The position numbers and the translations under genes are program-made. Below the pieces are notes generated by a model. The model was given only the letters and a program-made list of their open reading frames with translations, did not search any database and had not been told where the DNA came from. This document shows, in pieces, positions 1 to 61,435 of a DNA stretch of 61,435 nucleotides. Numbering within the stretch: position 1 is the first letter of the stretch; each line of letters begins with the position of its first letter. Source of the DNA: Clostridia bacterium (GTDB taxonomy: Bacteria; Bacillota; Clostridia; Oscillospirales; Acutalibacteraceae); the NCBI GenBank assembly GCA_017415515.1, contig JAFQGI010000025.1, forward strand, positions 1-61,435, in the 5' to 3' direction.

Positions 1-2
1 CG

Positions 3-395
3 CTTTACAAGCTGAACTATTACAAGACCGTAAAAGAGAAAGGTCGCAGTTACTACGAGGTTTACAGCCTGCCGAGATCCGACAAGGTTCCCGAGGAGTA
101 CAAGGAATTGTCCTTTGTGTGTCTCAGACCGGACGGCGCTTACGAAAGTGTAAGTACTGTTGGAATTATGTGCAAGCGGGCAAGCAAAAAACTGGAAGGT
201 CTCGAAGGGTTTCATTTCCACCAACTGCGCCACACGTTCACGACCAATCTGATCTCAAACGGTGCGGCGATCAAGGACGTGCAGGAGTTGTTAGGCCATG
301 CCGATGCCAATACCACGATGTCAATTTATGCGCATTCAACCAGGGAGGCAAAGCGCACTTCCGCAAGACTGCTCGATAAGGTAAGCAGTGGTTGA
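3..395 (+). CDS. Tyrosine recombinase (integrase), C-terminal part, truncated by window edge
   Basis: The frame is open from the first bases, so the gene begins upstream of the window. What remains is the catalytic C-terminus of a site-specific tyrosine recombinase: an HxLRHT box (HQLRHTFTTNL) supplying catalytic His and Arg, then ELLGHADANTTMSIYAH with the second His and the nucleophilic Tyr. It would cut and rejoin DNA through a 3'-phosphotyrosine. It differs from the two complete integrases in the window and probably belongs to another, older element to the left. It ends in TGA and is followed by a hairpin terminator. The family is certain; the element it served is unknown. Confidence 0.85.
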   Translation, partial: LYKLNYYKTVKEKGRSYYEVYSLPRSDKVPEEYKELSFVCLRPDGAYESVSTVGIMCKRASKKLEGLEGFHFHQLRHTFTTNLISNGAAIKDVQELLGHADANTTMSIYAHSTREAKRTSARLLDKVSSG

Positions 396-405
396 ATATA
401 AAAAG

Positions 406-446
406 TTTCCCTTGTTCCTGCTGATAAGGGCAAAAACAAGGGAAAA
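406..446 (+). terminator. Hairpin terminator after the partial integrase
   Basis: An 11-bp stem (TTTCCCTTGTT / AACAAGGGAAA) lies just after the integrase stop. It is A/T-flanked on both sides, so it could work in both directions. Confidence 0.6.
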
Positions 447-541
447 TACATAACAGTTGAGTTTGTAATAAACGAAAAACCCAGTAATATCAAAGGTTTT
501 TAGAGTGTAGGACAGTAATTGTTTAATAAATTGGAATTGGT

Positions 542-967
542 TTAAGTAAAGTCTATTTCGTAGCGTGTGCCATTCGAAAACAGAATACCGTTGGTTAATT
601 TAATGCAAAGGATGCAAGTGTTTGTGTCATCCAAATTGTTGTGTCCGTTATCAAGCCAAGCGGAAAACACTTGCTTCATTTTATTTGCGATATGTAAATT
701 ATCTGCTTTCCCGAAGTATCCTAAATTAAGCCCTTTGCCTTGGGCTGTAAACCATTCTCCGGATAGTGCAACAGTAGGATTTTGTTCAATTTGTTTCATT
801 TTACTTGACAAACCGTGGGTAAGTACATAAAAGACACCGTTCTCATAAAAGGCATCCACACTGCGAACATAGGGAATATTGTCAATAGCAGTTGCCAGAG
901 CAATAATACTATCCTTGCCGAATCGTTCCAACAGAATTGCGTCTACTTCCTTTGTCAATTTTTCCAT
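542..967 (-). CDS. Pyridoxamine 5'-phosphate oxidase-like flavin protein
   Basis: A 141-aa protein with the split-barrel pattern of small PNPOx-like FMN proteins: an N-terminal helix, DNIPYVRSVDAFYENGVFYVLT, then SSKMKQIEQNPTVALSGEW. These proteins usually bind FMN, F420 or heme; the substrate cannot be read from sequence. The ATG at 967 is preferred because GGAGG lies 7 nt upstream; a start at 1012 in the same frame has no such site. It stands alone on the minus strand between an integrase remnant and a WYL remnant, so it may be cargo of an older integrated element. It looks intact. Confidence 0.75.
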   Translation of the reverse strand: MEKLTKEVDAILLERFGKDSIIALATAIDNIPYVRSVDAFYENGVFYVLTHGLSSKMKQIEQNPTVALSGEWFTAQGKGLNLGYFGKADNLHIANKMKQVFSAWLDNGHNNLDDTNTCILCIKLTNGILFSNGTRYEIDFT

Positions 968-1014
968 GTACACTACCTCCGTCAAATTCCAATTTGTCGG
1001 TCTGTTAACCAAAT

Positions 1015-1109
1015 GAGTATCTTCCCTGAATATCGTTCAGGAACTGTTGGAAGCCCTCCACAACTTCGGGAGGGTCAATGATGGCGACACGTTTGCGGAA
1101 ACGGCAAAC
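1015..1109 (-). pseudogene. Remnant of a WYL-type regulator, last ~30 codons
   Basis: On the minus strand this stretch reads VCRFRKRVAIIDPPEVVEG then FQQFLNDIQGRYS, which closely matches the C-terminus of the intact WYL regulator at 1884-2942 (SFRKKATIVGPPEVVEE, FQQFLSDIQGRYE). Nothing upstream of it continues the gene. It is a second, divergent WYL gene reduced to its 3' end. It suggests that an older relative of the present island, or an ancestral copy of the gene, was at this site and was largely deleted. Confidence 0.8.
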
Positions 1110-1156
1110 CTTTTACTACATTGTATCACTCTATAAAGATTTATGCAAGGTTGGAA

Positions 1157-1344
1157 TGGCGAGACTTGAACTCTGCTTTGTGACCGAGAGTGGTGAAGCC
1201 TTCCCCTTGAGGGGAAGGTGGCTGCCCGTAGGGCAGACGGATGAGGTGGCAAAAATGGGTAGCAACCTCAATCCGCATTGTAGGGGGCGGCGCCTTCGAC
1301 GCCCCGAAAGAGGTTTGTGCAAATGCAGATGGAGACTTGAACTC
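1157..1344 (-). repeat. Two partial tRNA-Pro 3'-arm scars
   Basis: TGGCGAGACTTGAACTC at 1157-1173 is identical to 17 bases of the tRNA-Pro T arm/acceptor (13941-13957). GAGACTTGAACTC recurs at 1332-1344. With the att copy at 1502-1548 this gives three decreasing remnants in a row, which fits repeated integration and excision at the same tRNA. Confidence 0.6.
1198..1249. repeat. Two-hairpin palindromic repeat, copy 1
   Basis: A pyrimidine/purine hairpin (CCTTCCCCTTGAGGGGAAGG) is followed by a second palindrome (CTGCCCGTAGGGCAG) and a purine tail. The same architecture with different inner palindromes recurs at about nine places in the window. Confidence 0.7.
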
Positions 1345-1465
1345 CCATCCGTTGCAAGGGGAGTTTTCGTTTCTACGGCAGAAAGTAGGTTGCAACGGAT
1401 GCTGATATTTTCCGCCAAGGGAGGAAAATATGGTGAGTCAAGAACCTCCATCCACCGCTCTAACG

Positions 1466-1503
1466 AAAAAAGAGAGATGAGCAGATGCTCATCTCTCTTT
1501 TTT
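1466..1503 (-). terminator. Original downstream terminator of tRNA-Pro
   Basis: A stem of about 17 bp (1466-1483 with 1486-1503) with an AAAAAA/TTTTTT outer end lies directly against the att copy. On the minus strand it would follow the 3' CCA of an unoccupied tRNA-Pro, so it is probably the chromosomal terminator of that gene, separated from it by the island. Confidence 0.7.
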
Positions 1504-1548
1504 GGTCCGAGTGGCGAGACTTGAACTCACGGCCTCTTGACCCCCAGT
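1502..1548 (-). repeat. Distal attachment site copy of the tRNA-Pro island
   Basis: 47 bases identical to 13931-13977, the tRNA-Pro(GGG) gene from its anticodon loop through CCA. Identity stops abruptly at 1549. Together with the integrase-proximal copy it defines the ends of a 12.4-kb island. Crossover near the anticodon loop is usual for tRNA-targeting tyrosine integrases. Confidence 0.92.
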
Positions 1549-1883
1549 GAGACCCTTGCAGGGTCTCCAAAGGAAGCGCGCTCTCATCCCACAACCACGC
1601 GGTTTATATCACACAGTAACTCATGCACTCTTGACTTTTCACAGAATCGCCCACTTGACCGAAGTATAAATCAACATCAAGTGGTCTCTTTGATTGTAGA
1701 TCAATGCTATCCAAATGTCAATAGGTGTTAGGCAGTGTAAATGAGTGTTAATTGGTGTAACTCCATATCTTGCCTTCTGGCGTGGAGCGGGCCAGCCTCT
1801 GCACCGGAGAGGGTTAGCTTTGCGGAGCATGGAGGGGGTCCCCTCTGCGCCGATGTAGACTGACATCGGCACTCCTACTTATC
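1549..1883. other. Island left arm: candidate integrase arm sites, no gene
   Basis: No coding sequence is supported. The 16-mer TGCACTCTTGACTTTT at 1624-1639 matches copies beside the integrase at the other end. At about 1722-1761 short direct repeats of the type GTGTTA/GTGTAA follow each other at roughly one-turn spacing. Both fit accessory sites bound by the integrase N-terminal domain or an excision factor. Confidence 0.5.
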
Positions 1884-2942
1884 TTACTCATATCTCCCCT
1901 GAATATCGCTCAGGAATTGTTGGAACTCCTCCACTACTTCTGGTGGGCCGACGATGGTGGCTTTCTTGCGGAAACTGCACACCCAAGAGTAGAACATATT
2001 GCTGACCTCCACCGCCGCAGAAACGGTGAAGTGAGTGTCATCGTACTTGGTGTAGGTAGGCTCCGACGCACCGAAGCGTTCGATCACCGTGTCCAACAGG
2101 TCGTTGGTGAAACGGATTTGCACTCGCTTTTCCTCACCACCGAACATCGAGAACACCTTTTGGGTGTAGGTTCGCAAGTCGATTTTCTCGAACTCCTTGA
2201 TGCCCTCGCGTGGCGCGTCGGGGATTTCTTCAACGTCTCGCATGCGGTCGATTCGATAGTGGACAATCTTCTTGCCATTGTAGGCAATCAAATAGTAGTT
2301 GCCCTCCGTCACCAAGATCTTGAAAGGACTCAACACGTAGTCTTTGCCTCTACGTCGCGGAGTCTGCTCGGTGCGGTTCGACAAGGTGTGTTTGGTATAT
2401 TTGAATTTGATCTTGTGGTCGTTGCGGATGGCGCGGTTGATGACCTGCACGTAGTCGGGCAATCGGTTATTGCGGCTCTTGCCCCGATCGATCAGATAGG
2501 AGTCGCGCACCAGTTCGTCCGCTTGATACTCACTGCACTGTTCGGTCAGAGCATCCAGCAGACGTCCTTCTTGCTCCTTCGTGATGAAGCGAGAGGTGCA
2601 GACGCACTCCACCAATAGTTGGAGATCGCTCAGCGTGCATGGGCGTTTGACCACCTTGTAGCCTCGCTTGCCGGATCCGTCATACACGATTTTGTATTTG
2701 AACCGCTCGCCTTGATCGAAGCATTCTTCTTCGTCTCCTTCATAGAGGCGTTGCAGTTCCTTGATGTCGCGGCAGACGGAATGCTCACCGGATGTCACGC
2801 CATACTCATCCTCCAACAGTTCGACGATTTTCTCTGCACTGAGAGGGTGGTTCTCATCGGTGTGGCGGAGGAGTATCTGCCAAACCAAAAGAGACTTGAA
2901 CTTTTGACCCTCGCGGCGTCCTCCCAAATCTTGAATCGCCAT
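1884..2942 (-). CDS. WYL-domain transcriptional regulator (HTH + WYL)
   Basis: A 352-aa protein. Residues 1-70 form a winged-helix DeoR-like DNA-binding region (SLLVWQILLRHTDENHPLSAEKIVELLEDEYG). The middle is a WYL domain (KDYVLSPFKILVTEGNYYLIAYNG, HYRIDRMRDVEEI), followed by the usual C-terminal extension. WYL domains bind nucleic acid or nucleotide ligands and often control mobile or defence genes. The ATG at 2942 is chosen because AAAGGTGGT lies 7 nt upstream, while the alternative at 2963 sits almost on the -10 box. It is the outermost gene of the island and the only neighbour read towards the att site. The regulated target is unknown. Confidence 0.88.
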   Translation of the reverse strand: MAIQDLGGRREGQKFKSLLVWQILLRHTDENHPLSAEKIVELLEDEYGVTSGEHSVCRDIKELQRLYEGDEEECFDQGERFKYKIVYDGSGKRGYKVVKRPCTLSDLQLLVECVCTSRFITKEQEGRLLDALTEQCSEYQADELVRDSYLIDRGKSRNNRLPDYVQVINRAIRNDHKIKFKYTKHTLSNRTEQTPRRRGKDYVLSPFKILVTEGNYYLIAYNGKKIVHYRIDRMRDVEEIPDAPREGIKEFEKIDLRTYTQKVFSMFGGEEKRVQIRFTNDLLDTVIERFGASEPTYTKYDDTHFTVSAAVEVSNMFYSWVCSFRKKATIVGPPEVVEEFQQFLSDIQGRYE

Positions 2943-2971
2943 TATGCGCACCACCTTTCTCATTTGGATCC

Positions 2972-2977
2972 ATTATA
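2972..2977 (-). promoter_or_regulatory. -10 box of the WYL gene
   Basis: A perfect TATAAT on the minus strand, 30 nt before the chosen start. The -35 region is poor (TTTTCT at the right distance), which would suit a regulated promoter. Confidence 0.5.
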
Positions 2978-3033
2978 ACATGAAGAAATACGAAAGAAAA
3001 CAAAATCTCGGTCTTCACGATTTCATAATAATG

Positions 3034-3063
3034 AAGGCCCTGCAACCAGTGTCGCAGGGCCTT
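3034..3063 (-). terminator. Terminator after the CBM-phosphoesterase gene
   Basis: A 10-bp stem (AAGGCCCTGC / GCAGGGCCTT) lies 28 nt past the TAA, followed on the minus strand by a moderately T-rich tract. Confidence 0.75.
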
Positions 3064-3090
3064 GCTTATGAAGAATACCTATGCACAGGG

Positions 3091-6000
3091 TTATCCGTTG
3101 TACTCCTCGTCGGAGGTGGCGGTGACGACCCGCTGAGGACCGTATACGGTCTCATCCAGAGCACCCACAATGTAGGTGTTGGTCAGGTCGCGGTCGTTGA
3201 GCACGCCCTTGGCCTTCAGGTTATGGAGACCATCGGCAGCGTAACGGCTGATGATCACCGAACCGTCCGCCTGAATGCGGAAGGTGGTCATGGTCAGGGT
3301 GCGATCCGCCTCAGAGCCGTGATTGGCGTAATAGCCCACGTAACCGGCGTTCATATAGGTGAAATTCAGCTCCACCTCAGAGGGAGCGTTCTTCACGCTG
3401 GCAGGATCGGCCACCAGGATGGAATCACCCTTGGCCAGATAGATGGAGCCGCCGCCAATGTAGGCGTCGTAGTCGCCGGAGTGGTTGTGGCCGAACAGGA
3501 AAATGATGTTCAGACCGGCCTCGCCGCCGGCGTTGAGAGCCTCTACGAGAGGCAGGGCGTTCTTAGCGCAGCTTTCGTCGATGGTACGGCGGCTGTAGTG
3601 CAGCGGCACGTGGCACAGCACAAAGATGGGCTTGTTGCCCCAGTCACTATTGACCTTCTCGTTGAAATAGGCGGTCAACTGATTGGCTACGGCAGCACTG
3701 CCGCCACCATAGGCGCTGTAATCATTCTCATTGATGACAAACACACCGTAGGGAGCACCCAGAGGATCCTTGGGACCGGTGGGAGAAATCAGCTCCACAG
3801 TAGGAGCGTCGTGGTTACCCTCGGTATAGACCTTGTTGCCATAGACCACGTCGGAGACGGCCGCATCCAGACTCTGAGTACCGGCAGTCGCCACGTCGTG
3901 ACCGGAACCGTATCCGTAGTCACCGATGAAGAAGAAGCCGTCAAACAGACCGTTAGCGGTTTCGGGCTTGGCGCCATTGAGCAGAGGCGTTACATCGGGG
4001 TCACCGGCGGCCTGGGTCTGCATCTGATAGTCGCCGCCTGCCAGCAGGATGGTCTCGGTCAGGTCGGTGACGCTGTAGGGACTGTTGGTGGCCTGTGCCG
4101 CGGCACGGCACAGATCAAAGTAGCAGGCGACAATCTCGTCAGGCTGCTCGGTAATGATATCCAGCGTCTCACCGGTCAGCGCCAAATACCACGCTACGGT
4201 AACGGCGTATTCCTTCTCTGCCTCGGTAGCAGCAGGACGGACGGTGTTCAAGTTGGCCAGCGTTGTAGCGGCAGGGATAACGCCGTCAGCGGTGGCGGCA
4301 GTAGCACTATAATACAGCACCTGTGCGCCAAAGGGCTTGTTGGCGATGGCCCATTCCAAATCGGCATCGTTAGTGACTACCACATACTGCCAGCGCTCAT
4401 CGGTGAGGACGGCGGAGGCATCGGAAGCGGAGGTGGTCCACACACCATTGTCGTCGTTCTTGTGATAGGTGGTGCCGTCCAGATGACCCAGGATGACCTG
4501 ATCGTACGCAGCGCTCTTGAGCACGTCGTACAGATAGGTATCCATCATGCCATAGGTAGCGGCATCGCCCACCATCAGCACCCGCTTGGTGCGACGGGCA
4601 ATCTCCACATCGGCGTAGTTGTCGCTGATGACGTCGCCGTAGATGGTGACAATCTCGTCACCAATCTGATAGGTATAGTAGGGACGGGCGTAGATCTCGG
4701 TGTTCACACCTTGATCGGGAATGTTGATGATACGCACGGCAAAGCCGATGGCATCCTCTTCCCAATCCAGCAGGTACTTAGCGGCAATCTTGATGGTGTT
4801 CTTGCCGTTTACTGCCTCCAGAGTCAGGTTGTCGCCGGACTGGTTGGATACCACAGCGCCGGTCTCCAGCAAGGTGCCGACAGCCTCGTCATACTGGAAC
4901 AACTTGACGGTACCGGTACCGCTCACATACTGGTTACCCTTAACGTACTGCGTGTTGTTTGCATTCAGGAAGAAGCGGAACGCCAGACCACGGTTGTCGT
5001 CATCGGTATCGCGGATGCTGACACCGCTATTGTCCAAGTTGTCTTCGCGATCCATTTCGTCGCCGGACAGGTTCTCGATCTTGATGTCGTCGATCCAAAC
5101 CTCGTCCTTGGTCTCCTTGCCGGAGCCGGAGAAGTTCAGGGTAGCGGAGGTGTTATAGGCAGACTTAAAGGTCTTCTCCACGTACACCCACTTGGCGCCG
5201 GTGCTACCGGTACCCAGATAAGCCGAAGCCAGGGTTTGGCCATCCACGTCACCCTTGATCGTGTAGTTAACACCATTGGAAATGGCTTTGTACCAGAAGG
5301 AAATCTTATAGGTCTTACCAACCTCCAGATTAAACTTCTGGTTCAGGGTGGCGCCCCAGCTGCCGTCACCGATCATCTTGGCGCCGTAGTCGCCGGTATA
5401 GGCGGCCTCGCCGGAAATCTCGGTAGACTGGTAGATATCCCATTTAGTCAGAGAACCGGCCTCAAAATCGCCGTTGTAGATATAGCCGTCATAGGAGGGC
5501 TCTTTCAGCTCGACCACGGCGGCAGAGTCCATATAGACGCTCTCGATGGTACCGTTACCGCCGCCGCAGATGTTGATGCGGGTGGTGGCGCCGGTAGCCA
5601 CAAAGTCCATAGACACCTTGGTCCAGTCGGTCACGTTGTACCACATAGAGGCGATGGTGGTGTTGCTGGCAACGTCCACAATCTGAATGTTGCAACCGTT
5701 GGAAATGGCCTTGAAGTAGGCAGAGAAGTTATATTTCTTACCCACCTCGGTGGTGAAATTCTGATAGAAAATACCATTCCAGGTGCCGTCACCCTTCAGG
5801 TGGGCACCGTAAGACCCTTCGTAGGCGGCATCGGAGGAAGCACCGGAGCCGTTATACCCATACCAAGGGGAGGCGTTACCGGTCTCAAAGGCGCCGTTCT
5901 CCAGTAGACCGTCGTCGGCAATCTCAACCACCGAAACGTCGTCCAGGTAGACGGTTTCGGTGACAGCCTTGCCGGAGGAGTGGAAGTTCACGTGCAGGGT

Positions 6001-7830
6001 GTTGGTGGTGGGGGTCACCACGTAGGCAACATAGGTCCACTCAGCCTTATCGTGCCAGCCGTTGGCTAGGGTGGTGCCGGAGGATCCGCCGTCCTGAATC
6101 TTGATGTTGGCACCGGTGGCAAGCACCTTCAGCCAGGCGGAGACCACGTAGGTCTTGCCAGGTTCTACGGTGACGTTCTGGTTGATCATACTGCCCCAGT
6201 TACCGGAACCGTTCAACTTCATACCGTAGGCGCCGTTCATCTTAGCCTCTTCGGTAACGGTAGAACCCTGATAGACGGTCCAGCCGGTGTTGTCGCCGGT
6301 CTCAAAGTCGCCGTTGGTCATCAGCGGAGCGGGATACACCTGAACGTCGTCCACGTAGATCAGGTTCTTGGTGGTGGAACTGTTGTGGAAGAAGTTCAGA
6401 TACAGAGCCGCCGCATCGGAGGTGACCTGATAGGTCATCTTGGTCCAGTCGGCTGCACCCAGAGAATCGTTAGCCAGAGCGGCGCCGGAGGAGTTGCCGT
6501 CCTTGATCTGGAAGTTGACGTTCTCGGTGACCGCCTTGTACCAGAAGGACACGATATAGGGCACGCCCTGCTCCACGGGAACGGTCTGGTACAGCAGACT
6601 GCCCCAGGAGGTCTCGCTGGACAGTTCGGCACCATAGTTACCGGTGTAGGCGGCATCAGCAGAAGCCTTGGTGTCACCGTAGACAGTCCAGCCCTTGGTG
6701 TCGCCGATCTCAAAGTCGCCGTTGGTCACCACGTTGCCGGGGACCACCGGCACCTCGCCGGGGGCCCAAGGATCTTCCGGCTCTTCGGGTTCAGGGTCGG
6801 GCTCGGTGCCCTCGTTGGGGTCGTACAGCACCACGTCGTCGAAGTAGAAGTTGCCGCCGGAACTGGCGGTCTTGTTCTGGAAGAACAGGGTGACGGAAGT
6901 GTAGCTGCCGGTGTTAAAGGTTACCGAGGCCTGTTGCCACGTGCCGGCAGGAGTGCCGTTGGCGGTCACGCTCTTAATGTCGGTGGAGCCGTTGCCCTTA
7001 ATGAACACATAGGCGCCGGCATTGGAAGCGGAACCGTCGTAGTAGTGCCAGAAGGTCAGCGTATAGTCGGTGTTGGCACTCAGGGTGATGGCCTTGGTTT
7101 TGATCATCGTCTGATATTGGTTGGCGGTGTTGCCGCTTTTCATGGCGTAGGTGCCGCCGTGGACGATGTCGGTGACGATGCTGGGACCATACCAGCTCTG
7201 ATCCCAGCCGGTATTGAAATCGCCGGTCTCGAAATCACCGTTTTCAATCAGGTTGGTGAAGGTGGGTTCGGGTTCCGGTTCCGGAACGTCACTACCGGTG
7301 ACGATCATAGATACGTCGTCAAAGTAGAAGGTGCCACCGGTGTTGGCGGTCTTGTTCTGCAGGAACAGGGTAACGCTGGTGTAAGAGCCGGAATTAAACT
7401 CCAACGTAGCCTTCTGCCAGGTGCGGGGATTGGCAGAGCCATTGGCAATCACATGGCTGATGTTGGTGCTGCCATTACCCTTGGCATACAGATAGGCACC
7501 TGCATCGGTACCGGAGCCGTCGTAGTAGTACCAGAAGGTCACCGTGTAGTCGGTGTTGGCTTCAACCGTGATGGCCTTGGTCTTAATCATGGTCTGGTAC
7601 TGGCTGGCGGTATTGGTGGTCTTCATAGCATACGTACCGCCGTGCACCACGTCGGTGACAATACTGGGAGCATACCAGCTCTGGTCCCATCCGGTGTTAA
7701 AATTACCGGTTTCAAAGTCGCCGTTTTCAATTAGATTAACCGCTGCGGCGGATACCATCGCGCCTGCAGGGATCAGGGAGCACAGCATCAGCATGGCGGC
7801 TAAAACGGCAATGAGTTTACGCAGTTTCAT
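3091..7830 (-). CDS. Secreted protein with six CBM-like modules and a C-terminal metallophosphoesterase domain
   Basis: A 1579-aa protein. A Sec signal peptide covers residues 1-30 (MKLRKLIAVLAAMLMLCSLI, then PAGAMVSAAA). Six tandem beta-sandwich modules of the CBM4/9-like kind follow, each opening with a variant of NGDFETG and closing with FYFDDV/VYLDDV: about 33-178, 193-345, 366-500, 503-637, 641-775 and 783-925. Modules 1-2 and 3-6 form two subfamilies, joined by Pro/Glu linkers (PEPEPEP). The C-terminal third carries calcineurin-like phosphoesterase motifs: GD (1303-1304), GNHD (1338-1341), CHVPLH (about 1405) and GHNH (1447-1450). The first DxH box is not obvious; LLAGGDYQ near 1270 may replace it. 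There is no LPXTG, SLH or dockerin, so it is probably released. The ribosome binding site is AAGGAGG. A role in binding glycans and removing phosphate at the cell surface is inference. Confidence 0.88.
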   Translation of the reverse strand: MKLRKLIAVLAAMLMLCSLIPAGAMVSAAAVNLIENGDFETGNFNTGWDQSWYAPSIVTDVVHGGTYAMKTTNTASQYQTMIKTKAITVEANTDYTVTFWYYYDGSGTDAGAYLYAKGNGSTNISHVIANGSANPRTWQKATLEFNSGSYTSVTLFLQNKTANTGGTFYFDDVSMIVTGSDVPEPEPEPTFTNLIENGDFETGDFNTGWDQSWYGPSIVTDIVHGGTYAMKSGNTANQYQTMIKTKAITLSANTDYTLTFWHYYDGSASNAGAYVFIKGNGSTDIKSVTANGTPAGTWQQASVTFNTGSYTSVTLFFQNKTASSGGNFYFDDVVLYDPNEGTEPDPEPEEPEDPWAPGEVPVVPGNVVTNGDFEIGDTKGWTVYGDTKASADAAYTGNYGAELSSETSWGSLLYQTVPVEQGVPYIVSFWYKAVTENVNFQIKDGNSSGAALANDSLGAADWTKMTYQVTSDAAALYLNFFHNSSTTKNLIYVDDVQVYPAPLMTNGDFETGDNTGWTVYQGSTVTEEAKMNGAYGMKLNGSGNWGSMINQNVTVEPGKTYVVSAWLKVLATGANIKIQDGGSSGTTLANGWHDKAEWTYVAYVVTPTTNTLHVNFHSSGKAVTETVYLDDVSVVEIADDGLLENGAFETGNASPWYGYNGSGASSDAAYEGSYGAHLKGDGTWNGIFYQNFTTEVGKKYNFSAYFKAISNGCNIQIVDVASNTTIASMWYNVTDWTKVSMDFVATGATTRINICGGGNGTIESVYMDSAAVVELKEPSYDGYIYNGDFEAGSLTKWDIYQSTEISGEAAYTGDYGAKMIGDGSWGATLNQKFNLEVGKTYKISFWYKAISNGVNYTIKGDVDGQTLASAYLGTGSTGAKWVYVEKTFKSAYNTSATLNFSGSGKETKDEVWIDDIKIENLSGDEMDREDNLDNSGVSIRDTDDDNRGLAFRFFLNANNTQYVKGNQYVSGTGTVKLFQYDEAVGTLLETGAVVSNQSGDNLTLEAVNGKNTIKIAAKYLLDWEEDAIGFAVRIINIPDQGVNTEIYARPYYTYQIGDEIVTIYGDVISDNYADVEIARRTKRVLMVGDAATYGMMDTYLYDVLKSAAYDQVILGHLDGTTYHKNDDNGVWTTSASDASAVLTDERWQYVVVTNDADLEWAIANKPFGAQVLYYSATAATADGVIPAATTLANLNTVRPAATEAEKEYAVTVAWYLALTGETLDIITEQPDEIVACYFDLCRAAAQATNSPYSVTDLTETILLAGGDYQMQTQAAGDPDVTPLLNGAKPETANGLFDGFFFIGDYGYGSGHDVATAGTQSLDAAVSDVVYGNKVYTEGNHDAPTVELISPTGPKDPLGAPYGVFVINENDYSAYGGGSAAVANQLTAYFNEKVNSDWGNKPIFVLCHVPLHYSRRTIDESCAKNALPLVEALNAGGEAGLNIIFLFGHNHSGDYDAYIGGGSIYLAKGDSILVADPASVKNAPSEVELNFTYMNAGYVGYYANHGSEADRTLTMTTFRIQADGSVIISRYAADGLHNLKAKGVLNDRDLTNTYIVGALDETVYGPQRVVTATSDEEYNG

Positions 7831-7873
7831 GTTCTTTCCTCCTTGTGCGTTTTTGGAACGATAGTGTAAAGAT

Positions 7874-7987
7874 TTACCACTCTAATTCGCCATCATTGAA
7901 AGTGTTAGATCCTTCCAGCGGAGCGGCCATGACCGCTTCCGAAGCATAGCCTAAAACGGTGATTTGAGGCGACAGATACGATTTCAT
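7874..7987 (-). CDS. 37-aa peptide of unknown function, upstream of the CBM-phosphoesterase gene
   Basis: A short frame (MKSYLSPQITVLGYASEAVM, then AAPLEGSNTFNDGELEW) with an excellent ribosome binding site, AAAGGAGG 7 nt before the ATG, and a TAA stop. It is 43 nt upstream of the 1579-aa gene and in the same direction, so the two are probably one transcript. The layout, an N-terminal half of the Y-x-x-P-x-[IV]-x-V type, a short hydrophobic break with AA, and an acidic, Trp-ending tail, recalls the very small 'P-x-V-E' peptides common in gut Clostridia. It could be a leader of a modified peptide or a regulatory peptide. No maturation enzyme is nearby. Too short for homology by eye. Confidence 0.65.
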   Translation of the reverse strand: MKSYLSPQITVLGYASEAVMAAPLEGSNTFNDGELEW

Positions 7988-8209
7988 TCGGTTTCCTCCT
8001 TTCTTTCTATAAGCTTTAGTTGTCCATCCTCGTGTGTGGGAGAGTGATAGACGCACTTCCCCACAAAAACGTTTTGCTGATTTTATCTTACCACGGGGCA
8101 AAACCATGATATAAGAAACAAAGCTTGGAAAATAGTGTACAAAACGAAACTCCCATTTGACGAACAGCACAAAGCTTGATATGATGTAAAAAAGAAAGGG
8201 GACGGTTGT
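7988..8209. promoter_or_regulatory. Divergent control region between the peptide/CBM operon and the AraC gene
   Basis: No gene. ACAAAGCTTG occurs twice, at 8118-8127 and 8169-8178, 51 bp apart, a candidate pair of AraC-family sites. An imperfect inverted repeat at 8035-8065 (TGTGGGAGAGTG / CACTTCCCCACA) would fold in the leader of the minus-strand transcript. No promoter of consensus quality is visible on either strand, which fits activator-dependent expression. Confidence 0.5.
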
Positions 8210-9058
8210 ATGTTTGTGAACCGCGCCGACTTGGGCCAACCTCACGCAGATATTGTGAATACCGAATTGCCGCTTCTGGTTACAGCTACAGGCCAATATC
8301 GTATGGATGGCAAACCGGAAATGCCCACCCATCGCCCTGACGGACGAGGGGATTATCAACTCATTTATATCGCTACGGGATGCGGTCACTTTGTGCTGGA
8401 TGGCAATGAGCAAATCCTGCAAAAAGGAACCGCCATTTTGTATCGGCCTAACGTGGTGCAAAATTACACCTTTTACGGCAAGGATGACGCCGAATACTAT
8501 TGGTGTCACTTCACCGGTAGCGAAGTAGAAAAGTTGTTGTCTGATTGTCATATTGCAGAGGACAGAATGGTGTTTTCCGCAGGCACGTCCTCGGATTTTC
8601 AGTGGCTATTTTTGCAGATGATACGCGAACTTCAGTTGAAACAAAGCGGATACGATACCATCTTGCCTATGAATCTGCGACACATCCTGCTGCTCATTAG
8701 CCGTCAACAAGCGGAAGAAAAAGCAGTCGGCAATAAAATACTGGGCGAAATCGAAAACGCCATTCGCCATTTCAATATGCATTTCCACTGGGATATTGAA
8801 ATTAAGGAATACGCTCAGCAGCATTTGATGTCCCCTTATTGGTTCTCCCAAAACTTTAAAAAGGTCACCGGCTGTTCTCCCGCTCAGTATCTCATCTCCC
8901 TGCGTATGGCCCACGCCATGAATTTGCTGGATAATACCGACGATACCGTGGCGCAGATCGCCCTGGCAGTGGGGTATGATAACACCCAGTATTTTTACCG
9001 CCTATTCCGCAACCATACCGGTATGACTCCGGTTGAATATAAGCAGAGAAAACGATAA
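8210..9058 (+). CDS. AraC-family transcriptional regulator
   Basis: A 282-aa protein. The N-terminal half is a cupin-like sensor (MPTHRPDGRGDYQLIYIATG, then GHFVLDG, with RPNVVQNYTFYGKDDAEYYW). The C-terminal 100 residues hold two helix-turn-helix motifs: IEIKEYAQQHLMSPYWFSQNF with KVTGCSPAQYLISLRM, and DDTVAQIALAVGYDNTQYFY ending in the family box GMTPVEYKQ. Such proteins sense sugars or surface glycan fragments. It is divergent from the peptide/CBM operon across 220 bp, so it most likely controls that operon; the inducer is unknown. A hairpin terminator follows. Confidence 0.93.
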   Translation: MFVNRADLGQPHADIVNTELPLLVTATGQYRMDGKPEMPTHRPDGRGDYQLIYIATGCGHFVLDGNEQILQKGTAILYRPNVVQNYTFYGKDDAEYYWCHFTGSEVEKLLSDCHIAEDRMVFSAGTSSDFQWLFLQMIRELQLKQSGYDTILPMNLRHILLLISRQQAEEKAVGNKILGEIENAIRHFNMHFHWDIEIKEYAQQHLMSPYWFSQNFKKVTGCSPAQYLISLRMAHAMNLLDNTDDTVAQIALAVGYDNTQYFYRLFRNHTGMTPVEYKQRKR

Positions 9059-9071
9059 GGATTCCGAACAT

Positions 9072-9108
9072 AGAGAAAGGCTGGAGAGTTGTTCTCCAGC
9101 CTTTCTCT
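9072..9108. terminator. Bidirectional terminator between araC-type and recombinase genes
   Basis: A 16-bp perfect stem (AGAGAAAGGCTGGAGA / TCTCCAGCCTTTCTCT) separates the convergent genes and touches the recombinase stop codon. Confidence 0.85.
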
Positions 9109-9674
9109 TATGCCTCTCTTTTCGCACGGATCAACGTGCTTTTGCTGATACCAGTCATGGTGGTGATCTGGCGATAGGTCTTGCCTTCCGCCAGAAGTGA
9201 TAGAGCAAGGTCGATCTGCTCCGACGTAAACTTCTTCGGTCTGCCGTCCTTGAAACTCGGATCTTGCCTTGCAACCGCTTTTCCGGTCTGGGTGCGTTCA
9301 ACTATCATTCCCCTTTCATATTCGGCAAACGCAAGCATGACCGTCAGAATGAGGTTTCCCGTCAAGGTGTTCTCGATTAGTCCCATATTGAGAATGTGGA
9401 CTCTGATGCCTCGCTCAAAGAGTTCGCGTACCGTCTGCACTCCCTCGATTGCTGTTCTGGCAAATCGGTCGAGTTTGGACACCACCAAAGTGTCGCCCTC
9501 TTCGAGTTGCTCCAAGAGCGAAAGGAACTTCGGTCGCTCCATCGTCTTCCCCGTGAACGCCTCTTTGACTATCTCTTGGCATCCATACTTTTCGAGAGCC
9601 GTCACTTGGTCTTCGAGACTGTTTCCATCTCTTCCTTGAGTAGTAGTCGAGACGCGTGCGTAGCCGTAAATCAT
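9108..9674 (-). CDS. Serine recombinase (resolvase/invertase family)
   Basis: 188 aa. The N-terminal catalytic domain has YARVSTTTQ with the nucleophilic Ser, then [25 protein letters not shown] and [19 protein letters not shown]. The C-terminus is a small resolvase helix-turn-helix ([19 protein letters not shown]). This is the short resolvase/invertase architecture, not a large serine integrase. The start at 9674 (MIYGYARVS) has GGAGG 9 nt upstream and matches the family; longer forms reach back into an inverted repeat. It lies in a tyrosine-integrase island, so a role in dimer resolution or inversion is more likely than integration. A candidate recombination/operator site lies just upstream at 9702-9770. 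Confidence 0.92.
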
Positions 9675-9701
9675 AGCAATTTTCCTCCATTTCGTGACAC
9701 T

Positions 9702-9770
9702 AAGTTCTGACACCGATTTTGGATTTTTGGTCCGGTGTTTTGGCACCATCCGCCATCGGTGTCAGAACTT
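9702..9770. repeat. 16-bp inverted repeat upstream of the resolvase gene
   Basis: AAGTTCTGACACCGAT (9702-9717) and its exact reverse complement (9755-9770) enclose 37 bp that contain further short GGTGTTTTGGCACC-like symmetry. Resolvase-family recombinases often act at sites directly upstream of their own genes, so this is a candidate res site that could also serve in autoregulation. Confidence 0.6.
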
Positions 9771-9793
9771 TTGAGTTTTGGTGCGGTTCTCGA

Positions 9794-10069
9794 TTAGGCA
9801 ATCGAGAACCGTCTGCTGGTCACTTGCTTGGTGAAGGCTTTGTACAAATCACCGTGCACCTTCTTGAAGGAAGTGCTATCGAAACGATTGGACAGCACCG
9901 AAGTCCAGCGGATGATGTAAGTGCCGACTTCCATCTCTTCGGTGTTGTTGTTCAGCATCTCTTCTTTGATTCTGTCGCGGAGTGCCTCGGCCTCCGCCTG
10001 AGCCTCAGCGATGATGTTCTCCCACTCGGAAAGGGCCTCGATTTTTGCAATCAGTTCGTTCTTAGACAT
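9794..10069 (-). CDS. Small acidic coiled-coil protein of mobile elements, function unknown
   Basis: 91 aa. Residues 1-50 are a charged, Ala/Glu-rich helix (SEWENIIAEAQAEAEALRDR). The second half reads YIIRWTSVLSNRFDSTSFKK and ends in TKQVTSRRFSI. The shape and the 'RWTxVxSxRFDxxxFKK...RRFxI' pattern recur in small proteins of Clostridial phages and conjugative islands, some linked to Gam-like or nuclease-inhibitor genes; I can only call it conserved hypothetical. AAAGGAG precedes the ATG. Its promoter (10119-10147) is overlapped by one of three 18-bp operators, so it is under the divergent Cro-like regulator. Confidence 0.7.
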   Translation of the reverse strand: MSKNELIAKIEALSEWENIIAEAQAEAEALRDRIKEEMLNNNTEEMEVGTYIIRWTSVLSNRFDSTSFKKVHGDLYKAFTKQVTSRRFSIA

Positions 10070-10118
10070 AATGTTGTTCTCCTTTGTTGTTGATATTGTG
10101 TTCGTTTGAACTGTCTTT

Positions 10119-10147
10119 ATTATACACTAATTCTCGTGTATTGTCTA
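10119..10147 (-). promoter_or_regulatory. Promoter of the coiled-coil gene
   Basis: Minus-strand TAGACA (10142-10147), 17-bp spacer, TATAAT (10119-10124). The spacer is filled by operator 1. Confidence 0.75.
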
Positions 10148-10209
10148 TTGACATAGTACACGAATGTTGGTGTATCTTTTTGTGCACATTGTACACTTGA
10201 TTTCGTGTA
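10123..10209. promoter_or_regulatory. Three 18-bp operators TACAC-N8-GTGTA
   Basis: TACACTAATTCTCGTGTA (10123-10140), TACACGAATGTTGGTGTA (10157-10174) and TACACTTGATTTCGTGTA (10192-10209). Starts are 34 and 35 bp apart. Site 1 sits in the leftward promoter and site 3 covers the -35 of the rightward promoter, the layout of a lysogeny-type switch. The obvious ligand is the HTH protein encoded at 10254. Confidence 0.85.
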
Positions 10210-10224
10210 TATTTGTGGTATAAT
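10197..10224 (+). promoter_or_regulatory. Promoter of the Cro/CI-like gene
   Basis: TTGATT (10197-10202), 16-bp spacer, TATAAT (10219-10224). The -35 lies inside operator 3. Confidence 0.75.
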
Positions 10225-10253
10225 GATAGTATCATGGGAAAGGAGTCTTCATT

Positions 10254-10457
10254 ATGGGTTTGCAGTACAAAATGGATGTGGTTTCCGCACTGAAAGAGAA
10301 AGGAATCACATCTTATAAAATCAGAAGCGAGAAGTTGCTCAGCGAATCGACTCTCCAGAAGTTGAGAAAAGGTGAAGGTGTGTCTTGGGACAACCTCGAA
10401 ACACTGTGCCGTCTCTTGGAGTGCCAGCCGTCGGATCTGATAGAGTACGTGGAGTGA
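10254..10457 (+). CDS. Cro/CI-type HTH regulator of the island
   Basis: 67 aa, almost entirely one XRE-type helix-turn-helix domain: MDVVSALKEKGITSYKIRSE, then LLSESTLQKLRKGEGVSWDN with LETLCRLLECQPSDLIEYVE. This is the small HTH_26-like class. It has no second domain. It is transcribed away from the coiled-coil gene across three TACAC-N8-GTGTA operators, so it most likely represses both promoters, including its own, and sets the island's quiet or active state. The start follows AAAGGAG at good spacing. Confidence 0.88.
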   Translation: MGLQYKMDVVSALKEKGITSYKIRSEKLLSESTLQKLRKGEGVSWDNLETLCRLLECQPSDLIEYVE

Positions 10458-10654
10458 CGGTGGGGGATGGGTTTCGGGAAGTTCAGCTGAAATTTGCGTT
10501 TTTGCGGTTTGGTCTGGCCCACAAAAATCCCCACAGCATTTTTGATCCGGAGGACGGTCTTTGTGGGCGTTCTCGAAAGAATGGAATCTCTCCGTGATCA
10601 CGGGGAAAACGAAGAAAACGGCGACCGTCTCCAATACGGAGTGGTCGCCGTTTA
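10458..10654. other. Gene-free stretch ending in a terminator
   Basis: No credible gene on either strand apart from the hairpin at 10616-10653. Confidence 0.6.
10616..10653. terminator. Bidirectional hairpin terminator
   Basis: The stem AAACGGCGACC / GGTCGCCGTTT sits between the HTH gene and the convergent amber-interrupted small gene, ending 1 nt from the latter's stop codon. Confidence 0.8.
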
Positions 10655-10786
10655 TCATTTGAAGTCTTTGAAGATGTCGTCGAGTGCTTGGTCGATGGTC
10701 TTTTTCAAACTCTTGCGAATGACGTCGTATAGCATCATTTCAATCAGACTTTCCTATTTCTTGCGTTTCTTCTTTTTGTCGCTCAT
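10655..10786 (-). pseudogene. 43-codon small gene with an in-frame TAG at codon 11
   Basis: It starts with an ATG that overlaps the TGA of the upstream gene (ATGA), so translation is probably coupled. It reads MSDKKKKRKK, TAG (10754-10756), then ESLIEMMLYDVIRKSLKK and TIDQALDDIFKDFK to a TGA directly before a terminator. The frame stays open after the TAG and forms a sensible amphipathic helix, and Gln would fit the position (CAG to TAG is one change). Either it is a 10-aa peptide, a recently broken gene, or a gene read through at TAG. The island's other amber-bearing gene makes the last worth testing. Confidence 0.55.
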
Positions 10787-10977
10787 TTTTTCACCTTACC
10801 TTCGATAACGATGTTCATGGGTTCGTCGTCTTCCTCTCGGCTCTCGGCAAATTTGCGTTGTCGAGCACGCACTTGCTCGGCATAGTTTTCCCAAGCGGAT
10901 TTGCCGTTGAGCGCATGCCAAATGCGGTCTGGGACTTTACCTGCCTCGCGAGCACGGATGAGTTCTTGATTGGGCAT
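10783..10977 (-). CDS. 64-aa mobile-element protein of unknown function
   Basis: MPNQELIRAREAGKVPDRIW, then HALNGKSAWENYAEQVRARQ and an acidic, basic-ended tail. The ATG at 10977 has GAAAGGAGG at the right distance; longer in-frame starts run through untranslated-looking sequence. It is soluble, highly charged and has no recognised domain. It forms a two-gene unit with the amber-containing small gene through an ATGA overlap. Upstream lies an inverted repeat GACGGGC/GCCCGTC at about 11030-11083 that might be a long-loop hairpin in its leader. Confidence 0.65.
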   Translation of the reverse strand: MPNQELIRAREAGKVPDRIWHALNGKSAWENYAEQVRARQRKFAESREEDDEPMNIVIEGKVKK

Positions 10978-11088
10978 GTGTTGCCCTCCTTTCTTGTGGA
11001 TTTCTCTCATAAAATAATAAAAGACGGGCAAGTCCGATGAATGGGTATTGACCAATAATGCCGACAACCCAGACCGACGCCCGTCGCT

Positions 11089-11117
11089 TTGATTTTCTTG
11101 TAAATTTTTGGTATAAT
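11089..11117 (+). promoter_or_regulatory. Promoter of the amber-interrupted replication-type gene
   Basis: TTGATT (11089-11094), 17-bp spacer, TATAAT (11112-11117), then AAAAAGGAG and ATG at 11180. Confidence 0.8.
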
Positions 11118-11179
11118 GTATGTAGTAAAAGGGAGAAAATCCCTTCCAGAAATTTAAGAGAAAAAGGAGAAATGCAATT

Positions 11180-11767
11180 ATGCCCAATCAACAAAATGAG
11201 CAATTTTATACCGTCCCCAATTAGAGGGTGGTAAAGGTAAACAAAGAGGAACTCGGAGGCAACTTTTTAGGTGTCAACAATGAAGTGTGGTCGGCGGCGG
11301 CACGTGACCTCGGTGCCCACGCTCTGATGTTGTATCTGTACTTCGCCGCCAACAGAAACGGTTATTCGTTTGCTTTGTCTCCGGCGGCTATCCAATAGGC
11401 CATCGGAATGCCTCGTTCCACCTATCGAGACCAGTTTGTCAAACTGGTGAGCAAAGGGTATCTGGTTCAGACCGGAGGCAACACCTTTGCTTTTTATGAG
11501 AAACCGCAACCGCGTGTCGTTCAACCCAATTTGAATACGGTGGCGGCAACCGGACGCTCATTTGAAGAGTGCACGATAACCGCTATCCCCACCACGGATA
11601 CCGTTAATTCAAGAACGGAATGGAACAGAGAAATAAATAATAGAGAGTTTCAAGATAATGGTTGGATAAATATTAGAGAGGTTGGAGCCTCTGGGGACTT
11701 CATCCCGGCACCAGAAGAGAAAGAAAGAGAGGGCGCTGCGGATTGGCAGCGCGAGTTTATTTTCTGA
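11180..11767 (+). pseudogene. Winged-helix (replication-type) gene with two in-frame TAG codons
   Basis: 195 codons from ATG (AAGGAG upstream) to TGA, with TAG at codons 15 (11222-11224) and 73 (11396-11398) and no TAA, TGA or frameshift. The reading is MPNQQNEQFYTVPN-TAG-RVVKVNKEELGGNFLGV... then FALSPAAIQ-TAG-AIGMPRSTYRDQF. The middle is a typical wHTH (AARDLGAHALMLYLYFAANR; MPRSTYRDQFVKLVSKGYLV) like that of replication/regulatory proteins of Clostridial mobile elements. Gln suits both positions. A good promoter, ribosome binding site and terminator are intact, which is unusual for a dead gene. Either CAG-to-TAG decay or amber read-through. Confidence 0.75.
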
Positions 11768-11770
11768 TAT

Positions 11771-11801
11771 GTAGGGGGCGTGCTTCGGCACGCTCCTTTT
11801 T
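11771..11801 (+). terminator. Terminator of the amber-interrupted gene
   Basis: GCGTGC-TTCG-GCACGC core with flanking pairs (about 11 bp), a UUCG tetraloop and TTTTT. Confidence 0.88.
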
Positions 11802-11822
11802 GTATACGCTTTTGGAGGGAAT

Positions 11823-12254
11823 TTAAGCCGCGCGATCGAGGTAACGCGGCACTTTCGTCATGACGGTCGTGCCGTCCTCCTCGGCGAAGAACATCCGCAG
11901 AGCATAGCAATCCGGAAACTGCTTAAAGAACCAAGAGCGAACGTAGGCATAGGGACTCTTTTCTTTCTTGGACTCCTCTTGGACCAGAGCAAAGGTGGTC
12001 AACAACTCCTCGGCATGATCCTGCACTCGAATATAGCGCTCCATATTCTTGTAGGTCAGACGGCGAGAGTGATGAGGCGCCTTTGCCTTGCGACCCGATT
12101 CCACAACCAACTTCATGCCAGGGTTTTCAGCGAGAATTTCACGCACTTTGTTATACTCAGGCGAGCCGTGCTCATTCGCCATACGACTGCATTTGTAGTT
12201 TAGGGTCAGAGTGTTTTTTGCCAGATCAATCTTAAAAGTGAAGTGCTTATCCAT
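11823..12254 (-). CDS. Island protein of unknown function, paralogue 1
   Basis: 143 aa, starting MDKHFTFKIDLAKNTLTLNY. It shares order and motifs with the next gene upstream: a short beta-rich start, G(S/T)PE(Y/F) followed by a P-G-(M/I)-x-(L/M)-V-V strand, YxxMExYI, a helix ending in EE/MKKV, then a R-Y-V/A-W-F-x-x-x-FP motif. The pair are clearly ancient duplicates; I recognise no named domain. It is rich in Lys, Glu and aromatic residues and looks soluble. It is the distal gene of a two-gene unit. Stop TAA. Confidence 0.75.
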   Translation of the reverse strand: MDKHFTFKIDLAKNTLTLNYKCSRMANEHGSPEYNKVREILAENPGMKLVVESGRKAKAPHHSRRLTYKNMERYIRVQDHAEELLTTFALVQEESKKEKSPYAYVRSWFFKQFPDCYALRMFFAEEDGTTVMTKVPRYLDRAA

Positions 12255-12273
12255 TTTTGTTATCTCCTTTCAA

Positions 12274-12687
12274 TTACGCGGACTTCTTTTCGGGCATGGA
12301 AACGACCTTGCTGCTCTCTGCAGCCTGCTCATCTTCTTGGAAGATGTCAGAGGTCTTGTAATTGGGGAACATGCTCTCAAACCAAGCCAGCACATAACGA
12401 TGGGGGTTGCGCTGAATCTTGGAGCGCTCACGCACTTTCTTCATCTCAGCGAGAATCGCCTCGGCGTTATCGAAAGTGTTGATGTACTTCTCCATCTTCG
12501 CATAGGTGGTGTTGTAGATGTCGCTCGTGCGATTAGACTTCACAACAACCATCGTGATACCGGGGAACTCGTTGCGAATCTCACGCCACTGACGGAACTC
12601 AGGAGTACCGTAGATGGTGGCTTGCTTCTGGAAAGCCTTGGTGACGATAGCCTCATTGGTTTCGAAGTTGATTTTGACAGTTTTCAT
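12274..12687 (-). CDS. Island protein of unknown function, paralogue 2
   Basis: 137 aa from ATG at 12687 (MKTVKINFETNEAIVTKAFQ); a TTG nine bases earlier is a weaker start given AAAGGA placement. It contains GTPEFRQWREIRNEFPGITM, MEKYINTFDNAEAILAEMKK and RYVLAWFESMFPNY. The same scaffold is seen in the protein at 11823-12254, 19 bp downstream, which suggests a tandem duplication. A minus-strand TATAAT at 12768-12773 is the likely -10. Function unknown; such paired small proteins are common in integrative elements near replication genes. Confidence 0.75.
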   Translation of the reverse strand: MKTVKINFETNEAIVTKAFQKQATIYGTPEFRQWREIRNEFPGITMVVVKSNRTSDIYNTTYAKMEKYINTFDNAEAILAEMKKVRERSKIQRNPHRYVLAWFESMFPNYKTSDIFQEDEQAAESSKVVSMPEKKSA

Positions 12688-12840
12688 TTGGATCAATTCC
12701 TTTCATAAATATAATTTTAATTTTCGTTCAGTGGAGGGCTCTGTCGTTCCCTTCACCTTACACACACATTATAGCACACCACCCCGAAAGTGCGCTCCCA
12801 TAATGTGGAGCGGACTAAAATTTTTCAAAAATATAAAAAG

Positions 12841-12870
12841 AAAAAGGCAGGTTTTTCACCTGCCTTTTTT
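12841..12870 (-). terminator. Terminator of the island integrase
   Basis: AAAAAGGCAGGT, a short loop and ACCTGCCTTTTTT lie 19 nt after the integrase TGA. The run of A and T on either side makes it bidirectional. Confidence 0.9.
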
Positions 12871-12888
12871 CGTGTGCTCGAACCGTCC

Positions 12889-13836
12889 TCAACGACGGCG
12901 CAAAGAGATGGTTTCGTCCCGCCTCCGCATCTGCTCCAGAGGGGAAACGTTATCGAAGTTCCGCACGATGTCCACGTTAAACACCGCGCAATAATGCTTG
13001 GTCATATCCAACGTACTGTGTCCCAATATCTTTTGGAGGGTGAACGCGTCCCCTCCGCAATCAAGGAGATACTTGCGAGCAAACGTGTGTCGGAACATGT
13101 GCAAACTGGTCTTTTGGATGCCGCGTGCCGTATTGTACCGCACGATAGCCGACCGCAAGCACCCCTCGGACATGGGCGTGCCGGTCTCGGTGCAGAAGAG
13201 CGCGTCGCACTCCTCACCACCACGAAAACGGAGATACTCACGGAGAATGCGAATCATCGCCCCGCACAAAGGGACGACTTGCGCCCGATGGTTTTTGTTG
13301 TGTCGGTAGTGGATGAGTCCGTTCTCCAAGTCCACGTCACGGATCTGGATGGCGCGTACCGTCGCCGCACGACTCCCACTGTTCAGCAGAAAGTTGATAA
13401 TCACCCAGTCGCGATATTCGCCGAAAGAACACTTGCGTATGTCCGGCTTTTGGAGGAGTACTTCCAGCTCCTTGTCGGTGTAGGTGTCCTTCACCGTCTC
13501 TTCGCCACGGTAGATGGGGATATTCAGTGACGTAATCCCCTCTTGATTGCACCACGACAGAAAGGATTTGAGCATTTTGGTGTAGCTGTTGATACTATTG
13601 GGGGACAGTCCGGCGTCTCTCATGCTCGCTATCATCTTGTCTAAGTCCGATTTACACAGATCTACAATGTCTTGCTCTACGTTTAGATGTCGCGACACTG
13701 CCTGAAAGTGATTGACATAACTGTGTATTGTTTTGTTCACCAGTCCTTTGGCTCTCTTGGCACTGATGAATTCGGCAAAGACGTTCGCCACGGTATTGCC
13801 TTGCTGAAGTTTGATTCTTGCCATAATTTCATGCAC
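12889..13836 (-). CDS. int: Tyrosine recombinase (integrase) of the tRNA-Pro island
   Basis: 315 aa. An N-terminal SAM-like core-binding domain (TVANVFAEFISAKRAKGLVN through about residue 105) is followed by the catalytic domain: first Arg in NSGSRAATVRAI, Lys region in HYRHNKNHRAQVVPL, HMFRHTFA with His and Arg, and GHSTLDMTKHYCAVF with His and nucleophilic Tyr. It is XerC-like in size. It lies 95 bp from the 3' end of tRNA-Pro, the normal place for an integrase acting on that tRNA, and three copies of the 16-mer TGCAC(T/G)C(T/C)TGACTTTT at the two island ends are candidate arm sites. The start codon itself adjoins one arm site, so binding could limit its own expression. Confidence 0.95.
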   Translation of the reverse strand: MHEIMARIKLQQGNTVANVFAEFISAKRAKGLVNKTIHSYVNHFQAVSRHLNVEQDIVDLCKSDLDKMIASMRDAGLSPNSINSYTKMLKSFLSWCNQEGITSLNIPIYRGEETVKDTYTDKELEVLLQKPDIRKCSFGEYRDWVIINFLLNSGSRAATVRAIQIRDVDLENGLIHYRHNKNHRAQVVPLCGAMIRILREYLRFRGGEECDALFCTETGTPMSEGCLRSAIVRYNTARGIQKTSLHMFRHTFARKYLLDCGGDAFTLQKILGHSTLDMTKHYCAVFNVDIVRNFDNVSPLEQMRRRDETISLRRR

Positions 13837-13876
13837 TCCTGACTTTTGGATTTGTGATGAAAAGTCAAGCGTGCAG
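13832..13876. promoter_or_regulatory. Inverted pair of integrase arm-type sites
   Basis: TGCACTCCTGACTTTT (13832-13847) and, inverted, TGCACGCTTGACTTTT (13861-13876). A third copy is at 1624-1639 at the other island end. Confidence 0.7.
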
Positions 13877-13898
13877 TAAAAAGGCGTTCAGATATAGA

Positions 13899-13931
13899 AA
13901 AAAGCCGTAACTCCTAAGAGTTACGGCTTCT
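13899..13931 (-). terminator. Island-supplied terminator downstream of tRNA-Pro
   Basis: A stem of about 12 bp (AAGCCGTAACTC / GAGTTACGGCTT) directly after the tRNA CCA replaces the chromosomal terminator that was displaced to 1466-1503. Confidence 0.8.
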
Positions 13932-13977
13932 TGGTCCGAGTGGCGAGACTTGAACTCACGGCCTCTTGACCCCCAGT
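13931..13977 (-). repeat. Integrase-proximal attachment site copy
   Basis: 47 bp identical to 1502-1548, running from the anticodon loop to one base past CCA within tRNA-Pro. Confidence 0.92.
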
Positions 13978-14007
13978 CAAGCGCGCTACCAACTGCGCCA
14001 CACCCGG
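13932..14007 (-). tRNA. tRNA-Pro(GGG)
   Basis: 76 nt with encoded CCA. The acceptor CCGGGTG pairs with CACTCGG (one G-U), D loop AGTTGGTAGC, anticodon stem CTTGA/TCAAG with loop CTGGGGG, so the anticodon is GGG, and a T arm with GAGTTCAAGTCTC. The gene is intact; its 3' 47 bases are duplicated at 1502-1548, so it is the integration target of the island and has been restored by it. Confidence 0.97.
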
Positions 14008-14024
14008 ATGCGATTGCAAGCGGT

Positions 14025-14053
14025 ATTATAGCACGGCGTTCCGTAAAATGCAA
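14025..14053 (-). promoter_or_regulatory. Promoter of tRNA-Pro
   Basis: Minus-strand TTGCAT (14048-14053), 17-bp spacer, TATAAT (14025-14030), 17 nt before the tRNA 5' end. Confidence 0.85.
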
Positions 14054-14113
14054 GCATTATTTTTATTTTGTTTAAAAATTTTTAGCTTTTCGGTTTTTGG
14101 CGGTGATTTTCTA

Positions 14114-14142
14114 TTGTATATACCCCTTTTTTATGCTATACT
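14114..14142 (+). promoter_or_regulatory. Promoter of typA
   Basis: TTGTAT (14114-14119), 17-bp spacer, TATACT (14137-14142), about 65 nt before the start codon. Confidence 0.75.
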
Positions 14143-14206
14143 AACGCAGAAAATGGGGCAATAGGTGCCCTCACAACAAATCCCACAAAGATAGGAAGCG
14201 AAACGT

Positions 14207-16036
14207 ATGGGGAAAAGAGAAAATTTGCGTAACGTGGCCATCATCGCCCACGTTGACCACGGCAAGACCACTTTGGTGGATCAGCTGCTCCGCCAAAGCG
14301 GCACCTTCCGCGACAACGAGCAGGTGGCGGAGCGTGTGATGGACAGCGGCGACCTGGAGCGGGAGCGGGGCATCACCATCCTGTCTAAAAACACGGCCGT
14401 GCGCTACGGCGACACCAAGATCAACATCGTGGACACCCCCGGCCACGCCGATTTCGGCGGCGAGGTGGAGCGCATTCTGCTGATGGTGGACGGCGTTCTG
14501 CTGCTGGTGGATGCCTTCGAGGGCTGTATGCCCCAGACCCGCTTTGTGCTGAAAAAGGCGCTGTCCCTGGGCAAAAAACCGGTCGTTGTGGTCAACAAGA
14601 TCGACCGTGACGGTGCCCGCCCCTTAGAGGTCATCGACGAGCTGCTGGATCTGTTCATCGAGCTGGACGCCGATGAGGAGCAGTTGGATTTCCCCGTCAT
14701 CTTCGCCTCCGGCCGTGACGGCTACGCCGGCCTGACCCCCGACGTGCGGGACGGCGATATGCGCCCCCTGTTCGAGGCGATTTTGCAATACGTTCCCGCC
14801 CCCGAAGGGGAGGAGGACGGCCCGTTGCAGATTCTCTTCTCCAACATCGACTATGACGATTACACCGGCCGCATCGGCATCGGCCGCGTGGAGCGGGGCC
14901 GCGTCAAGACCGGCCAGCAGATGGTGCTGTGCCGTCAGGACGGCACCCAGAAAAACGTGAAGATCGGCAAGCTCTATCAGTTCGAGGGCTTGCGCCGCGT
15001 GGAATGCGACACCGCCGCCTTGGGCGATCTGGTGTGCGTCACCGGCATCACCGACCTGAACATCGGTGAGACCGCCTGCGACCCTGAGCACCCCGAGTCG
15101 TTGCCCTTTGTGCACATCGACGAGCCCACCATTTCCATGCTGTTTATGGTCAACAATTCCCCCTTTGCCGGTCGCGAGGGCAAATACGTCACCTCCCGCA
15201 ACATCCGCGACCGCCTGTTTAAAGAGATCGAGACCAACGTGAGCATGCGGGTGGAGGAGACCGACACCACCGACGCCTTCAAGGTGTCCGGCCGTGGCGA
15301 ACTCTCCCTCTCCATTTTGATCGAAACCATGCGCCGTCAGGGCTTTGAGTTTGCGGTCAGCCGTCCGCAGGTCATCTATAAAAAGGATGAAAACGGCAAC
15401 CTGTTGGAGCCCATGGAGCTGTTGGTCATCGAGGTACCGGAGCAGTACGTGGGCGCCATCATGGAGCGTCTGGGCAACCGCAAGGCGGAGATCGTCAATA
15501 TGGGCACCCGTGACACCGGCATCAGCCATTTGGAGTTCCGCATTCCCTCCCGCGGTCTGATGGGCTATCGTCAGCAGTTCCTCACCGACACCAACGGCAA
15601 CGGCATTATGAACAGCCTCTTTGACGGCTATGAGCCCTACAAGGGGGAAATTCCTCAGCGTGTGCAGGGTTCTCTCGTGGTGCACGAGACCGGCGAGACC
15701 TGCGCCTACGGTCTGTGGGGCGCCCAGGATCGCGGTGCGCTGTTCGTGGGACCCGGTGTGCCGGTTTACGAGGGCATGATCGTGGGGCAGAGCCCCAAGG
15801 ATGAGGACATCGTGGTCAACGTGTGCAAGAAAAAGCACGTCACCAACACCCGCGCCAGCGGCTCGGATGAGGCGTTGCGTCTGATTCCCCCCACCGTCCT
15901 CAGCCTGGAGCAGTGTTTGGAGTTTATCAATGACGACGAGCTGCTGGAAGTGACCCCCGAAAGCCTGCGTCTGCGCAAGCGCATTCTGCAAAAGGAATTG
16001 CGCCTGAAGGCGGAGGCCAGAGAGAAGAGAAAGTAA
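14207..16036 (+). CDS. typA: Ribosome-associated GTPase TypA/BipA
   Basis: 609 aa, the normal length. This translational GTPase resembles EF-G and binds the ribosome, assisting 50S assembly and growth under stress or cold. The GTPase domain shows AHVDHGKTT (14-22), RERGITI switch I, DTPGH (about 73-77) and NKID (about 133-136). Domains II, III and V follow, then the TypA-specific C-terminal domain with [19 protein letters not shown] and [12 protein letters not shown]. It is a monocistronic host gene, with its own promoter and no partner. It begins the stable chromosomal sequence right of the island. Confidence 0.98.
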
Positions 16037-16452
16037 TCTGCAGCACGAATGCGGGCGGATGGGGGCACCCGCCCCTACACCCCTTCGCTACCCCGCCCTA
16101 CAAATTCTATCCGACCTGTAGCGATGCCGTAGGGGACGGCGTTTACGACGTCCCGAGATGGATTCGTACCGCAACCTGCGGGATGTCGCAAGCGCCATCC
16201 CCTACAAATTCTATCTAACCTATGGCGGCATCGTAGGGTCGACATTCGCCTGCGGCGAAGTCGGTCGAGATTTTGCGGCGATGGCGCAAAACTCGCGCTG
16301 CATATCCGCCCGAAAAACGGACGACCGACGGTCGCCTCTACAAGCCTTATTTCACCTCACAACTCCCAACTCCTCATTTCTCTTTCTTTTGCATATTTTC
16401 CCGCAAACCCACACACACTACCTTCACACCAAAACAATGGAGGTAATGTGTA
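16037..16452. other. Intergenic region built of degenerate palindromic repeats
   Basis: No gene. CCCTACAAATTCTATC occurs at 16096-16111 and 16200-16215, each followed by a similar GTAGGG-bearing stretch, so the region holds two diverged copies of a roughly 100-bp repeat. A palindrome beginning GTAGGGGACGGCG at 16129-16155 belongs to the same class as 1280-1306. No obvious promoter for the ABC operon is visible; the last 100 bp are C/A-rich. Confidence 0.6.
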
Positions 16453-17805
16453 ATGAAATTGCGTTTTCTGCGGCGGGTTATGGCCGCAATGCTGTGCCTG
16501 GTGCTGCTGGGGGCGTTGACCGCCTGCGGCTGCGCCAGAAAAACCGACGTTCTCACCGTGCGCTATCTCAACTTCAAGCCGGAGATTGCGGAGCAGTACG
16601 AGGCGTTGGCGGCGATCTATCAGCGCCAGACCGGCGTTAAGGTGATCGTGGAGACCGCCGCCAACAACACCTACGAGCAGACCCTCGCCACCAAGATGGC
16701 TACCGACGAAGCCCCCACCCTGTTCCAGATCAACGGTCCTCGCGGCTATGCGGCGTGGAAGGATTATTGCGCCGACCTCAAAGACACCGAGCTGTACAAG
16801 CACCTGACCGACCAATCCCTGGCCATCAAGGACGGCGACAAGGTGGTGGGCATCCCCTACGTGGTGGAGGGCTACGGCATTCTCTACAACAAAGCCCTCA
16901 CCGATAAATACCTCGCTCTGCCCGACAAGGCGGTGGATGTGGAGTCTATGGACGAGGTCGATTCTTACGACGAGCTGAAAGCCGTGGTGGAGGATATGCA
17001 GAAGAACAAAGCCGCCCTCGGCATTGACGGCGTGTTTGCCTCCACCTCCATGAAGGCGGGGGAGGATTGGCGCTGGCAGACTCACCTGCTGAACATCCCT
17101 CTCTACTATGAGTGGACCGAGGGCAAGGTGGATTTCAACGACAGCAAAGCCTTTTCCGAGATTGGGTTCACCCACGGCGACAAGTATCGGAACATCTACG
17201 ACCTGTACCTGAACAATTCCGTCACCGACAAAAAGTTGGTGGGAAGCAAGACGGTCAGCGACTCCATGGCGGAGTTTGCGCTGGAAAAGTGCGCCATGGT
17301 GCAAAACGGCAACTGGGCTTGGTCGCAGATCAAGGATGTCAGCGGCAACAAGGTAAAAGCCGACAACCTCCGCTATCTGCCCATCTATATCGGCGCAGAG
17401 GGGGAGGAGAAGCAGGGCCTCGCCATCGGCACCGAGAATTTCTATGCCATAAACAGCCAGGCCTCCAAGGAGGAGCAAAAAGCCGCCGCCGATTTCATTT
17501 GGTGGCTGTATTCCAGCGAAGAAGGCAAAAAGCAGGTCACCGAAAAGCTGGGTTTTATCGCCCCCTTTGACACCTTCTCGGAGGACGAAACCCCTGATGA
17601 TCCCTTGGCTCGCGAGGTAGCTCGCTGGATGGCCAAGGAGGAGATTACCACCGTGCCTTGGCATTTCACCATGTTCCCCTCCGCCCGCTTCAAGGAGGAT
17701 TTCGGCGCCTCTCTGCTGAAATACGCCCAGGGCACCAAAAGCTGGGAAGACGTGGTTAAGGATATGAAAAACGGCTGGAAGCGTGAGGCTTCCGCCATCG
17801 GCTGA
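16453..17805 (+). CDS. Carbohydrate ABC transporter, substrate-binding lipoprotein
   Basis: 450 aa. A lipoprotein signal peptide ends in the lipobox LTAC (lipidated Cys25). The mature part is an extracellular sugar-binding fold of family 1: LTVRYLNFKPEIAEQYEALA, ATKMATDEAPTLFQINGPRG, VVGIPYVVEGYGILYNKAL and a WRWQTHLLNIPLYYEW segment with aromatic residues that could stack on sugars. It delivers an oligosaccharide to the two permeases encoded downstream. With malQ and glgP next in line, maltodextrin is the most likely ligand (inference). The ATG is 9 nt after GGAGG. Confidence 0.93.
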   Translation: MKLRFLRRVMAAMLCLVLLGALTACGCARKTDVLTVRYLNFKPEIAEQYEALAAIYQRQTGVKVIVETAANNTYEQTLATKMATDEAPTLFQINGPRGYAAWKDYCADLKDTELYKHLTDQSLAIKDGDKVVGIPYVVEGYGILYNKALTDKYLALPDKAVDVESMDEVDSYDELKAVVEDMQKNKAALGIDGVFASTSMKAGEDWRWQTHLLNIPLYYEWTEGKVDFNDSKAFSEIGFTHGDKYRNIYDLYLNNSVTDKKLVGSKTVSDSMAEFALEKCAMVQNGNWAWSQIKDVSGNKVKADNLRYLPIYIGAEGEEKQGLAIGTENFYAINSQASKEEQKAAADFIWWLYSSEEGKKQVTEKLGFIAPFDTFSEDETPDDPLAREVARWMAKEEITTVPWHFTMFPSARFKEDFGASLLKYAQGTKSWEDVVKDMKNGWKREASAIG

Positions 17806-17831
17806 CCCCCTCTGACGAAGGGAGAAATGCC

Positions 17832-18674
17832 GTGTACAAACGATTTTATCGGTGGTTTCCGGTGTTTGTGTTGCCTACGCTGGCGGCCTTTACGGTGGCG
17901 TTTCTCATACCCTTCGTGATGGGAATCTGGCTGTCCTTTCATCGGTTCACCACCATCAAAAACACCCATTTTGTGGGGTGGGAGAATTATACCCGCGCCT
18001 TTGCCGACGAGGGGTTTATGGGCTCCCTGCGCTTTTCTGCCCTGTTCACCGTGGTGTCGCTGATCACCGTCAATCTGCTGGCATTTGTGTTGGCGTTGGC
18101 GCTGACCCGCCGCCTGCGGGGGGTCAATCTCTTTCGCGGCATCTTCTTTATGCCGAATCTCATCGGCGGCATCGTGCTGGGCTATGTGTTCAGCCTGTTG
18201 GTCAACGGGCTGTTGGGCTTTTGGGGTGTGGACATCACCTATGCCGCCACCTACGGCTTTTGGGGCTTGGTGGCGCTGAACACCTGGCAGCTCACGGGAT
18301 ATATGATGGTGATTTATATCGCAGGGTTACAGAACGTGCCCTCCTCCCTCGTGGAGGCCGCCGCCATCGACGGCGCGGGGGCGTTTTCCACCCTGTGGCA
18401 CGTCAAATTGCCGCTGGTGATGCCTTCCATCACCATCTGCACCTTTTTGACCCTCACCAATTCCTTCAAGATGTTCGACCAAAACCTCGCCCTCACCGCT
18501 GGCGCTCCCGAGCGGCAGACCCAGGGCTTGGCGTTGGATATTTATAACACCTTTTACGGCCGCATCGGCTGGCAGGGGGTGGGGCAGGCCAAGGCGGTGC
18601 TGTTCTTCCTGCTGGTGGCGGCGGTGGCCGGCATCCAGCTGTGGCTGACCCGCAGACGGGAGGTGGACGCGTGA
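17832..18674 (+). CDS. Sugar ABC transporter permease 1 (MalF/UgpA-type)
   Basis: 280 aa with six predicted membrane helices beginning FPVFVLPTLAAFTVAFLIPF. The EAA loop that docks the ATPase reads VEAAAIDGAGAFSTLWHVKL. It starts with GTG at 17832 behind a GAAGGGAGA site and ends in a GTGA overlap with the second permease, so the two are made together. No ATPase gene is in the cluster; a shared MsmK/UgpC-type ATPase encoded elsewhere is the usual solution in Firmicutes. Confidence 0.95.
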   Translation: MYKRFYRWFPVFVLPTLAAFTVAFLIPFVMGIWLSFHRFTTIKNTHFVGWENYTRAFADEGFMGSLRFSALFTVVSLITVNLLAFVLALALTRRLRGVNLFRGIFFMPNLIGGIVLGYVFSLLVNGLLGFWGVDITYAATYGFWGLVALNTWQLTGYMMVIYIAGLQNVPSSLVEAAAIDGAGAFSTLWHVKLPLVMPSITICTFLTLTNSFKMFDQNLALTAGAPERQTQGLALDIYNTFYGRIGWQGVGQAKAVLFFLLVAAVAGIQLWLTRRREVDA

Positions 18675-19504
18675 AAACTCGTCGTACCAACCTGATGTTG
18701 ATTGCCTTGCTTTTGCTTTTGGCGGCGATTTTTCTGCTCCCCGTGCTATTGGTGGTGCTCAACTCTTTTAAGTCGCGGCTGTATATCTCTGCCGCCCCCT
18801 TTGCTCTGCCGGACGGCGACACTTTCGTAGGGTGGGAGAATTACCTCACAGGCCTGCGTTCTGCGGGCTTTGCCGCCGCCTTCGGGCGCAGCGTGTTCAT
18901 TACCGTGGGCTCGGTGTTGCTGCTGGTGGTGGGGTGCAGTATGACCGCCTGGTATTTGGCCCGTGCCAACGGCTGGTGGCCGAAAATACTGTATCTTCTG
19001 TTTGTGTTTAGTATGATCGTGCCGTTCCAGATGGTGATGTACACCATGACCTACGTGGTGGGGCAGTTAGAGCTGGATTCGGTGGTGGGCATTTTGCCGG
19101 TCTATCTCGGCTTTGGCTCGGGATTGACGGTGTTCATCCTCTCCGGCTTTGTCCGCGGCATCCCGCGGGAGTTGGAGGAGGCGGCGATGATGGATGGGGC
19201 AGGGCCGCTCCAGACCTTCTTTCGGGTGATTTTTCCCGTGATGCGCCCCACCGCCGTCACCGTGTCCATCCTCAACGCCATGTGGATCTGGAACGACTAT
19301 CTGTTGCCCTATTTGGTGCTGGGCACCGACCAAAAGACGATTCCTGTTGCCATTCAGATCGCCATGCAGGGCGCCTACGGCTCCACCGACTACGGCGGTC
19401 TGATGGCGATGCTGGTGTTAGCCATCATCCCCATCATCGCCTTCTATCTCATCGGACAAAAATATATCATCTCCGGCGTCGTAGCAGGCGCGGTGAAAGG
19501 GTAG
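18671..19504 (+). CDS. Sugar ABC transporter permease 2 (MalG/UgpE-type)
   Basis: 277 aa, six membrane helices starting LMLIALLLLLAAIFLLPVLL. EAA loop: EEAAMMDGAGPLQTFFRVIF. The GTG start overlaps the TGA of permease 1 and has GGAGG 7 nt upstream; longer in-frame starts run into the previous gene. It ends VVAGAVKG-TAG, and a near copy of its last codons recurs about 95 bp downstream. It completes the membrane channel of the importer and uses TAG as a true stop, showing that the host reads TAG as stop. Confidence 0.95.
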   Translation: MKTRRTNLMLIALLLLLAAIFLLPVLLVVLNSFKSRLYISAAPFALPDGDTFVGWENYLTGLRSAGFAAAFGRSVFITVGSVLLLVVGCSMTAWYLARANGWWPKILYLLFVFSMIVPFQMVMYTMTYVVGQLELDSVVGILPVYLGFGSGLTVFILSGFVRGIPRELEEAAMMDGAGPLQTFFRVIFPVMRPTAVTVSILNAMWIWNDYLLPYLVLGTDQKTIPVAIQIAMQGAYGSTDYGGLMAMLVLAIIPIIAFYLIGQKYIISGVVAGAVKG

Positions 19505-19506
19505 GG

Positions 19507-19526
19507 AATATGGCGACAGCCATATT
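19507..19526. repeat. Hairpin repeat AATATGGC-GACA-GCCATATT
   Basis: A perfect 8-bp stem. A second copy at 41522-41543 in the prophage has A-to-G and T-to-C changes on opposite arms that keep the stem paired. Confidence 0.6.
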
Positions 19527-19627
19527 CGAGGGGCGGCAACGAAACCGCGAAACCCACCGACTTAAAGCCGCCCCGGTAGCCGGAGCCGTGAAAGGGTAAA
19601 GATGCTTGTGTTGCGCACAATCTCTCG

Positions 19628-19680
19628 CCTCCCCTTGTCAGGGGAGGTGTCCGAGGCGACGCCTCGGACGGAGGGGTAGG
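19628..19680. repeat. Two-hairpin palindromic repeat, copy 2
   Basis: CCTCCCCTTGTCAGGGGAGG, then the palindrome GTCCGAGGCGACGCCTCGGAC and a GGAGGGG tail. Confidence 0.75.
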
Positions 19681-19694
19681 TATGGATGGGTACT

Positions 19695-19740
19695 ACCCCC
19701 CAGTCAGCCTAACGGCTGACAGCCCCCCTGACAAGGGGGG
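19695..19740. repeat. Two-hairpin palindromic repeat, copy 3 (inverted relative to copy 2)
   Basis: ACCCCCC, the palindrome GTCAGCCTAACGGCTGAC, then CCCCCCTGACAAGGGGGG. Confidence 0.75.
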
Positions 19741-19803
19741 CCGAGAGAAGTGCAGTTCCCAAAAGCAAACACTTCATATCCTCCAACAGAAAGGATGTTT
19801 ACT

Positions 19804-21285
19804 ATGCAATTTCCTCGTTCCTGCGGTGTGCTCGCCGCCATTTCCTCCCTGCCGGGCAAATACGGCATCGGCACCATGGGCAAGGAGGCGGAGGCCTTTG
19901 TGGACTGGCTGGCTGAGGCCGGGCAGACCTATTGGCAGATTCTGCCGGTGGGCCCCACCGGCTTTGGCGACTCCCCCTATCAGAGCTTTTCCGCTTTTGC
20001 GGGCAACCCGTATTTCATCGACCCCGAGCAGATGGCTGAGCAGGGGTGGCTCACCGCCGAGGAACTGCGTGAGGCAGAATACCGCGGCGACCCCGCCGCG
20101 GTGGACTACGGCTGGCTGTGGGAGAGCCGCCGTGCCCTGTTTCAAAAGGCGATGCCCCGCTTTTTTGCCGATCCCCCTGCGGATTTCGAAGTGTTTTGCA
20201 ACAAAGAGGATTGGTGGCTGGCGGACTACACCCTCTTTATGGCGGTGAAGGATGCCCACGACGGCCTCGCCTATCTGCGGTGGGAGCCGGAGCTTCGTCG
20301 CCGCGACCCCGCCGCGTTGCAGATGTGGCGGGTGAAGTGCGCCGAGGGCGTGCGGTATTATCAAATGCTGCAATATATCTTTTACACTCAGTGGAAAGCC
20401 TTTAAGAAATACGCCAACGACCACGGCATTAAACTGATTGGTGATATTCCCATTTACGTTGCCCCCGACAGCGCCGACGTGTGGGCGAATCCCCATCTGT
20501 TTTTGCTGGACGAGGAGGGCAACCCCACCGAGGTGGCGGGCTGTCCCCCCGATCTGTTCTCCGCCGACGGTCAGCTGTGGGGCAATCCCCTCTACGATTG
20601 GGATGCCATGAAAAAGGACGGCTACCGCTTCTGGCTGGCTCGCTTGGCGGCCTGCCTGCGGCTGCACGACGTGGTGCGCATCGACCATTTCCGTGCCTTT
20701 GCGGATTATTATTGCATCCCTGCCGCCGATGACACCGCCCGCAATGGTAAGTGGCGGTTGGGACCGGCGATGGATCTATTTGACACCATCCGCCGTCAGT
20801 TCGGCGACCTGCCCATTATCGCTGAGGATCTCGGCTCGCTCTCAGATGCCGTGACCACGCTGCTGAAAGACAGCGGTCTGCCGGGGATGAAGGTGTTGCA
20901 GTTCGCCTTTGACCCCTATGGGGACAGCGAACACATGCCCCACCACATCCCGCAGAATGCGGTGGTGTACACCGGCACCCACGACAACGACACCATAGCG
21001 GGTTGGTTTGCCGCCAACCCCGCCGAGGGGGAATTTGCCCGCCGCTATCTGCGGATGGGTGCGGCGGAGAATCCCGTTCGCCCCTTTATGCAGGGGGCGT
21101 TGGCTTCTCCTGCGCGGGTGTGCATTCTGACGGTGCAGGATCTGCTGGGGCTTGGCTCTGCGGCGCGGATGAACGTCCCCTCTGTCCCCGAAGGGAACTG
21201 GACCTGGCGGTTGACCGCCATCCCCGATGCCGCCACGGCGGCGTGGCTGCGGGAGAACGTGCGTCTTTATCGCCGCGGATTTTAA
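19804..21285 (+). CDS. malQ: 4-alpha-glucanotransferase (amylomaltase), GH77
   Basis: 493 aa. It transfers alpha-1,4-glucan segments between maltodextrins, releasing glucose and building longer chains for phosphorylase. The opening SCGVLAAISSLPGKYGIGTM and PVGPTGFGDSPYQSFSAFAG are diagnostic. Catalytic residues line up with the family: nucleophile Asp294 (RIDHFRAF), acid/base Glu341 (IAEDLG) and Asp394 (GTHDNDT). The ATG at 19804 gives the canonical N-terminus; an upstream in-frame GTG would add an unrelated 18 residues. It is followed by a strong terminator and then glgP, its metabolic partner. Confidence 0.97.
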   Translation: MQFPRSCGVLAAISSLPGKYGIGTMGKEAEAFVDWLAEAGQTYWQILPVGPTGFGDSPYQSFSAFAGNPYFIDPEQMAEQGWLTAEELREAEYRGDPAAVDYGWLWESRRALFQKAMPRFFADPPADFEVFCNKEDWWLADYTLFMAVKDAHDGLAYLRWEPELRRRDPAALQMWRVKCAEGVRYYQMLQYIFYTQWKAFKKYANDHGIKLIGDIPIYVAPDSADVWANPHLFLLDEEGNPTEVAGCPPDLFSADGQLWGNPLYDWDAMKKDGYRFWLARLAACLRLHDVVRIDHFRAFADYYCIPAADDTARNGKWRLGPAMDLFDTIRRQFGDLPIIAEDLGSLSDAVTTLLKDSGLPGMKVLQFAFDPYGDSEHMPHHIPQNAVVYTGTHDNDTIAGWFAANPAEGEFARRYLRMGAAENPVRPFMQGALASPARVCILTVQDLLGLGSAARMNVPSVPEGNWTWRLTAIPDAATAAWLRENVRLYRRGF

Positions 21286-21300
21286 TCAGACGTATAAACA

Positions 21301-21345
21301 ACGGACTTGTATCGAAACAGACGATACAAGTCCGTTTTCTTTTTA
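21301..21345 (+). terminator. Strong intercistronic terminator between malQ and glgP
   Basis: A 14-bp perfect stem (ACGGACTTGTATCG / CGATACAAGTCCGT), loop AAACAGA and TTTTCTTTTT. It ends about 10 nt before the glgP ribosome binding site, and no clear promoter separates them. Confidence 0.9.
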
Positions 21346-21368
21346 CATCATCTACAAGGAGGCCTTTT

Positions 21369-23714
21369 ATGAACACCATTTCCCGCGATCTGACGCGGTA
21401 TGCCCACGCCACCTGGCAGGCAGAGCCTGCCGACCTCACCCCGCCCCAGCTCCACGAGGCGCTGGCGCATTGCGTCAACCACCGCATTGCCGCTGTTCGA
21501 CGGCGGTCTGCCGCCCGCCACGACAGCCGCCGCCGTGCCTATTATCTCTCCGCCGAATTCCTGATGGGGCGGCTCATCCATAACAATCTGCTGTGCAGCG
21601 GTCTGCTGGACGAGGCCACCGAGGCCTTGGTGCAGGCGGGGATCGATCCGGCTCGACTGGAAGAAATCGAGGATGCTGCCCTGGGCAACGGGGGTCTCGG
21701 TCGCTTGGCGGCCTGCTACTTGGATGCCGCCGCCACCTGCTCCTTGCCGCTGGACGGCTACGGCATCCGCTACCGCTTTGGTTTGTTCCGTCAGCGGTTT
21801 GCCGATGGCTTCCAGCTGGAACAGCCGGACGATTGGACCCGCTATGGCGACCCCTGGTCGGTGCGCCGCGAGGAGGAGGCGGTCACCGTCACCATCGCCG
21901 ATCGCCCGGTCCGCGCTATCCCCTACGATATGCCGATCATCGGCTATGGGGCGAAGCACGTGTCCAACCTGCGGCTGTGGCAGGCGGAGCCCATGGCACC
22001 CTTCGATTTTTCGCTGTTTAACGATCAAAAATACGACCGTGCCTTGCAGGAGAAAAACCGTGCCGAGGATCTGTCCCGTGTGCTGTATCCCAACGATTCC
22101 ACTCCGGCAGGAAAACTGCTTCGCCTGAGCCAGCAGTATTTCTTCGCCTCGGCGTCTATGCAGGACATCCTGCGGCGGTATGAGGCCACCTGCGGCAAGG
22201 ATTTCACGCTGCTTCCCCGCGCCGTTTCCATCCAGCTCAACGACACCCACCCCGTCATCGCCGTTCCCGAGCTGGTGCGGCTGCTCACCAAGCGGGGGGT
22301 GCCCTTCGGCGAGGCGGCCAACATCGCCACCACCGTGTTCAACTACACCAATCACACCGTGATGGCGGAGGCCATGGAGGTGTGGGATCTTTCGCTGATC
22401 CGCAAGGTCAACCCCGACATTGCCAAGATCATCCGCAGGCTGAGTGCCCGCTTTGATCGGGAGATGGACGCCTTCGACATCCCCGCCGAAAACCGCCCCC
22501 GCCTGCAAATTGTGCAGGATGGCCGCGTGCACATGGCCCATTTGGCCTGCCGCTTTTCCAACCGCATCAACGGGGTGGCGGCGCTTCACACCCAAATTCT
22601 CAAAAACGACGTGCTCCACCAATGGCACAAGCTGTACCCCAACAAAATCCTCAACATCACCAACGGCATCACCCCGCGGCGATGGCTGCGGCTGTGCAAT
22701 CCGGGGCTGTCCGCCCTTATCACCGACCTGTTGGGAAGCGAGGATTGGGTCACTGACCTGCCCCAACTGGCAAAGTTAGCTCCCTTTGCGGCGGATAACG
22801 CCGTCCTTGACCGCTTTATCGCCGTCAAGCAGGAGAACAAGCACCGCTTTGCCGCCCACCTGGCGGGGAAGGAGGGGGTGGTGGTGTGCTCCGATTGGAT
22901 GCTGGATGTGCAGATCAAGCGCCTCCACGAGTATAAGCGGCAGCTGTTAAACATCCTCTGCATTTTGGAACTCTACTTCGAGATCAAGGAGGGCACACTG
23001 ACCGACTATACCCCCACTGTGTTCCTGTTCGGCGCCAAGGCCGCCCCGGGCTATGCCCGTGCCAAGGGCATCATCAAGCTGTGCCACGAGGTTTCCCGCT
23101 TGATTGCGGCAGATCCCGTGGTGAGCAAGTATTTGCAGGTGGTGTTCGTCACCGACTATAACGTGTCCTACGCCGAGCGCATCGTCGCCGCCGCCGATGT
23201 ATCGGAGCAGATCTCCACCGCCGGCACCGAGGCGTCGGGTACGGGCAATATGAAGCTGATGCTCAATGGTGCGGTGACTCTCGGCACCTATGACGGTGCC
23301 AACGTGGAGATCGTCCGTGAGGCGGGGGAGGAGAACAACTATATCTTCGGTGCCCGTGTGGAAGATTTGGCAAGCCAAAAGCACGACCCCCAGCGGCTGT
23401 ATGAGCAGGATGCCCGCATTCGCCGCTGTGTGGACGCTCTCGTGGACGGCACGCTGGATGACGGCGGCACAGGGCTGTTTGCCGAGTTGCGGCAGTCGCT
23501 GTTGGAGGGGGCGAGCTGGCACGCCCCCGACCATTATTACGTGCTGGGGGATTTTCACGCTTGCTTGGAGATGAAAAAGCAAGTGGCGCGGGATTATGCC
23601 CGCGACCGCCGCTCTTTTGCCGCCAAGCAATGGCGCAACCTTTGCGCCGCCGGCGTGTTCTCCGCCGACCGCGCCATCCGCGAATACGCAAAAGAGATCT
23701 GGGAGATACGATAA
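21369..23714 (+). CDS. glgP: Glycogen/maltodextrin phosphorylase, GT35
   Basis: 781 aa. It releases glucose-1-phosphate from alpha-1,4-glucans with pyridoxal phosphate. Markers: RRAYYLSAEFLMGRLIHNNL, ALGNGGLGRLAACYLDA, RYGDPW, QLNDTHPVIAVPEL, TNGITPRRWL, and the cofactor site EASGTGNMKLMLNGAVTLGT with the Schiff-base Lys near residue 629. The ATG at 21369 is 7 nt after AAGGAGG; the frame is open far upstream but that part lies in malQ. With MalQ and the ABC importer it makes a complete maltodextrin uptake and breakdown route. No synthesis genes are present, so a catabolic role is favoured. Confidence 0.97.
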   Translation: MNTISRDLTRYAHATWQAEPADLTPPQLHEALAHCVNHRIAAVRRRSAARHDSRRRAYYLSAEFLMGRLIHNNLLCSGLLDEATEALVQAGIDPARLEEIEDAALGNGGLGRLAACYLDAAATCSLPLDGYGIRYRFGLFRQRFADGFQLEQPDDWTRYGDPWSVRREEEAVTVTIADRPVRAIPYDMPIIGYGAKHVSNLRLWQAEPMAPFDFSLFNDQKYDRALQEKNRAEDLSRVLYPNDSTPAGKLLRLSQQYFFASASMQDILRRYEATCGKDFTLLPRAVSIQLNDTHPVIAVPELVRLLTKRGVPFGEAANIATTVFNYTNHTVMAEAMEVWDLSLIRKVNPDIAKIIRRLSARFDREMDAFDIPAENRPRLQIVQDGRVHMAHLACRFSNRINGVAALHTQILKNDVLHQWHKLYPNKILNITNGITPRRWLRLCNPGLSALITDLLGSEDWVTDLPQLAKLAPFAADNAVLDRFIAVKQENKHRFAAHLAGKEGVVVCSDWMLDVQIKRLHEYKRQLLNILCILELYFEIKEGTLTDYTPTVFLFGAKAAPGYARAKGIIKLCHEVSRLIAADPVVSKYLQVVFVTDYNVSYAERIVAAADVSEQISTAGTEASGTGNMKLMLNGAVTLGTYDGANVEIVREAGEENNYIFGARVEDLASQKHDPQRLYEQDARIRRCVDALVDGTLDDGGTGLFAELRQSLLEGASWHAPDHYYVLGDFHACLEMKKQVARDYARDRRSFAAKQWRNLCAAGVFSADRAIREYAKEIWEIR

Positions 23715-23767
23715 CGCTACCAAACACACGCAAAGAGAGCCTGCGGCGGATCGCCGCAAATAACCAC

Positions 23768-23808
23768 AAAAAAGCAACCTTGACCATACGGCCAAGGTTG
23801 CTTTTTTT
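23768..23808. terminator. Bidirectional terminator after glgP
   Basis: AAAAAAGCAACCTTG, a short loop and CAAGGTTGCTTTTTT between convergent genes. Confidence 0.92.
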
Positions 23809-23817
23809 CATAACACC

Positions 23818-24009
23818 TTATTTTGCTCGCACCCAAGAGGAGCATTGCTTGCAAGCTACCATATCTTTGCCGGTTTTGGTGCACTTGCCATCGGAAGAAG
23901 AATCCAAGCGGAAATAGCCACCGGAACCGGTCAGATCCCGGTCACCGTTCCAATACTTGCAGGTGCCACAGTAGCGGGCACCGGTAGGATACTGAATCAC
24001 TGTTATCAT
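23818..24009 (-). CDS. Small cysteine-rich protein of unknown function
   Basis: Up to 63 aa with a C-x2-C (YCGTCKYWNGDRD) near the start and GKCTKTGKDMVACKQCSSW at the end, a spacing that suggests one structural zinc site. AAAGGA directly abuts the ATG at 24009, which is too close; the GTG at 24000 has better spacing and may be the true start (60 aa). It is last in a three-gene minus-strand operon. No membrane segment or signal. Perhaps a small zinc-binding adaptor; function unknown. Confidence 0.72.
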   Translation of the reverse strand: MITVIQYPTGARYCGTCKYWNGDRDLTGSGGYFRLDSSSDGKCTKTGKDMVACKQCSSWVRAK

Positions 24010-24022
24010 TCCTTTCTGTTGG

Positions 24023-24217
24023 TTAACGCAGCAGGGTCATCAAAGCATCGCCTTTTGCCACCACACGACCGTAAAAGTCGGTGGTCTCGTTGCGGCTTCG
24101 GATGTATTTGCCCAGTATACGGCCGGGGAAATCCCGCAACACCTTATCTCCGTTGGGGGAGGTCTCCACCCAGCCGAGAATCTTGCCGGAAAAATCGCGG
24201 ATCGCTTCTTTTGCCAT
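24023..24217 (-). CDS. Small repeat protein with RDFxGxILG motifs
   Basis: 64 aa made of three related segments: IRDFSGKILGWVETSPNGDK, LRDFPGRILGKYIRSRN and TTDFYGRVVAKGD. The (R/T)DF-x-G-(K/R)-(I/V)-(L/V) unit repeats every 20 or so residues, which suggests a small beta-meander. Such short repeats occur in uncharacterised Firmicute proteins. AAAAGGAGTG precedes the ATG. It sits between the Cys-rich gene and the 230-aa gene with short gaps, so the three products likely act together. Confidence 0.72.
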   Translation of the reverse strand: MAKEAIRDFSGKILGWVETSPNGDKVLRDFPGRILGKYIRSRNETTDFYGRVVAKGDALMTLLR

Positions 24218-24249
24218 AAATATTCACTCCTTTTTGATGAAAATTCGGT

Positions 24250-24942
24250 TTAGGCCATAGGGCCGTATTTTCTCTTGAGCGCGTTGATCTCATTGGCTCT
24301 GAGGTCGGAGATGGTTTTGGTATTTGCCAGTGTGCGCTCACAGTCGTACAACTTTCCGTCCTCGTCAAACACTTCTTCACCGCCGGACTCTTTCATAAAG
24401 ACGTTGATCCATTCCTTGGTAGCATCCTCCTTGACCCATCTCTTCATCCAGTCAATGACCATAAACATAGGCGCCCATTGCTCTAACTCCTTCAGACGCA
24501 TCAAGCCGTTACTGTCGCTGTCGGCAAACCGTTGCACGTAAAAGTGCATTTTATAGGTGGTACCATCCACCATCGTCAGCACGAAATAGTAGGAAGAGTT
24601 GCTGTATTTATGATCAAATCGGAACTCGTCGATCTCCATCATATCCAACTCGTTCACGTACAGTTTTTTGACCACCTTGCCGGTCATATTGGTCTTCTCG
24701 TGGAAGATCAGAATGGAGGTGTCTTTGAGTGCAAAGACGGTGGAATAACTCCGGTCGGTGAGAGTGGGCAGGGTCTCGCCGGAAATGCCGCCCTGAGAGG
24801 TCAGATTAGCAATCTTGGCCATCCCCTCCGGGTTGGAACCGGCTTCTTCCTCTGCTTTCATCTTGGCGCGGTTTTCGGCAGCCTCGTCCCAGATCTCGGT
24901 GGCTTTTTGCTTGACCTCTTTCAATTTGTCCATAAAACCCAT
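24250..24942 (-). CDS. 230-aa protein of unknown function
   Basis: Residues 1-40 form a charged amphipathic helix (MDKLKEVKQKATEIWDEAAE). Residues 60-150 look like a PH-like beta-rich domain (STVFALKDTSILIFHEKTN, KLYVNELDMMEIDEFRFDHK, YYFVLTMVDGTTYKMHFYVQ). The C-terminus is helical and aromatic (WAPMFMVIDWMKRWVKEDA). The middle resembles bacterial PH domains that follow a short helix, but I cannot name the family. It is first gene of the operon with the two small proteins. A minus-strand TATAAT at 25002-25007 is its likely -10. Confidence 0.7.
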   Translation of the reverse strand: MGFMDKLKEVKQKATEIWDEAAENRAKMKAEEEAGSNPEGMAKIANLTSQGGISGETLPTLTDRSYSTVFALKDTSILIFHEKTNMTGKVVKKLYVNELDMMEIDEFRFDHKYSNSSYYFVLTMVDGTTYKMHFYVQRFADSDSNGLMRLKELEQWAPMFMVIDWMKRWVKEDATKEWINVFMKESGGEEVFDEDGKLYDCERTLANTKTISDLRANEINALKRKYGPMA

Positions 24943-25001
24943 AACGATATCCCTCTTTCTGAATTTTCTAAAAACGGTTTTTCAACCCGTTCTTACCGAT
25001 T

Positions 25002-25007
25002 ATTATA
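25002..25007 (-). promoter_or_regulatory. -10 box of the three-gene operon
   Basis: A perfect TATAAT on the minus strand 60 nt before the start; the -35 is not consensus. Confidence 0.45.
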
Positions 25008-25115
25008 CAAACTCGGTCTTTAAAAGTCCTATGCTCAGCGCATAGTTTACAAAATTTATCGAATGGTGTATACTTAAGACAAATTTTATGGTATACTGAC
25101 CAAGGAGAGCGCGCT

Positions 25116-25538
25116 ATGCAAAAGGATACTGCAAAAATCGTGGAAGAATTGGGTCTGTGCTCGGATTTTAAGACGTTTTATGATGAAAACAAGCAATATA
25201 TGACGGATCGCTCACTGACGGAGTTGTTGGCAGAGCTGGTAGAGAAAAAGGGTATCCGAAAATCCTATGCCATCAAGGCGGCGGAGTTGTCCGAGGTGTA
25301 CGGCTACCAAATTTTTTCCGGCATTCGGCATCCGGAGCGGAACAAACTGCTGTGTCTGGCGGTGGGGATGAACCTCACTCTGGACGAGACCCAAAATCTG
25401 CTCAAATGCGCCGGCTACAGTCCGCTGTACGTGAAGCTGCCCTTTGACAGTGTGATCATCTACGGCATCTGCAAACGACTCTCCGTGATCAAGATCAACG
25501 AGATCCTGTTTGAAAATAATTTAGAAACGCTGGGGTAA
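25116..25538 (+). CDS. HTH protein of a kinase module
   Basis: 140 aa. An N-terminal helical stretch leads to an XRE-like helix-turn-helix: LTELLAELVEKKGIRKSYAI, AELSEVYGYQIFSGIRHPER and NKLLCLAVGMNLTLDETQNL. The remainder (VIIYGICKRLSVIKINEILF) is a second small helical unit. This combination is regularly found next to small Ser/Thr kinases in Clostridia. A TATACT at 25092-25097 and AAGGAG precede it. It is 6 bp from the next gene. It may bind DNA or serve as substrate or partner of the kinase. Confidence 0.8.
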   Translation: MQKDTAKIVEELGLCSDFKTFYDENKQYMTDRSLTELLAELVEKKGIRKSYAIKAAELSEVYGYQIFSGIRHPERNKLLCLAVGMNLTLDETQNLLKCAGYSPLYVKLPFDSVIIYGICKRLSVIKINEILFENNLETLG

Positions 25539-25544
25539 TCCACT

Positions 25545-26729
25545 GTGAACACCTGTCCGCACTGCGGGGCGCATCTGGGGGAAAACGCCCGCTTTTGCCC
25601 TGCCTGTATGACCTCGCTCAACGAAAAGCGGGTCGTGCCCACACCCAAATATGTTCCGCTACGGTGGCTGTCTGCGATAGCCGCCGTTTTGGTGCTGTGC
25701 GGCGCGGTATGGGGCGGTTTGCGGTGGAATCCTCAGGATGAGCAAGCGGCGATTGCGCCGCCCGTCACCACCACAAATACTACCATAGCCGCCACCACGA
25801 CAGTGAAAACCACAACGATGACAACGAGCATACAAACGACTACCACGTCGGAGGCGCCGTCTCTCACCACCTTGGCAGAGTCCTTTGCCTCTGACCCCCT
25901 CCATACGACCCCCACGACGACGGTGAATACCACCATTCCCGTCACCACGGGTCGGGTGCCGCCCTTTTTGACTACTACCGCCACGCGGCCCACGACCGCG
26001 ACCACCAAAGCACCGACCACCACAACCACGAAAAAGCCTACCACCACCACGGCAACGCCTACTACCACGACCACCACCCGTCCCTATTGGCAGGACGTCA
26101 CCCCTGCCTCCGTAACCGAGGACGGCCTGCCCATCGAGGAGGTCACGTGGTATTACGAGCACATCACCACAGAGAGACTGGGGTTCGGCCGCTGCTACAG
26201 TTGTGATTACCCCAACCTAACCGAAACCGCTACCTTCCGCGATGCCACCCCCTCCGGTGTGCCGCTGAATCAGTGCATCAAGGTGACCGGTTGCAGCGGT
26301 ATCACCTCCAACGGCATCTACCGCGTCCCTGCCATGATCGACGGCAAGGTGGTGGCGACGGTGGATTTCGGCGACACCTTTGCCAACCAGCAGGAGGCAC
26401 TCACCGTCAAACGCATCTATCTGCCCCCTGACGCCATCGCCCTTTACGGCGGCATCGAAAACTGCACCAATTTAGAGGGCTTATACATTACCAGTGTTGA
26501 GTGTTCTTTTAGACCCGCCACCATTCCCGATTGCGGAATCTATTCTTGGGGTGGTGTCACGTACTATAATGTGACAATCTACGTGCCTCCCACTTTCAAC
26601 CCTATCTATATAAAAAATTACAGTCCCTTCGTGTGGCTCTACGCCTGCAAGGGGAACGTATACGATGCCGAGGCGGGGCGCATCACAAACGACCAGTGCG
26701 CCATTCTCTACGGCGGAGGTGGCACATGA
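25545..26729 (+). CDS. Zinc-ribbon, single-pass membrane protein with Thr-rich stalk
   Basis: 394 aa from GTG. A zinc ribbon at the start (Cys4, 7, 18, 21: CPHCGAHLGENARFCPAC), one membrane helix at about 41-60 (LSAIAAVLVLCGAVWGGL), a Thr-rich low-complexity stalk of about 110 residues, and a C-terminal extracellular domain of about 210 residues with leucine-rich-like strands and Cys residues that may form disulphides. So a cytosolic ribbon is tied to an outside domain. It is coupled by ATGA overlap to the kinase gene, which suggests a sensor whose cytosolic part interacts with the kinase. Confidence 0.8.
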   Translation: MNTCPHCGAHLGENARFCPACMTSLNEKRVVPTPKYVPLRWLSAIAAVLVLCGAVWGGLRWNPQDEQAAIAPPVTTTNTTIAATTTVKTTTMTTSIQTTTTSEAPSLTTLAESFASDPLHTTPTTTVNTTIPVTTGRVPPFLTTTATRPTTATTKAPTTTTTKKPTTTTATPTTTTTTRPYWQDVTPASVTEDGLPIEEVTWYYEHITTERLGFGRCYSCDYPNLTETATFRDATPSGVPLNQCIKVTGCSGITSNGIYRVPAMIDGKVVATVDFGDTFANQQEALTVKRIYLPPDAIALYGGIENCTNLEGLYITSVECSFRPATIPDCGIYSWGGVTYYNVTIYVPPTFNPIYIKNYSPFVWLYACKGNVYDAEAGRITNDQCAILYGGGGT

Positions 26730-27427
26730 CACAACAAGACTATTTAGATACCCTGCTGGAAACCTATCACCTTGTTCACGTGATGGCGGATAAAAACAAC
26801 TGCCGTGTGCTGCACCTGCGCCACAAGGAGCTAGGGCGGGATCTGGTGGTGCGGCAGTTGGCCTATCCCGTGGCGGCTTACACCACCCTGTGTGACTTCC
26901 TTTGCGAACATCTGCCCCAGGTGTATGACGTCGTTGACACCGCCGATGGACAAACGGTGTTGGAGGAATATGTGGACGGCGTCACCGTGGCGGCGCTGGC
27001 CGAGGGCGGACGCATCCGCTATCGCCAAGCCAAAAAGATCTTGCGGGGGGTGTGCCACGCCCTCTCCGTTTTGCACCAGCACGGCTTCGTCCATCGGGAC
27101 GTGAAGCCGGAAAACGTACTGGTGCGCTCCAATGGGCAGGCGGTGCTGGTGGATCTCAACATCAGCCGCCAGGTCACCACCGCCGGCCGTGACACCCGGA
27201 TCATGGGCACGGTGGGCTATGCCTCCCCCGAGCAGCTGGGTCTGACTCAGAGCGATGCCCGCACCGACATTTACGCCTGCGGCGTGTTGCTCAACGTGAT
27301 GCTCACCGGCAAGCATCCCAGTGAGCAGTTGGCCCGCGGACGGGTCGGTCGTATCGTGCGCCGCTGCACTGCCGTCAACCCCGACGATCGCTATCGCACC
27401 GCCCTTCGTTTGGCGCGGGCACTATAA
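26726..27427 (+). CDS. Small eukaryotic-like Ser/Thr protein kinase, degenerate N-lobe
   Basis: 233 aa from the ATG overlapping the previous stop. The catalytic core is clear: FVHRDVKPENVL (HRD and Asn), VLVDLNISR in place of DFG, GTVGYASPEQLG as activation segment and APE-like box, DIYACGVLLNVMLTGKHPSE, and RYRTALRLARAL. In the N-lobe there is no glycine-rich loop, and the beta-3 segment DLVVRQL carries Arg where Lys is normal. It is soluble, lacking the PASTA or membrane parts of PrkC. It may be a weak or atypical kinase; the HTH and membrane genes before it are likely partners. Confidence 0.9.
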   Translation: MTQQDYLDTLLETYHLVHVMADKNNCRVLHLRHKELGRDLVVRQLAYPVAAYTTLCDFLCEHLPQVYDVVDTADGQTVLEEYVDGVTVAALAEGGRIRYRQAKKILRGVCHALSVLHQHGFVHRDVKPENVLVRSNGQAVLVDLNISRQVTTAGRDTRIMGTVGYASPEQLGLTQSDARTDIYACGVLLNVMLTGKHPSEQLARGRVGRIVRRCTAVNPDDRYRTALRLARAL

Positions 27428-27433
27428 CGCAAA

Positions 27434-27467
27434 AAAGCACCGCCACCCGTTGGGGTAGCGGTGCTTT
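27434..27467. terminator. Bidirectional terminator between kinase and relQ
   Basis: AAAGCACCGC and GCGGTGCTTT with inner CCACCC/GGGGTA pairing, between convergent genes. Confidence 0.85.
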
Positions 27468-27472
27468 ATCCT

Positions 27473-28141
27473 TTATTTTCCTTCGTGTATCGATTCCCGC
27501 AGGTGATCCATGCGGCGGTCCAGCTCTGCCGACAGTTCGGCGCAGAATTTTAACTCTTTCGCCATCTCGTCGGTGAAGTCCACGTCCTTTTTGTAGCGCA
27601 GTTGGTGCTCCAGGCTGGCCCAAAAATCCATGGCGATGGTGCGCAGCTGGATCTCCACCCGCATCTTCCGCTTTTCGTGGGCGAGGTAGATGGGCACCGC
27701 CACGATGAGGTGCAGGCTGCGATAGCCGTTTTCCTTGGGGTTGAGGATGTAATCCTTCTTTTCGATCAGCTCCACGTCGTCCTGTTTGAGCAGCGCTTTG
27801 GCGAGGGTGCGCACGTCCTCGGGGAAGGCGCAGACCACCCGCACACCCGCCACGTCGTTGAGGCAGGCCTCGATGTTCTCCACCGTCACGTCGATGCCGC
27901 GGCGGGTCAGCTTTTCCCGGATGCTGATGGGGGTTTTCAGGCGGGTTTTGATGCTGCTGATGGGGTTGCGGTCAAACCGCAGGGAAAATTCCTGGTTCAG
28001 CACGTTGAATTTGGTTTCGATCTCCATCATGGCACAGCGGTAATAGGCCATCAGCTTGGCAAAGCTTTGAAATTGCTCTCGAAACAGGTCGTCCTCCAGC
28101 GGATCGATGCGCAGAGGCGTGTTCATGGCGTTATTTTCCAT
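27473..28141 (-). CDS. relQ: Small alarmone synthetase, RelQ/YjbM-type (p)ppGpp synthetase
   Basis: About 222 aa. A RelA/SpoT synthetase domain without hydrolase, TGS or ACT regions: ISSIKTRLKTPISIREKL, NDVAGVRVVCAFPEDV, NPKENGYRSLHLIVAVP and RVEIQLRTIAMDFWASLEHQ. It transfers pyrophosphate from ATP to GDP or GTP. The C-terminal helix (ELSAELDRRMDHLRESIHE) is typical of tetramer-forming RelQ. The ATG at 28141 lies within the last codons of apt; the ATG at 28126 is an alternative just after the apt stop. Overlap with apt implies coupled translation. Confidence 0.93.
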   Translation of the reverse strand: MENNAMNTPLRIDPLEDDLFREQFQSFAKLMAYYRCAMMEIETKFNVLNQEFSLRFDRNPISSIKTRLKTPISIREKLTRRGIDVTVENIEACLNDVAGVRVVCAFPEDVRTLAKALLKQDDVELIEKKDYILNPKENGYRSLHLIVAVPIYLAHEKRKMRVEIQLRTIAMDFWASLEHQLRYKKDVDFTDEMAKELKFCAELSAELDRRMDHLRESIHEGK

Positions 28142-28655
28142 CGTAAGCCACCACCGAAGCCACGTCGTAGTTTTTCAGCACCTCGCGGCCGTTGAGACCG
28201 CGCAACTCCAGTAGGAACAGGATCTTCACCACTTCGCCGCCCAGCTCCTCCACCAGGTCGGCGGCGGCGCGGATGGTGCCGCCGGTGGCGATGAGGTCGT
28301 CCACCAGCACCACTTTCTGGCCGGGTTTGATGGCATCCTTGTGCATCTCGATGGTGGCGGTGCCGTATTCCAAGGCATAGGTCTTGCTGATGGTGGCGCA
28401 GGGCAGTTTGCCTGCCTTGCGGATGGGCACAAAGGGCTTGTGCAGATTGTAGGCCAGCGGCACGCCGAAGATGAAGCCGCGGCTCTCGGCGCCGGCCACC
28501 ACGTCGAAATCCAGCCCCTCCAGAAGCTTTTGCATCTCGTTCACCGCTAAGTGCAGACCGTCGGCGTCCTGCATAACGGTGGTGATGTCGCGGAACATAA
28601 TGCCTTTTTCCGGAAAATCGGGGATGGTGCGGATATAATCGGATACGGTTTTCAT
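28131..28655 (-). CDS. apt: Adenine phosphoribosyltransferase
   Basis: 174 aa. It forms AMP from adenine and PRPP. Motifs: IRTIPDFPEKGIMFRDITTV at the start, VVAGAESRGFIFGVPLAY, and the PRPP loop VVLVDDLIATGGTIRAA. AAAGGAG precedes the ATG. It is first gene of an operon with the alarmone synthetase, echoing the common apt-relA neighbourhood and linking purine salvage with (p)ppGpp. Confidence 0.97.
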   Translation of the reverse strand: MKTVSDYIRTIPDFPEKGIMFRDITTVMQDADGLHLAVNEMQKLLEGLDFDVVAGAESRGFIFGVPLAYNLHKPFVPIRKAGKLPCATISKTYALEYGTATIEMHKDAIKPGQKVVLVDDLIATGGTIRAAADLVEELGGEVVKILFLLELRGLNGREVLKNYDVASVVAYDGK

Positions 28656-28798
28656 ATATGGAATCTCCTTTTCGGGTTATTGGCAACTGTATTGTATCAA
28701 ATTCGGGACAAAAGGTAAAGATAAAATATGAATTTTCCGTTTCAAAAGTGAAAATTGGGGAAAACTTACCGCGAAAGCGTAAAATCGCGAACTTGTGC

Positions 28799-28827
28799 TT
28801 GACTTTTTGCAGTCGGTTGGATATAAT
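28799..28827 (+). promoter_or_regulatory. Promoter of tRNA-Lys
   Basis: TTGACT (28799-28804), 17-bp spacer, TATAAT (28822-28827). Confidence 0.9.
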
Positions 28828-28870
28828 AGGTAAGCACAAAAGTCGGTTCGGACCGAAGACGAGCAAACAT

Positions 28871-28946
28871 GACCCATTAGCTCAGTTGGCAGAGCACTTG
28901 ACTTTTAATCAAGGTGTCCGGGGTTCGAATCCCCGATGGGTCACCA
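28871..28946 (+). tRNA. tRNA-Lys(TTT)
   Basis: 76 nt with encoded CCA. Acceptor GACCCAT/ATGGGTC, D loop AGTTGGCAGA, anticodon stem CTTGA/TCAAG with loop CTTTTAA (anticodon TTT), T arm GGGGTTCGAATCCCC. The 3' end is part of a long inverted repeat with downstream sequence. Confidence 0.97.
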
Positions 28947-28995
28947 CGCAAAGGCACTCCGTACGGAGTGCCTTTTTTGCGTGGTGACCCATCGG
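28933..28995. repeat. 63-bp inverted repeat spanning the tRNA-Lys 3' end and its terminator
   Basis: 28933-28961 pairs with 28964-28995: 29 base pairs with one 3-T bulge. The inner part (GGCACTCCG / CGGAGTGCC then TTTTTT) is a normal terminator. The outer 17 bp are an inverted copy of the tRNA 3' end (CCGATGGGTCACCACGC). Confidence 0.9.
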
Positions 28996-29395
28996 AGTAA
29001 GCAGAACTCCAACTAGTTTGAGTTGCGAAGCAACACAAACTATATGCGGCTTGGCACGGTGATTATTAGAAACCGTGCAGAGTTTTGACTGCCAAGACGC
29101 AGAGTTCGAATCCCCGATATCGCTTCGAGGGAGATTGATAAACCGCGAAAGGGCGGAGCATTTTTTGACACCCTATCTGACACCCAAAGAGGATGAATTG
29201 GTCGAATTTTGGAGTTAAAAATTGAGCCACATAGGCGGATGTTGTGACGCGCATTTGACGCACATAGAAAACGTTTTGCTGTTTGGGGGATTCGAACCCC
29301 GGTTTTGCGCCAAGCCTGTGCTTGTCGTAGTTTCTACCCGCAAAACCTTTGCAATCCCTGCGGGATTGCGGGGAGTTCGAATATCAGTGTGAACG

Positions 29396-29436
29396 AAAAA
29401 GCAAGGGGACACCGTATGGTGTCCCCTTGTTTTTTG
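29396..29436. terminator. Hairpin next to the prophage attachment site
   Basis: CAAGGGGACACC and GGTGTCCCCTTG form a 12-bp stem flanked by AAAAA and TTTTTT. It follows the tRNA fragment on the minus strand and is probably the terminator of the original target tRNA. Confidence 0.85.
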
Positions 29437-29479
29437 GCCCGCCCGGAGGGATTCGAACCCCCGTCCTTTGGAATCGGAA
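29437..29479 (-). repeat. Prophage left attachment site: 3' part of a tRNA, probably tRNA-Arg(CCG)
   Basis: On the minus strand: CTTCCGATTCCAAAGGAC, then GGGGGTTCGAATCCCTC and CGGGCGGGCCA. This is anticodon loop to CCA of a tRNA whose 5' half is missing. The anticodon appears to be CCG. The prophage integrase gene begins 119 bp further in. Confidence 0.75.
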
Positions 29480-29559
29480 GCCCGGGGGAAAATCGCGGGA
29501 AGGCTTGGTATTGCTGGGTTTGCGAGAAACGACTGAGCCACATCTGAGCCACAGATTGA

Positions 29560-29588
29560 CGTGCATATTTTTCAAAAAGATGCACGTT
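29560..29588 (-). terminator. Terminator-like hairpin after the prophage integrase
   Basis: ACGTGCAT, an 11-14-nt A/T-rich loop and ATGCACGT, just past the integrase stop. Confidence 0.55.
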
Positions 29589-29597
29589 AACGGGGGA

Positions 29598-30773
29598 TTA
29601 CCCGATGCCGCGGGCGGCGAAGAAGGCGTCCAGCTTCTCCACCTGCGATTGCTGGTGCTCGGCGGTGACGTGAGTATAGATGTTGAGGGTGGTCTGAATG
29701 TCCTTATGACCCATTTGAGCCTTCACCGTGACGGCGTCCATCCCTGCCATCACCATATTGGTGGCGCAGGTGTGGCGCAGCATGTGGGGCGTCAAACGAG
29801 GAATGACGAAGGGGACGCCCTTAGGGTCGAATTTGGAGGTGGGTTGCTGGATAAACGTACCGTATTTCAAGTTAAGATCCAGCAGATAGGAATCCCACAT
29901 CCGTTTCCACGCTGTATCGGACAGCATCTTGCCTCGGGTGTCGGTGACGACCAAATCAAAGGGGGAACGGTCAGCCAGGAGGGGGCGCAGATAGTCGATC
30001 AGGCGCTGCGGCATATTTACCGTGCGCTCGGCGGTGGGCGTTTTGCCGCCGGACTTGACGACGGGGCGTCCGTTCACCATACCCACGGAGCGGGTGACCG
30101 CCAGCGTACCACGGTCCAGATCCACGTCCCGCACCTGCAGGGGGATCAGCTCGCCGCGACGCAAGCCTGCCAGCATCATAATCATGGCGGCGGTCTGCGC
30201 CCGATGGGGCGTGTCCAGGATCCAGCGCTGTTCCTCGGCGGTCAGTGCGCGGCGGTGCTCCTTCTTGGCGTGGCGATCGATCTCCAGATAGTTGGCGGGG
30301 TTATAGTAGACGGCGCGGTCGGAGATCGCCAGCTCGAAGACGCCGGCGGCGGTGCGCTGATAATCGACAAGGGTCTTTTTGGCTGCCGGCTTGCCGGTGC
30401 CGTTGGATTTCTCTGCCATTGCATCCAGATGCACCTGCAGATCGGAACGGGTGATCTTGGATAAGGGAAGGTCGCCCACCACGTCGCACCAGTAGGTGAT
30501 GCGGCTGCGGATGCCGGAGTAATAGGCGGGGGACACCTTGCCCTCTTTCAGCCGCAGGTAACGCTCTGCCCATGTGGAGAACGGAAGATCGCCGGAGAGA
30601 ACGTCCCCGCCCTTGTGGAGCTGATAGCGCAGTTCCTCCGCCTTGCGCTCCAGCTCGCTGACGGTGGTGGCGTAGACGGATTTGTATTTGGGTTTGTCGT
30701 TTTCATCGACGCCGACGTAGATGCGGGTGCGGTAGCGGCCGTCGGGTTGCTTTTTGTATTTTGCGCGGGGCAT
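29598..30773 (-). CDS. int: Prophage tyrosine integrase
   Basis: 391 aa. An N-terminal arm-binding domain (GRYRTRIYVGVDENDKPKYK, ERKAEELRYQ), a SAM-like core-binding domain (about 65-165) and the catalytic domain: MLAGLRRGELIPL (Arg), HMLRHTCAT (His, Arg) and GHKDIQTTLNIYTHV (His, Tyr). AAGGAGG precedes the ATG. It points to the attachment site at 29437. This full three-domain form is typical of temperate phages of Firmicutes. Confidence 0.97.
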   Translation of the reverse strand: MPRAKYKKQPDGRYRTRIYVGVDENDKPKYKSVYATTVSELERKAEELRYQLHKGGDVLSGDLPFSTWAERYLRLKEGKVSPAYYSGIRSRITYWCDVVGDLPLSKITRSDLQVHLDAMAEKSNGTGKPAAKKTLVDYQRTAAGVFELAISDRAVYYNPANYLEIDRHAKKEHRRALTAEEQRWILDTPHRAQTAAMIMMLAGLRRGELIPLQVRDVDLDRGTLAVTRSVGMVNGRPVVKSGGKTPTAERTVNMPQRLIDYLRPLLADRSPFDLVVTDTRGKMLSDTAWKRMWDSYLLDLNLKYGTFIQQPTSKFDPKGVPFVIPRLTPHMLRHTCATNMVMAGMDAVTVKAQMGHKDIQTTLNIYTHVTAEHQQSQVEKLDAFFAARGIG

Positions 30774-30791
30774 AAGGTCACCTCCTTAGAA

Positions 30792-31238
30792 TTATGCGAC
30801 CAAAACAGAAACAACGATAGGGACGACAAATCCGAAAAGAATGGCAAGAATCATCATCACCATAACAAACCAGTTGTCACGGTTTGGCTTTTTCTTGATT
30901 TCCCGTATCCCTTCTCGAATGCCTGTGACGGCACCAGGAACAATAAAAAGTGCCAAAAGGGATCCGATGAGAATGTACGCCCAAATAGGTGTGCTGTCCT
31001 TATTGTCTTTTTTGCTTTTGGTGCGGGAAGATGTGTTGCTGCTATCGCTATCCTCAAAGACACACTCGCCGTCGATGTGGTCGTGGGCGGAATATCCATG
31101 GTGGTAGTGATATTCGCCTGTTGAATAGTCGTAGTGTCCACCATTTTCATCGGTTCCCCCGGGATGGGCAGAAACCACAATCGCACAGACCCAGAGTAGG
31201 GTAAGTAGCGCGAGAATCAAAACAAGATGTTTTTTCAT
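30792..31238 (-). CDS. Membrane protein with YHYH motif
   Basis: 148 aa. A signal-like first helix (LVLILALLTLLWVCAIVVSA) is followed by a His/Gly-rich segment HPGGTDENGGHYDYSTGEYH ending HYHHG, the YHYH motif, then a Ser/Lys linker and two more membrane helices (YILIGSLLALFIVPGAV, FVMVMMILAILFGFVVPIVV). YHYH segments are common in small proteins of prophage lysogeny regions and may bind metal. It lies between the integrase and ImmA genes and is probably expressed from the prophage. Function unknown. Confidence 0.8.
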   Translation of the reverse strand: MKKHLVLILALLTLLWVCAIVVSAHPGGTDENGGHYDYSTGEYHYHHGYSAHDHIDGECVFEDSDSSNTSSRTKSKKDNKDSTPIWAYILIGSLLALFIVPGAVTGIREGIREIKKKPNRDNWFVMVMMILAILFGFVVPIVVSVLVA

Positions 31239-31323
31239 TCAAACATCCTCTCTCATTTGGAAAATATTACCTTCCCCACCGATGCGGGATACGCGGTACA
31301 ATGATGGGAGGAGGTGTTCGACA

Positions 31324-31917
31324 ATGAACTACAAAGAGTATCAACATTCGCGGGACATGGCGTGGAGGATCCTGCTGGATCTCCACATACGGGAGCTGCC
31401 GGTGAGCACGACGGAGATCTGTCACCATTTGGGGGTGACGGTGAAGCTGTATGACCCACCCGACGACAACGACGGGTGCAGTCTGATCCTGAACGGCGTG
31501 CCGATCATCCTGGTGCGGCGTGATATGCACCCGCCGCGGCAGCGCTTTACCACCGCCCACGAGCTGGGGCACATCCTACTGGGGCACGTGGGGCAATATC
31601 CGCTGATCAACCGTGAGCCGCAGGCCACCGATAACCCCATCGAGCAGGCGGCCAACGTGTTCGCGGCGCGTCTGCTGGCGCCGGCCTGCGTGCTGTGGGG
31701 GTGCGGGGTGCAATCTGCCGCCGACATCGAGCGGCTATGCCACGTCAGCCGACAGGCGGCGGAGTATCGGATGGAGCGGATGCGGCTGCTCTATGCCCGC
31801 GGCCGATTCCTCACCTCTCCGCTGGAGGGGGCGGTGTACCGCCAATTTGAGGAATACATACAGACGCACCGGGTTAATCGGTGTAGTCCGGCAACTGCTC
31901 CACCATCCGACGAATAA
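31324..31917 (+). CDS. ImmA/IrrE-family metallopeptidase
   Basis: 197 aa. The zinc site is HELGHILLGH in the middle, with a downstream EQAANVFAARLLAP motif typical of ImmA. These peptidases cut or inactivate phage and ICE repressors on DNA damage. The ATG at 31324 has GGGAGGAGG upstream. Unusually it is not in an operon with the repressor but faces it: its last 44 bp overlap the 3' end of the repressor gene on the other strand. Confidence 0.93.
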   Translation: MNYKEYQHSRDMAWRILLDLHIRELPVSTTEICHHLGVTVKLYDPPDDNDGCSLILNGVPIILVRRDMHPPRQRFTTAHELGHILLGHVGQYPLINREPQATDNPIEQAANVFAARLLAPACVLWGCGVQSAADIERLCHVSRQAAEYRMERMRLLYARGRFLTSPLEGAVYRQFEEYIQTHRVNRCSPATAPPSDE

Positions 31918-32239
31918 GGTCTACCTGATCGTCGGAAAGTTTCTTTTCCACATAAGAGCCATCCCGTCCGGCAATACGGACGGTGTTGGCGGCCATGAGC
32001 CCTCCGTCTATGACGGGGGGCTTTTCTTTTACGTCGGTTTCGTCCCAGCCCATAAGATAGGCGGGGGTGGTGCCCAAGGCGGCGGCTAACTTGGCAATTT
32101 TATCTCGCCGCATATTGGCGATGTCACCGCTCTCCCATTTGCGGACGGTACTTTTGCCAACGCCGACGAGGTTGCCGACCTCTTCTAAGGTCATATCTCG
32201 TTCTGATCTAAGCTGACGGATTTTTTCGTTGAGTTCCAT
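31874..32239 (-). CDS. CI-like XRE repressor of the prophage
   Basis: 121 aa. An N-terminal HTH (KIRQLRSERDMTLEEVGNLV, GVGKSTVRKWESGDIANMRR, KIAKLAAALGTTPAYLMGWD) is followed by a short tail of about 50 residues; there is no LexA-type peptidase domain, which fits inactivation by ImmA. It is divergent from the Cro-like gene at 32414 and convergent with immA. Its operators are probably the GTGTC-N6-GACAC palindromes nearby. Confidence 0.92.
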   Translation of the reverse strand: MELNEKIRQLRSERDMTLEEVGNLVGVGKSTVRKWESGDIANMRRDKIAKLAAALGTTPAYLMGWDETDVKEKPPVIDGGLMAANTVRIAGRDGSYVEKKLSDDQVDLIRRMVEQLPDYTD

Positions 32240-32343
32240 AGCAAAACCTCCTTACGTCAAGGCTACAATACCATAAATGTGTCGTATTTGCAACAATTAT
32301 TTGCGAAAACGCCAAAAAAGTTTCCAAAATGACATTTTTGCTA

Positions 32344-32373
32344 TTGACAAACACTAAGACTGTGTGGTATGGT
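32344..32373 (+). promoter_or_regulatory. Prophage early promoter
   Basis: TTGACA (32344-32349), 18-bp spacer, TATGGT (32368-32373), directly before an operator palindrome. Confidence 0.8.
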
Positions 32374-32377
32374 GAAA

Positions 32378-32393
32378 GTGTCCTTAACGACAC
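32378..32393. promoter_or_regulatory. Operator palindrome GTGTC-N6-GACAC, copy 1
   Basis: GTGTCCTTAACGACAC sits at the expected start point of the early transcript. A half site GTGTCG at 32279-32284 lies upstream. Confidence 0.7.
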
Positions 32394-32413
32394 ATTTGAA
32401 AGGAGGCGAGAAA

Positions 32414-32620
32414 ATGGACAAGTACAAACTGTTGTATGAGATCAAGAAAAGAGGTTTGACGGTAGAGCAGGTATGCGACTCTATCGGCATGGTGCGCTCT
32501 ACATTTTATCGCAAATGTAAGGGCATCTCTGAGTTTACGCAGTCAGAAATTCAGAAGATAGTGTGGCTTTTAGAACTTGATACGCCAATGGGTATTTTTT
32601 TTGCTGAGAAAGTGTCGTAA
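32414..32620 (+). CDS. Cro-like HTH protein
   Basis: 68 aa, all one HTH domain: KLLYEIKKRGLTVEQVCDSI, GMVRSTFYRKCKGISEFTQS, EIQKIVWLLELDTPMGIFF. The ATG has AAAGGAGG upstream. It is the first gene of the early direction and the likely opponent of the repressor at 31874. Its stop codon lies inside a second operator-like palindrome. Confidence 0.88.
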   Translation: MDKYKLLYEIKKRGLTVEQVCDSIGMVRSTFYRKCKGISEFTQSEIQKIVWLLELDTPMGIFFAEKVS

Positions 32621-32627
32621 AAGACAC
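32612..32627. promoter_or_regulatory. Operator palindrome GTGTC-N6-GACAC, copy 2
   Basis: GTGTCGTAAAAGACAC overlaps the end of the Cro-like gene. It could be a roadblock or looping site 234 bp from copy 1. Confidence 0.6.
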
Positions 32628-32976
32628 TCTCGATCCAAAAAACAACCCAGCCACGCAATGCCGGGTGTTTTTTGGAGCAACCACGGGGCTAAAGGTCTTG
32701 TTGGACGATATCTATGGTGAAGATATCACAAGCCGCTGTTGCGTCAGCGTTTTCCTATAAGACTGAGTTTGCGAGCTCCGCGCATCCCAAAACTATTCAA
32801 AAAGAATGGTGATCTTTTCCGTGGCTATGGGAGGTTGACAGAACTTTGTCCAGAAGATTGCGGAATGCGAGTCCAAACATCTTGGTCAAAAAATCAACCC
32901 CCTTTCGTAATGGGATGTATTTAGTTTAACACATTTGTTGCAAAAATGCAACACAAAAAAGAAAGGAGTGGAAGGG
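32621..32976. other. Non-coding stretch after the Cro-like gene
   Basis: A weak hairpin with T-run at about 32637-32673 (CCCAGC/GCCGGG then GTTTTTT) is a likely terminator. The remaining 300 bp carry no gene or clear promoter that I can see. Confidence 0.55.
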
Positions 32977-33354
32977 ATGGCAATAGAAAGGTTTGTGGTA
33001 ACGATCAGTAAATTTTCGTTGCGAAAACCGATCAAACGGGTGTGCCACAGCGCTGAGGCGGTTGATCGGTTGATAGCATCGTATAAGCGTCGGCAACCCA
33101 GTACGACTATTTCAGTTAGACGTAAAAGACTTATGCTTGAGGTGGTCGATGGAACTGTTTTGGTGACGAAAGAGTACTCAGAACTGCCTGTTAATGTGCC
33201 GATTCGATGGGAGGCAACGGTAGCCAAAGCAACATTGATCGAGTATGAAAAGTTTGAAGCGACGGTTGAAATGGTGGACGAGCGTATATCCGCTGCCAAA
33301 GAGGATCCATCGATAGTCGTTATTACATTATGGCTTGTGACCGATTACCCGTAA
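32977..33354 (+). CDS. Prophage early protein of unknown function
   Basis: 125 aa starting MAIERFVVTISKFSLRKPIK. It is basic, beta-rich and lacks membrane segments: TTISVRRKRLMLEVVDGTVL, WEATVAKATLIEYEKFEATV. The ATG follows GAAAGGAGTGGAAGG, a leader shared with two later genes. No family is recognised. Confidence 0.75.
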   Translation: MAIERFVVTISKFSLRKPIKRVCHSAEAVDRLIASYKRRQPSTTISVRRKRLMLEVVDGTVLVTKEYSELPVNVPIRWEATVAKATLIEYEKFEATVEMVDERISAAKEDPSIVVITLWLVTDYP

Positions 33355-33378
33355 GATAGCGAGAAAGGAGTGGAAGGA

Positions 33379-33552
33379 ATGGGTGTGAAAGAAGCGTGGT
33401 TTTGCGTTGTTTTGACTTTCAGCATTGCGGCGTGGGTCTTTTGGAAAAAGAAAATAGCCCCAAGCGGTACCGCTCGAGGCTATCTGTTATGGTTACTTTT
33501 TTGTAATGTGATTTCTCTTTTGATTTTTAACCCGTGGGGAATCCTCCGATAA
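33379..33552 (+). CDS. Small membrane protein
   Basis: 57 aa with two membrane helices (AWFCVVLTFSIAAWVFW; GYLLWLLFCNVISLLIF) and a Lys-rich turn. The ATG at 33379 sits behind the shared GAAAGGAGTGGAAGG leader. The last 60 bp overlap the 3' end of the gene on the opposite strand. Function unknown. Confidence 0.72.
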   Translation: MGVKEAWFCVVLTFSIAAWVFWKKKIAPSGTARGYLLWLLFCNVISLLIFNPWGILR

Positions 33553-33900
33553 ACATTCACAAATGGCGTTAAACATTGTGTATTCGTGAGGATCCGCACT
33601 GGTTCCGCGCTGTATGGATGTGTTAAGGGTTTGGATGGCATCTCGTACATCACCAGTAACGTACAGCATGATTTCTCCGTAAGCGGCGCCGTATTTCTCT
33701 CGATTATCGGTGTTTTTGACCCACAAAAAAGCGCTGGTGTTGCGGACATAGTTTTCAATCACTTCCGCTTTTCGCCGCAGATAGAACTCCGTTTCACGCT
33801 CTTTTCTTTGGGCGCGTGCATTGATCAGAGCGGTGATGATTGGCGACGCAACGGCGAGAAGAAGAGCGGCACCGGATAAAGCAGTAGTTAAAGTATCCAT
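33493..33900 (-). CDS. Membrane-anchored prophage protein transcribed against the early operon (candidate superinfection or lysogenic gene)
   Basis: 135 aa from ATG at 33900 (GGAGG 7 nt upstream; another ATG 6 bases earlier is too close). One N-terminal membrane helix (ALSGAALLLAVASPIITALI) is followed by a charged helical cytosolic domain (ARAQRKERETEFYLRRKAEV, NTSAFLWVKNTDNREKYGAA). It has its own consensus promoter and runs opposite to its neighbours, the usual pattern of a gene expressed in the lysogen. The product resembles in layout small exclusion proteins, but no family is recognised. Confidence 0.78.
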   Translation of the reverse strand: MDTLTTALSGAALLLAVASPIITALINARAQRKERETEFYLRRKAEVIENYVRNTSAFLWVKNTDNREKYGAAYGEIMLYVTGDVRDAIQTLNTSIQRGTSADPHEYTMFNAICECLSEDSPRVKNQKRNHITKK

Positions 33901-33921
33901 TAACATTCCTCCTTTTTCGTG

Positions 33922-33950
33922 ATTATAGCACGAGGAGGTGGTGGTGTCAA
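33922..33950 (-). promoter_or_regulatory. Perfect sigma-70-type promoter of the antisense membrane gene
   Basis: Minus strand TTGACA (33945-33950), exactly 17 bp, TATAAT (33922-33927). It is the best promoter in the window. Confidence 0.92.
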
Positions 33951-33971
33951 ATTTTGAAAGGAGTGGAAGGA

Positions 33972-34310
33972 ATGGCAAGAGCAGCAAGAGGTATTCACCA
34001 AGTACATATCAGCACCGAGTGGAAGGACGTGCCGGTGCTGATGGACGTGCCCGCGGTGGCACGGGTGCTGGGACGCAACCACGAAGCGGTGCGCCGCGCT
34101 ATTCAGCAAGGACGACTGCCCGGAATCAAGGTGGGCGGCGGCTGGCTGGTCCGCAAGGATCAGCTGATGGCGCACCTGGGGTACACCCAGTGGGAGATCG
34201 AGCGGTACGGCTACGGCATGAACACCGCACCCGGAGAGGGCGGGTACGGTCCTATGGTGAAGGATGAGTTCAAGGACGCCCTCCGGCGCAAGGAGGGGGT
34301 GCCGGCGTGA
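33972..34310 (+). CDS. Excisionase/MerR-like HTH protein
   Basis: 112 aa. A helix-turn-helix of the HTH_17 excisionase type: VLMDVPAVARVLGRNHEAVR, RAIQQGRLPGIKVGGGWLVR, KDQLMAHLGYTQWEIER. Such proteins bend DNA for excision or act as small regulators. The ATG follows the shared GAAAGGAGTGGAAGGA leader. It is coupled to the next gene by a GTGA overlap. Confidence 0.85.
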   Translation: MARAARGIHQVHISTEWKDVPVLMDVPAVARVLGRNHEAVRRAIQQGRLPGIKVGGGWLVRKDQLMAHLGYTQWEIERYGYGMNTAPGEGGYGPMVKDEFKDALRRKEGVPA

Positions 34311-34696
34311 GTGACACAGGAACGGCTGTCCCGATCGAAGACAGCGTGGCCTTTATGATGTTGCCGCTGTCGGTGCAAGCGTTGTGGTTCCATTTGGTGG
34401 TACGTGCTGAGTGGGACGGTGTGCAGTACCGCATCAACAAATTTTATGCGCGTGAGATCCGCGAGGATATTGGAGCCACAGCCGACGACGTAAGAGTGCT
34501 GTTGCGTAATGAATTGATCGCCGAGCTGGGTGACTGGATTTATTTGGAAAACGTGGCGCTATACCCCGGACCGGTGCTGGTGGAGAACGGCGTCAAAAAG
34601 ATTGCCCACATATTCCCCGGTAGCCGGTTGGAATACAGCCGCCAGCGGATCAGTGAGTATCGCAGGGCATCGGTATTTGATATGGAGAACACATGA
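34307..34696 (+). CDS. Prophage early protein, replication-associated wHTH-like
   Basis: 129 aa from GTG. MMLPLSVQALWFHLVVRAEW, INKFYAREIREDIGATADDV and LLRNELIAELGDWIYLENVA resemble the winged-helix start of phage replisome organisers of the DnaD type, but shorter. ATGA/GTGA overlaps on both sides show it is part of a tightly coupled early operon. Confidence 0.7.
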   Translation: MSDTGTAVPIEDSVAFMMLPLSVQALWFHLVVRAEWDGVQYRINKFYAREIREDIGATADDVRVLLRNELIAELGDWIYLENVALYPGPVLVENGVKKIAHIFPGSRLEYSRQRISEYRRASVFDMENT

Positions 34697-34710
34697 AGGA
34701 GGTGTGGGGG

Positions 34711-35043
34711 ATGGATGATCTGCGAGGGATCTGGGCGGATGACACCGCCAACTATCTGATTGACCGCCGCCATCCAGTGATGATGGAGGAGAATAGACGT
34801 TGGTTGCTTGAGCGCGGCAAGAGATATGACGAGGAAATGTCACCGCGGGATCGGCGGCAGTTTGAACGCGAGATGGTGGCCAAGTACGGCGACATCTGCC
34901 CGCCGCCGGCAAGGACCGAGTGGCATCTGAAGATCTACGACATATTGGATGCCCAAGAGGAGAGGGCGGCCCGAGAGAAAGCGGCGGCGTTGGCCGCCAG
35001 GAACGTGACATACGAGGAGGTGTACATAGATGAAGCGATATGA
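34711..35043 (+). CDS. Prophage early protein of unknown function
   Basis: 110 aa, highly charged (WADDTANYLIDRRHPVMMEE; RDRRQFEREMVAKYGDICPP). The start at 34711 has GGAGG 8 nt upstream; an ATG at 34693 overlaps the previous stop and is possible. The 3' end overlaps the next gene by 14 bp. No domain recognised. Confidence 0.7.
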   Translation: MDDLRGIWADDTANYLIDRRHPVMMEENRRWLLERGKRYDEEMSPRDRRQFEREMVAKYGDICPPPARTEWHLKIYDILDAQEERAAREKAAALAARNVTYEEVYIDEAI

Positions 35044-35269
35044 GAAGGTGGCACTGGTGCTGATGGTGCTGGGAATGGCGCTGAGTATGTATCTGGCCAT
35101 GCGGTCGGATGCCGGCACTATCACGGAGGGGGTTCTGTGGCCGCTGTGGGCGGTGGCTGTGTCCCTGCTGTGCGGCGCCATCACCGTGGCAAAGCGCGGC
35201 TGGGAGAAGGATACCGGCAAAAAGGCGGTGCTGTTCTTTGATCTGAATGGAAAGGAGGAAACGAAATGA
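35030..35269 (+). CDS. Small membrane protein
   Basis: 79 aa with two membrane helices (VALVLMVLGMALSMYLAM; VLWPLWAVAVSLLCGAITVA) and a basic tail. GAGGAGG precedes the ATG. Coupled to the next gene by overlap. Function unknown. Confidence 0.72.
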   Translation: MKRYEKVALVLMVLGMALSMYLAMRSDAGTITEGVLWPLWAVAVSLLCGAITVAKRGWEKDTGKKAVLFFDLNGKEETK

Positions 35270-35478
35270 CCTATCGAGAGATGCTGCACCGGGATCATCC
35301 GGAGCTGTGCAGACCGCAATATATCGGCTGTTGTAGAGGGTGCCCTGGTGACTATTATCCTGGTGCTCCTACTGAGGGTGATGCAACATGTTGTATATGC
35401 GACGTAAAGGCAGACGAATACGATTGTGTTGACTGCTGGAATAAGGAGTGTAAAGCAAAAAAAGACCCGACAGAGTGA
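35266..35478 (+). CDS. Small Cys-rich phage protein
   Basis: 70 aa with about ten Cys (YIGCCRGCPGDYYP, ATCCICDVKADEYDCVDCWN), probably two zinc knuckles. AAAGGAGG upstream. Similar small metal-binding proteins are common in early operons of Clostridial phages. Function unknown. Confidence 0.7.
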   Translation: MTYREMLHRDHPELCRPQYIGCCRGCPGDYYPGAPTEGDATCCICDVKADEYDCVDCWNKECKAKKDPTE

Positions 35479-35598
35479 GGGCTCTGTCGAGTCAACGTGT
35501 TGGAGCGGAGTGGGACCCCCGCTACCAAAAGTATAGCAAAATTCGCGCAAAAAAGCAAGCCTTTTTTGCCTACCTTGGAAACCGAACAAAGCCGCGAA

Positions 35599-35623
35599 AA
35601 CAGGGGGTTTTCCACCCCCTGTT
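35599..35623. terminator. Hairpin upstream of the Rep gene
   Basis: AACAGGGGGT and ACCCCCTGTT with a short loop; no T-run, so it may be a structural or regulatory hairpin rather than a terminator. Confidence 0.4.
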
Positions 35624-35671
35624 GCGAACTTGGTAAGAGTATTAGTTCACCGACAGAAAGGAGGGGGAGGA

Positions 35672-36466
35672 GTGTACATCCGCAAGACGTGGAAGGCTGG
35701 GCGAACGGTAGAGGTGAAGAAGACCTACTCAGCGCGCTATGGGAAGAAGATCCCCAGAGGGAACAACATAGGCCAGACCAGCAAGGCACAGGAGGAGGTT
35801 AACCTCCGCAATGCCGTAGACGAGCTGAGACGGATCCTCAACGCCAACTATAAGCCGGGAGATTGGCACGCGATATTCACCTATCCCAATGACAAACCAC
35901 CCACAAAGACACAAGCCAAGCGGGATATGGACGAGTTTATACCTCTACTGCGGAAGCTCTACCGACAGAAAGGGGTGGAGCTGAAATACGTGCAGCCCAC
36001 GGAGTATAAGCATAAGCGCATCCATCATCACATGGTGATACCGAATTTGCCGGGTGGAATGGAGCCTGTCCGACGGTTGTGGAAGCAGGTGGTGGCGGAG
36101 CGCTACTATACCGCCAAAGAGAGAGAGGAGGGGAAGCCACGGTATCTGCGCTTCCCCTGGTCGCCGCTGGACGACTCGGGACAGTACGGCGAGCTGGCGG
36201 AGTATCTCATCAAAGAAACAAACCAGAGTCGCAAGGATCCCGATGCCATCTGTAAGCGACGGTACCGCGCCAGCCGCAACCTCATCCACCCCAAGCCGGA
36301 GGTGGAGATCATCGACGCCAAGACGTGGAAAAAGGAGGCGCCTGAGCGGAGGGGGTATTACATCGACAAGAACGCCAGCTTTGAGGGCATCAGTATGGAA
36401 AACGGACTGCCAATGCAGGAGGTTATTTACGTGGAGATCGCGCGGGTGGCGCGAATGCGATGTTAA
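35672..36466 (+). CDS. HUH-type replication initiation protein (rolling-circle Rep-like)
   Basis: 264 aa from GTG behind AAAGGAGGGGGAGG. The features of rolling-circle initiators appear in order: a hydrophobic motif 1 (WHAIFTYPNDKPP), an HHH metal site at residues 118-120 (KRIHHHMVIPN), and a motif 3 helix GELAEYLIKETN with the likely nucleophilic Tyr near 179. It would nick one strand and stay attached. Such Reps occur in some Clostridial prophages and satellites; here it precedes a ParB-like gene. No helicase gene is adjacent. Confidence 0.8.
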   Translation: MYIRKTWKAGRTVEVKKTYSARYGKKIPRGNNIGQTSKAQEEVNLRNAVDELRRILNANYKPGDWHAIFTYPNDKPPTKTQAKRDMDEFIPLLRKLYRQKGVELKYVQPTEYKHKRIHHHMVIPNLPGGMEPVRRLWKQVVAERYYTAKEREEGKPRYLRFPWSPLDDSGQYGELAEYLIKETNQSRKDPDAICKRRYRASRNLIHPKPEVEIIDAKTWKKEAPERRGYYIDKNASFEGISMENGLPMQEVIYVEIARVARMRC

Positions 36467-36516
36467 GGAGGGGGATTTCCCCTCTTTGCCATAAAAACAA
36501 GAAAGGATGAAGAAGA

Positions 36517-37890
36517 ATGAGCAAACTGTTGGAGAATTTATTGGACGAGCCGGAGAGAGGAAAGTTGGTGTACCTGTCGGCAAACCTGATCGAGCCTCAC
36601 CCCGACAACCCCAGAAAGAATCTGGGAGATCTCACCGAACTGTCGGACAGCATCAAGCAGAACGGTATCTTGCAAAACTTGACGGTGGTACCGCAGGGGG
36701 GAGGGGGCTACCGCGCCCTCATCGGCCATCGCCGGCTGGTCGCCGCCAAGATGGCGGGGCTGACGGAGGTGCCTTGCGTGATCGTGGAGATGTCGCAGAA
36801 GGAGCAGCTGGGCGTGATGTTCGCGGAAAATGTGCAGCGAGCTGACCTGACCCCCTACGAGCAGGCGGAGTGCCTGCAGATGATGATCGACCTGGGAGAG
36901 ACCGCCGCATCCGTGGCACAGCAGACCGGCCTCAGCGAGGCAACGGTGTCCCGCCGTCTGCGCCTGCTGAAATTGGACAAGAAAAAGTTTGACCAAGCAC
37001 AAGACCGTGGCGGCGCGTCGATGGAGCAGTATATCAAGATTGCCGAAATAAAAAGCGCAGCGGATCGGAAAGAACTGCTGGACGCTGTGGGTACCGATAA
37101 TTTCAACGCCCGGTACCGTCGCGCAGTGAAAGAGCAGACCATCAAAGAGCTGACGCCGAAAGCAATCAAGGAGGCGGAAACCTTTGCTAAACCCGCGCCG
37201 AAAGGTGTCAGCAACCGGAGCAGCGGCTATCGCGAAGAGGTGCGTTGTGACATCGAACAATGGAAGTCTGGCGCGTTGGCCGTCAAGAAGCCTAAAAAGA
37301 GCGGGGAATATTTCTATTACATCGCCTCTTACGGCACGATCTACATTCTTCTGAAAGAGGAAAAAGCCGCCGGCACTACCAACAAAATCAGCGAAAAGGA
37401 AAAGGCGGCCAGAAAGCGCCGCCGTGAGCTGAGCCGAATCACCGAGGAGATGTACGAGCTGCGCCGTGAATTTATGATGAATTTCACGGCGGGGTTGAAG
37501 AATAAGGACGTTCTGTTTGAGTATGCATTGGCTCAGATGGTGGGACGGTATGCCGGCTCCTTGTATCACACGAACTTTGATAAAAAGCCGCTGCAGGAGA
37601 AGATCGAGCAGGATCCTAAGAAGACGTACAGCATCGACAAGGATCTGCTGAAGGCGTTTTACGATAAGGATCCCGCCGCCGCCATGACGCTGATTGTGTA
37701 CTGTAACAGCGGCGACAGCAAAGAATCGGGGTACTATTATGCGAGCTTTGGCGAGAGTATGCCGTATCACAGAGATAACCGCAACCTGGACGTGCTGTAT
37801 GAGTATCTCTGCCGCCTCGGCTACCGCATGTGCGACGAGGAGAAGCAGCTGCAGGATGGCACCCATCCGCTGTTCCAAAAGGAGGGGTGA
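36517..37890 (+). CDS. ParB/Spo0J-like partition or regulatory protein
   Basis: 457 aa. N-terminal ParB nuclease/CTPase fold: LIEPHPDNPRKNLGDLTELS, GYRALIGHRRLVAAKMAG, MFAENVQRADLTPYEQA; then the ParB HTH (ETAASVAQQTGLSEATVSRR). The C-terminal half is unusual for ParB: Lys-rich linker and a domain with repeated Tyr (KKSGEYFYYIASYGTIYILL). No ParA is present. In phages such proteins more often regulate or assist replication than segregate plasmids. Confidence 0.9.
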   Translation: MSKLLENLLDEPERGKLVYLSANLIEPHPDNPRKNLGDLTELSDSIKQNGILQNLTVVPQGGGGYRALIGHRRLVAAKMAGLTEVPCVIVEMSQKEQLGVMFAENVQRADLTPYEQAECLQMMIDLGETAASVAQQTGLSEATVSRRLRLLKLDKKKFDQAQDRGGASMEQYIKIAEIKSAADRKELLDAVGTDNFNARYRRAVKEQTIKELTPKAIKEAETFAKPAPKGVSNRSSGYREEVRCDIEQWKSGALAVKKPKKSGEYFYYIASYGTIYILLKEEKAAGTTNKISEKEKAARKRRRELSRITEEMYELRREFMMNFTAGLKNKDVLFEYALAQMVGRYAGSLYHTNFDKKPLQEKIEQDPKKTYSIDKDLLKAFYDKDPAAAMTLIVYCNSGDSKESGYYYASFGESMPYHRDNRNLDVLYEYLCRLGYRMCDEEKQLQDGTHPLFQKEG

Positions 37891-37893
37891 CGG

Positions 37894-38451
37894 ATGAATA
37901 AGATTTTGTATCTCCGTGACGTGCAGAGGGTTATCAAGGACTATTTCATTGAGTGCGTGAACGCGGATATGGACGCCGTGGAGCTCACAGAGGCCAACGC
38001 AGAGTTGTGTCAGAGGATGGAGGGGGTCGCCTTTGGATTACCCGGCAGTCGTGAGTTGCAATACTTGTTATGCAAAGTCGAATGTATAGGCGGAGAAGAA
38101 CCGGGTAACTGCCCGGAAAGACGATTTGGCAGATGTCGCAGTATTGAGAGGCTTGAGAGTTGTCAGATTTACGCTATTACCGACTACCTTTTATCAAACG
38201 GAGTTATCGTACCGCCTTGCCGGGTGGGTGATACGGTATGGTATGAGCTGTACGGAAAAATCGAGTCTGCTGTTGTTTACTCTTGCGTTGGAGTCTTCAA
38301 AAAACAAGGGGTTGAAATAACTGACGCAAACGCAAAAAGCAGTGATGGGTTAGAAGTTACCTTCACTGGAAAGTGTATCGGAAAAACAATATTCCTCACC
38401 GAAGAAGAAGCCATTGCGGCGCTGAAAGCAAAAGGAGGCGGGGCGGAATGA
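37894..38451 (+). CDS. Phage protein with VPPCRVGDTVW module
   Basis: 185 aa. The N-terminal 70 residues are helical; the C-terminus contains GVIVPPCRVGDTVWYELYGK and CIGKTIFLTEEEAIAALKA, a small module found repeatedly in early genes of gut Clostridial phages, often with a Cys-rich insert as here (PGNCPERRFGRCRSIERLES). It may bind zinc. Coupled to the next gene by ATGA. Confidence 0.72.
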   Translation: MNKILYLRDVQRVIKDYFIECVNADMDAVELTEANAELCQRMEGVAFGLPGSRELQYLLCKVECIGGEEPGNCPERRFGRCRSIERLESCQIYAITDYLLSNGVIVPPCRVGDTVWYELYGKIESAVVYSCVGVFKKQGVEITDANAKSSDGLEVTFTGKCIGKTIFLTEEEAIAALKAKGGGAE

Positions 38452-38741
38452 TCTGGCTTGAGGTAAAGACGGAGGGGGAGCCTGCGCCGCCCTACCGCTA
38501 TACGTGCTCCCATTGCGGGACGCTTTGGATGACGGTGGACGCCGATCGGCAGCCACCGGATTCGTGCCCCGCCTGTGGAGAGAGAAAACTGACGTGTTCG
38601 AAGTGTCGGTACCTTCAGGTGATAAACACGGACGAGGTGTACGCACAGTGTACTAAGACCGGTTGCGTATTTCGTCCCTTCCGATTGGATACGCGAAAGG
38701 TCTACTGCGATCTGGGAGAAAGAAAGGATGATGGCGAATGA
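38448..38741 (+). CDS. Small zinc-ribbon protein
   Basis: 97 aa with three CxxC pairs: YTCSHCGTLWM, SCPACGERKLTCSKCRYLQV, and later Cys at AQCTKTGC. Rubredoxin-like spacing. ATGA overlaps at both ends. Function unknown; probably structural zinc. Confidence 0.72.
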   Translation: MIWLEVKTEGEPAPPYRYTCSHCGTLWMTVDADRQPPDSCPACGERKLTCSKCRYLQVINTDEVYAQCTKTGCVFRPFRLDTRKVYCDLGERKDDGE

Positions 38742-38998
38742 GATTGGTTGATATTGATTTGCTTCCGAAAGTGCTCATCGGCACCGACACCAACTTTATG
38801 GAGGGCATTCGGTATATGCGCGAAATGCTCAACCGATTACCGGCCGTGGAGGTAGTGCGGTGTGGGGAGTGTGTGCATTTTGAGGAAGATCCGAACGAGG
38901 AGGATGGAGCGTTTTGGTGTGAGTACTCCGGAGCCGGCAAAATGACGCGTTGTGATTATTGTAGCAAGGGCATTAGAAAGAGGGAGAACGATGGCTAA
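38738..38998 (+). CDS. Small phage protein with CGECVHFE motif
   Basis: 86 aa: MRLVDIDLLPKVLIGTDTNF at the start, then VVRCGECVHFEEDPNEEDGA and CEYSGAGKMTRCDYC, four Cys that could hold zinc. Proteins with 'VVRCGEC' are frequent in Firmicute phages but uncharacterised. Overlaps both neighbours. Confidence 0.75.
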   Translation: MRLVDIDLLPKVLIGTDTNFMEGIRYMREMLNRLPAVEVVRCGECVHFEEDPNEEDGAFWCEYSGAGKMTRCDYCSKGIRKRENDG

Positions 38999-39284
38999 GA
39001 ATAAGCTGGTGGCGATGTGCAAGGCGGCGCGCAACGAAGGGTATGCCGACGGTGCGTGGCACGGCCTGCAGATCGGGCTGAACATCACCGCCATTGCCCT
39101 CAATCATCTGTTCGGATTCGGCGACAAGCGCCTGACCCGCCTGCAGAAAGAGGTGCAGGCGCTGGTGGATGAGATCGTGGACGTGAAGGAGCCGGAGGTT
39201 ACCGACGCCCATATCCGGCAGGAACTCAAACGCATCCGAGGGAAAGGATGGGTGGAGGATGACGGCGATGGGCAGACAACGTAG
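38991..39284 (+). CDS. Small phage protein of unknown function
   Basis: 97 aa: MAKNKLVAMCKAARNEGYAD, then GLQIGLNITAIALNHLFGFG and a helical acidic tail. The ATG at 38991 overlaps the previous gene by 8 bp; upstream in-frame starts lie inside that gene. It ends with TAG. No domain recognised. Confidence 0.7.
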   Translation: MAKNKLVAMCKAARNEGYADGAWHGLQIGLNITAIALNHLFGFGDKRLTRLQKEVQALVDEIVDVKEPEVTDAHIRQELKRIRGKGWVEDDGDGQTT

Positions 39285-39441
39285 GCGGTGCCGATGGCAC
39301 GGATTTGGTTACGTAGGCAAGACCGGTAAGCTGATGTGCGTGTGCGAGCGCACCGGTGAGCAAGTATTACAAAGCTACTGCCACCAAAAGTGCGAAGACT
39401 ATTCGCCGCTGCCAAAAAAGAGAAAGGATGAGAGCGAGTGA
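39259..39441 (+). CDS. Small Cys-containing phage protein
   Basis: 60 aa: basic start (GRQRRRCRWHGFGYVGKTGK), then LMCVCERTGEQVLQSYCHQK. Overlaps the previous gene by 26 bp in another frame and the next by GTGA. Function unknown. Confidence 0.65.
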   Translation: MTAMGRQRRRCRWHGFGYVGKTGKLMCVCERTGEQVLQSYCHQKCEDYSPLPKKRKDESE

Positions 39442-39569
39442 GTGTTTTCGAAGAAGACCTCGACTATATCTGTGGTATATGGCTGTTCATATTGTTTTTT
39501 ACAACTTGCCCTTTGTGGGGAGTACCGTACATCCTCTACCACAGAGTGAAAAACGGACGGAAAGGATGA
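39438..39569 (+). CDS. 43-aa single-pass membrane peptide
   Basis: GTG start overlapping the previous TGA; MSVFEEDLDYICGIWLFILF, then FTTCPLWGVPYILYHRVKNG. An acidic N-terminus, one membrane helix and a basic tail. The frame is short but uses the same coupled arrangement as its neighbours, and GAAAGGATGA lies upstream. Confidence 0.6.
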   Translation: MSVFEEDLDYICGIWLFILFFTTCPLWGVPYILYHRVKNGRKG

Positions 39570-39575
39570 TGGAAC

Positions 39576-40130
39576 GTGAGCATTAACAATCAAAAAATCA
39601 TCGAGCTGTGCAAGAAAGAGAAGCGGATGGTGCTGTATTCCTACGGTCAGATGCAGTGGATCGGAGTGGGCGGCGCTGCCTATCCTCTGCTGAAGGTGCC
39701 GCATCTGGACGAGGACACGGTGCGGGCGCTGTATTCCCTGCCTGAAGGGATGACCGTGGAGGAGAAGGCGGGCTTGCCGGCTCACCTGTCCTTTATGGAC
39801 GAGGATCGGGCGGAGCGTCCGGTGTTTATGGAGAAGATCCAGCTGAATCCGTCGCCGGATCGGCTGTTGACCCTGCGGACGTCGGAGGGGGTCTGCTTCA
39901 TCAAGGAGCAATACCTCAACCCCCTGGAAGAGGGGGAGAACGGCTCGGCGGATCTCTACGAGCGTCGCTCCACGTCGGGGCAGATCTATATCGTCGCCAA
40001 GCAGGGGATGATGATCGAGGCGGTCATTATGTCGGTGGTCAACGTGATCAAGGAGGATTGGCTGGACGATCTGCAAAATCTGATCGGCGCCTTGCGCCAA
40101 ACATTTGAAAAGGAGAGAGAAACAGTATGA
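39576..40130 (+). CDS. Phage protein of unknown function
   Basis: 184 aa from GTG: KIIELCKKEKRMVLYSYGQM, QWIGVGGAAYPLLKVPHLDE, QIYIVAKQGMMIEAVIMSVV. Soluble, mixed alpha/beta. This type is seen in Clostridial phage early regions without an assigned role. ATGA overlap with the DUF3850 gene. Confidence 0.72.
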   Translation: MSINNQKIIELCKKEKRMVLYSYGQMQWIGVGGAAYPLLKVPHLDEDTVRALYSLPEGMTVEEKAGLPAHLSFMDEDRAERPVFMEKIQLNPSPDRLLTLRTSEGVCFIKEQYLNPLEEGENGSADLYERRSTSGQIYIVAKQGMMIEAVIMSVVNVIKEDWLDDLQNLIGALRQTFEKERETV

Positions 40131-40462
40131 TTCACGCATTGAAAGTACATCAAAAGTATTTTGGGGAAATCGTCCTCGGCCACAAAACATTTGAAATCCG
40201 CAATGATGATCGGGATTTTCGAGAGGGCGATCTGCTCGCTCTCAACGAGTACGATGCGCAAACGGAGCAGTATACAGGGTACAGCTGCTTGGTATACGTA
40301 GATTACATTCTGAAGGATACTCCGTATTTGCCCAAGGGATACGTTGCTATGAGCATCAAGCCCTGCGTATGCAAGCGCATCACCGATCCCGAAAGCTGTC
40401 ATCACTTGGACTGTAGAGAATATGCGGTACCGTTGGCACCTGTGGAGGTGGGGCACGGATGA
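40127..40462 (+). CDS. DUF3850 (ASCH/PUA-like) protein
   Basis: 111 aa. IHALKVHQKYFGEIVLGHKT, FEIRNDDRDFREGDLLALNE and the ending of a small beta-barrel match DUF3850, part of the ASCH/PUA superfamily of RNA or modified-nucleotide binding domains. Common in phages. The role is unknown. ATGA overlaps with both neighbours. Confidence 0.9.
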   Translation: MIHALKVHQKYFGEIVLGHKTFEIRNDDRDFREGDLLALNEYDAQTEQYTGYSCLVYVDYILKDTPYLPKGYVAMSIKPCVCKRITDPESCHHLDCREYAVPLAPVEVGHG

Positions 40463-40974
40463 CGCCGAGCGTGCAGGAGTTACAACGAGCCAAGTTTATC
40501 GGCGCTAAGAATCGGGCACAGGGGCAGACGTTGGAACAACAGATCCTCATGGCCTGCGGATTCTACAAAGCCAAGGGGCTGGCCCACATCGAAAAGACCC
40601 CCGAGCCCATGCGTGTGCTGCGGCCGTTGGAAAACGGCCAGTTTGTGGCCTGCTTTGCCAAAAAGGCACAGCCCGACTTTCAAGGCACCCTCAGCAGCGG
40701 ACGGGCGGTGATGTTTGAGGCCAAATCTACCCGCACCGGTAAGATCGAGCAGAAGGCCGTCACCCAGGAGCAGGCGGATTTCCTCGATGCTCACATGACG
40801 ATGAACGCCCTGTGCTTTGTGGTGGTCTCCTACGGCGACGTGTTTGCCGCCGTGCCGTGGAAGGACTGGAAGCGGATGAAGGAGATCTTCGGCCACAAGT
40901 ATATGACCCGTGAAGAATCGCAGCGGTACCGTATCAAATTCAACCACAACGGCATCCTGGATTTCTTCGCATAA
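40459..40974 (+). CDS. RecU-like Holliday junction resolvase
   Basis: 171 aa. AKNRAQGQTLEQQILMACGF, KAQPDFQGTLSSGRAVMFEA and KSTRTGKIEQKAVTQEQADF give the PD-(D/E)xK nuclease order Asp...Glu-x-Lys of RecU. It would cut four-way junctions during phage recombination or packaging. A phage-length form without extra domains. Confidence 0.85.
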   Translation: MTPSVQELQRAKFIGAKNRAQGQTLEQQILMACGFYKAKGLAHIEKTPEPMRVLRPLENGQFVACFAKKAQPDFQGTLSSGRAVMFEAKSTRTGKIEQKAVTQEQADFLDAHMTMNALCFVVVSYGDVFAAVPWKDWKRMKEIFGHKYMTREESQRYRIKFNHNGILDFFA

Positions 40975-41006
40975 TCCGAACAAATAGCCAAAGGAGGTGA
41001 GGGAGA

Positions 41007-41438
41007 GTGAACGGGTGGAAGAAGAAAGTGGAGGGGGCTCTGCGAAACCTGAGCAAGGATCGGCAGGCTATCAACGGTCTGGAAGCGGATATCCTGGAGA
41101 AGCAGGCGGACATGATCCACCTCACCGAGCTGGGGTACGGTCAACCCGACGACCCGGAGGGGGCTCCCTCACCTCGTATCCGCAAGCTGATGGACGAAAA
41201 GCGGGTGCTGGAGGCGAGAAAGGCGGCAAAAGTTGCTCACGTAGAACAGGTAGACAGCGTACTGGCGGCCTTAGATAAAGATTCCCGCGACGTGCTTACG
41301 GAGTGCTATTGCACCCCAGGCGACATCGTGGAAGCTATCATACGGTTGCAACGGAAGCTGAATACCAGCGAATCCACGGTGTGGCGCATCAAGCGACAAG
41401 CGATGCGAGAATTTGCTCAGCGAATGGGCTGGATATAG
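41007..41438 (+). CDS. Sigma-70 region-4-like late regulator (ArpU/RinA type)
   Basis: 143 aa from GTG behind AAAGGAGGTGAGG. The N-terminal half is a coiled coil (ALRNLSKDRQAINGLEADIL); the C-terminus LAALDKDSRDVLTECYCTPG, NTSESTVWRIKRQAMREFAQ resembles the sigma region-4 HTH of phage late regulators. It sits just before the late promoter region and terminase, the expected place. Ends with TAG. Confidence 0.85.
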   Translation: MNGWKKKVEGALRNLSKDRQAINGLEADILEKQADMIHLTELGYGQPDDPEGAPSPRIRKLMDEKRVLEARKAAKVAHVEQVDSVLAALDKDSRDVLTECYCTPGDIVEAIIRLQRKLNTSESTVWRIKRQAMREFAQRMGWI

Positions 41439-41521
41439 GCGAGAGGGGAAGAAAAGGGAAGACGCCGCCTGCGCACGCGGGAACATTACCGATTTTAACT
41501 CTACCTCTATTTTTATGCCGG

Positions 41522-41543
41522 GAGTATGGCGGCAGCCATACTC
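41522..41543. repeat. Hairpin repeat GAGTATGGC-GGCA-GCCATACTC
   Basis: A second member of the hairpin family at 19507-19526, with compensatory changes. Confidence 0.6.
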
Positions 41544-41560
41544 GGGAGGCTGAGGGAAAG

Positions 41561-41605
41561 TTGACAGTAAATTGACAGTAAAACGCCAAAAATGCGTGCT
41601 ATACT
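41561..41605 (+). promoter_or_regulatory. Late promoter region with tandem TTGACAGTAAA repeats
   Basis: TTGACAGTAAA occurs twice in tandem (41561-41571 and 41572-41582 with an A overlap), followed by TATACT at 41600-41605. The 22-bp gap to the nearest TTGACA is too long for the housekeeping sigma factor alone, so an activator such as the gene just upstream is likely. Confidence 0.6.
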
Positions 41606-41611
41606 GGTATT

Positions 41612-41897
41612 GTAGAGAGAAGCGGATGGGTGACGCGCTCTCTGCTACGGAGACAACTTGTTTGTTTCATGTACGTCCTTTCTTCAACTCGCGGCAGGGG
41701 CAAAACCCCGCACGGAACAGTGACGCGGGTGGCGGCGACAGCCGTCTGAGAGCTGTTCCATCCCTTCACAACCTCCTGTTATCGATCGCCGCCGCTTGGC
41801 AGGGGCGGCGATCGAGGAGGGAGGCACAAACCGAATAGCTGCACGGCCGATAGGCTGTGATGCGAAAGCGTCTTACCGAAAGGTAGGGCGCTTTTCT
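41612..41897 (+). ncRNA. Structured leader or small RNA upstream of terminase
   Basis: About 285 nt with no gene but much pairing: GTAGAGAG (41612) with CTCTCTGCTAC (to 41648); GGAACAG (41714-41720) with CTGTTCC (41753-41759), enclosing a GGCGGC/GCCGTC hairpin; a 12-bp stem TCGATCGCCGCC/GGCGGCGATCGA (41782-41815) extended by CCTCC/GGAGG; and a final GAAA-capped terminator. It could be an antitermination target, a packaging-linked RNA or a free small RNA. Confidence 0.6.
41866..41897 (+). terminator. GAAA-tetraloop terminator 22 nt before terS
   Basis: AAGCGTCTTACC-GAAA-GGTAGGGCGCTT (12 bp with three G-U pairs) then TTTTCTT. Confidence 0.8.
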
Positions 41898-41918
41898 TAT
41901 ACATAGAGAGGTGGGGAA

Positions 41919-42365
41919 ATGGCCGAGACGGCGCTCACAGATAAAAAAGAGCGGTTTTGCCGTGAATACGTGATCGACTATAACCAGACCAAGGCGGCAA
42001 TACGCGCCGGCTATGCTGAAAAATCGGCTGCCAAGAAAGGCTGCGAGCTGATGAAGGAGCAGGAGGTCAAAGCATACGTCCTCCAGCTGCAGAAGGAGCA
42101 AAAGGAGCGATTGATGCTCACCTCAGACCGCGTGCTGATCGCGCTGATAGATGTGTACCAAAAGTGTATGCAGGCGGTACCGGTGGAGGAGTGGGACTAT
42201 GATCTGCACACGATGGTGAAAAACGGCGAATATCAATTCGATTCCAAGGGTGCCACCAAAGCGCTGGAGATGATCGGCAAGCACTTGGGTATGTTTGACC
42301 GCAAGGAGCAGGCCCCCACCGAGGGCCCTGTTTATCTTACCGGTATGGACGAAATAAAGGAGTGA
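41919..42365 (+). CDS. terS: Terminase small subunit
   Basis: 148 aa. DKKERFCREYVIDYNQTKAA, IRAGYAEKSAAKKGCELMKE match the Terminase_2 HTH start; the rest is helical (oligomerisation) with a C-terminal tail that contacts TerL. It recognises the pac or cos site. GAGAGGTGGGG upstream. Overlaps terL. Confidence 0.93.
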   Translation: MAETALTDKKERFCREYVIDYNQTKAAIRAGYAEKSAAKKGCELMKEQEVKAYVLQLQKEQKERLMLTSDRVLIALIDVYQKCMQAVPVEEWDYDLHTMVKNGEYQFDSKGATKALEMIGKHLGMFDRKEQAPTEGPVYLTGMDEIKE

Positions 42366-43690
42366 TGGCCGTGGAAGGTACGAGAGTACATCTGCCGGAC
42401 GTGGTGGGTGCGGCCTACGGAAAATTCTGGCGCAGTCGCCACCGTTACCGCGTTGTTAAAGGCGGAAAAGCCAGTAAAAAGACCTCCACCGTTGCCATTG
42501 AGCTTATCAGCAAGATGATGCAGCCTGAATTTAAGGAGGCTAACGCCTTAGTGGTGCGCAAGGTTATGGAGACTAACCGCGACAGCACCTTTGCCATCCT
42601 GCGCTGGGCCATCCGACGTCTGCACGTGGAGGAATGGTGGAAGCCGACTCGCTCACCGCTGGAGTTGACCTATTTGCCCACGGGGCAAAAGATCCTTTTC
42701 CGTGGCATGGACGACGTGTTAAAGCTGGCCGGCCTGACTGTGCCGGTGGGGTACCTCTGCTGGGTATGGATCGAGGAGGCCTTCGAGATCGAGAAAGAGG
42801 ACGATTTCGACAAGCTGGATCTGTCCGTTCCCCGCGGAACGGTGCCGGAGCCGCTATATAAACAGACCACCCTCACCTTCAACCCGTGGAAGGACACCCA
42901 CTGGCTGAAGAAACGGTTCTTTGATAACCCGCCGGACGATGCGCTGGTGATGACCACCAATTATCTCTGCAACGAGTTTTTGGACGACGTGGACCGCGCA
43001 ACGTATGAGCGCATGAAACGGGAAAACCCCCGCAAATACGACGTGGCGGGACTGGGCAACTGGGGCGTGAGTGAGGGCTTGGTGTTCGAGAACTGGACGG
43101 TGGAGACCTTCGACATCAAGAAGGTGACCGCCGAAAAGCCCTGGCAATGGAAGCACGTCTTCGGCCTGGACTATGGCTATACCAACGACCCTACCGCCTT
43201 TGTGGCGGCGGCGGTGAATCCGTTGGAGAAGGTTATCTACATATACGACGAGCACTACGAGCACAGGATGCTCAACACCGACATAGCGGCAATGATCATC
43301 CGCAAAGGGTATCAGAAGGAGCGCATCCGCGCCGATGCCGCCGAGCCGAAATCAAACGACGATCTGAAGCGGTTAGGTGTGAGCCGTGTGCAGGCTGCCG
43401 CCAAGGGGCGGGACAGCGTGATGCACGGTATCGCCGCCATCCAAGAATACCGCATCGTGGTGCATCGGGCGTGCTGGAACACCGCCACCGAGCTGGGCGC
43501 CTATTGCTGGAAAATGGACAAGACCGGCAAGAGCCTCAACGAGCCGGTGGATCGGGACAACCATCTGATGGATGCTCTGCGGTACGCCATGGAGGATGCC
43601 GCCAATTTCCGCCCCACGGAGGAAAAGCCGAAGCCTCCCCGCCGCAGTCAGACGGCGGTGACCGGAAGCGATCTGATGCACACCTTTTAA
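42362..43690 (+). CDS. terL: Terminase large subunit, PBSX-type
   Basis: 442 aa. Walker A GGKASKKTS (34-42), Walker B YLCWVWIEEAFEI, coupling motif FNPWKDTHWLKKRFF, nuclease Asp in VFGLDYGYTNDPTAFVAA, later Asp in RADAAEP and DRDNHLMDALRYA. It drives DNA into the head and cuts it. The GTG at 42362 overlaps the terS stop; the next codon is ATG and may be the real start. Confidence 0.96.
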   Translation: MMAVEGTRVHLPDVVGAAYGKFWRSRHRYRVVKGGKASKKTSTVAIELISKMMQPEFKEANALVVRKVMETNRDSTFAILRWAIRRLHVEEWWKPTRSPLELTYLPTGQKILFRGMDDVLKLAGLTVPVGYLCWVWIEEAFEIEKEDDFDKLDLSVPRGTVPEPLYKQTTLTFNPWKDTHWLKKRFFDNPPDDALVMTTNYLCNEFLDDVDRATYERMKRENPRKYDVAGLGNWGVSEGLVFENWTVETFDIKKVTAEKPWQWKHVFGLDYGYTNDPTAFVAAAVNPLEKVIYIYDEHYEHRMLNTDIAAMIIRKGYQKERIRADAAEPKSNDDLKRLGVSRVQAAAKGRDSVMHGIAAIQEYRIVVHRACWNTATELGAYCWKMDKTGKSLNEPVDRDNHLMDALRYAMEDAANFRPTEEKPKPPRRSQTAVTGSDLMHTF

Positions 43691-43713
43691 CCTCGGGAGA
43701 ATGGAGGGGGCTT

Positions 43714-43902
43714 ATGAGCGAGAATCCGATCATCGAACAATATCGGCAGACGCTGGAGGCGCTGCATAAGCTGCGTGAAAAGTACATCAAGAAATGGAAC
43801 CTGAAGATGGTGCGGGTGCTGGACGAGGAGATCGACGAGGTAGCCCGCACCCTCGACCACCTAACGAAAGGAGAAAAACGATGGAAATGGGAATCGGAAT
43901 GA
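43714..43902 (+). CDS. Small helical phage protein
   Basis: 62 aa: MSENPIIEQYRQTLEALHKL, then KYIKKWNLKMVRVLDEEIDE. One long amphipathic helix pair. ATGGAGGGGG lies upstream. Between terL and a small membrane protein; role unknown. Confidence 0.72.
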   Translation: MSENPIIEQYRQTLEALHKLREKYIKKWNLKMVRVLDEEIDEVARTLDHLTKGEKRWKWESE

Positions 43903-44165
43903 TCATCACCGCCATTATGAGCGCGCTCAGCGCCATGTGTTCGGTGGGATGCCTGGTGGTGCTGCTGATTATGGCAACGCCGAAGGAGGAGGAAACTCCC
44001 TCCGTCACGGCTGACGCCGTGCCACCTCCCTCGGGGAGGGAGGCTAAGGACGATGTGGAGAAGCGACGGCGGGCGGCGGTGCAGGCGAAAGAGCATAGCA
44101 ACTTTATGAACTATGACGGGAAGCCGCAACAGAAGATCGACCCCGCTTTGATTTTGGGGGAGTGA
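43881..44165 (+). CDS. Small membrane protein carrying an in-frame palindromic repeat
   Basis: 94 aa: one membrane helix (GMIITAIMSALSAMCSVGCL, VVLLIM), then a segment EETPSVTADAVPPPSGREA that is the translation of the two-hairpin repeat at 43996-44045, then a charged tail with KEHSNFMNYDGKPQQKIDPA. AAAGGAG precedes the ATG. A second copy of the same repeat follows 20 bp after the stop. The repeat appears to be an insertion that kept the frame. Confidence 0.78.
   Translation: MEMGIGMIITAIMSALSAMCSVGCLVVLLIMATPKEEETPSVTADAVPPPSGREAKDDVEKRRRAAVQAKEHSNFMNYDGKPQQKIDPALILGE
43996..44045. repeat. Two-hairpin palindromic repeat, copy 4 (in frame inside a gene)
   Basis: CTCCCTCCGTCACGGCTGAC, GCCGTGCCACCTCCCTCGGG and GAGGGAGGCT. 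It lies within the small membrane protein gene. Confidence 0.85.
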
Positions 44166-44184
44166 CGTCGCCTGCGGGCGGGAA

Positions 44185-44233
44185 CTCCCTCCGTCACGGC
44201 TGACGCCGTGCCACCTCCCTCAAGAGGGAGGCT
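44185..44233. repeat. Two-hairpin palindromic repeat, copy 5
   Basis: First 37 bases identical to copy 4; the second hairpin loop differs (CAAG instead of CGGG). It fills most of the gap before the scaffold gene; nothing else is seen in 44166-44318. Confidence 0.85.
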
Positions 44234-44318
44234 ATCAAGGCAGAGAGCGGATAACACCGCTTTTGCATAAACATTCATCACTATTCACGCCCTCACCATG
44301 GGCAAGGAGGAAAAGACA

Positions 44319-45131
44319 ATGGATGAAAACATGAACACCGCGGTAGAGAACGAGGGCACCACACCTCAGACCGAGACCGTGGAGGGGGCTGCCCCTGCGG
44401 CGGACCCCACACCTGCGGAGACACCTGCTACCGAACAGCCGACGGGCACCACACCGGAGGCGGAAGGCGGCGCGGAAGATCCGCAACCCCCTGTGGAACC
44501 GTTCTTGCCGGTGCAGTTCGATCACGAGACGATCAATCAGACTCGTGAGGAAGCCATCGAAAATTCGCAGCTGGGTCTGCTGTACAAAAAGCTGAAGCCC
44601 ATGCTGGACGATCTGGCGCTTTTGGGAGCCGCACAGGGGAAAAGTACCGCCGAATTCGTCCGATGGCTGAAGCAGGAGGAAGAAAAGGCGATGCGTGAGG
44701 ACAAGCTGCGTATCACCGGTGGAAACGCCGATGCGGCGGAGATCCTGGTGCAGGCAGAACTCGACCAGCGAAGCGAAGCCCTGCGCCTGCGAGAGCGACA
44801 GAAGCAGGAGGCGGCGGAGGCGGAGGAGAAATCCACCCTCGACCGTTTGGCCGGTGAGCTGGTGGAGCTGCGGGAGCTTGTTCCCGAGTTGACCGACTGG
44901 GATGCGATTCCCCAGGCGGTCAAGGAAGACGCCATCAAGAACAATCGCAATTTGACCGATGCCTACCTGCGCTATATGCACAGAGAAGGCAAAAACATCG
45001 AACAGAACCGAGCGGCACAGGCCGCGGCAGCAGCCGCCTCTGTGGGCAGTCAGGCAGACAAGCCGCCTGCGGGCGCGCAGAACGTGGCTGCCAACGACGC
45101 CGTTGCCGGTATTCGGTCTGCGTTTAATTAA
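44319..45131 (+). CDS. Capsid scaffolding protein
   Basis: 270 aa: Thr/Pro/Ala-rich acidic N-terminus (GAAPAADPTPAETPATEQPT), then long helices (RLRERQKQEAAEAEEKSTLD) and an Ala-rich C-terminus. Acidic, coiled-coil and directly before the coat gene, as scaffold proteins are. The ATG at 44319 follows AAGGAGG. Confidence 0.82.
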   Translation: MDENMNTAVENEGTTPQTETVEGAAPAADPTPAETPATEQPTGTTPEAEGGAEDPQPPVEPFLPVQFDHETINQTREEAIENSQLGLLYKKLKPMLDDLALLGAAQGKSTAEFVRWLKQEEEKAMREDKLRITGGNADAAEILVQAELDQRSEALRLRERQKQEAAEAEEKSTLDRLAGELVELRELVPELTDWDAIPQAVKEDAIKNNRNLTDAYLRYMHREGKNIEQNRAAQAAAAAASVGSQADKPPAGAQNVAANDAVAGIRSAFN

Positions 45132-45148
45132 GAAAGTGAGGAAAAAGT

Positions 45149-46060
45149 ATGCCTATCAATTCTCTTGAATTCAAAACCAGAGCTACGGAAGAACTGGACA
45201 AAGCTCTTGTACAGCGCTCTGTGACCGGTATGTTTGCCGATAACAACCTGCGCGAGAAGTTTGTGGGTGCTAAGACGGTGCTTATCCCCGAGGTGGATAT
45301 GCAGGCACTGGGTGATTATGACCGTGACGAAGGCTTCGTCGGCGGTGCCGTCACCGTTACCAATCAGCCGTACACCTTGTCCATGGATCGCGGTCGTTAC
45401 TTCCAGATTGACAAAGAGGACGCCGACGAGACCGGCATCCCTTCTCTGCTGGGCAAGATCAGCGGTGAGTTTGTCCGCACTAAGGTCATTCCCGAAATGG
45501 ATGCCTACGTGATGTCCAAACTGGCCGGTGTAGCCAACACCGCCAACAAGACGGTGTCCGGCGCCCCTGCCACCGAGGCGCTGAAGATGTTGAAAAACGC
45601 CATCTTCGCCGTGCAGGACGAGGTGGGTTACGACGAGGAGCTGGTGGCCTTTGTGGACGGTGCCTTCTGGGCCGCCCTGCAGTCTACCACCGACATCACC
45701 CGCTATCTGAGCGTTGGTGATTTCAAGCGTGGTGAGATCAACACCAAGGTGACCAAGCTGGACGGCGTGTCCATCATCCCCGTGGCCTCCGGCCGCATGA
45801 AGACCGGTTACGTTTTCAACGACGGTGTAACAGATGGTCAGAAGGAGGGCGGCTTTGTTCCTGCTGAGGGTGCCAAGAGCATCGGTCTGTTGGTGCTGCC
45901 CAAGAAGGCGGCCCATCTGATTAAGAAAACCGAAGAAGTCCGCACCTTCGACCCCAATACGAACCAGAAAGCCACCGCGTGGAAGATGGACTATCGCGTC
46001 TATTACGACGTGTTCGTCAAGAAGTCCTACTCTAAGTCCATCTGCGGCTATTTCTATTGA
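45149..46060 (+). CDS. Major capsid (coat) protein
   Basis: 303 aa: MPINSLEFKTRATEELDKAL, FVGAKTVLIPEVDMQALGDY, FVGGAVTVTNQPYTLSMDRG, RYFQIDKEDADETG, ending VYYDVFVKKSYSKSICGYF. HK97-fold coat proteins of Clostridial podo- and siphoviruses share this pattern. No prohead-protease gene is nearby. High expression is suggested by codon use and the terminator directly after it. Confidence 0.92.
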   Translation: MPINSLEFKTRATEELDKALVQRSVTGMFADNNLREKFVGAKTVLIPEVDMQALGDYDRDEGFVGGAVTVTNQPYTLSMDRGRYFQIDKEDADETGIPSLLGKISGEFVRTKVIPEMDAYVMSKLAGVANTANKTVSGAPATEALKMLKNAIFAVQDEVGYDEELVAFVDGAFWAALQSTTDITRYLSVGDFKRGEINTKVTKLDGVSIIPVASGRMKTGYVFNDGVTDGQKEGGFVPAEGAKSIGLLVLPKKAAHLIKKTEEVRTFDPNTNQKATAWKMDYRVYYDVFVKKSYSKSICGYFY

Positions 46061-46070
46061 TAAACCAAGT

Positions 46071-46108
46071 GAGCCCGAGGGATTTTCCCTCGGGCTCCGG
46101 GTGCTTTT
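46071..46108 (+). terminator. Terminator after the coat gene
   Basis: GAGCCCGAGGGA-TTT-TCCCTCGGGCTC (12 bp) followed by CGGGTGCTTTT. It is inside the late operon and may give excess coat transcript. Confidence 0.82.
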
Positions 46109-46136
46109 GCAGTTAAGTGCAAGAAAGGAGTTTTTT

Positions 46137-46403
46137 ATGAATGAGAAAGATTTTGTGAAACTTTGCAAAAAGGTGGTAGCCGATTATGCAAACCGCCATT
46201 TGGACAAAACCGATGGTAAGCAGATCGCCGAGGGTGATGTGTTTATCGTTTGGATGTGCAAGACGCTTCAGAACAATAAGGCGCTGGTGAGTACCACGCT
46301 GTTTGACGGTATGTACTACGAGCTTACTTACAACGGCGACAAGAAGGAGCTGTACCTCGACGCCTACAAAAAGTGGGAAAACCTCTGTATCGAGTTTAAG
46401 TAA
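46137..46403 (+). CDS. DUF6275-family phage protein
   Basis: 88 aa: NEKDFVKLCKKVVADYANRH, DKTDGKQIAEGDVFIVWMCK, KALVSTTLFDGMYYELTYNG. This pattern is that of DUF6275, found in structural regions of Firmicute phages. GAAAGGAG upstream of the ATG at 46137. Role unknown. Confidence 0.85.
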   Translation: MNEKDFVKLCKKVVADYANRHLDKTDGKQIAEGDVFIVWMCKTLQNNKALVSTTLFDGMYYELTYNGDKKELYLDAYKKWENLCIEFK

Positions 46404-46423
46404 TCACGAAAGGAGAAAAAACG

Positions 46424-47002
46424 ATGTTTTACATGGTAAGTAAGTACGGCAACGCCCACAAAAAGGTGGAGAGCGAGCGTAAGCGCGATGAGCTGATCGC
46501 CATGGGCTATCACGAGGTGGAGGAGCCTGTGGAGGAGGAGAGGGGCGTCGAGGTAGCGACAGCGACATCCGCGGTAGTGAATGACCATCCGGTGGATGGT
46601 CAGAGCCGCGGTGGACCGAGCCGCAGCGAGACCGTCGCCCCCTACGATGGCCCTCAGCAGGCCGACGAACCCCAGCAGGTTGACGATCCTTTACAGATGC
46701 ACACCACCGAGGATGATACCCAGGCCACCGCTGCCATCGACGACGATACCGAGGAGGGGGCACAGGCTGCCGCCGGAGGCGACAACACCACTGAGGATGA
46801 TGCTCAGGCTGCCGCCGGAGGCGACAACACCACTGAGGACGATGCGCAGGCTGTTAAGGATCCTGAGCCTGCGACCGCTCCCGAACCTAAGCCGGAGGAT
46901 AAGGAGCCTAATCCTGCTAAATCCTCCAAGACCACCGGTGGTAAAACCACCAAGGGCGCGACCAAGAGCAACAAGGCCAAGAAGAACGCCGCGGAGGAGT
47001 GA
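46424..47002 (+). CDS. Acidic repeat-containing structural-region protein
   Basis: 192 aa. The first 45 residues are folded (MFYMVSKYGNAHKKVESERK); the rest is disordered, acidic then basic: TTEDDAQAAAGGDN repeated, and a Lys/Thr/Ala-rich end (KTTGGKTTKGATKSNKAKKN). The repeat is a perfect 42-bp tandem duplication. Perhaps a head decoration or minor head protein; no family recognised. Confidence 0.72.
   Translation: MFYMVSKYGNAHKKVESERKRDELIAMGYHEVEEPVEEERGVEVATATSAVVNDHPVDGQSRGGPSRSETVAPYDGPQQADEPQQVDDPLQMHTTEDDTQATAAIDDDTEEGAQAAAGGDNTTEDDAQAAAGGDNTTEDDAQAVKDPEPATAPEPKPEDKEPNPAKSSKTTGGKTTKGATKSNKAKKNAAEE
46763..46846 (+). repeat. 42-bp tandem repeat (two units)
   Basis: Unit begins CAGGCTGCCGCCGGAGGCGA; copies at 46763 and 46805, in frame (14 codons). 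Copy number could vary between strains. Confidence 0.88.
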
Positions 47003-47006
47003 TCGT

Positions 47007-47378
47007 ATGACCGGATATGAGGTGTTGCAGAAGGCACTTGTGCGGCTCAACTACACCACGCCGCTGGGCGATACCGACAACGGGCTCAACACCGAGCACC
47101 TGCGCCGCGGGTTGGAGGCTGTCAACACCGTGCTGACCGATCTGCAGACGGTGGCCGGTGTGGAGATCACCGAGCTGACCGACCTACAGGAAGAATTGCC
47201 GCTGGATAAAAAGGTGGCGGTGCTGGCCGCTGTGCCCGGCGTGGCGATGCATCTGGCGCAGGGCGAGAGCGACGGCGACAGCTATAACCGATTCGCCACC
47301 GAGTATGAGCAAAAGCGGCGTCTGGCGGCACGCCCCCACGGCAAGGTGCGGGACGTGGTTCCGTGGCCGATCGGGTGA
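47007..47378 (+). CDS. Head completion / adaptor protein (P22 gp4-like)
   Basis: 123 aa: MTGYEVLQKALVRLNYTTPL, LRRGLEAVNTVLTDLQTVAG, VPGVAMHLAQGESDGDSYNR. The helical plan with a 'VLAxVPGVAMxLAxxxGD' helix is that of adaptor proteins that lie under the portal. Directly before the portal gene. Confidence 0.78.
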   Translation: MTGYEVLQKALVRLNYTTPLGDTDNGLNTEHLRRGLEAVNTVLTDLQTVAGVEITELTDLQEELPLDKKVAVLAAVPGVAMHLAQGESDGDSYNRFATEYEQKRRLAARPHGKVRDVVPWPIG

Positions 47379-47678
47379 GGGGGAACGACAATCCCCCACC
47401 GCCTACGGCGGAGCCCCCTTTACACAAGGTAATTCCCCCGATTACGGGGGGAAATGTCCGCGAAGCGGACAAAGGGGGGCCGTTTCCCGGCGAGGGAAGC
47501 CGCGCCGCTAAAGCGGCTAATGTATAGCAAACCTCACCACGGAGAAAAACTTGAATCCCCCCGACCGTCCTACGGACGGCCACCCCCCTTTAGGCAAGGG
47601 GGGCATGGGGCGGAGTGAAAAGGTGGCGAGGTTTCCTATGCATTATGAGGATCTATCCAAAACAGAGGAGGAGCGTTA
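47379..47678. other. Repeat-filled gap before the portal gene
   Basis: No gene. Three two-hairpin repeats lie at 47391-47430, 47432-47482 and 47555-47604. The remaining bases include a short G/C palindrome (CCGCTAAAGCGG) and the portal ribosome binding site GGAGGAG. Confidence 0.75.
47391..47604. repeat. Cluster of three two-hairpin palindromic repeats (copies 6-8)
   Basis: Inner palindromes ACCGCCTACGGCGG, TGTCCGCGAAGCGGACA and GACCGTCCTACGGACGGCC differ, while the flanks (ATCCCCC..., CCCCCCTTT..., AAGGGGGG) are shared. Confidence 0.82.
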
Positions 47679-49547
47679 ATGAGCGAAAAGAAACAGTGGA
47701 ATCACCCCAACACGGTGTTTGAGGAGTACAAGCAGGGGCAGAACTACAAGGACGGCCTGGGTGCTCGCGGTTTGTATGAGCAGAACCGCATCAACCAGCG
47801 ATTCTATGAGGGTGACCAATGGTACGGCGTGCAGTGCGGCGATAAAAAGGCGCTTGTCCGCTATAACATCATTCGCCGCGCCGGCAAGTATATGCAGGCG
47901 ATGGTAGACGGCAAGCCGTTGGCGATCAACTTTTCCGCTGAGGGTGTGCCCTGCACCCAGGAGACCCGCGACAGAGTGGGTGAGCGCAAAAAAACGTACC
48001 GTGAGGAATCGGTGAAGGGTGTCGCCCACGTGGATGAGAAGAACGTTCCCAATGCGGAGCAGGTGGGTCTGCTGATGGACGTACTGGGCAATTATCACAA
48101 AACCACGGCGGAGCGTCTGCGCTTCGATACGCTGAAAAGCCGTGTGCTGGAGCGATCCTTCGTCACCGGCACGGGACTGCTGTACACCTATTGGGACGAC
48201 GGCGTAAAGACCGGACAGTTTGCCGACGAGGGCAAAAAGGAGGCCATTCGCGGTGACATTGCCTGCGAGGTGTTGGACGTGGAGAACGTCTATTTCGGTG
48301 ATCCCACGCTGGACGACGTGCAGGCGCAGCCTTATATCATCATCGCCCAGCGACGCAGCGTGGAGGAACTGAAGCGAGAGGCACGGCGCAGCGGCCGTCC
48401 CACCCGCGACATTGAGGCCATTAAGGCGGACGGCGACACCGCCTATATGGCGGGTGCCAGAGAGACCGAAAACGAGCCCACCGACAGCCGCAAGGCTACG
48501 GTGCTGACCAAACTCTATAAAGCCTACGGCAAGGACGGCAACACCTTTAAGGTGATGGCAGTCCGCGTGGTGGAGGGGGCTACTATCCGCACACCGTGGG
48601 ACACCAAGCTGTGTTGCTATCCCATCTCCAAATTCAGCTGGGGTGAAAGTCCCAACCGCATTTACGGTTACAGCGAGGTGACCCACCTCATCCCCAACCA
48701 GATCGCCATCAACCGCGCCGCTACGGCATCGGTGGACGCAGTGATGAAGATGGGTATGCCGATGCTGTTATATGATGCCGACGTGATTCGTGATGAACTT
48801 ACCAACGAGCCCGGACAAGCCATTCCTGTGTATGGCATGCCGCCGGAAAGTCCCGTCCGCTACGTGGCGCCGCAGAATTTCACACCGCAGTTTAGCCAGT
48901 TGACCGACAGCGTGATGGGCAACACCATGAACTGTCTGGGTGCCAACGATGCCGCCCTGGGCGATATGCGCCCCGACAACACCAGCGCCATCCTCGCCCT
49001 GCGAGAGATCACCACCCTGCCGTTGCAGCTGTTGCAAAACCACTGGTACGCCTTTGTGGAGGAGACGGCGCGGATCTGGCTGGACTTTTGGGTGCATTTC
49101 TACGGCAAGCGCGCGCTGAAGATGATGGAGGAAGAAGGAGAATGGTATTTCCCTTTCGATGCTGCCATGTGTGACGATCTGATCATCAACGTGCGTGTGG
49201 ACGTGGGTCCCGCCAATATGTGGAGCGAGATTGCTTCCTTGCAGACACTGGATGCGCTGTTCCAGGCAGGGATCATCGATGCTTGGCAGTACGTGACACG
49301 TCTGCCCAAGGGCAGCGTACCGGAGCAGACCAGCCTTATTCGTGAGATTAAGGAAAAGGTGAAGGGTGCCGCGACTGCACAGGAGGGGGCTGTGCCTCCG
49401 ACGGGTGGAGCAGATGCCGGCGGTGCGCCTGCAACGGATCCGAAGGCGCTCATCGGGATGATGTCGCCGGAGCATCAAGAGAAATTCAACCAACTGCCCC
49501 CCGAGGAGCAGGCGCAGATCATGGCGCAGCTGCAGGGGGCTATGTAA
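47679..49547 (+). CDS. Portal protein (P22-like)
   Basis: 622 aa: INQRFYEGDQWYGVQCGDKK, VRYNIIRRAGKYMQAMVDGK, ENVYFGDPTLDDVQAQPYII, RIYGYSEVTHLIPNQIAINR, NTMNCLGANDAALGDMRPDN. Length and motifs fit portals of P22-like podoviruses. The C-terminus (PPEEQAQIMAQLQGAM) is helical barrel-like. Its place after the coat and adaptor genes, not before, is unusual for this group. Confidence 0.92.
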   Translation: MSEKKQWNHPNTVFEEYKQGQNYKDGLGARGLYEQNRINQRFYEGDQWYGVQCGDKKALVRYNIIRRAGKYMQAMVDGKPLAINFSAEGVPCTQETRDRVGERKKTYREESVKGVAHVDEKNVPNAEQVGLLMDVLGNYHKTTAERLRFDTLKSRVLERSFVTGTGLLYTYWDDGVKTGQFADEGKKEAIRGDIACEVLDVENVYFGDPTLDDVQAQPYIIIAQRRSVEELKREARRSGRPTRDIEAIKADGDTAYMAGARETENEPTDSRKATVLTKLYKAYGKDGNTFKVMAVRVVEGATIRTPWDTKLCCYPISKFSWGESPNRIYGYSEVTHLIPNQIAINRAATASVDAVMKMGMPMLLYDADVIRDELTNEPGQAIPVYGMPPESPVRYVAPQNFTPQFSQLTDSVMGNTMNCLGANDAALGDMRPDNTSAILALREITTLPLQLLQNHWYAFVEETARIWLDFWVHFYGKRALKMMEEEGEWYFPFDAAMCDDLIINVRVDVGPANMWSEIASLQTLDALFQAGIIDAWQYVTRLPKGSVPEQTSLIREIKEKVKGAATAQEGAVPPTGGADAGGAPATDPKALIGMMSPEHQEKFNQLPPEEQAQIMAQLQGAM

Positions 49548-49603
49548 AGAGGATAACGCCGCCCCTACGGTGCTGATTCAAGAAAGGTACGAGGTGAGAG
49601 AGT

Positions 49604-51742
49604 GTGAGATATATGAGAATGCCGGTGAGCGGTTTGGCAACGGTGACCATTCCGCAGTTGAACGGCGGTGTCAACGTCTACGACGTGCCCAACCGTGTGG
49701 GCGATAACCAGCTGACCGAATGCGACAACCTATGGTGGCACGGTGGCGCCCTGCGCACCCGCCCGGGATTGGCGGTGGACGGCGAATGGAAATCGGTGGA
49801 CGCCTATACCATCCGCCAGCGGGTGGGGGAACGGGATCTGCTGTTGGCGCGATACGGGGAAGACGCGGGGGCAACCTGCTTCTACGCCTCTCACCTGAGC
49901 CTTACAAAGGGCATCTCTCGACTGAGAGAGCAAGGATATGCCTTGCAGACGGAGGGGATTCCTGCCTCCGCGCTGGGCATCCGCGCCGGAAAGAACGACG
50001 ACGCCAACTGGTATTTTCTGTTGGCGAACGGTGAGATCATTCAGGATGCCGGTGATGGATGGACTGCATCGGAGCCATACATACCCACGGTGCTGATCAA
50101 CGGCGTGGGTGAAGACTGCGAGGCAGAGGCGGAGCCGTCGGTGTACGAAGACTATAATATGCTGACCCGTGCCTTTCGGTGCCACTATACCACCGACGGC
50201 CTGTCCACCACGTGGAAGCTGCCGATGGGAAATCTTGCCACCGATCTACCCGGAGCAGAGCGCGAAAGCGAAGCCGGCGGCACGGTTGCGAAGATCGAGC
50301 TGGACGTGTACGGAGAAAACGGATTGCGCACGGTAGAGGTGCAGCTTGTTTATAACGAATACGGGCGTGTGGAGGAGCCGAGCGTCACCCTGTCGGCGGC
50401 AGAGGCCGGCGTGACGGGGTATGGCGACGAGGTGGAATTGCGTGTTCGCATCGATGCCGCTAAGGGCGTGCTGTATACCCAGCTGTGGGAAAAGATTTCT
50501 TCCGGCACGGGTGCCCCGCTGACCCAGATCCCGGGCGGCCTGCCCTTCCTCGTCACCAACAACCTGCGGGTTACCGTGTGGCGGAGCCGCGAACATGAGA
50601 AAGACCGCCTCACCATCTGCAAAATGACCCGCGGCGAATGGTTTGGCGGTGACGTCAGCGGTATCTCCGGCGGTACCCGCTTCTTTGTCTGCGGCAACCC
50701 CGACGAGCCCGATCTGCTCTGTTGGAGCGGTATTGAGCATCCGCTCTATTTCCCCGAACACAACCGCGTGCGGGTGGGGGACGATCATCAAGCCATCACC
50801 GCCATGGGCAAGCAAGGCAGCCTGCTGGTGCTGTATAAGGAGCGGGAGATGTACGGCCTGCAATACAGCGCCGGCACCGAGAGCGACTACGCCTTTGCGG
50901 AAAGCGGCGGCGTGGCGGTGACCTCCTATATGGCAAAATTCCTGCTGATGCCGATCAATGCCGGCGTGGGGTGCGACTGTCCTGATACGGTACGACTGGT
51001 GAACAATCGCCTGGTGTGGGCAAATAGTGATGGTGGGGTGTATATGCTCACCGCCACCAATCCGTACAGCGAGCGCAACGTGCGGATGATCAGCCGCAAC
51101 GTGCGGCGTCTGCTGACCGATTGCGGCAAGGAGGCGTTGCAAAACGCCCAAGCAGGCGAATACGAAGGATATTATCTTCTGCTGGTGGGAAATCGGATGT
51201 TTTTGATGAACACCCAGACCAGTGCTTTCACCAGCTTTAACTATTACGATGACGAGAACACCGCCGCCAAGGCGATTCCGTGGTTTGTATGGACCTTGCC
51301 CTCACACCTGACCTATACCGGCATGGTGTCGGGGGAAAACACCGTCAAGCTGGCGGTGACCGATCCTGCCCCGGGAGTGGGTAGCGTTGCCATATTAGAG
51401 GGGGACACCGACGGCGGTGAGCCCATTCCCTGCCGCCTGACCACCAAGCTGTGGGACTTTGGCAGACCCGACCGCAAAAAGAGCGTGGAGCACCTCTATA
51501 TGGGGTTGGGGTGCGGCGATCTGTCCCGCCTGCAGGTGACCTACGTCACCGAGCGGGGACGGTTCCACGACCCCTATCGGATGAAAAACAGCTTTATGGG
51601 GCAAGAGGGGTATTTGCTCCGCCGCCATCTGACGCCGAACGTGAGGATGGTGCAGGCCTTCGGCCTGTGCCTGGACAGCCCCACCGGGTTGGAGCTGGAT
51701 GAGATCCAAATGAAAATACGACAGCAAGGAGTGGTACGCTGA
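49604..51742 (+). CDS. Tail hub / DNA stabilisation protein (P22 gp10-like)
   Basis: 712 aa from GTG (GGTG site): VTIPQLNGGVNVYDVPNRVG, DNQLTECDNLWWHGGALRTR, a beta-rich body with RFFVCGNPDEPDLLCWSGIE, HPLYFPEHNRVRVGDDHQAI, and GKQGSLLVLYKEREMYGLQY. This beta-propeller-like pattern with 'G-GVN..D.P..I.DNQL.ECDNLWW..GALRTRPG' is typical of hub proteins below the portal in short-tailed phages. The stop overlaps the next start. Confidence 0.85.
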   Translation: MRYMRMPVSGLATVTIPQLNGGVNVYDVPNRVGDNQLTECDNLWWHGGALRTRPGLAVDGEWKSVDAYTIRQRVGERDLLLARYGEDAGATCFYASHLSLTKGISRLREQGYALQTEGIPASALGIRAGKNDDANWYFLLANGEIIQDAGDGWTASEPYIPTVLINGVGEDCEAEAEPSVYEDYNMLTRAFRCHYTTDGLSTTWKLPMGNLATDLPGAERESEAGGTVAKIELDVYGENGLRTVEVQLVYNEYGRVEEPSVTLSAAEAGVTGYGDEVELRVRIDAAKGVLYTQLWEKISSGTGAPLTQIPGGLPFLVTNNLRVTVWRSREHEKDRLTICKMTRGEWFGGDVSGISGGTRFFVCGNPDEPDLLCWSGIEHPLYFPEHNRVRVGDDHQAITAMGKQGSLLVLYKEREMYGLQYSAGTESDYAFAESGGVAVTSYMAKFLLMPINAGVGCDCPDTVRLVNNRLVWANSDGGVYMLTATNPYSERNVRMISRNVRRLLTDCGKEALQNAQAGEYEGYYLLLVGNRMFLMNTQTSAFTSFNYYDDENTAAKAIPWFVWTLPSHLTYTGMVSGENTVKLAVTDPAPGVGSVAILEGDTDGGEPIPCRLTTKLWDFGRPDRKKSVEHLYMGLGCGDLSRLQVTYVTERGRFHDPYRMKNSFMGQEGYLLRRHLTPNVRMVQAFGLCLDSPTGLELDEIQMKIRQQGVVR

Positions 51743-52917
51743 TGAGTTATGAGACCCACCTCGAAAACGAAAAAAAGAAACAAAACAAGCAGGCGGAAGC
51801 GGACATTGCCCAGTATGAAAAGGACAATGCGGCGCTGAAAGAGAAGGTCAACGCCTCCCTGGATGCCGCTGCGGAATCGCAGGCGGGTGTATACCGCCAA
51901 GAGATCGAGCAGGCGCCGCTGGACAGCCGCGCCCTGTACGATCAAAACGCCATGCGGGAGGCTGTTGACCGCAAGAAGATCCAGGAGAGCCTTGCCAATA
52001 TGGGGATGACCGACAGCGGTCTTTCCTCCAGCATGCAGACGGCGCTGACAATACAAAAAAGCCGCGCCGACAACAGCGTGCGTGCCGCCGAGCAGCAGCG
52101 CATCCGTGCGGCAGAGAGCGCCATCGATCAGATCTACGCCAACAAAGAGTTGCAGAAAGCCCAGAAGGGCATTGAAATCGACCAGGACACCGCCGCCTAT
52201 GCCCGAACCCGTCAGGAGAGCGCCAACACGTTGGCCACCCAGACCGCCACAGCGCTGCACAACGCAGAGGTGGAGGCGGCGACGGCACAGTATGAGGCGT
52301 CCTTGGCGGCGGAGCAGGAATGGATGAAGCAGCAGTTGTCGGGACAGCAGGATACCGCAAAACTGCGTAGCGACTACGTCAAACTGCTGATGACCCGTGA
52401 GGATAACCCGATGAGCTCCACCGCCGCATGGCAGGAGGCATACAGAGTGTATCCGGACACGCCGGTGATGAGTCAAGCACAGTACGGCTATTATACCCAC
52501 TACCTAAACAGCGGCTATTCCTCCGAGTATGCCAATGCAATGGCAAAGGCATATATGAACACTGCCGACGCAGGCGGAACGGAGGAGCAGGTGAGTGAAG
52601 CGGTATCGAATGCGCTGGCAGAGCAAGCCCGCAAGGTAGCACAAGACCACGGCGCGTATACAGTTCCGTCCGCACGGAGTAACGACGCGGCAGGAGTGAG
52701 GAAAACGATGTCGCAAACGTTGCCACAGCTTGCGGCCATTGAAATGTCCGACACGGAGAGAATGGAGGTCGTCGCCTATTTGGTCGGCACGGCATATTCT
52801 GACCATGTGCGCAGATCCACCGACACGAATATCTATCAGCAGATCGGCGAGGCGTTGGCGGCGAACCTCAGCGGTATCTACCTGGAGATTGCGCTGGCCT
52901 GTGCCGGGCTGCAATAA
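51742..52917 (+). CDS. Probable ejection (internal virion) protein, coiled coil
   Basis: 391 aa, almost wholly helical: LENEKKKQNKQAEADIAQYE, AMREAVDRKKIQESLANMGM, AESAIDQIYANKELQKAQKG. Ala/Gln/Glu-rich. It lies between the hub and a giant virion protein, where podoviruses place ejection proteins such as P22 gp7/gp20. Function by position and composition only. Confidence 0.7.
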   Translation: MSYETHLENEKKKQNKQAEADIAQYEKDNAALKEKVNASLDAAAESQAGVYRQEIEQAPLDSRALYDQNAMREAVDRKKIQESLANMGMTDSGLSSSMQTALTIQKSRADNSVRAAEQQRIRAAESAIDQIYANKELQKAQKGIEIDQDTAAYARTRQESANTLATQTATALHNAEVEAATAQYEASLAAEQEWMKQQLSGQQDTAKLRSDYVKLLMTREDNPMSSTAAWQEAYRVYPDTPVMSQAQYGYYTHYLNSGYSSEYANAMAKAYMNTADAGGTEEQVSEAVSNALAEQARKVAQDHGAYTVPSARSNDAAGVRKTMSQTLPQLAAIEMSDTERMEVVAYLVGTAYSDHVRRSTDTNIYQQIGEALAANLSGIYLEIALACAGLQ

Positions 52918-52942
52918 CGAGTGAAACAAGGAGGTCTGTCAA

Positions 52943-55900
52943 ATGGCACAGCGAATCTATACGATTAAAAGCGGGCTGAAGCCGGAGTCGATGGCGGCAC
53001 CGGCTCAGCCTGCGTCTGTGGGTGCGGCAGGGGGCGTTGGGGACGTCGCCCTCTACAATGCCAATACCGCAGGTGTGCCAACCGCCAACGTGGCGGAGGT
53101 GGCGAGCGCCGGTCAAACAGCGGGGCGGGTGTATCGGAAGAAAAACAGCCTCACGATGAACAACATGAGTCAGGTGGGGCAGAGCGCTACGCGTACGTAT
53201 GCGCCCAAGTCGGCGGTCGTGGCAGAGAAAATAAAGTACCAAACGCAGAGTGTCCAAGACTGGTTCAAGGAAGCGGAAGCTGTGGCAAAAGATACCACGG
53301 AATACGTGAGCAACAACCAAGGAAAATGGAATGCAGCGTATGGATCGGACTACACCGAGAGAGTCGGAAACCTGCTCGCATCTGCGGACGACGTTGCGTC
53401 TTATATCGACTATTATCTCAAAGAGGATGAAGAAACCTACAAGGCGACAACGGACGCCTTTTCACAATTTAAGACCTATTTGGCCGATTTTGACAACTAC
53501 GCTGCACAGATGCGGGAAGACCTCGGCCAATTTAAGAGCGACGAGGAGTATCAGAAAGCGTTGGCGGCGGCCAAGGAGTTTGAAGAGTTGTTGGCCGTTG
53601 ATGTGGATGGGTTGGAGAATAAAATCCAGTTCTACAACGGTATCCTGGATATGATTGCTGAACATCAGGAGTGGCAGCGCATGGACGTGCCGAACGGTTA
53701 CAACCTGAATGAGGTTAGGGCGCGCCTGCAGGATCTCGAGAGCAAATTAAATTACTACGGCTTTCCGCTTTACGACATATACGGCAAGCCTCTCTGGCCG
53801 GAGAAGGAGGTCGAGGCAAGCCTCAGCGAGGCTGAGGATCTGAAAGAAAAGGCGAAGCAGGCACGTGTGCAGAACGCTGTCGCCGGTGCGAAAAGCGATG
53901 AGGATTTTCAAGATTACGTCTCCGCCGGCAAAAACAAGGACAATCCGATCCTTGCCAATTATGACAAGATAGCCGGCGAAATGACGAAGGAACAAAAGAA
54001 CAACTACTATTACCTGCGGGGAAAATTCGGCCAAGAGGATGCGGAAATCTACTTTGAACTGGTCAGAGATTCCATCAAAGCGCAACACGCCACCGATTTC
54101 TATGAAACCTACATGAAAGATAAGTGGTATGAGGGTGCGTTTAATGTGGTGCAAGGGTTGGACAGCGTTTCTACCGGTGTGCAAAACGCATTCGGAAATC
54201 ACCATACAGACGATCGGTTGTTTGACCCGCAACTGGTTGGATCGCTCGTAAGGGAAAACCTAAGCGATACCGATCTGTTGTACTACGACTTCAAAGAGGG
54301 GAAATGGAAAGAGCAGAAGATCTTTGGCAGCTCTTTGGGACAGGTTTTGTATGACGCAGGAACGAACATCACCGCACAGCTGCCGGCGATCGGCGTCGGT
54401 GCTGCGTCCAATCTGCTGATACCCGGCGCCGGCGCATACGTTACTCCCACGCTGATGGGCGTTACGGCTGCCGGCAATTCCTACAAAGAAGCGTTGGACA
54501 TGGGATATACGCCACAGCAAGCGCGTGAGTATGCGTTGATCAACGGTGTGTCTGAGATCGTGATGGAAAAGGTGCTCAACGGTATCGGCATCGCCGGCGA
54601 CTCTCTGGTTGGAGGAGCACTTACCAAGGCGACTTCCGGCATTAAAAACGCGACGGTTAAGAATCTGATGCGGTTCGGAGGAAGTTTGCTGTCGGAGGGC
54701 GCCGAGGAGTGGCTTCAGGAGATCTTGACGCCGGTTTATGAAAACATCGCACTGGACGCAGATAACACGTGGGAAGATATCGACTGGGAGGCGGCAGCAT
54801 ACGCCGGCCTTTTGGGCGCCGCATCTGCCGGTGTGTTCAACGGCACCGGAATTGTCACATCTGTGGTGCAGCAACACGCGCAACAGAACGCTCAGCTCCG
54901 AACGGTGGGGCGGCAATTCATCAGCGGCACAAACGGACTGAATATCGACAAGGCCATTGCCATCGGTCTGGACAACGCCAAGGGTACAGACGCCTATAAT
55001 GCGGCGGTGAAGATCCAGCAGCGGGTGCGTGACGGCAAATCGGTGTCTGCCTATGCGGTGGGGCGTATGGTGGCTCAGAGCCAGACCGAGCAGGCGAAAA
55101 CCGCCCGCGCCATCGAACGGACGGTGCTGAGCACCGCCAAAGAGTGGAGCATCCCCACCGACGCCGCCGAGACGGTGTCTGCCGCGGCGGTATCGCTGGG
55201 GCAGAAGGTGGAGTTTGTCAGCCCCGAAGGGATGCACAACCGCTATATGGCGGGCGAATATGACAGCGCTACCGACACGGTGCGGCTGAACGCCGCCGAG
55301 CGGAACGTTGATAAGCTCATCGGTGCGGTGCTGGCCCACGAAATGGTGCATACCGCCGAGGGCACCGATCAGCTGCAGAAGCTGGCGCAGATCGCCGAGC
55401 GGATGGAGAACCACAAGAACGGTGCGGGAGCCTGGGAGAAGCTGCAGGCGGACGTGAAGCGGGATTATGCCAAAGCGAACAAGCAACTGAGCGACCCCGA
55501 GGTGAAAAAGGAAGCCCTGGCGCACTGGATCGCCGAGAATCTGTTCCAAAACAAAGCCTTTGCCAAGGCGGTGGCGGATGGCGACGCCAACGTGGGCAAC
55601 GCCTTCTTCTATCTGATCGACCGTGTGCGCCGCGCCATGGGCGTGAAAAAAGCCTCTGCCGGCAATCTTGCGATGCTGGAGAGGCTGTTTATGCAGGCGC
55701 TGGATAACCGCACCCTGGGTCCTCGTGAGGGCGACGTGCAGGGGGCTGTGAATGGTGCACCTGTTATTGATTTGTCGGACCATAGTGAGCTGGCGAAGCG
55801 AGTAGAGGGCGTGCCCAAAGGAAAGAAAAACGAAATAATTCAGCAGTACATATTGGACGCGTTGGGAAAAGAGCCTTTCCGTCTTAGTGATGGCAAAATG

Positions 55901-58900
55901 GCTGTTGTTGATCGAAGCGATGCCCGTCACATAGCTAATTTCGCGCGAAGCGAAATGGAAGTGGCACAAGTGGCCGAGATAAAAAAACTGGTGGAAAACG
56001 CTCGGTTGTATACTGATGCACCCGCCGATGGCCACGGCAAATTTGATCATTTTTGGTATTACGAAGCGATTGTTCGGTACAGCAACGATGAGTATTCCGT
56101 GTTTCTAAATGTCGGACGCACGCATAATGATCGTACATATCATCTGTACGATATTATGACAGAAAATAAGAGACACCGCCGGCTGAATGAACAGCCTCAG
56201 CGCCCCAAACCAAACGAGGGATACGCTGTTAGAAGCGGTGTCTCTAACACCAATGTAGCACAAAACTCCACCGATGTCAATACCCAGTCTATGCAGGAGG
56301 GGGCGGGAATATCCGCTCAGGGTGCGCTTTTGTCGCCGGAATCCATGGAGGCCGTGAGAAACGGCACGTGGAGAGAGGCGAGAGTGGAGGGGGTGCAGAG
56401 TGAATCCCCCCGTCTGCCCGATGGACAGACACCCCCCTTTAGGCAAGGGGTGCAGGATGCCGCCACAAGTGAAAGCGCGAGTGGTGCTGTTCGCAGTCAA
56501 CTGCAAGGTCGAAAGCAGGTGGACGTGAGCGATCTGAAGAAGACCAACCGCCGCGGACAGACCCACTATGACCACGATGCCGCCATCGATAGACTGGAGA
56601 CCGAGCTGGGCAAGGACGAGATGCTCCGCCGCATGTATAACGCCACCCGTATGGATCGTCCCAAGGGTATCGTGGAGGTGGACGGCCGACAGGTGGATGC
56701 GGGCGCCTATATGGACGCCTACGAGCGACAGCTGCCCGACGATGTGGCGACACTGGAACAGACGGTGCGCCATCTGGAGAAGCAACGCACTGAGGAAATC
56801 CTTCGGATGGAGCAGGAAGGTAAGCTGGGGGGATACACCTTCGGCGGCCTGAAGCTGGATCTGCAACTGTTTGCCGCCAAGAGAAAGTACGACCTACTGC
56901 AGCTGGATCCCGGAGAGAGCGGTACCGAGGTGCGCCAATTCTATGAGAAGCGTTTGCGCGGCACAGACGCCAACCACAACGACGAGCTGGTGGAGATGTT
57001 GTCGGGTCGTACTGAGACCTACAACCCCATCTGCAACGAGGAAACGCTTGCGGATGCGAAAAAATATCTGGACAACAAAAAGAACGAGGACAGCCTGCTT
57101 CAGCGTATCGGAGAGTACAACAACGACGACCTATTCGATGCGAAAGAGGTGGCGGCGGCCATCGTGCTGATCAACCGCGCCGTCAACGATGGCGATCTGG
57201 GCGAAGCGGCGGACATGATCATCGGTCTGTCCCGCAAGGGTACCATTGCCGGTCGTGCGGTGCAGGCGTACAGCATGATGGCGCGCATGACACCAGAGGG
57301 AACCCTGAAGGCTGCCATCCGCACCATGAGAGCAGAGGCAGATACCATCATCTGCAAAGGTGCATCGGAAAAACTGGACGTGCTGGCGGACGACATCGTG
57401 AAAGCCATCGAGGAGGCAGAGGACAACGGCCTCTCCTCGAAGGAGATCATCGATCGAATCCGAAAAGGCGTGGTGGGGAAGGATGCCCCCGTGCAATTCG
57501 ACCACGTGCCGCAGGATCTCGCCGACCAGGTGAGCGAGGCAACGGGTACCGACGTGACAGGGTATACCATAGTGGTGAGCTCGGAGGCGATGCAGGCCAT
57601 CGTGGACGGCGGAGCCAACGTAGAAACGCTGGTGGACACCGATGCGGAAACCCTGCAGATTATTGTCCGCGACGGTACCGACATCGGCACCACCGAGACC
57701 GCCACCGCACAACAGCTCACCGAAGGGAAGAAACGTCTGCCGGCGAAACTGACCCGCGAGGAGCTGGTGCAACTGCTGTCTGAGGATCTGGCGGGGGAGA
57801 ACGGCAATTTCTTCACCCAAGAGGAGATCCACGACCTGCTGTGGAAGACGGTGAATGAGGCTGCTAACGTTCCCGAGCAGGTAAAGCGGTACGTGCTGAA
57901 GAAGATCCGCAAGGACGACGGAGGTCTGGCCCAGCGCATCTACGAGCTGCATAAGCGGGGCGACCTGAAACAGGTCAAACTGCGCCGTGCCATGGAGGAG
58001 GCGTTGGAGTTACCTCATCTGACCGATGAAGATCTGAAATGGGTTGTCGAGAAGGCAACCGAGATCCAGGCGCTGGATAACGCCCCCGTCAAGCAGGCGG
58101 ACGCCATGGACGAGCTGTACGACTATCTGGGAGCCAAAATGCACGTGAGCACCTTGGAGATGCTGGCGGCGTGGCGTAAATTCAGTATGCTGTTTAACGC
58201 CAAGACCCACCTGCGCAATATTTTTTCCAATTTCGCGTATATGGGTGTGCGTAAAATGGATTCCGCGATTGCTATGGCGATCGAGCGCGTCTTTGTCCGG
58301 GATCGGAGCCAATGGGGTGCAGCTCTGGGATGGAGCCACACCGAGCACGGACAGAGCATTATGCCTGAGCTGAAGAAGCAGGTAGAGTTGGCGGTGCTGG
58401 AGATGCAGAACCGCGGTCCGAAATATGAGCAGGGCACCGGCCAGCTGAAGCGGCATCGCAAAATGTTCGGCACCAGCAAGTTGGGCGAAAAGCTGAACGC
58501 CACCAGCGATTGGAACAGCGAGTGGCTGGAAGAAGAAGACATACGGTTTTTCCGCCCCGCCTATATCGACGCCTTGGGTCAGCTGATGACCGCCAGAGGG
58601 GTGACCGAAATCACCACTGAGTTGCACGACATCGCCATGCAGCGCGCACTGGAAGCGACCTTCCGTAATCGGAACTATATTAGTGCGTGGCTTTCTGCGC
58701 CGAGGAGAGGGCTGAGCAGCGACAAAGAGTTTGTGCGTGTGATGGCCAATCTCTACGACGTGGCAATACCATTTGTCAATACTCCGGCGGCGGTGGCAGA
58801 GCAGGCGATCTGGCACAGCCCCATCGGCATTATCAAGGGTGCGTATGAGATCTGGAACGCCACCAAGGGCAAAGGAACCAAAGATATCGCCACCGCCATC

Positions 58901-60109
58901 AACACCTTCTCGAAGGGCGTCACCGGCACGGCACTGTTTGCCATCGGTATACTGTTGGGCAATGCGGGACTGTTTCACGTGGGATTCGGCAGAACGGCAA
59001 AGGAACGTGCCGCCGACGAGATGGAGGGCTTGCAGGACGGTGCTCTTGTGATCGGTGACATGTCCATCTCGCTGGACTGGCTGCAACCGGCAGCATCGCC
59101 GCTGATCGTGGGCGCCAGTCTGGCCACTAACAAGCGTGAAAAGGGCTGGTCGCTCAGCACGGTGTTCGGTGCGGTATTCGACGGCACCGACAGCCTGTTT
59201 GAACTGACCATGCTGCAGAGCCTGTACGACCTGCTGGGTGGCTATGAAGCGGGACCGTCCGGATCGATGGCATCCATCGGCGAAAACGCGGTGAGTCAAA
59301 GCACACCCACGCTGATGGGACAGCTGGCACGTGCTATCGATCCCGTGCAGAGAAAGACCAAGGGTGACAACGCATTTGAGACCGCGGTAAACAAGGTGAT
59401 AGCGCGAATCCCCGGTTTGACCTATCTGCTGGATCCCGAATTGGACGTGTGGGGTAACGAGGTGTACCGCACCGGCAAGGCAAGCACAGGGTCGGCGGTG
59501 TGGAACGCAATACAGCAGTTTGTGTCTCCCGCCAACGCCAAAATCGGCACCGCAAAAGACGACCCCATCAGCGAGGAGATCCTGCGGCTGTACGAGGGCC
59601 AAGGCGGCGCGGTGATCCCCACCGCCGTCACCCGCGACGAGGCGGCAGAGATGGGGGAGGACTACGTAGACGTCAACCGTCTGCTGGGCGGCGCCAACCG
59701 TCTGGCCGTGGAGGAGTTTGTGGGCAACAAGAAAGCCTACGACGTGACGGTGGAGACCGGGGAGCTGACCGAAAAGGGCAACCCCCGCACCAAGAAGGAG
59801 ACCAAATACTACCGCGACATGACGGACGATGAGCGACGCAAGGTGCTCAGCCGCATCTATAAAGCCACCAAAGCGGAGGTGACCGGCGACACCGAGGGCA
59901 AAACCGAGAGCCAGCTCACCGACAGTGAGCGGTATATCCGCGAGCTGCTCCGCAGGGTGCAGAACGGTGAGCGGGGCACCTTTGACGGCACGTCGGTGCC
60001 CACGTCGGCGACCACGTCGGCGCCTGCGCAACCTCAACAGGAACAACCTCTGCGAGAGGACACATCCTATTACGAAGATCTGTTAAGGAGGATGAAAAAT
60101 GGCAATTAG
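52943..60109 (+). CDS. Giant polyvalent virion protein (ejection type) with peptidase and nuclease-like domains
   Basis: 2388 aa. Order: disordered start; helices; a Gly/Ala hydrophobic stretch at about 470-520 (AIGVGAASNLLIPGAGAYVT); a zincin-like segment AHEMVHTAEGTDQL at about 798-811; an AT-richer insert at about 930-1110 with FDHFWYYEAIVRYSNDEYSV and FLNVGRTHNDRTYHLYDIMT, like the PBECR/toxin-type nuclease modules of phage polyvalent proteins; an in-frame palindromic repeat at about 1154-1170; long helical regions; membrane-like segments near 1990-2015 (GTALFAIGILLGNAGLFHVG); and an LPD38-like C-terminus (NEVYRTG...). It would be injected with DNA and act in the new host. Ends with TAG. 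Confidence 0.85.
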   Translation: MAQRIYTIKSGLKPESMAAPAQPASVGAAGGVGDVALYNANTAGVPTANVAEVASAGQTAGRVYRKKNSLTMNNMSQVGQSATRTYAPKSAVVAEKIKYQTQSVQDWFKEAEAVAKDTTEYVSNNQGKWNAAYGSDYTERVGNLLASADDVASYIDYYLKEDEETYKATTDAFSQFKTYLADFDNYAAQMREDLGQFKSDEEYQKALAAAKEFEELLAVDVDGLENKIQFYNGILDMIAEHQEWQRMDVPNGYNLNEVRARLQDLESKLNYYGFPLYDIYGKPLWPEKEVEASLSEAEDLKEKAKQARVQNAVAGAKSDEDFQDYVSAGKNKDNPILANYDKIAGEMTKEQKNNYYYLRGKFGQEDAEIYFELVRDSIKAQHATDFYETYMKDKWYEGAFNVVQGLDSVSTGVQNAFGNHHTDDRLFDPQLVGSLVRENLSDTDLLYYDFKEGKWKEQKIFGSSLGQVLYDAGTNITAQLPAIGVGAASNLLIPGAGAYVTPTLMGVTAAGNSYKEALDMGYTPQQAREYALINGVSEIVMEKVLNGIGIAGDSLVGGALTKATSGIKNATVKNLMRFGGSLLSEGAEEWLQEILTPVYENIALDADNTWEDIDWEAAAYAGLLGAASAGVFNGTGIVTSVVQQHAQQNAQLRTVGRQFISGTNGLNIDKAIAIGLDNAKGTDAYNAAVKIQQRVRDGKSVSAYAVGRMVAQSQTEQAKTARAIERTVLSTAKEWSIPTDAAETVSAAAVSLGQKVEFVSPEGMHNRYMAGEYDSATDTVRLNAAERNVDKLIGAVLAHEMVHTAEGTDQLQKLAQIAERMENHKNGAGAWEKLQADVKRDYAKANKQLSDPEVKKEALAHWIAENLFQNKAFAKAVADGDANVGNAFFYLIDRVRRAMGVKKASAGNLAMLERLFMQALDNRTLGPREGDVQGAVNGAPVIDLSDHSELAKRVEGVPKGKKNEIIQQYILDALGKEPFRLSDGKMAVVDRSDARHIANFARSEMEVAQVAEIKKLVENARLYTDAPADGHGKFDHFWYYEAIVRYSNDEYSVFLNVGRTHNDRTYHLYDIMTENKRHRRLNEQPQRPKPNEGYAVRSGVSNTNVAQNSTDVNTQSMQEGAGISAQGALLSPESMEAVRNGTWREARVEGVQSESPRLPDGQTPPFRQGVQDAATSESASGAVRSQLQGRKQVDVSDLKKTNRRGQTHYDHDAAIDRLETELGKDEMLRRMYNATRMDRPKGIVEVDGRQVDAGAYMDAYERQLPDDVATLEQTVRHLEKQRTEEILRMEQEGKLGGYTFGGLKLDLQLFAAKRKYDLLQLDPGESGTEVRQFYEKRLRGTDANHNDELVEMLSGRTETYNPICNEETLADAKKYLDNKKNEDSLLQRIGEYNNDDLFDAKEVAAAIVLINRAVNDGDLGEAADMIIGLSRKGTIAGRAVQAYSMMARMTPEGTLKAAIRTMRAEADTIICKGASEKLDVLADDIVKAIEEAEDNGLSSKEIIDRIRKGVVGKDAPVQFDHVPQDLADQVSEATGTDVTGYTIVVSSEAMQAIVDGGANVETLVDTDAETLQIIVRDGTDIGTTETATAQQLTEGKKRLPAKLTREELVQLLSEDLAGENGNFFTQEEIHDLLWKTVNEAANVPEQVKRYVLKKIRKDDGGLAQRIYELHKRGDLKQVKLRRAMEEALELPHLTDEDLKWVVEKATEIQALDNAPVKQADAMDELYDYLGAKMHVSTLEMLAAWRKFSMLFNAKTHLRNIFSNFAYMGVRKMDSAIAMAIERVFVRDRSQWGAALGWSHTEHGQSIMPELKKQVELAVLEMQNRGPKYEQGTGQLKRHRKMFGTSKLGEKLNATSDWNSEWLEEEDIRFFRPAYIDALGQLMTARGVTEITTELHDIAMQRALEATFRNRNYISAWLSAPRRGLSSDKEFVRVMANLYDVAIPFVNTPAAVAEQAIWHSPIGIIKGAYEIWNATKGKGTKDIATAINTFSKGVTGTALFAIGILLGNAGLFHVGFGRTAKERAADEMEGLQDGALVIGDMSISLDWLQPAASPLIVGASLATNKREKGWSLSTVFGAVFDGTDSLFELTMLQSLYDLLGGYEAGPSGSMASIGENAVSQSTPTLMGQLARAIDPVQRKTKGDNAFETAVNKVIARIPGLTYLLDPELDVWGNEVYRTGKASTGSAVWNAIQQFVSPANAKIGTAKDDPISEEILRLYEGQGGAVIPTAVTRDEAAEMGEDYVDVNRLLGGANRLAVEEFVGNKKAYDVTVETGELTEKGNPRTKKETKYYRDMTDDERRKVLSRIYKATKAEVTGDTEGKTESQLTDSERYIRELLRRVQNGERGTFDGTSVPTSATTSAPAQPQQEQPLREDTSYYEDLLRRMKNGN
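56403..56450. repeat. Two-hairpin palindromic repeat, copy 9 (in frame in the polyvalent gene)
   Basis: AATCCCCCCGTCTGCCCGAT, GGACAGACACCCCCCTTTAG, GCAAGGGG. Flanks match copy 8 at 47555-47604; the inner palindrome differs. It encodes SPRLPDGQTPPFRQG. Confidence 0.85.
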
Positions 60110-61435
60110 AAAAGATATTGTGTGGACCGTGGCGGCGGATGGAGTGACCCTCCTCCCCGCCCATCCGCAGGACGGCGGCATCCAGGGCGAGGATAAGGCG
60201 GTGCGGATCAAATTCATCCTCGGTGCGGAGCATCCGCTGGTAACGGGAGACTATCAGATCTATATTGAGTGCGTGGACGCCACCGGCGGCTATGACAAAA
60301 CGGAGGTGCTGACTCCCGACGAGGAGGGGGCCATTACGGCGCTTGTGCCGCTGGCGTGGACCCAATACGGCGGCAACATCACCTTGAGCGTGGTCGGCGA
60401 GGCAGAGGCACAGCGCATTATCCTGGATGACGCACACCTGACCTTCCGCAGCCGTCCGGGCATGATCAAACGGATGCAACTGCTGATACAGACCTATATC
60501 CAAAAGCTGCTGAATCGGGCGGAAAGCGCGGTGGGTGTGGCGGAGAAAGCGGCAGCATCGGCCGATGAGAGCGCCGGCGAAGCCGCCGTTGCCAGGGATG
60601 CGGCGCAGGCCGCGGCGCAGATCGCCGCTGACGAGGCGAATCGGGCACAATACGAAAGGGTGCAAGTCTACAACGCCGCCGATTTTGTTGCCGCCCAAAA
60701 AGACGAGGTGGCGGCGGCGGCGCAGACCGCTGTGGAACGTGCCTTCGCCGCGCAGTCTGCGGCGCAGGCCGCAGCCACATCTGCCTCCGAGGCTGAGGCA
60801 GACCGAGCGTCCGCGGGACAGATCCTAAACCGTTGCCGTGAGGTGGAGGTGGACTGCGAGGAGTATGCGGACGATGCCAAGACGGCGGCGGAGGAGGCAA
60901 AGCTGGCAGCGGAACGTGCGGAGCAGAGCGGCGGTGGTGTTGGCACTACCGAATACAACCGCATCAACGTCCGTGACTATGGTGCCGTTGGCGACGGCAT
61001 CACCAACGATCAGCCCGCCATTTGGAAGGCGATTACAGCGGCAAAGGCACTTATCGCAGAGGATGTTCCTTGCGAGCTGTATTTCCCCGCCGGTACTTAC
61101 GGCATTCTTGAAGGTGGTATTGGTATCAAACTGCCGCAGGGCAAAGGTGGTCTGCGTATCGCCGGTGCAGGGCGTGAAATCACCACCATTCAGTATTTGG
61201 AGGAGTGGCAGAACGGCGGCAGCTACGGCAACGGCTGGTACGCATTGGATATTTCCCCCGAAGGCAGCCCTACACATTGGAACTACAATACCTATATCCA
61301 CGATGTAGCCATCACAGGGCTGACCATCCGTGACGATTACCCCGACAAGCATGCCACCCATACCGCAAAGGGCACGGCAGACAACGCCGCTTGGGGCGAG
61401 GAAAATCACGGTGTCAACATCGGCTATTGTGTCCG
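60099..61435 (+). CDS. Tailspike/tail fibre with pectate-lyase-like beta-helix, truncated by window end
   Basis: Open from ATG at 60099 (AAGGAGG 7 nt upstream; overlaps the previous stop by 11 bp) to the end: 445 codons without stop. Residues 1-130 form a beta-rich virion-binding head (MAIRKDIVWTVAADGVTLLP; ITLSVVGEAEAQRIILDDAH). Residues 150-285 are an Ala/Glu coiled coil. From about 290 the signature NRINVRDYGAVGDGITNDQP and AIWKAITAAK opens a right-handed parallel beta-helix of the pectate-lyase superfamily. Such proteins bind and often cleave surface polysaccharide. The catalytic part lies past the window end. Confidence 0.9.
   Translation, partial: MAIRKDIVWTVAADGVTLLPAHPQDGGIQGEDKAVRIKFILGAEHPLVTGDYQIYIECVDATGGYDKTEVLTPDEEGAITALVPLAWTQYGGNITLSVVGEAEAQRIILDDAHLTFRSRPGMIKRMQLLIQTYIQKLLNRAESAVGVAEKAAASADESAGEAAVARDAAQAAAQIAADEANRAQYERVQVYNAADFVAAQKDEVAAAAQTAVERAFAAQSAAQAAATSASEAEADRASAGQILNRCREVEVDCEEYADDAKTAAEEAKLAAERAEQSGGGVGTTEYNRINVRDYGAVGDGITNDQPAIWKAITAAKALIAEDVPCELYFPAGTYGILEGGIGIKLPQGKGGLRIAGAGREITTIQYLEEWQNGGSYGNGWYALDISPEGSPTHWNYNTYIHDVAITGLTIRDDYPDKHATHTAKGTADNAAWGEENHGVNIGYCV

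What the first reader, a model, noticed from the sequence alone, without database searches (positions are those of the whole stretch)
10655..11767. Three in-frame TAG codons in two island genes, all where Gln would fit
The gene at 11180-11767 has TAG at codons 15 and 73, and the small gene at 10655-10786 has TAG at codon 11, with no TAA, TGA or frameshift. Promoter, ribosome binding sites, ATGA coupling and terminators are intact. From memory of related wHTH proteins, both positions in the large gene (after VPN; after PAAIQ) tend to be Gln, one base from TAG. Every complete gene of the island ends with TAA or TGA, none with TAG, whereas host and prophage genes do use TAG (19502, 41436, 60107). 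Amber recoding or suppression, known in some gut phages as TAG-to-Gln, would explain this. Ordinary decay by CAG-to-TAG mutation is the alternative; the 315-aa integrase and the 1579-aa gene have no TAG, which argues against general recoding.
Basis: partly seen in the sequence, partly recalled or inferred. Interest (0 to 1): 0.8.

Follow-up and report, generated by a model that had tools for sequence, protein, structure and literature searches.

The report
Amber-coded genes in gut mobile elements
Small mobile DNA elements of gut bacteria keep part of their genes in a variant genetic code, where the stop signal TAG apparently means glutamine, although no matching decoder tRNA was found in the elements or in the host genomes checked, so the decoder probably comes from outside, perhaps from a recoded virus.

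Summary
The three in-frame TAGs are real and are not decay. Homologues of 11180-11767 in other genera, another family and a rat-gut plasmid also carry in-frame TAG. At codon 15, TAG recurs in six copies counting the window, and the 16 aligned relatives without it have Gln. Sequence beyond the TAG is under purifying selection (dN/dS 0.03-0.27 in six pairs of TAG-bearing copies). The gene belongs to a wider module on integrative elements and small plasmids: 66 TAGs in 4,688 codons of 35 module genes, among them a terminase small subunit, an HNH endonuclease and a helicase, against 0 in 7,824 codons of 34 integrase, resolvase, Rep and other maintenance genes. No CTA tRNA was found in the elements or in the hosts checked, and no PylS over cut-off. 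Two sampled hosts end about 3% of ORFs with TAG. Best reading: TAG = Gln, and the module is translated in full only when a suppressor tRNA comes from outside, most likely from a TAG-recoded phage. No helper was found; phage dependence is inferred.

The parts
1502..1548 (.). attachment-site repeat (fragment of tRNA-Pro 3' part), likely left end of the element
   Evidence: 47 bp identical to 13931-13977 (98% over 50 bp)
13931..13977 (.). attachment-site repeat overlapping tRNA-Pro(ggg) 13932-14007, likely right end of the element
12889..13836 (-). tyrosine integrase, 315 aa, no TAG
   Evidence: PF00589 E=1.8e-24; phrog_1 5.8e-44
12274..12696 (-). 140-aa ORF, looks by eye like a paralogue of the next and like ORFs of related elements; no TAG
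   Evidence: no family match over cut-off; relatives read
11823..12254 (-). 143-aa ORF, no TAG
11089..11117 (+). promoter-like site upstream of gene B (TTGATT-17-TATAAT, extended TG)
   Evidence: 9 such sites found in 9000-14000, 5.3 expected in shuffles
11180..11767 (+). gene B: wHTH-type protein weakly like phage replication initiators; TAG at codons 15 (11222-11224) and 73 (11396-11398)
   Evidence: (phrog_270 E=1.3e-5)
11773..11798 (+). terminator-like hairpin after gene B
10783..10977 (-). 64-aa ORF, overlaps the small gene by ATGA; resembles by eye the N-terminal half of a 100-aa protein of plasmid pRGI00071
10655..10786 (-). small gene with TAG at codon 11 (10754-10756); C-terminus resembles by eye proteins of pRGI00071 and L060
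10254..10457 (+). Cro/C1-type regulator (HTH_26), no TAG
   Evidence: PF13443 E=2.9e-15
9794..10069 (-). 91-aa protein, no TAG
   Evidence: phrog_6244 E=6.8e-14
9108..9749 (-). serine resolvase/invertase, no TAG
   Evidence: PF00239 E=3.3e-35; phrog_125
3091..7830 (-). 1579-aa ORF inside the att repeats (cargo), no TAG; no family search done
1884..2963 (-). WYL-domain regulator, no TAG; similar ORFs by eye in L042 and L060
   Evidence: PF13280 E=1e-10

Best explanation
In these elements TAG is a glutamine codon, but only in one set of genes. Genes that keep the element in the cell (integrase, serine resolvase, Rep initiator, regulators) are written in the standard code and can be made at any time. 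A second module (wHTH gene B, small genes A and C, and on relatives a nuclease-like gene, HNH and GIY-YIG-like endonucleases, a phage-type terminase small subunit and a helicase) carries in-frame TAG and can be made in full only when something supplies an amber suppressor tRNA charged with Gln. Shown: TAG often sits at Gln positions, the sequence behind it is under selection, the maintenance genes counted avoid TAG, and no decoder tRNA was found in the elements or in the host genomes checked. Inferred: the decoder is brought in by a TAG-recoded (code 15) phage, so the module is locked at translation until such a phage infects, and the elements act as satellites or hitch-hikers of these phages.
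For: Codon-15 column of gene B: TAG in the window, L037, L038, L039, L040 (near copy of L039, left out of the counts) and the rat plasmid pRGF00006, Gln in 16 of 16 others; the 14 TAG columns hold Gln in 53 of 246 other residues against 152 of 3,557 overall; 5 of 14 have modal Gln against 10 of 211 columns, hypergeometric P=1.3e-4. dN/dS after the first TAG site 0.03-0.27 in the six pairs of L037, L038, L039, L040; TerS 0.23 and 87-aa gene 0.095 between plasmids pRGI00117 and pRGI00100. TAG at the same site in the nuclease-like gene of pRGI00117 and of integrative element L060, and in the 87-aa gene of the two plasmids. 66 TAG in 4,688 codons of 35 module genes, all 35 ending TAA or TGA; 0 in 7,824 codons of 34 maintenance genes. 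A recoded ORF of pRGI00117 is a terminase small subunit, phrog_2538 E=1e-27. No CTA tRNA among 38, 33 and 29 distinct tRNAs read in G138, G145, G653, which had 43, 35 and 35 Infernal matches; none of 7 pattern hits in 9 hosts is a CTA tRNA; no CTA tRNA in the element loci or records. Host ORFs end with TAG in 8 of 286 (G145) and 10 of 298 (G138). Up to 6 TAGs in 127 codons could hardly be passed by weak leakage. TAG-to-Gln phages are called particularly prevalent for Firmicutes and Bacteroidetes hosts (PMC9523058, passages).
Against: No helper phage and no suppressor tRNA was identified. Eight viral-contig scans with B, TerS, the nuclease-like and the 87-aa genes gave L150, L212, L214, L215 or nothing; the B-like genes of L150, L214 and L215 have no TAG. 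The phage collection gave nothing for B or the nuclease-like gene and only distant TerS relatives (28-36%, 10 records, their code not examined). Hosts are draft genomes (68-97% complete where told), so a resident suppressor could be missed. TerS was seen on rat plasmids, not on the window's element. Twelve B homologues have no TAG, so recoding is not essential to the protein. In 9 of 14 TAG columns the commonest residue is not Gln (V, K, H, A, D, P, N, N and a tie of E and L). The L205 gene ends at a TAA 113 codons in, earlier than most copies, which could be a variable tail or a premature stop. The module list holds nearly only genes in which TAG was seen, so the contrast with maintenance genes is partly by selection, and one maintenance-type ORF with a TAG near its C-terminus (L205 9427-9864; by eye its natural stop) was left out. 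Restart of translation behind early TAGs was not tested; it could not explain TAGs deep in genes.
Confidence: 0.55

Rival explanations
1. TAG = Gln supplied in trans as above, but the module is an anti-phage response: nucleases and wHTH proteins are translated only when a recoded phage brings its suppressor tRNA, so the phage's own code switch triggers the defence.
For: HNH endonucleases and, by eye, GIY-YIG-like and nuclease-like genes are among the TAG-bearing ones; same TAG evidence as the best explanation.
Against: TerS and a helicase in the same kind of module fit a satellite better; no defence-model (PADLOC) search was run.
Confidence: 0.15
2. TAG = Gln, decoded by a suppressor tRNA resident in the hosts (chromosome, resident prophage or another plasmid) that the incomplete genomes lack.
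For: Hosts are drafts (68-97% complete where told); the tRNA sets read lack some standard tRNAs too; TAG is a rare stop in two sampled hosts (2.8% and 3.4%), which would make resident suppression cheap.
Against: No CTA tRNA by pattern in 9 hosts or among 38, 33 and 29 tRNAs of three hosts; the maintenance genes counted in the same elements have no TAG, which constant suppression would not require.
Confidence: 0.13
3. Leaky reading of TAG by normal host tRNA-Gln keeps costly genes at a trickle: the TAGs are damping stops.
For: Mild excess of TAG towards gene starts (24, 17, 16, 9 by quarter; KS p=0.014; sites are not independent); own-genome tRNA-Gln(ctg) shows 4 of 5 anticodon-stem pairs.
Against: Genes with 4-6 TAGs in 127-203 codons would give practically no product (arithmetic); the mismatch is next to the loop, not the top pair discussed in PMC13092985 (passages); the five tRNA-Gln stems read in G138, G145 and G653 have 5 pairs.
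Confidence: 0.09
4. Decay: pseudogenes with nonsense mutations.
Against: The stops inside matches are TAG only; the one TAA flagged is the terminal stop. The same TAG is kept in copies with synonymous divergence 0.26-0.97 and dN/dS below 0.3; signals around the window gene look intact.
Confidence: 0.03
5. TAG encodes pyrrolysine.
For: Pyrrolysine is inserted at UAG in some Clostridia (recalled).
Against: No PylS match over the cut-off in 11 of 11 host genomes (weaker matches in 9), while 1 of 14 control genomes scored over it; aligned residues at codon 15 are Gln.
Confidence: 0.01

Closest known systems
Genetic-code-15 phages (TAG to Gln; crAss-like and other gut phages)
   Same: TAG read as Gln in part of the genes; PMC9523058 (abstract and passages) reports TAG-to-Gln peptides and use of the code late in infection, prevalent in phages of Firmicutes and Bacteroidetes
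   Different: These are plasmids of 5-8 kb and integrative elements of about 5-12 kb in which no CTA tRNA was found, and no capsid or tail gene was recognised in the ORFs scanned
Phage satellites (PICI, P4-like, PICMI; names from search listings and recall)
   Same: Small elements with att repeats at tRNA genes, integrase, regulator and wHTH replication-type protein; a terminase small subunit on two plasmid relatives
   Different: A module written with in-frame TAG; the listings of the paper searches showed no such satellite (several listings were capped)
Small plasmids of the rat cecum metamobilome (PMC3913684, passages)
   Same: Source of circular gut plasmids; that pRGF00006, pRGI00117 and pRGI00100 come from this work is recalled from their names. 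pRGI00117 has a Rep3 initiator (PF01051 E=1.6e-33)
   Different: The paper's main text has no occurrence of 'stop codon', 'genetic code' or 'amber'; CDS listed for these records are shorter than the TAG-bearing frames

Membership tests
Code-15 recoded genes | in-frame TAG at positions that are Gln in relatives | tested here: met
   16 of 16 at codon 15; 53 of 246 residues over all 14 TAG columns against 152 of 3,557 overall; 9 of 14 columns have another modal residue
Code-15 recoded genes | TAG not used as terminator in the recoded genes | tested here: met
   35 of 35 module genes end TAA or TGA, though genes were read to the first TAA or TGA
Code-15 recoded phage | own CTA suppressor tRNA | tested here: not met
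   no CTA tRNA in the element loci or records; some elements are cut by contig ends
Code-15 recoded phage | virion genes on the element | tested here: inconclusive
   none recognised among 10 ORFs of the window element scanned; the ORFs at 3091 and 8210 were not scanned
Phage satellite | integrase and att repeats, small size | tested here: met
   47-bp and 52-bp att repeats in window and L041; integrase of the window by Pfam and PHROGs
Phage satellite | gene that redirects phage packaging | tested here: inconclusive
   TerS on pRGI00117 (phrog_2538) and its homologue on pRGI00100; none seen among the scanned ORFs of the window element
Phage satellite | mobilised by a helper phage | not testable with these tools
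   no helper found; needs particles or infection
Pyrrolysine decoding | PylS in the host | tested here: not met
   0 of 11 host genomes over the cut-off; drafts

The most novel reading that the evidence does not exclude
Amber-locked satellites: small gut plasmids and integrative elements whose replication-type and packaging genes are written in the code of TAG-recoded phages, so that the helper's suppressor tRNA itself is the induction signal and the lock is at translation instead of at a repressor. TAG-bearing and TAG-free versions of the same module would then track whether the helper is recoded.
Probability: 0.4. Interest if true: 0.95.

Novelty: new variant of a known kind. Interest (0 to 1): 0.87.

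Why it matters
TAG-to-Gln recoding is known from phages that bring their own suppressor tRNA. Here it appears on plasmids and integrative elements in which none was found, split by gene function. If right, one phage's code switch can be read by other elements in the cell, as a trigger for satellites or for defence, and standard annotation cuts these genes into fragments, as in the plasmid records seen here. It also gives a handle on why recoded phages keep a code switch.

Tried and rejected
Own-genome CTA tRNA: 27 tRNAs over cut-off plus a few more by ARAGORN, none CTA. Pattern for CTA tRNAs in 9 hosts: 7 hits, which are tRNA-Leu variable arms (5) or not tRNAs (2); the pattern assumes ordinary T-loops. 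PylS: none over cut-off. Host readthrough: three TAG-ended ORFs with long open extensions were looked at; by eye two are adjacent ordinary genes and the third a frame shadow. TAG-recoded prophage in about 800 kb sampled from G145 and G138: none seen, but the scan also missed the known L041 gene, so it is insensitive. Helper search in viral contigs, 8 scans: L150, L212, L214, L215 only; L215 (17 kb, 11.6 kb held) has a Rep3-type initiator, terminase, by eye portal and head genes, and an HNH gene with 4 TAGs; no tRNA in the full records behind L150, L214 and L215; ARAGORN found none in L212. A solved-structure search with the pRGI00100 helicase gave nothing useful; the remark that one of its TAGs falls at the Gln of SF2 motif VI (E-TAG-VLGRIRGD) rests on a recalled motif. 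Left out of counts: L063 was misparsed (11 residues); L040 was dropped there as a near copy of L039; G261 (L008, distant, 1 TAG) and G036 (L006) were not put into that alignment; L205 9427-9864 (TAG near its end) was not; further TAG-bearing ORFs of pRGI00117 and pRGI00100 seen were not. One search counted 61 module TAGs with two mis-set gene ends; one search corrects these and adds L036 A, L040 C and L215 HNH. In several loci, TAGs in maximal frames upstream of the likely start were taken by eye as non-coding.

Full report
OBSERVATION. The finding is correct. Gene 11180-11767 (+) has TAG at codons 15 and 73 and no other internal stop; the small gene at 10655-10786 is on the minus strand, with TAG at codon 11. 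Promoter-like site, ribosome site and terminator-like hairpin are in place. The element is larger than the reported span: a 47-bp exact repeat of the tRNA-Pro 3' part at 1502-1548 and 13931-13977 frames about 12.4 kb with integrase, resolvase, HTH_26 regulator, WYL regulator and a 1579-aa ORF. The window is one contig of a 1.5-Mb draft genome in 39 contigs, 68% complete.

RELATIVES ALSO CARRY TAG. A search of 300 genomes of the family with X at the TAGs found 8 with a match, counting the window's own genome. Three close ones in other genera have in-frame TAG (L002, L003, L004), and L002 and L004 have it at the very codon of the window's first TAG; a distant one (G261) also has one TAG. A second family search (398 genomes) added no new carrier. 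A genome-contig scan gave 8 loci from MAGs, six of them named after ruminant samples; L037, L039 and L041 are the same places as L002, L004 and L003. Class and order searches (391 and 394 genomes) added G653 (another family, 1 TAG), G763 (none), G1082 (2 TAG), G1092 (3 TAG) and seven others; the '1 TAA' of G1018 is the terminal stop of the L042 gene, whose match runs past it. In plasmids, pRGF00006 has a 36% relative with 6 TAGs. In the alignment, B homologues with TAG are the window, L037, L038, L039, L040, L041, L060, L205, L209 and L051; without TAG L036, L042, L043, L061, L062, L150, L202, L203, L204, L206, L207 and L208; L063 was misparsed. L036 has its TAG in gene A instead. The L205 gene ends at a TAA 113 codons in, shorter than most.

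TAG STANDS WHERE GLN STANDS. In that alignment the column of codon 15 is Gln in 16 of 16 relatives without TAG. Over all 14 TAG columns, Gln makes up 53 of 246 residues against 152 of 3,557 overall, and 5 of 14 have modal Gln against 10 of 211 columns (P=1.3e-4). Two columns carry TAG in two distant relatives each (window 73 with L051 68; L041 79 with L205 76) and have modal Gln. Nine of 14 columns have another modal residue (V, K, H, A, D, P, N, N, and a tie of E and L). This is counter-evidence to a Gln-only picture, but it is what one expects if TAG is an ordinary Gln codon free to appear at variable sites. In other genes, TAG faces Gln in the nuclease-like gene (L060 against pRGI00117) and in TerS (pRGI00117 against pRGI00100), and elsewhere K, R, D, E and I.

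SELECTION. Codons after the first TAG site of gene B evolve under purifying selection between TAG-bearing copies: L039/L040 dN/dS 0.03, L038/L039 0.14, L038/L040 0.15, L037/L038 0.20, L037/L039 and L037/L040 0.27. Five gene A pairs give 0.18-0.28; the other five are saturated. Between the plasmids pRGI00117 and pRGI00100, TerS gives 0.23 and the 87-aa gene 0.095. A dead gene would not show this.

WHICH GENES. In one search, 35 module genes hold 66 TAGs in 4,688 codons and end in TAA (24) or TGA (11). In one search, 34 maintenance genes of the same kind of elements (integrases, resolvases, Rep initiators, WYL and HTH regulators, a SprT-type gene and small ORF families) hold none in 7,824 codons with 315 Gln codons; one of them, the L041 resolvase, ends in TAG, and I cut it there. 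The module list was built nearly only from genes in which TAG had been seen (L039 C is the one without), so the contrast is inflated; the zero in the other class is not, apart from one left-out ORF (L205 9427-9864, TAG near its C-terminus). Module genes outside the window include an HNH endonuclease (phrog_59, 5 TAGs), a terminase small subunit (phrog_2538, E=1e-27, 2 TAGs), a ResIII/DEAD helicase (5 TAGs) and, named by eye only, a GIY-YIG-like and a PD-(D/E)XK-like nuclease. The CDS listed for the plasmid records are shorter than these frames; the listing is known to be incomplete.

WHO READS TAG. No CTA tRNA was seen in the element loci or records; the tRNAs found in those loci read sense codons. 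In G138, G145 and G653 (97, 97 and 95% complete) I read 38, 33 and 29 distinct tRNA sequences out of 43, 35 and 35 matches, none with CTA. A CTA pattern in nine hosts hit seven places, none a CTA tRNA. PylS is below cut-off in 11 of 11. In samples of about 400 kb each, 8 of 286 (G145) and 10 of 298 (G138) ORFs of 150 aa or more end with TAG; in the flanks of seven element loci 3 of 57 do. TAG is thus a rare but real stop. The decoder is therefore probably not in the cell all the time. TAG-to-Gln phages are known and prevalent for Firmicutes hosts (PMC9523058, abstract and passages), and PMC10879173 (abstract and passages) treats their suppressor tRNAs. Such a phage is the simplest outside source, and TerS among the recoded plasmid genes points to phage packaging. 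This last step is inference: none of the 8 viral-contig scans and none of the phage-collection searches turned up a recoded phage with these genes. One viral record (L215) combines a Rep3-type initiator, a B-like gene without TAG, terminase and an HNH gene with 4 TAGs.

ALTERNATIVES. Leaky host reading fails for genes with 4-6 TAGs. A resident suppressor in the unsequenced part of the drafts remains possible. A defence module triggered by the phage's suppressor tRNA has the same sequence evidence as a satellite. Decay and pyrrolysine are not supported. Restart of translation after early TAGs was not tested.

NOVELTY. Paper searches for recoded satellites, plasmids or integrative elements and for suppressor-triggered modules (open-licence PMC papers only; judged from titles and abstract starts, and the listings were capped) listed none. 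The nearest known things are code-15 phages and phage satellites; this looks like a combination of the two, hence a new variant of a known kind.

Noticed in passing
window 1149-1173, 1332-1344 and 220-235: Further partial copies of tRNA-Pro sequence lie left of the att repeat, suggesting several past integrations in tandem at this tRNA.
   Followed up: no
L041 6668-6688, 6755-6768, 6949-7000: The G138 element also shows extra partial att copies beside the 52-bp pair (6949-7000 and 11785-11836), again perhaps tandem remnants.
   Followed up: partly
L215 (IMGVR_UViG_3300012979_000249): 17-kb viral record with Rep3-type initiator, terminase and, by eye, portal and head genes without TAG, but an HNH gene with 4 in-frame TAGs: possibly a phage-plasmid relative.
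   Followed up: partly
L212 (IMGVR_UViG_3300032030_002743): 9.6-kb record that looks by eye like a satellite (primase-helicase type ORF, terminase-like and integrase-like ORFs), apparently in the standard code.
   Followed up: no
G145 and G138 samples (L151-L190): TAG ends only about 3% of host ORFs of 150 aa or more, lower than in the host part of the window (4 of 31).
   Followed up: partly
window 3091-7830: A 1579-aa ORF with repeated stretches lies inside the att repeats as cargo; its role in the element is unclear.
   Followed up: no
L038 and L039: Both elements start beside the same rubrerythrin-like gene (by eye) and share resolvase, integrase and module, so they seem to use the same site in two genomes.
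   Followed up: no
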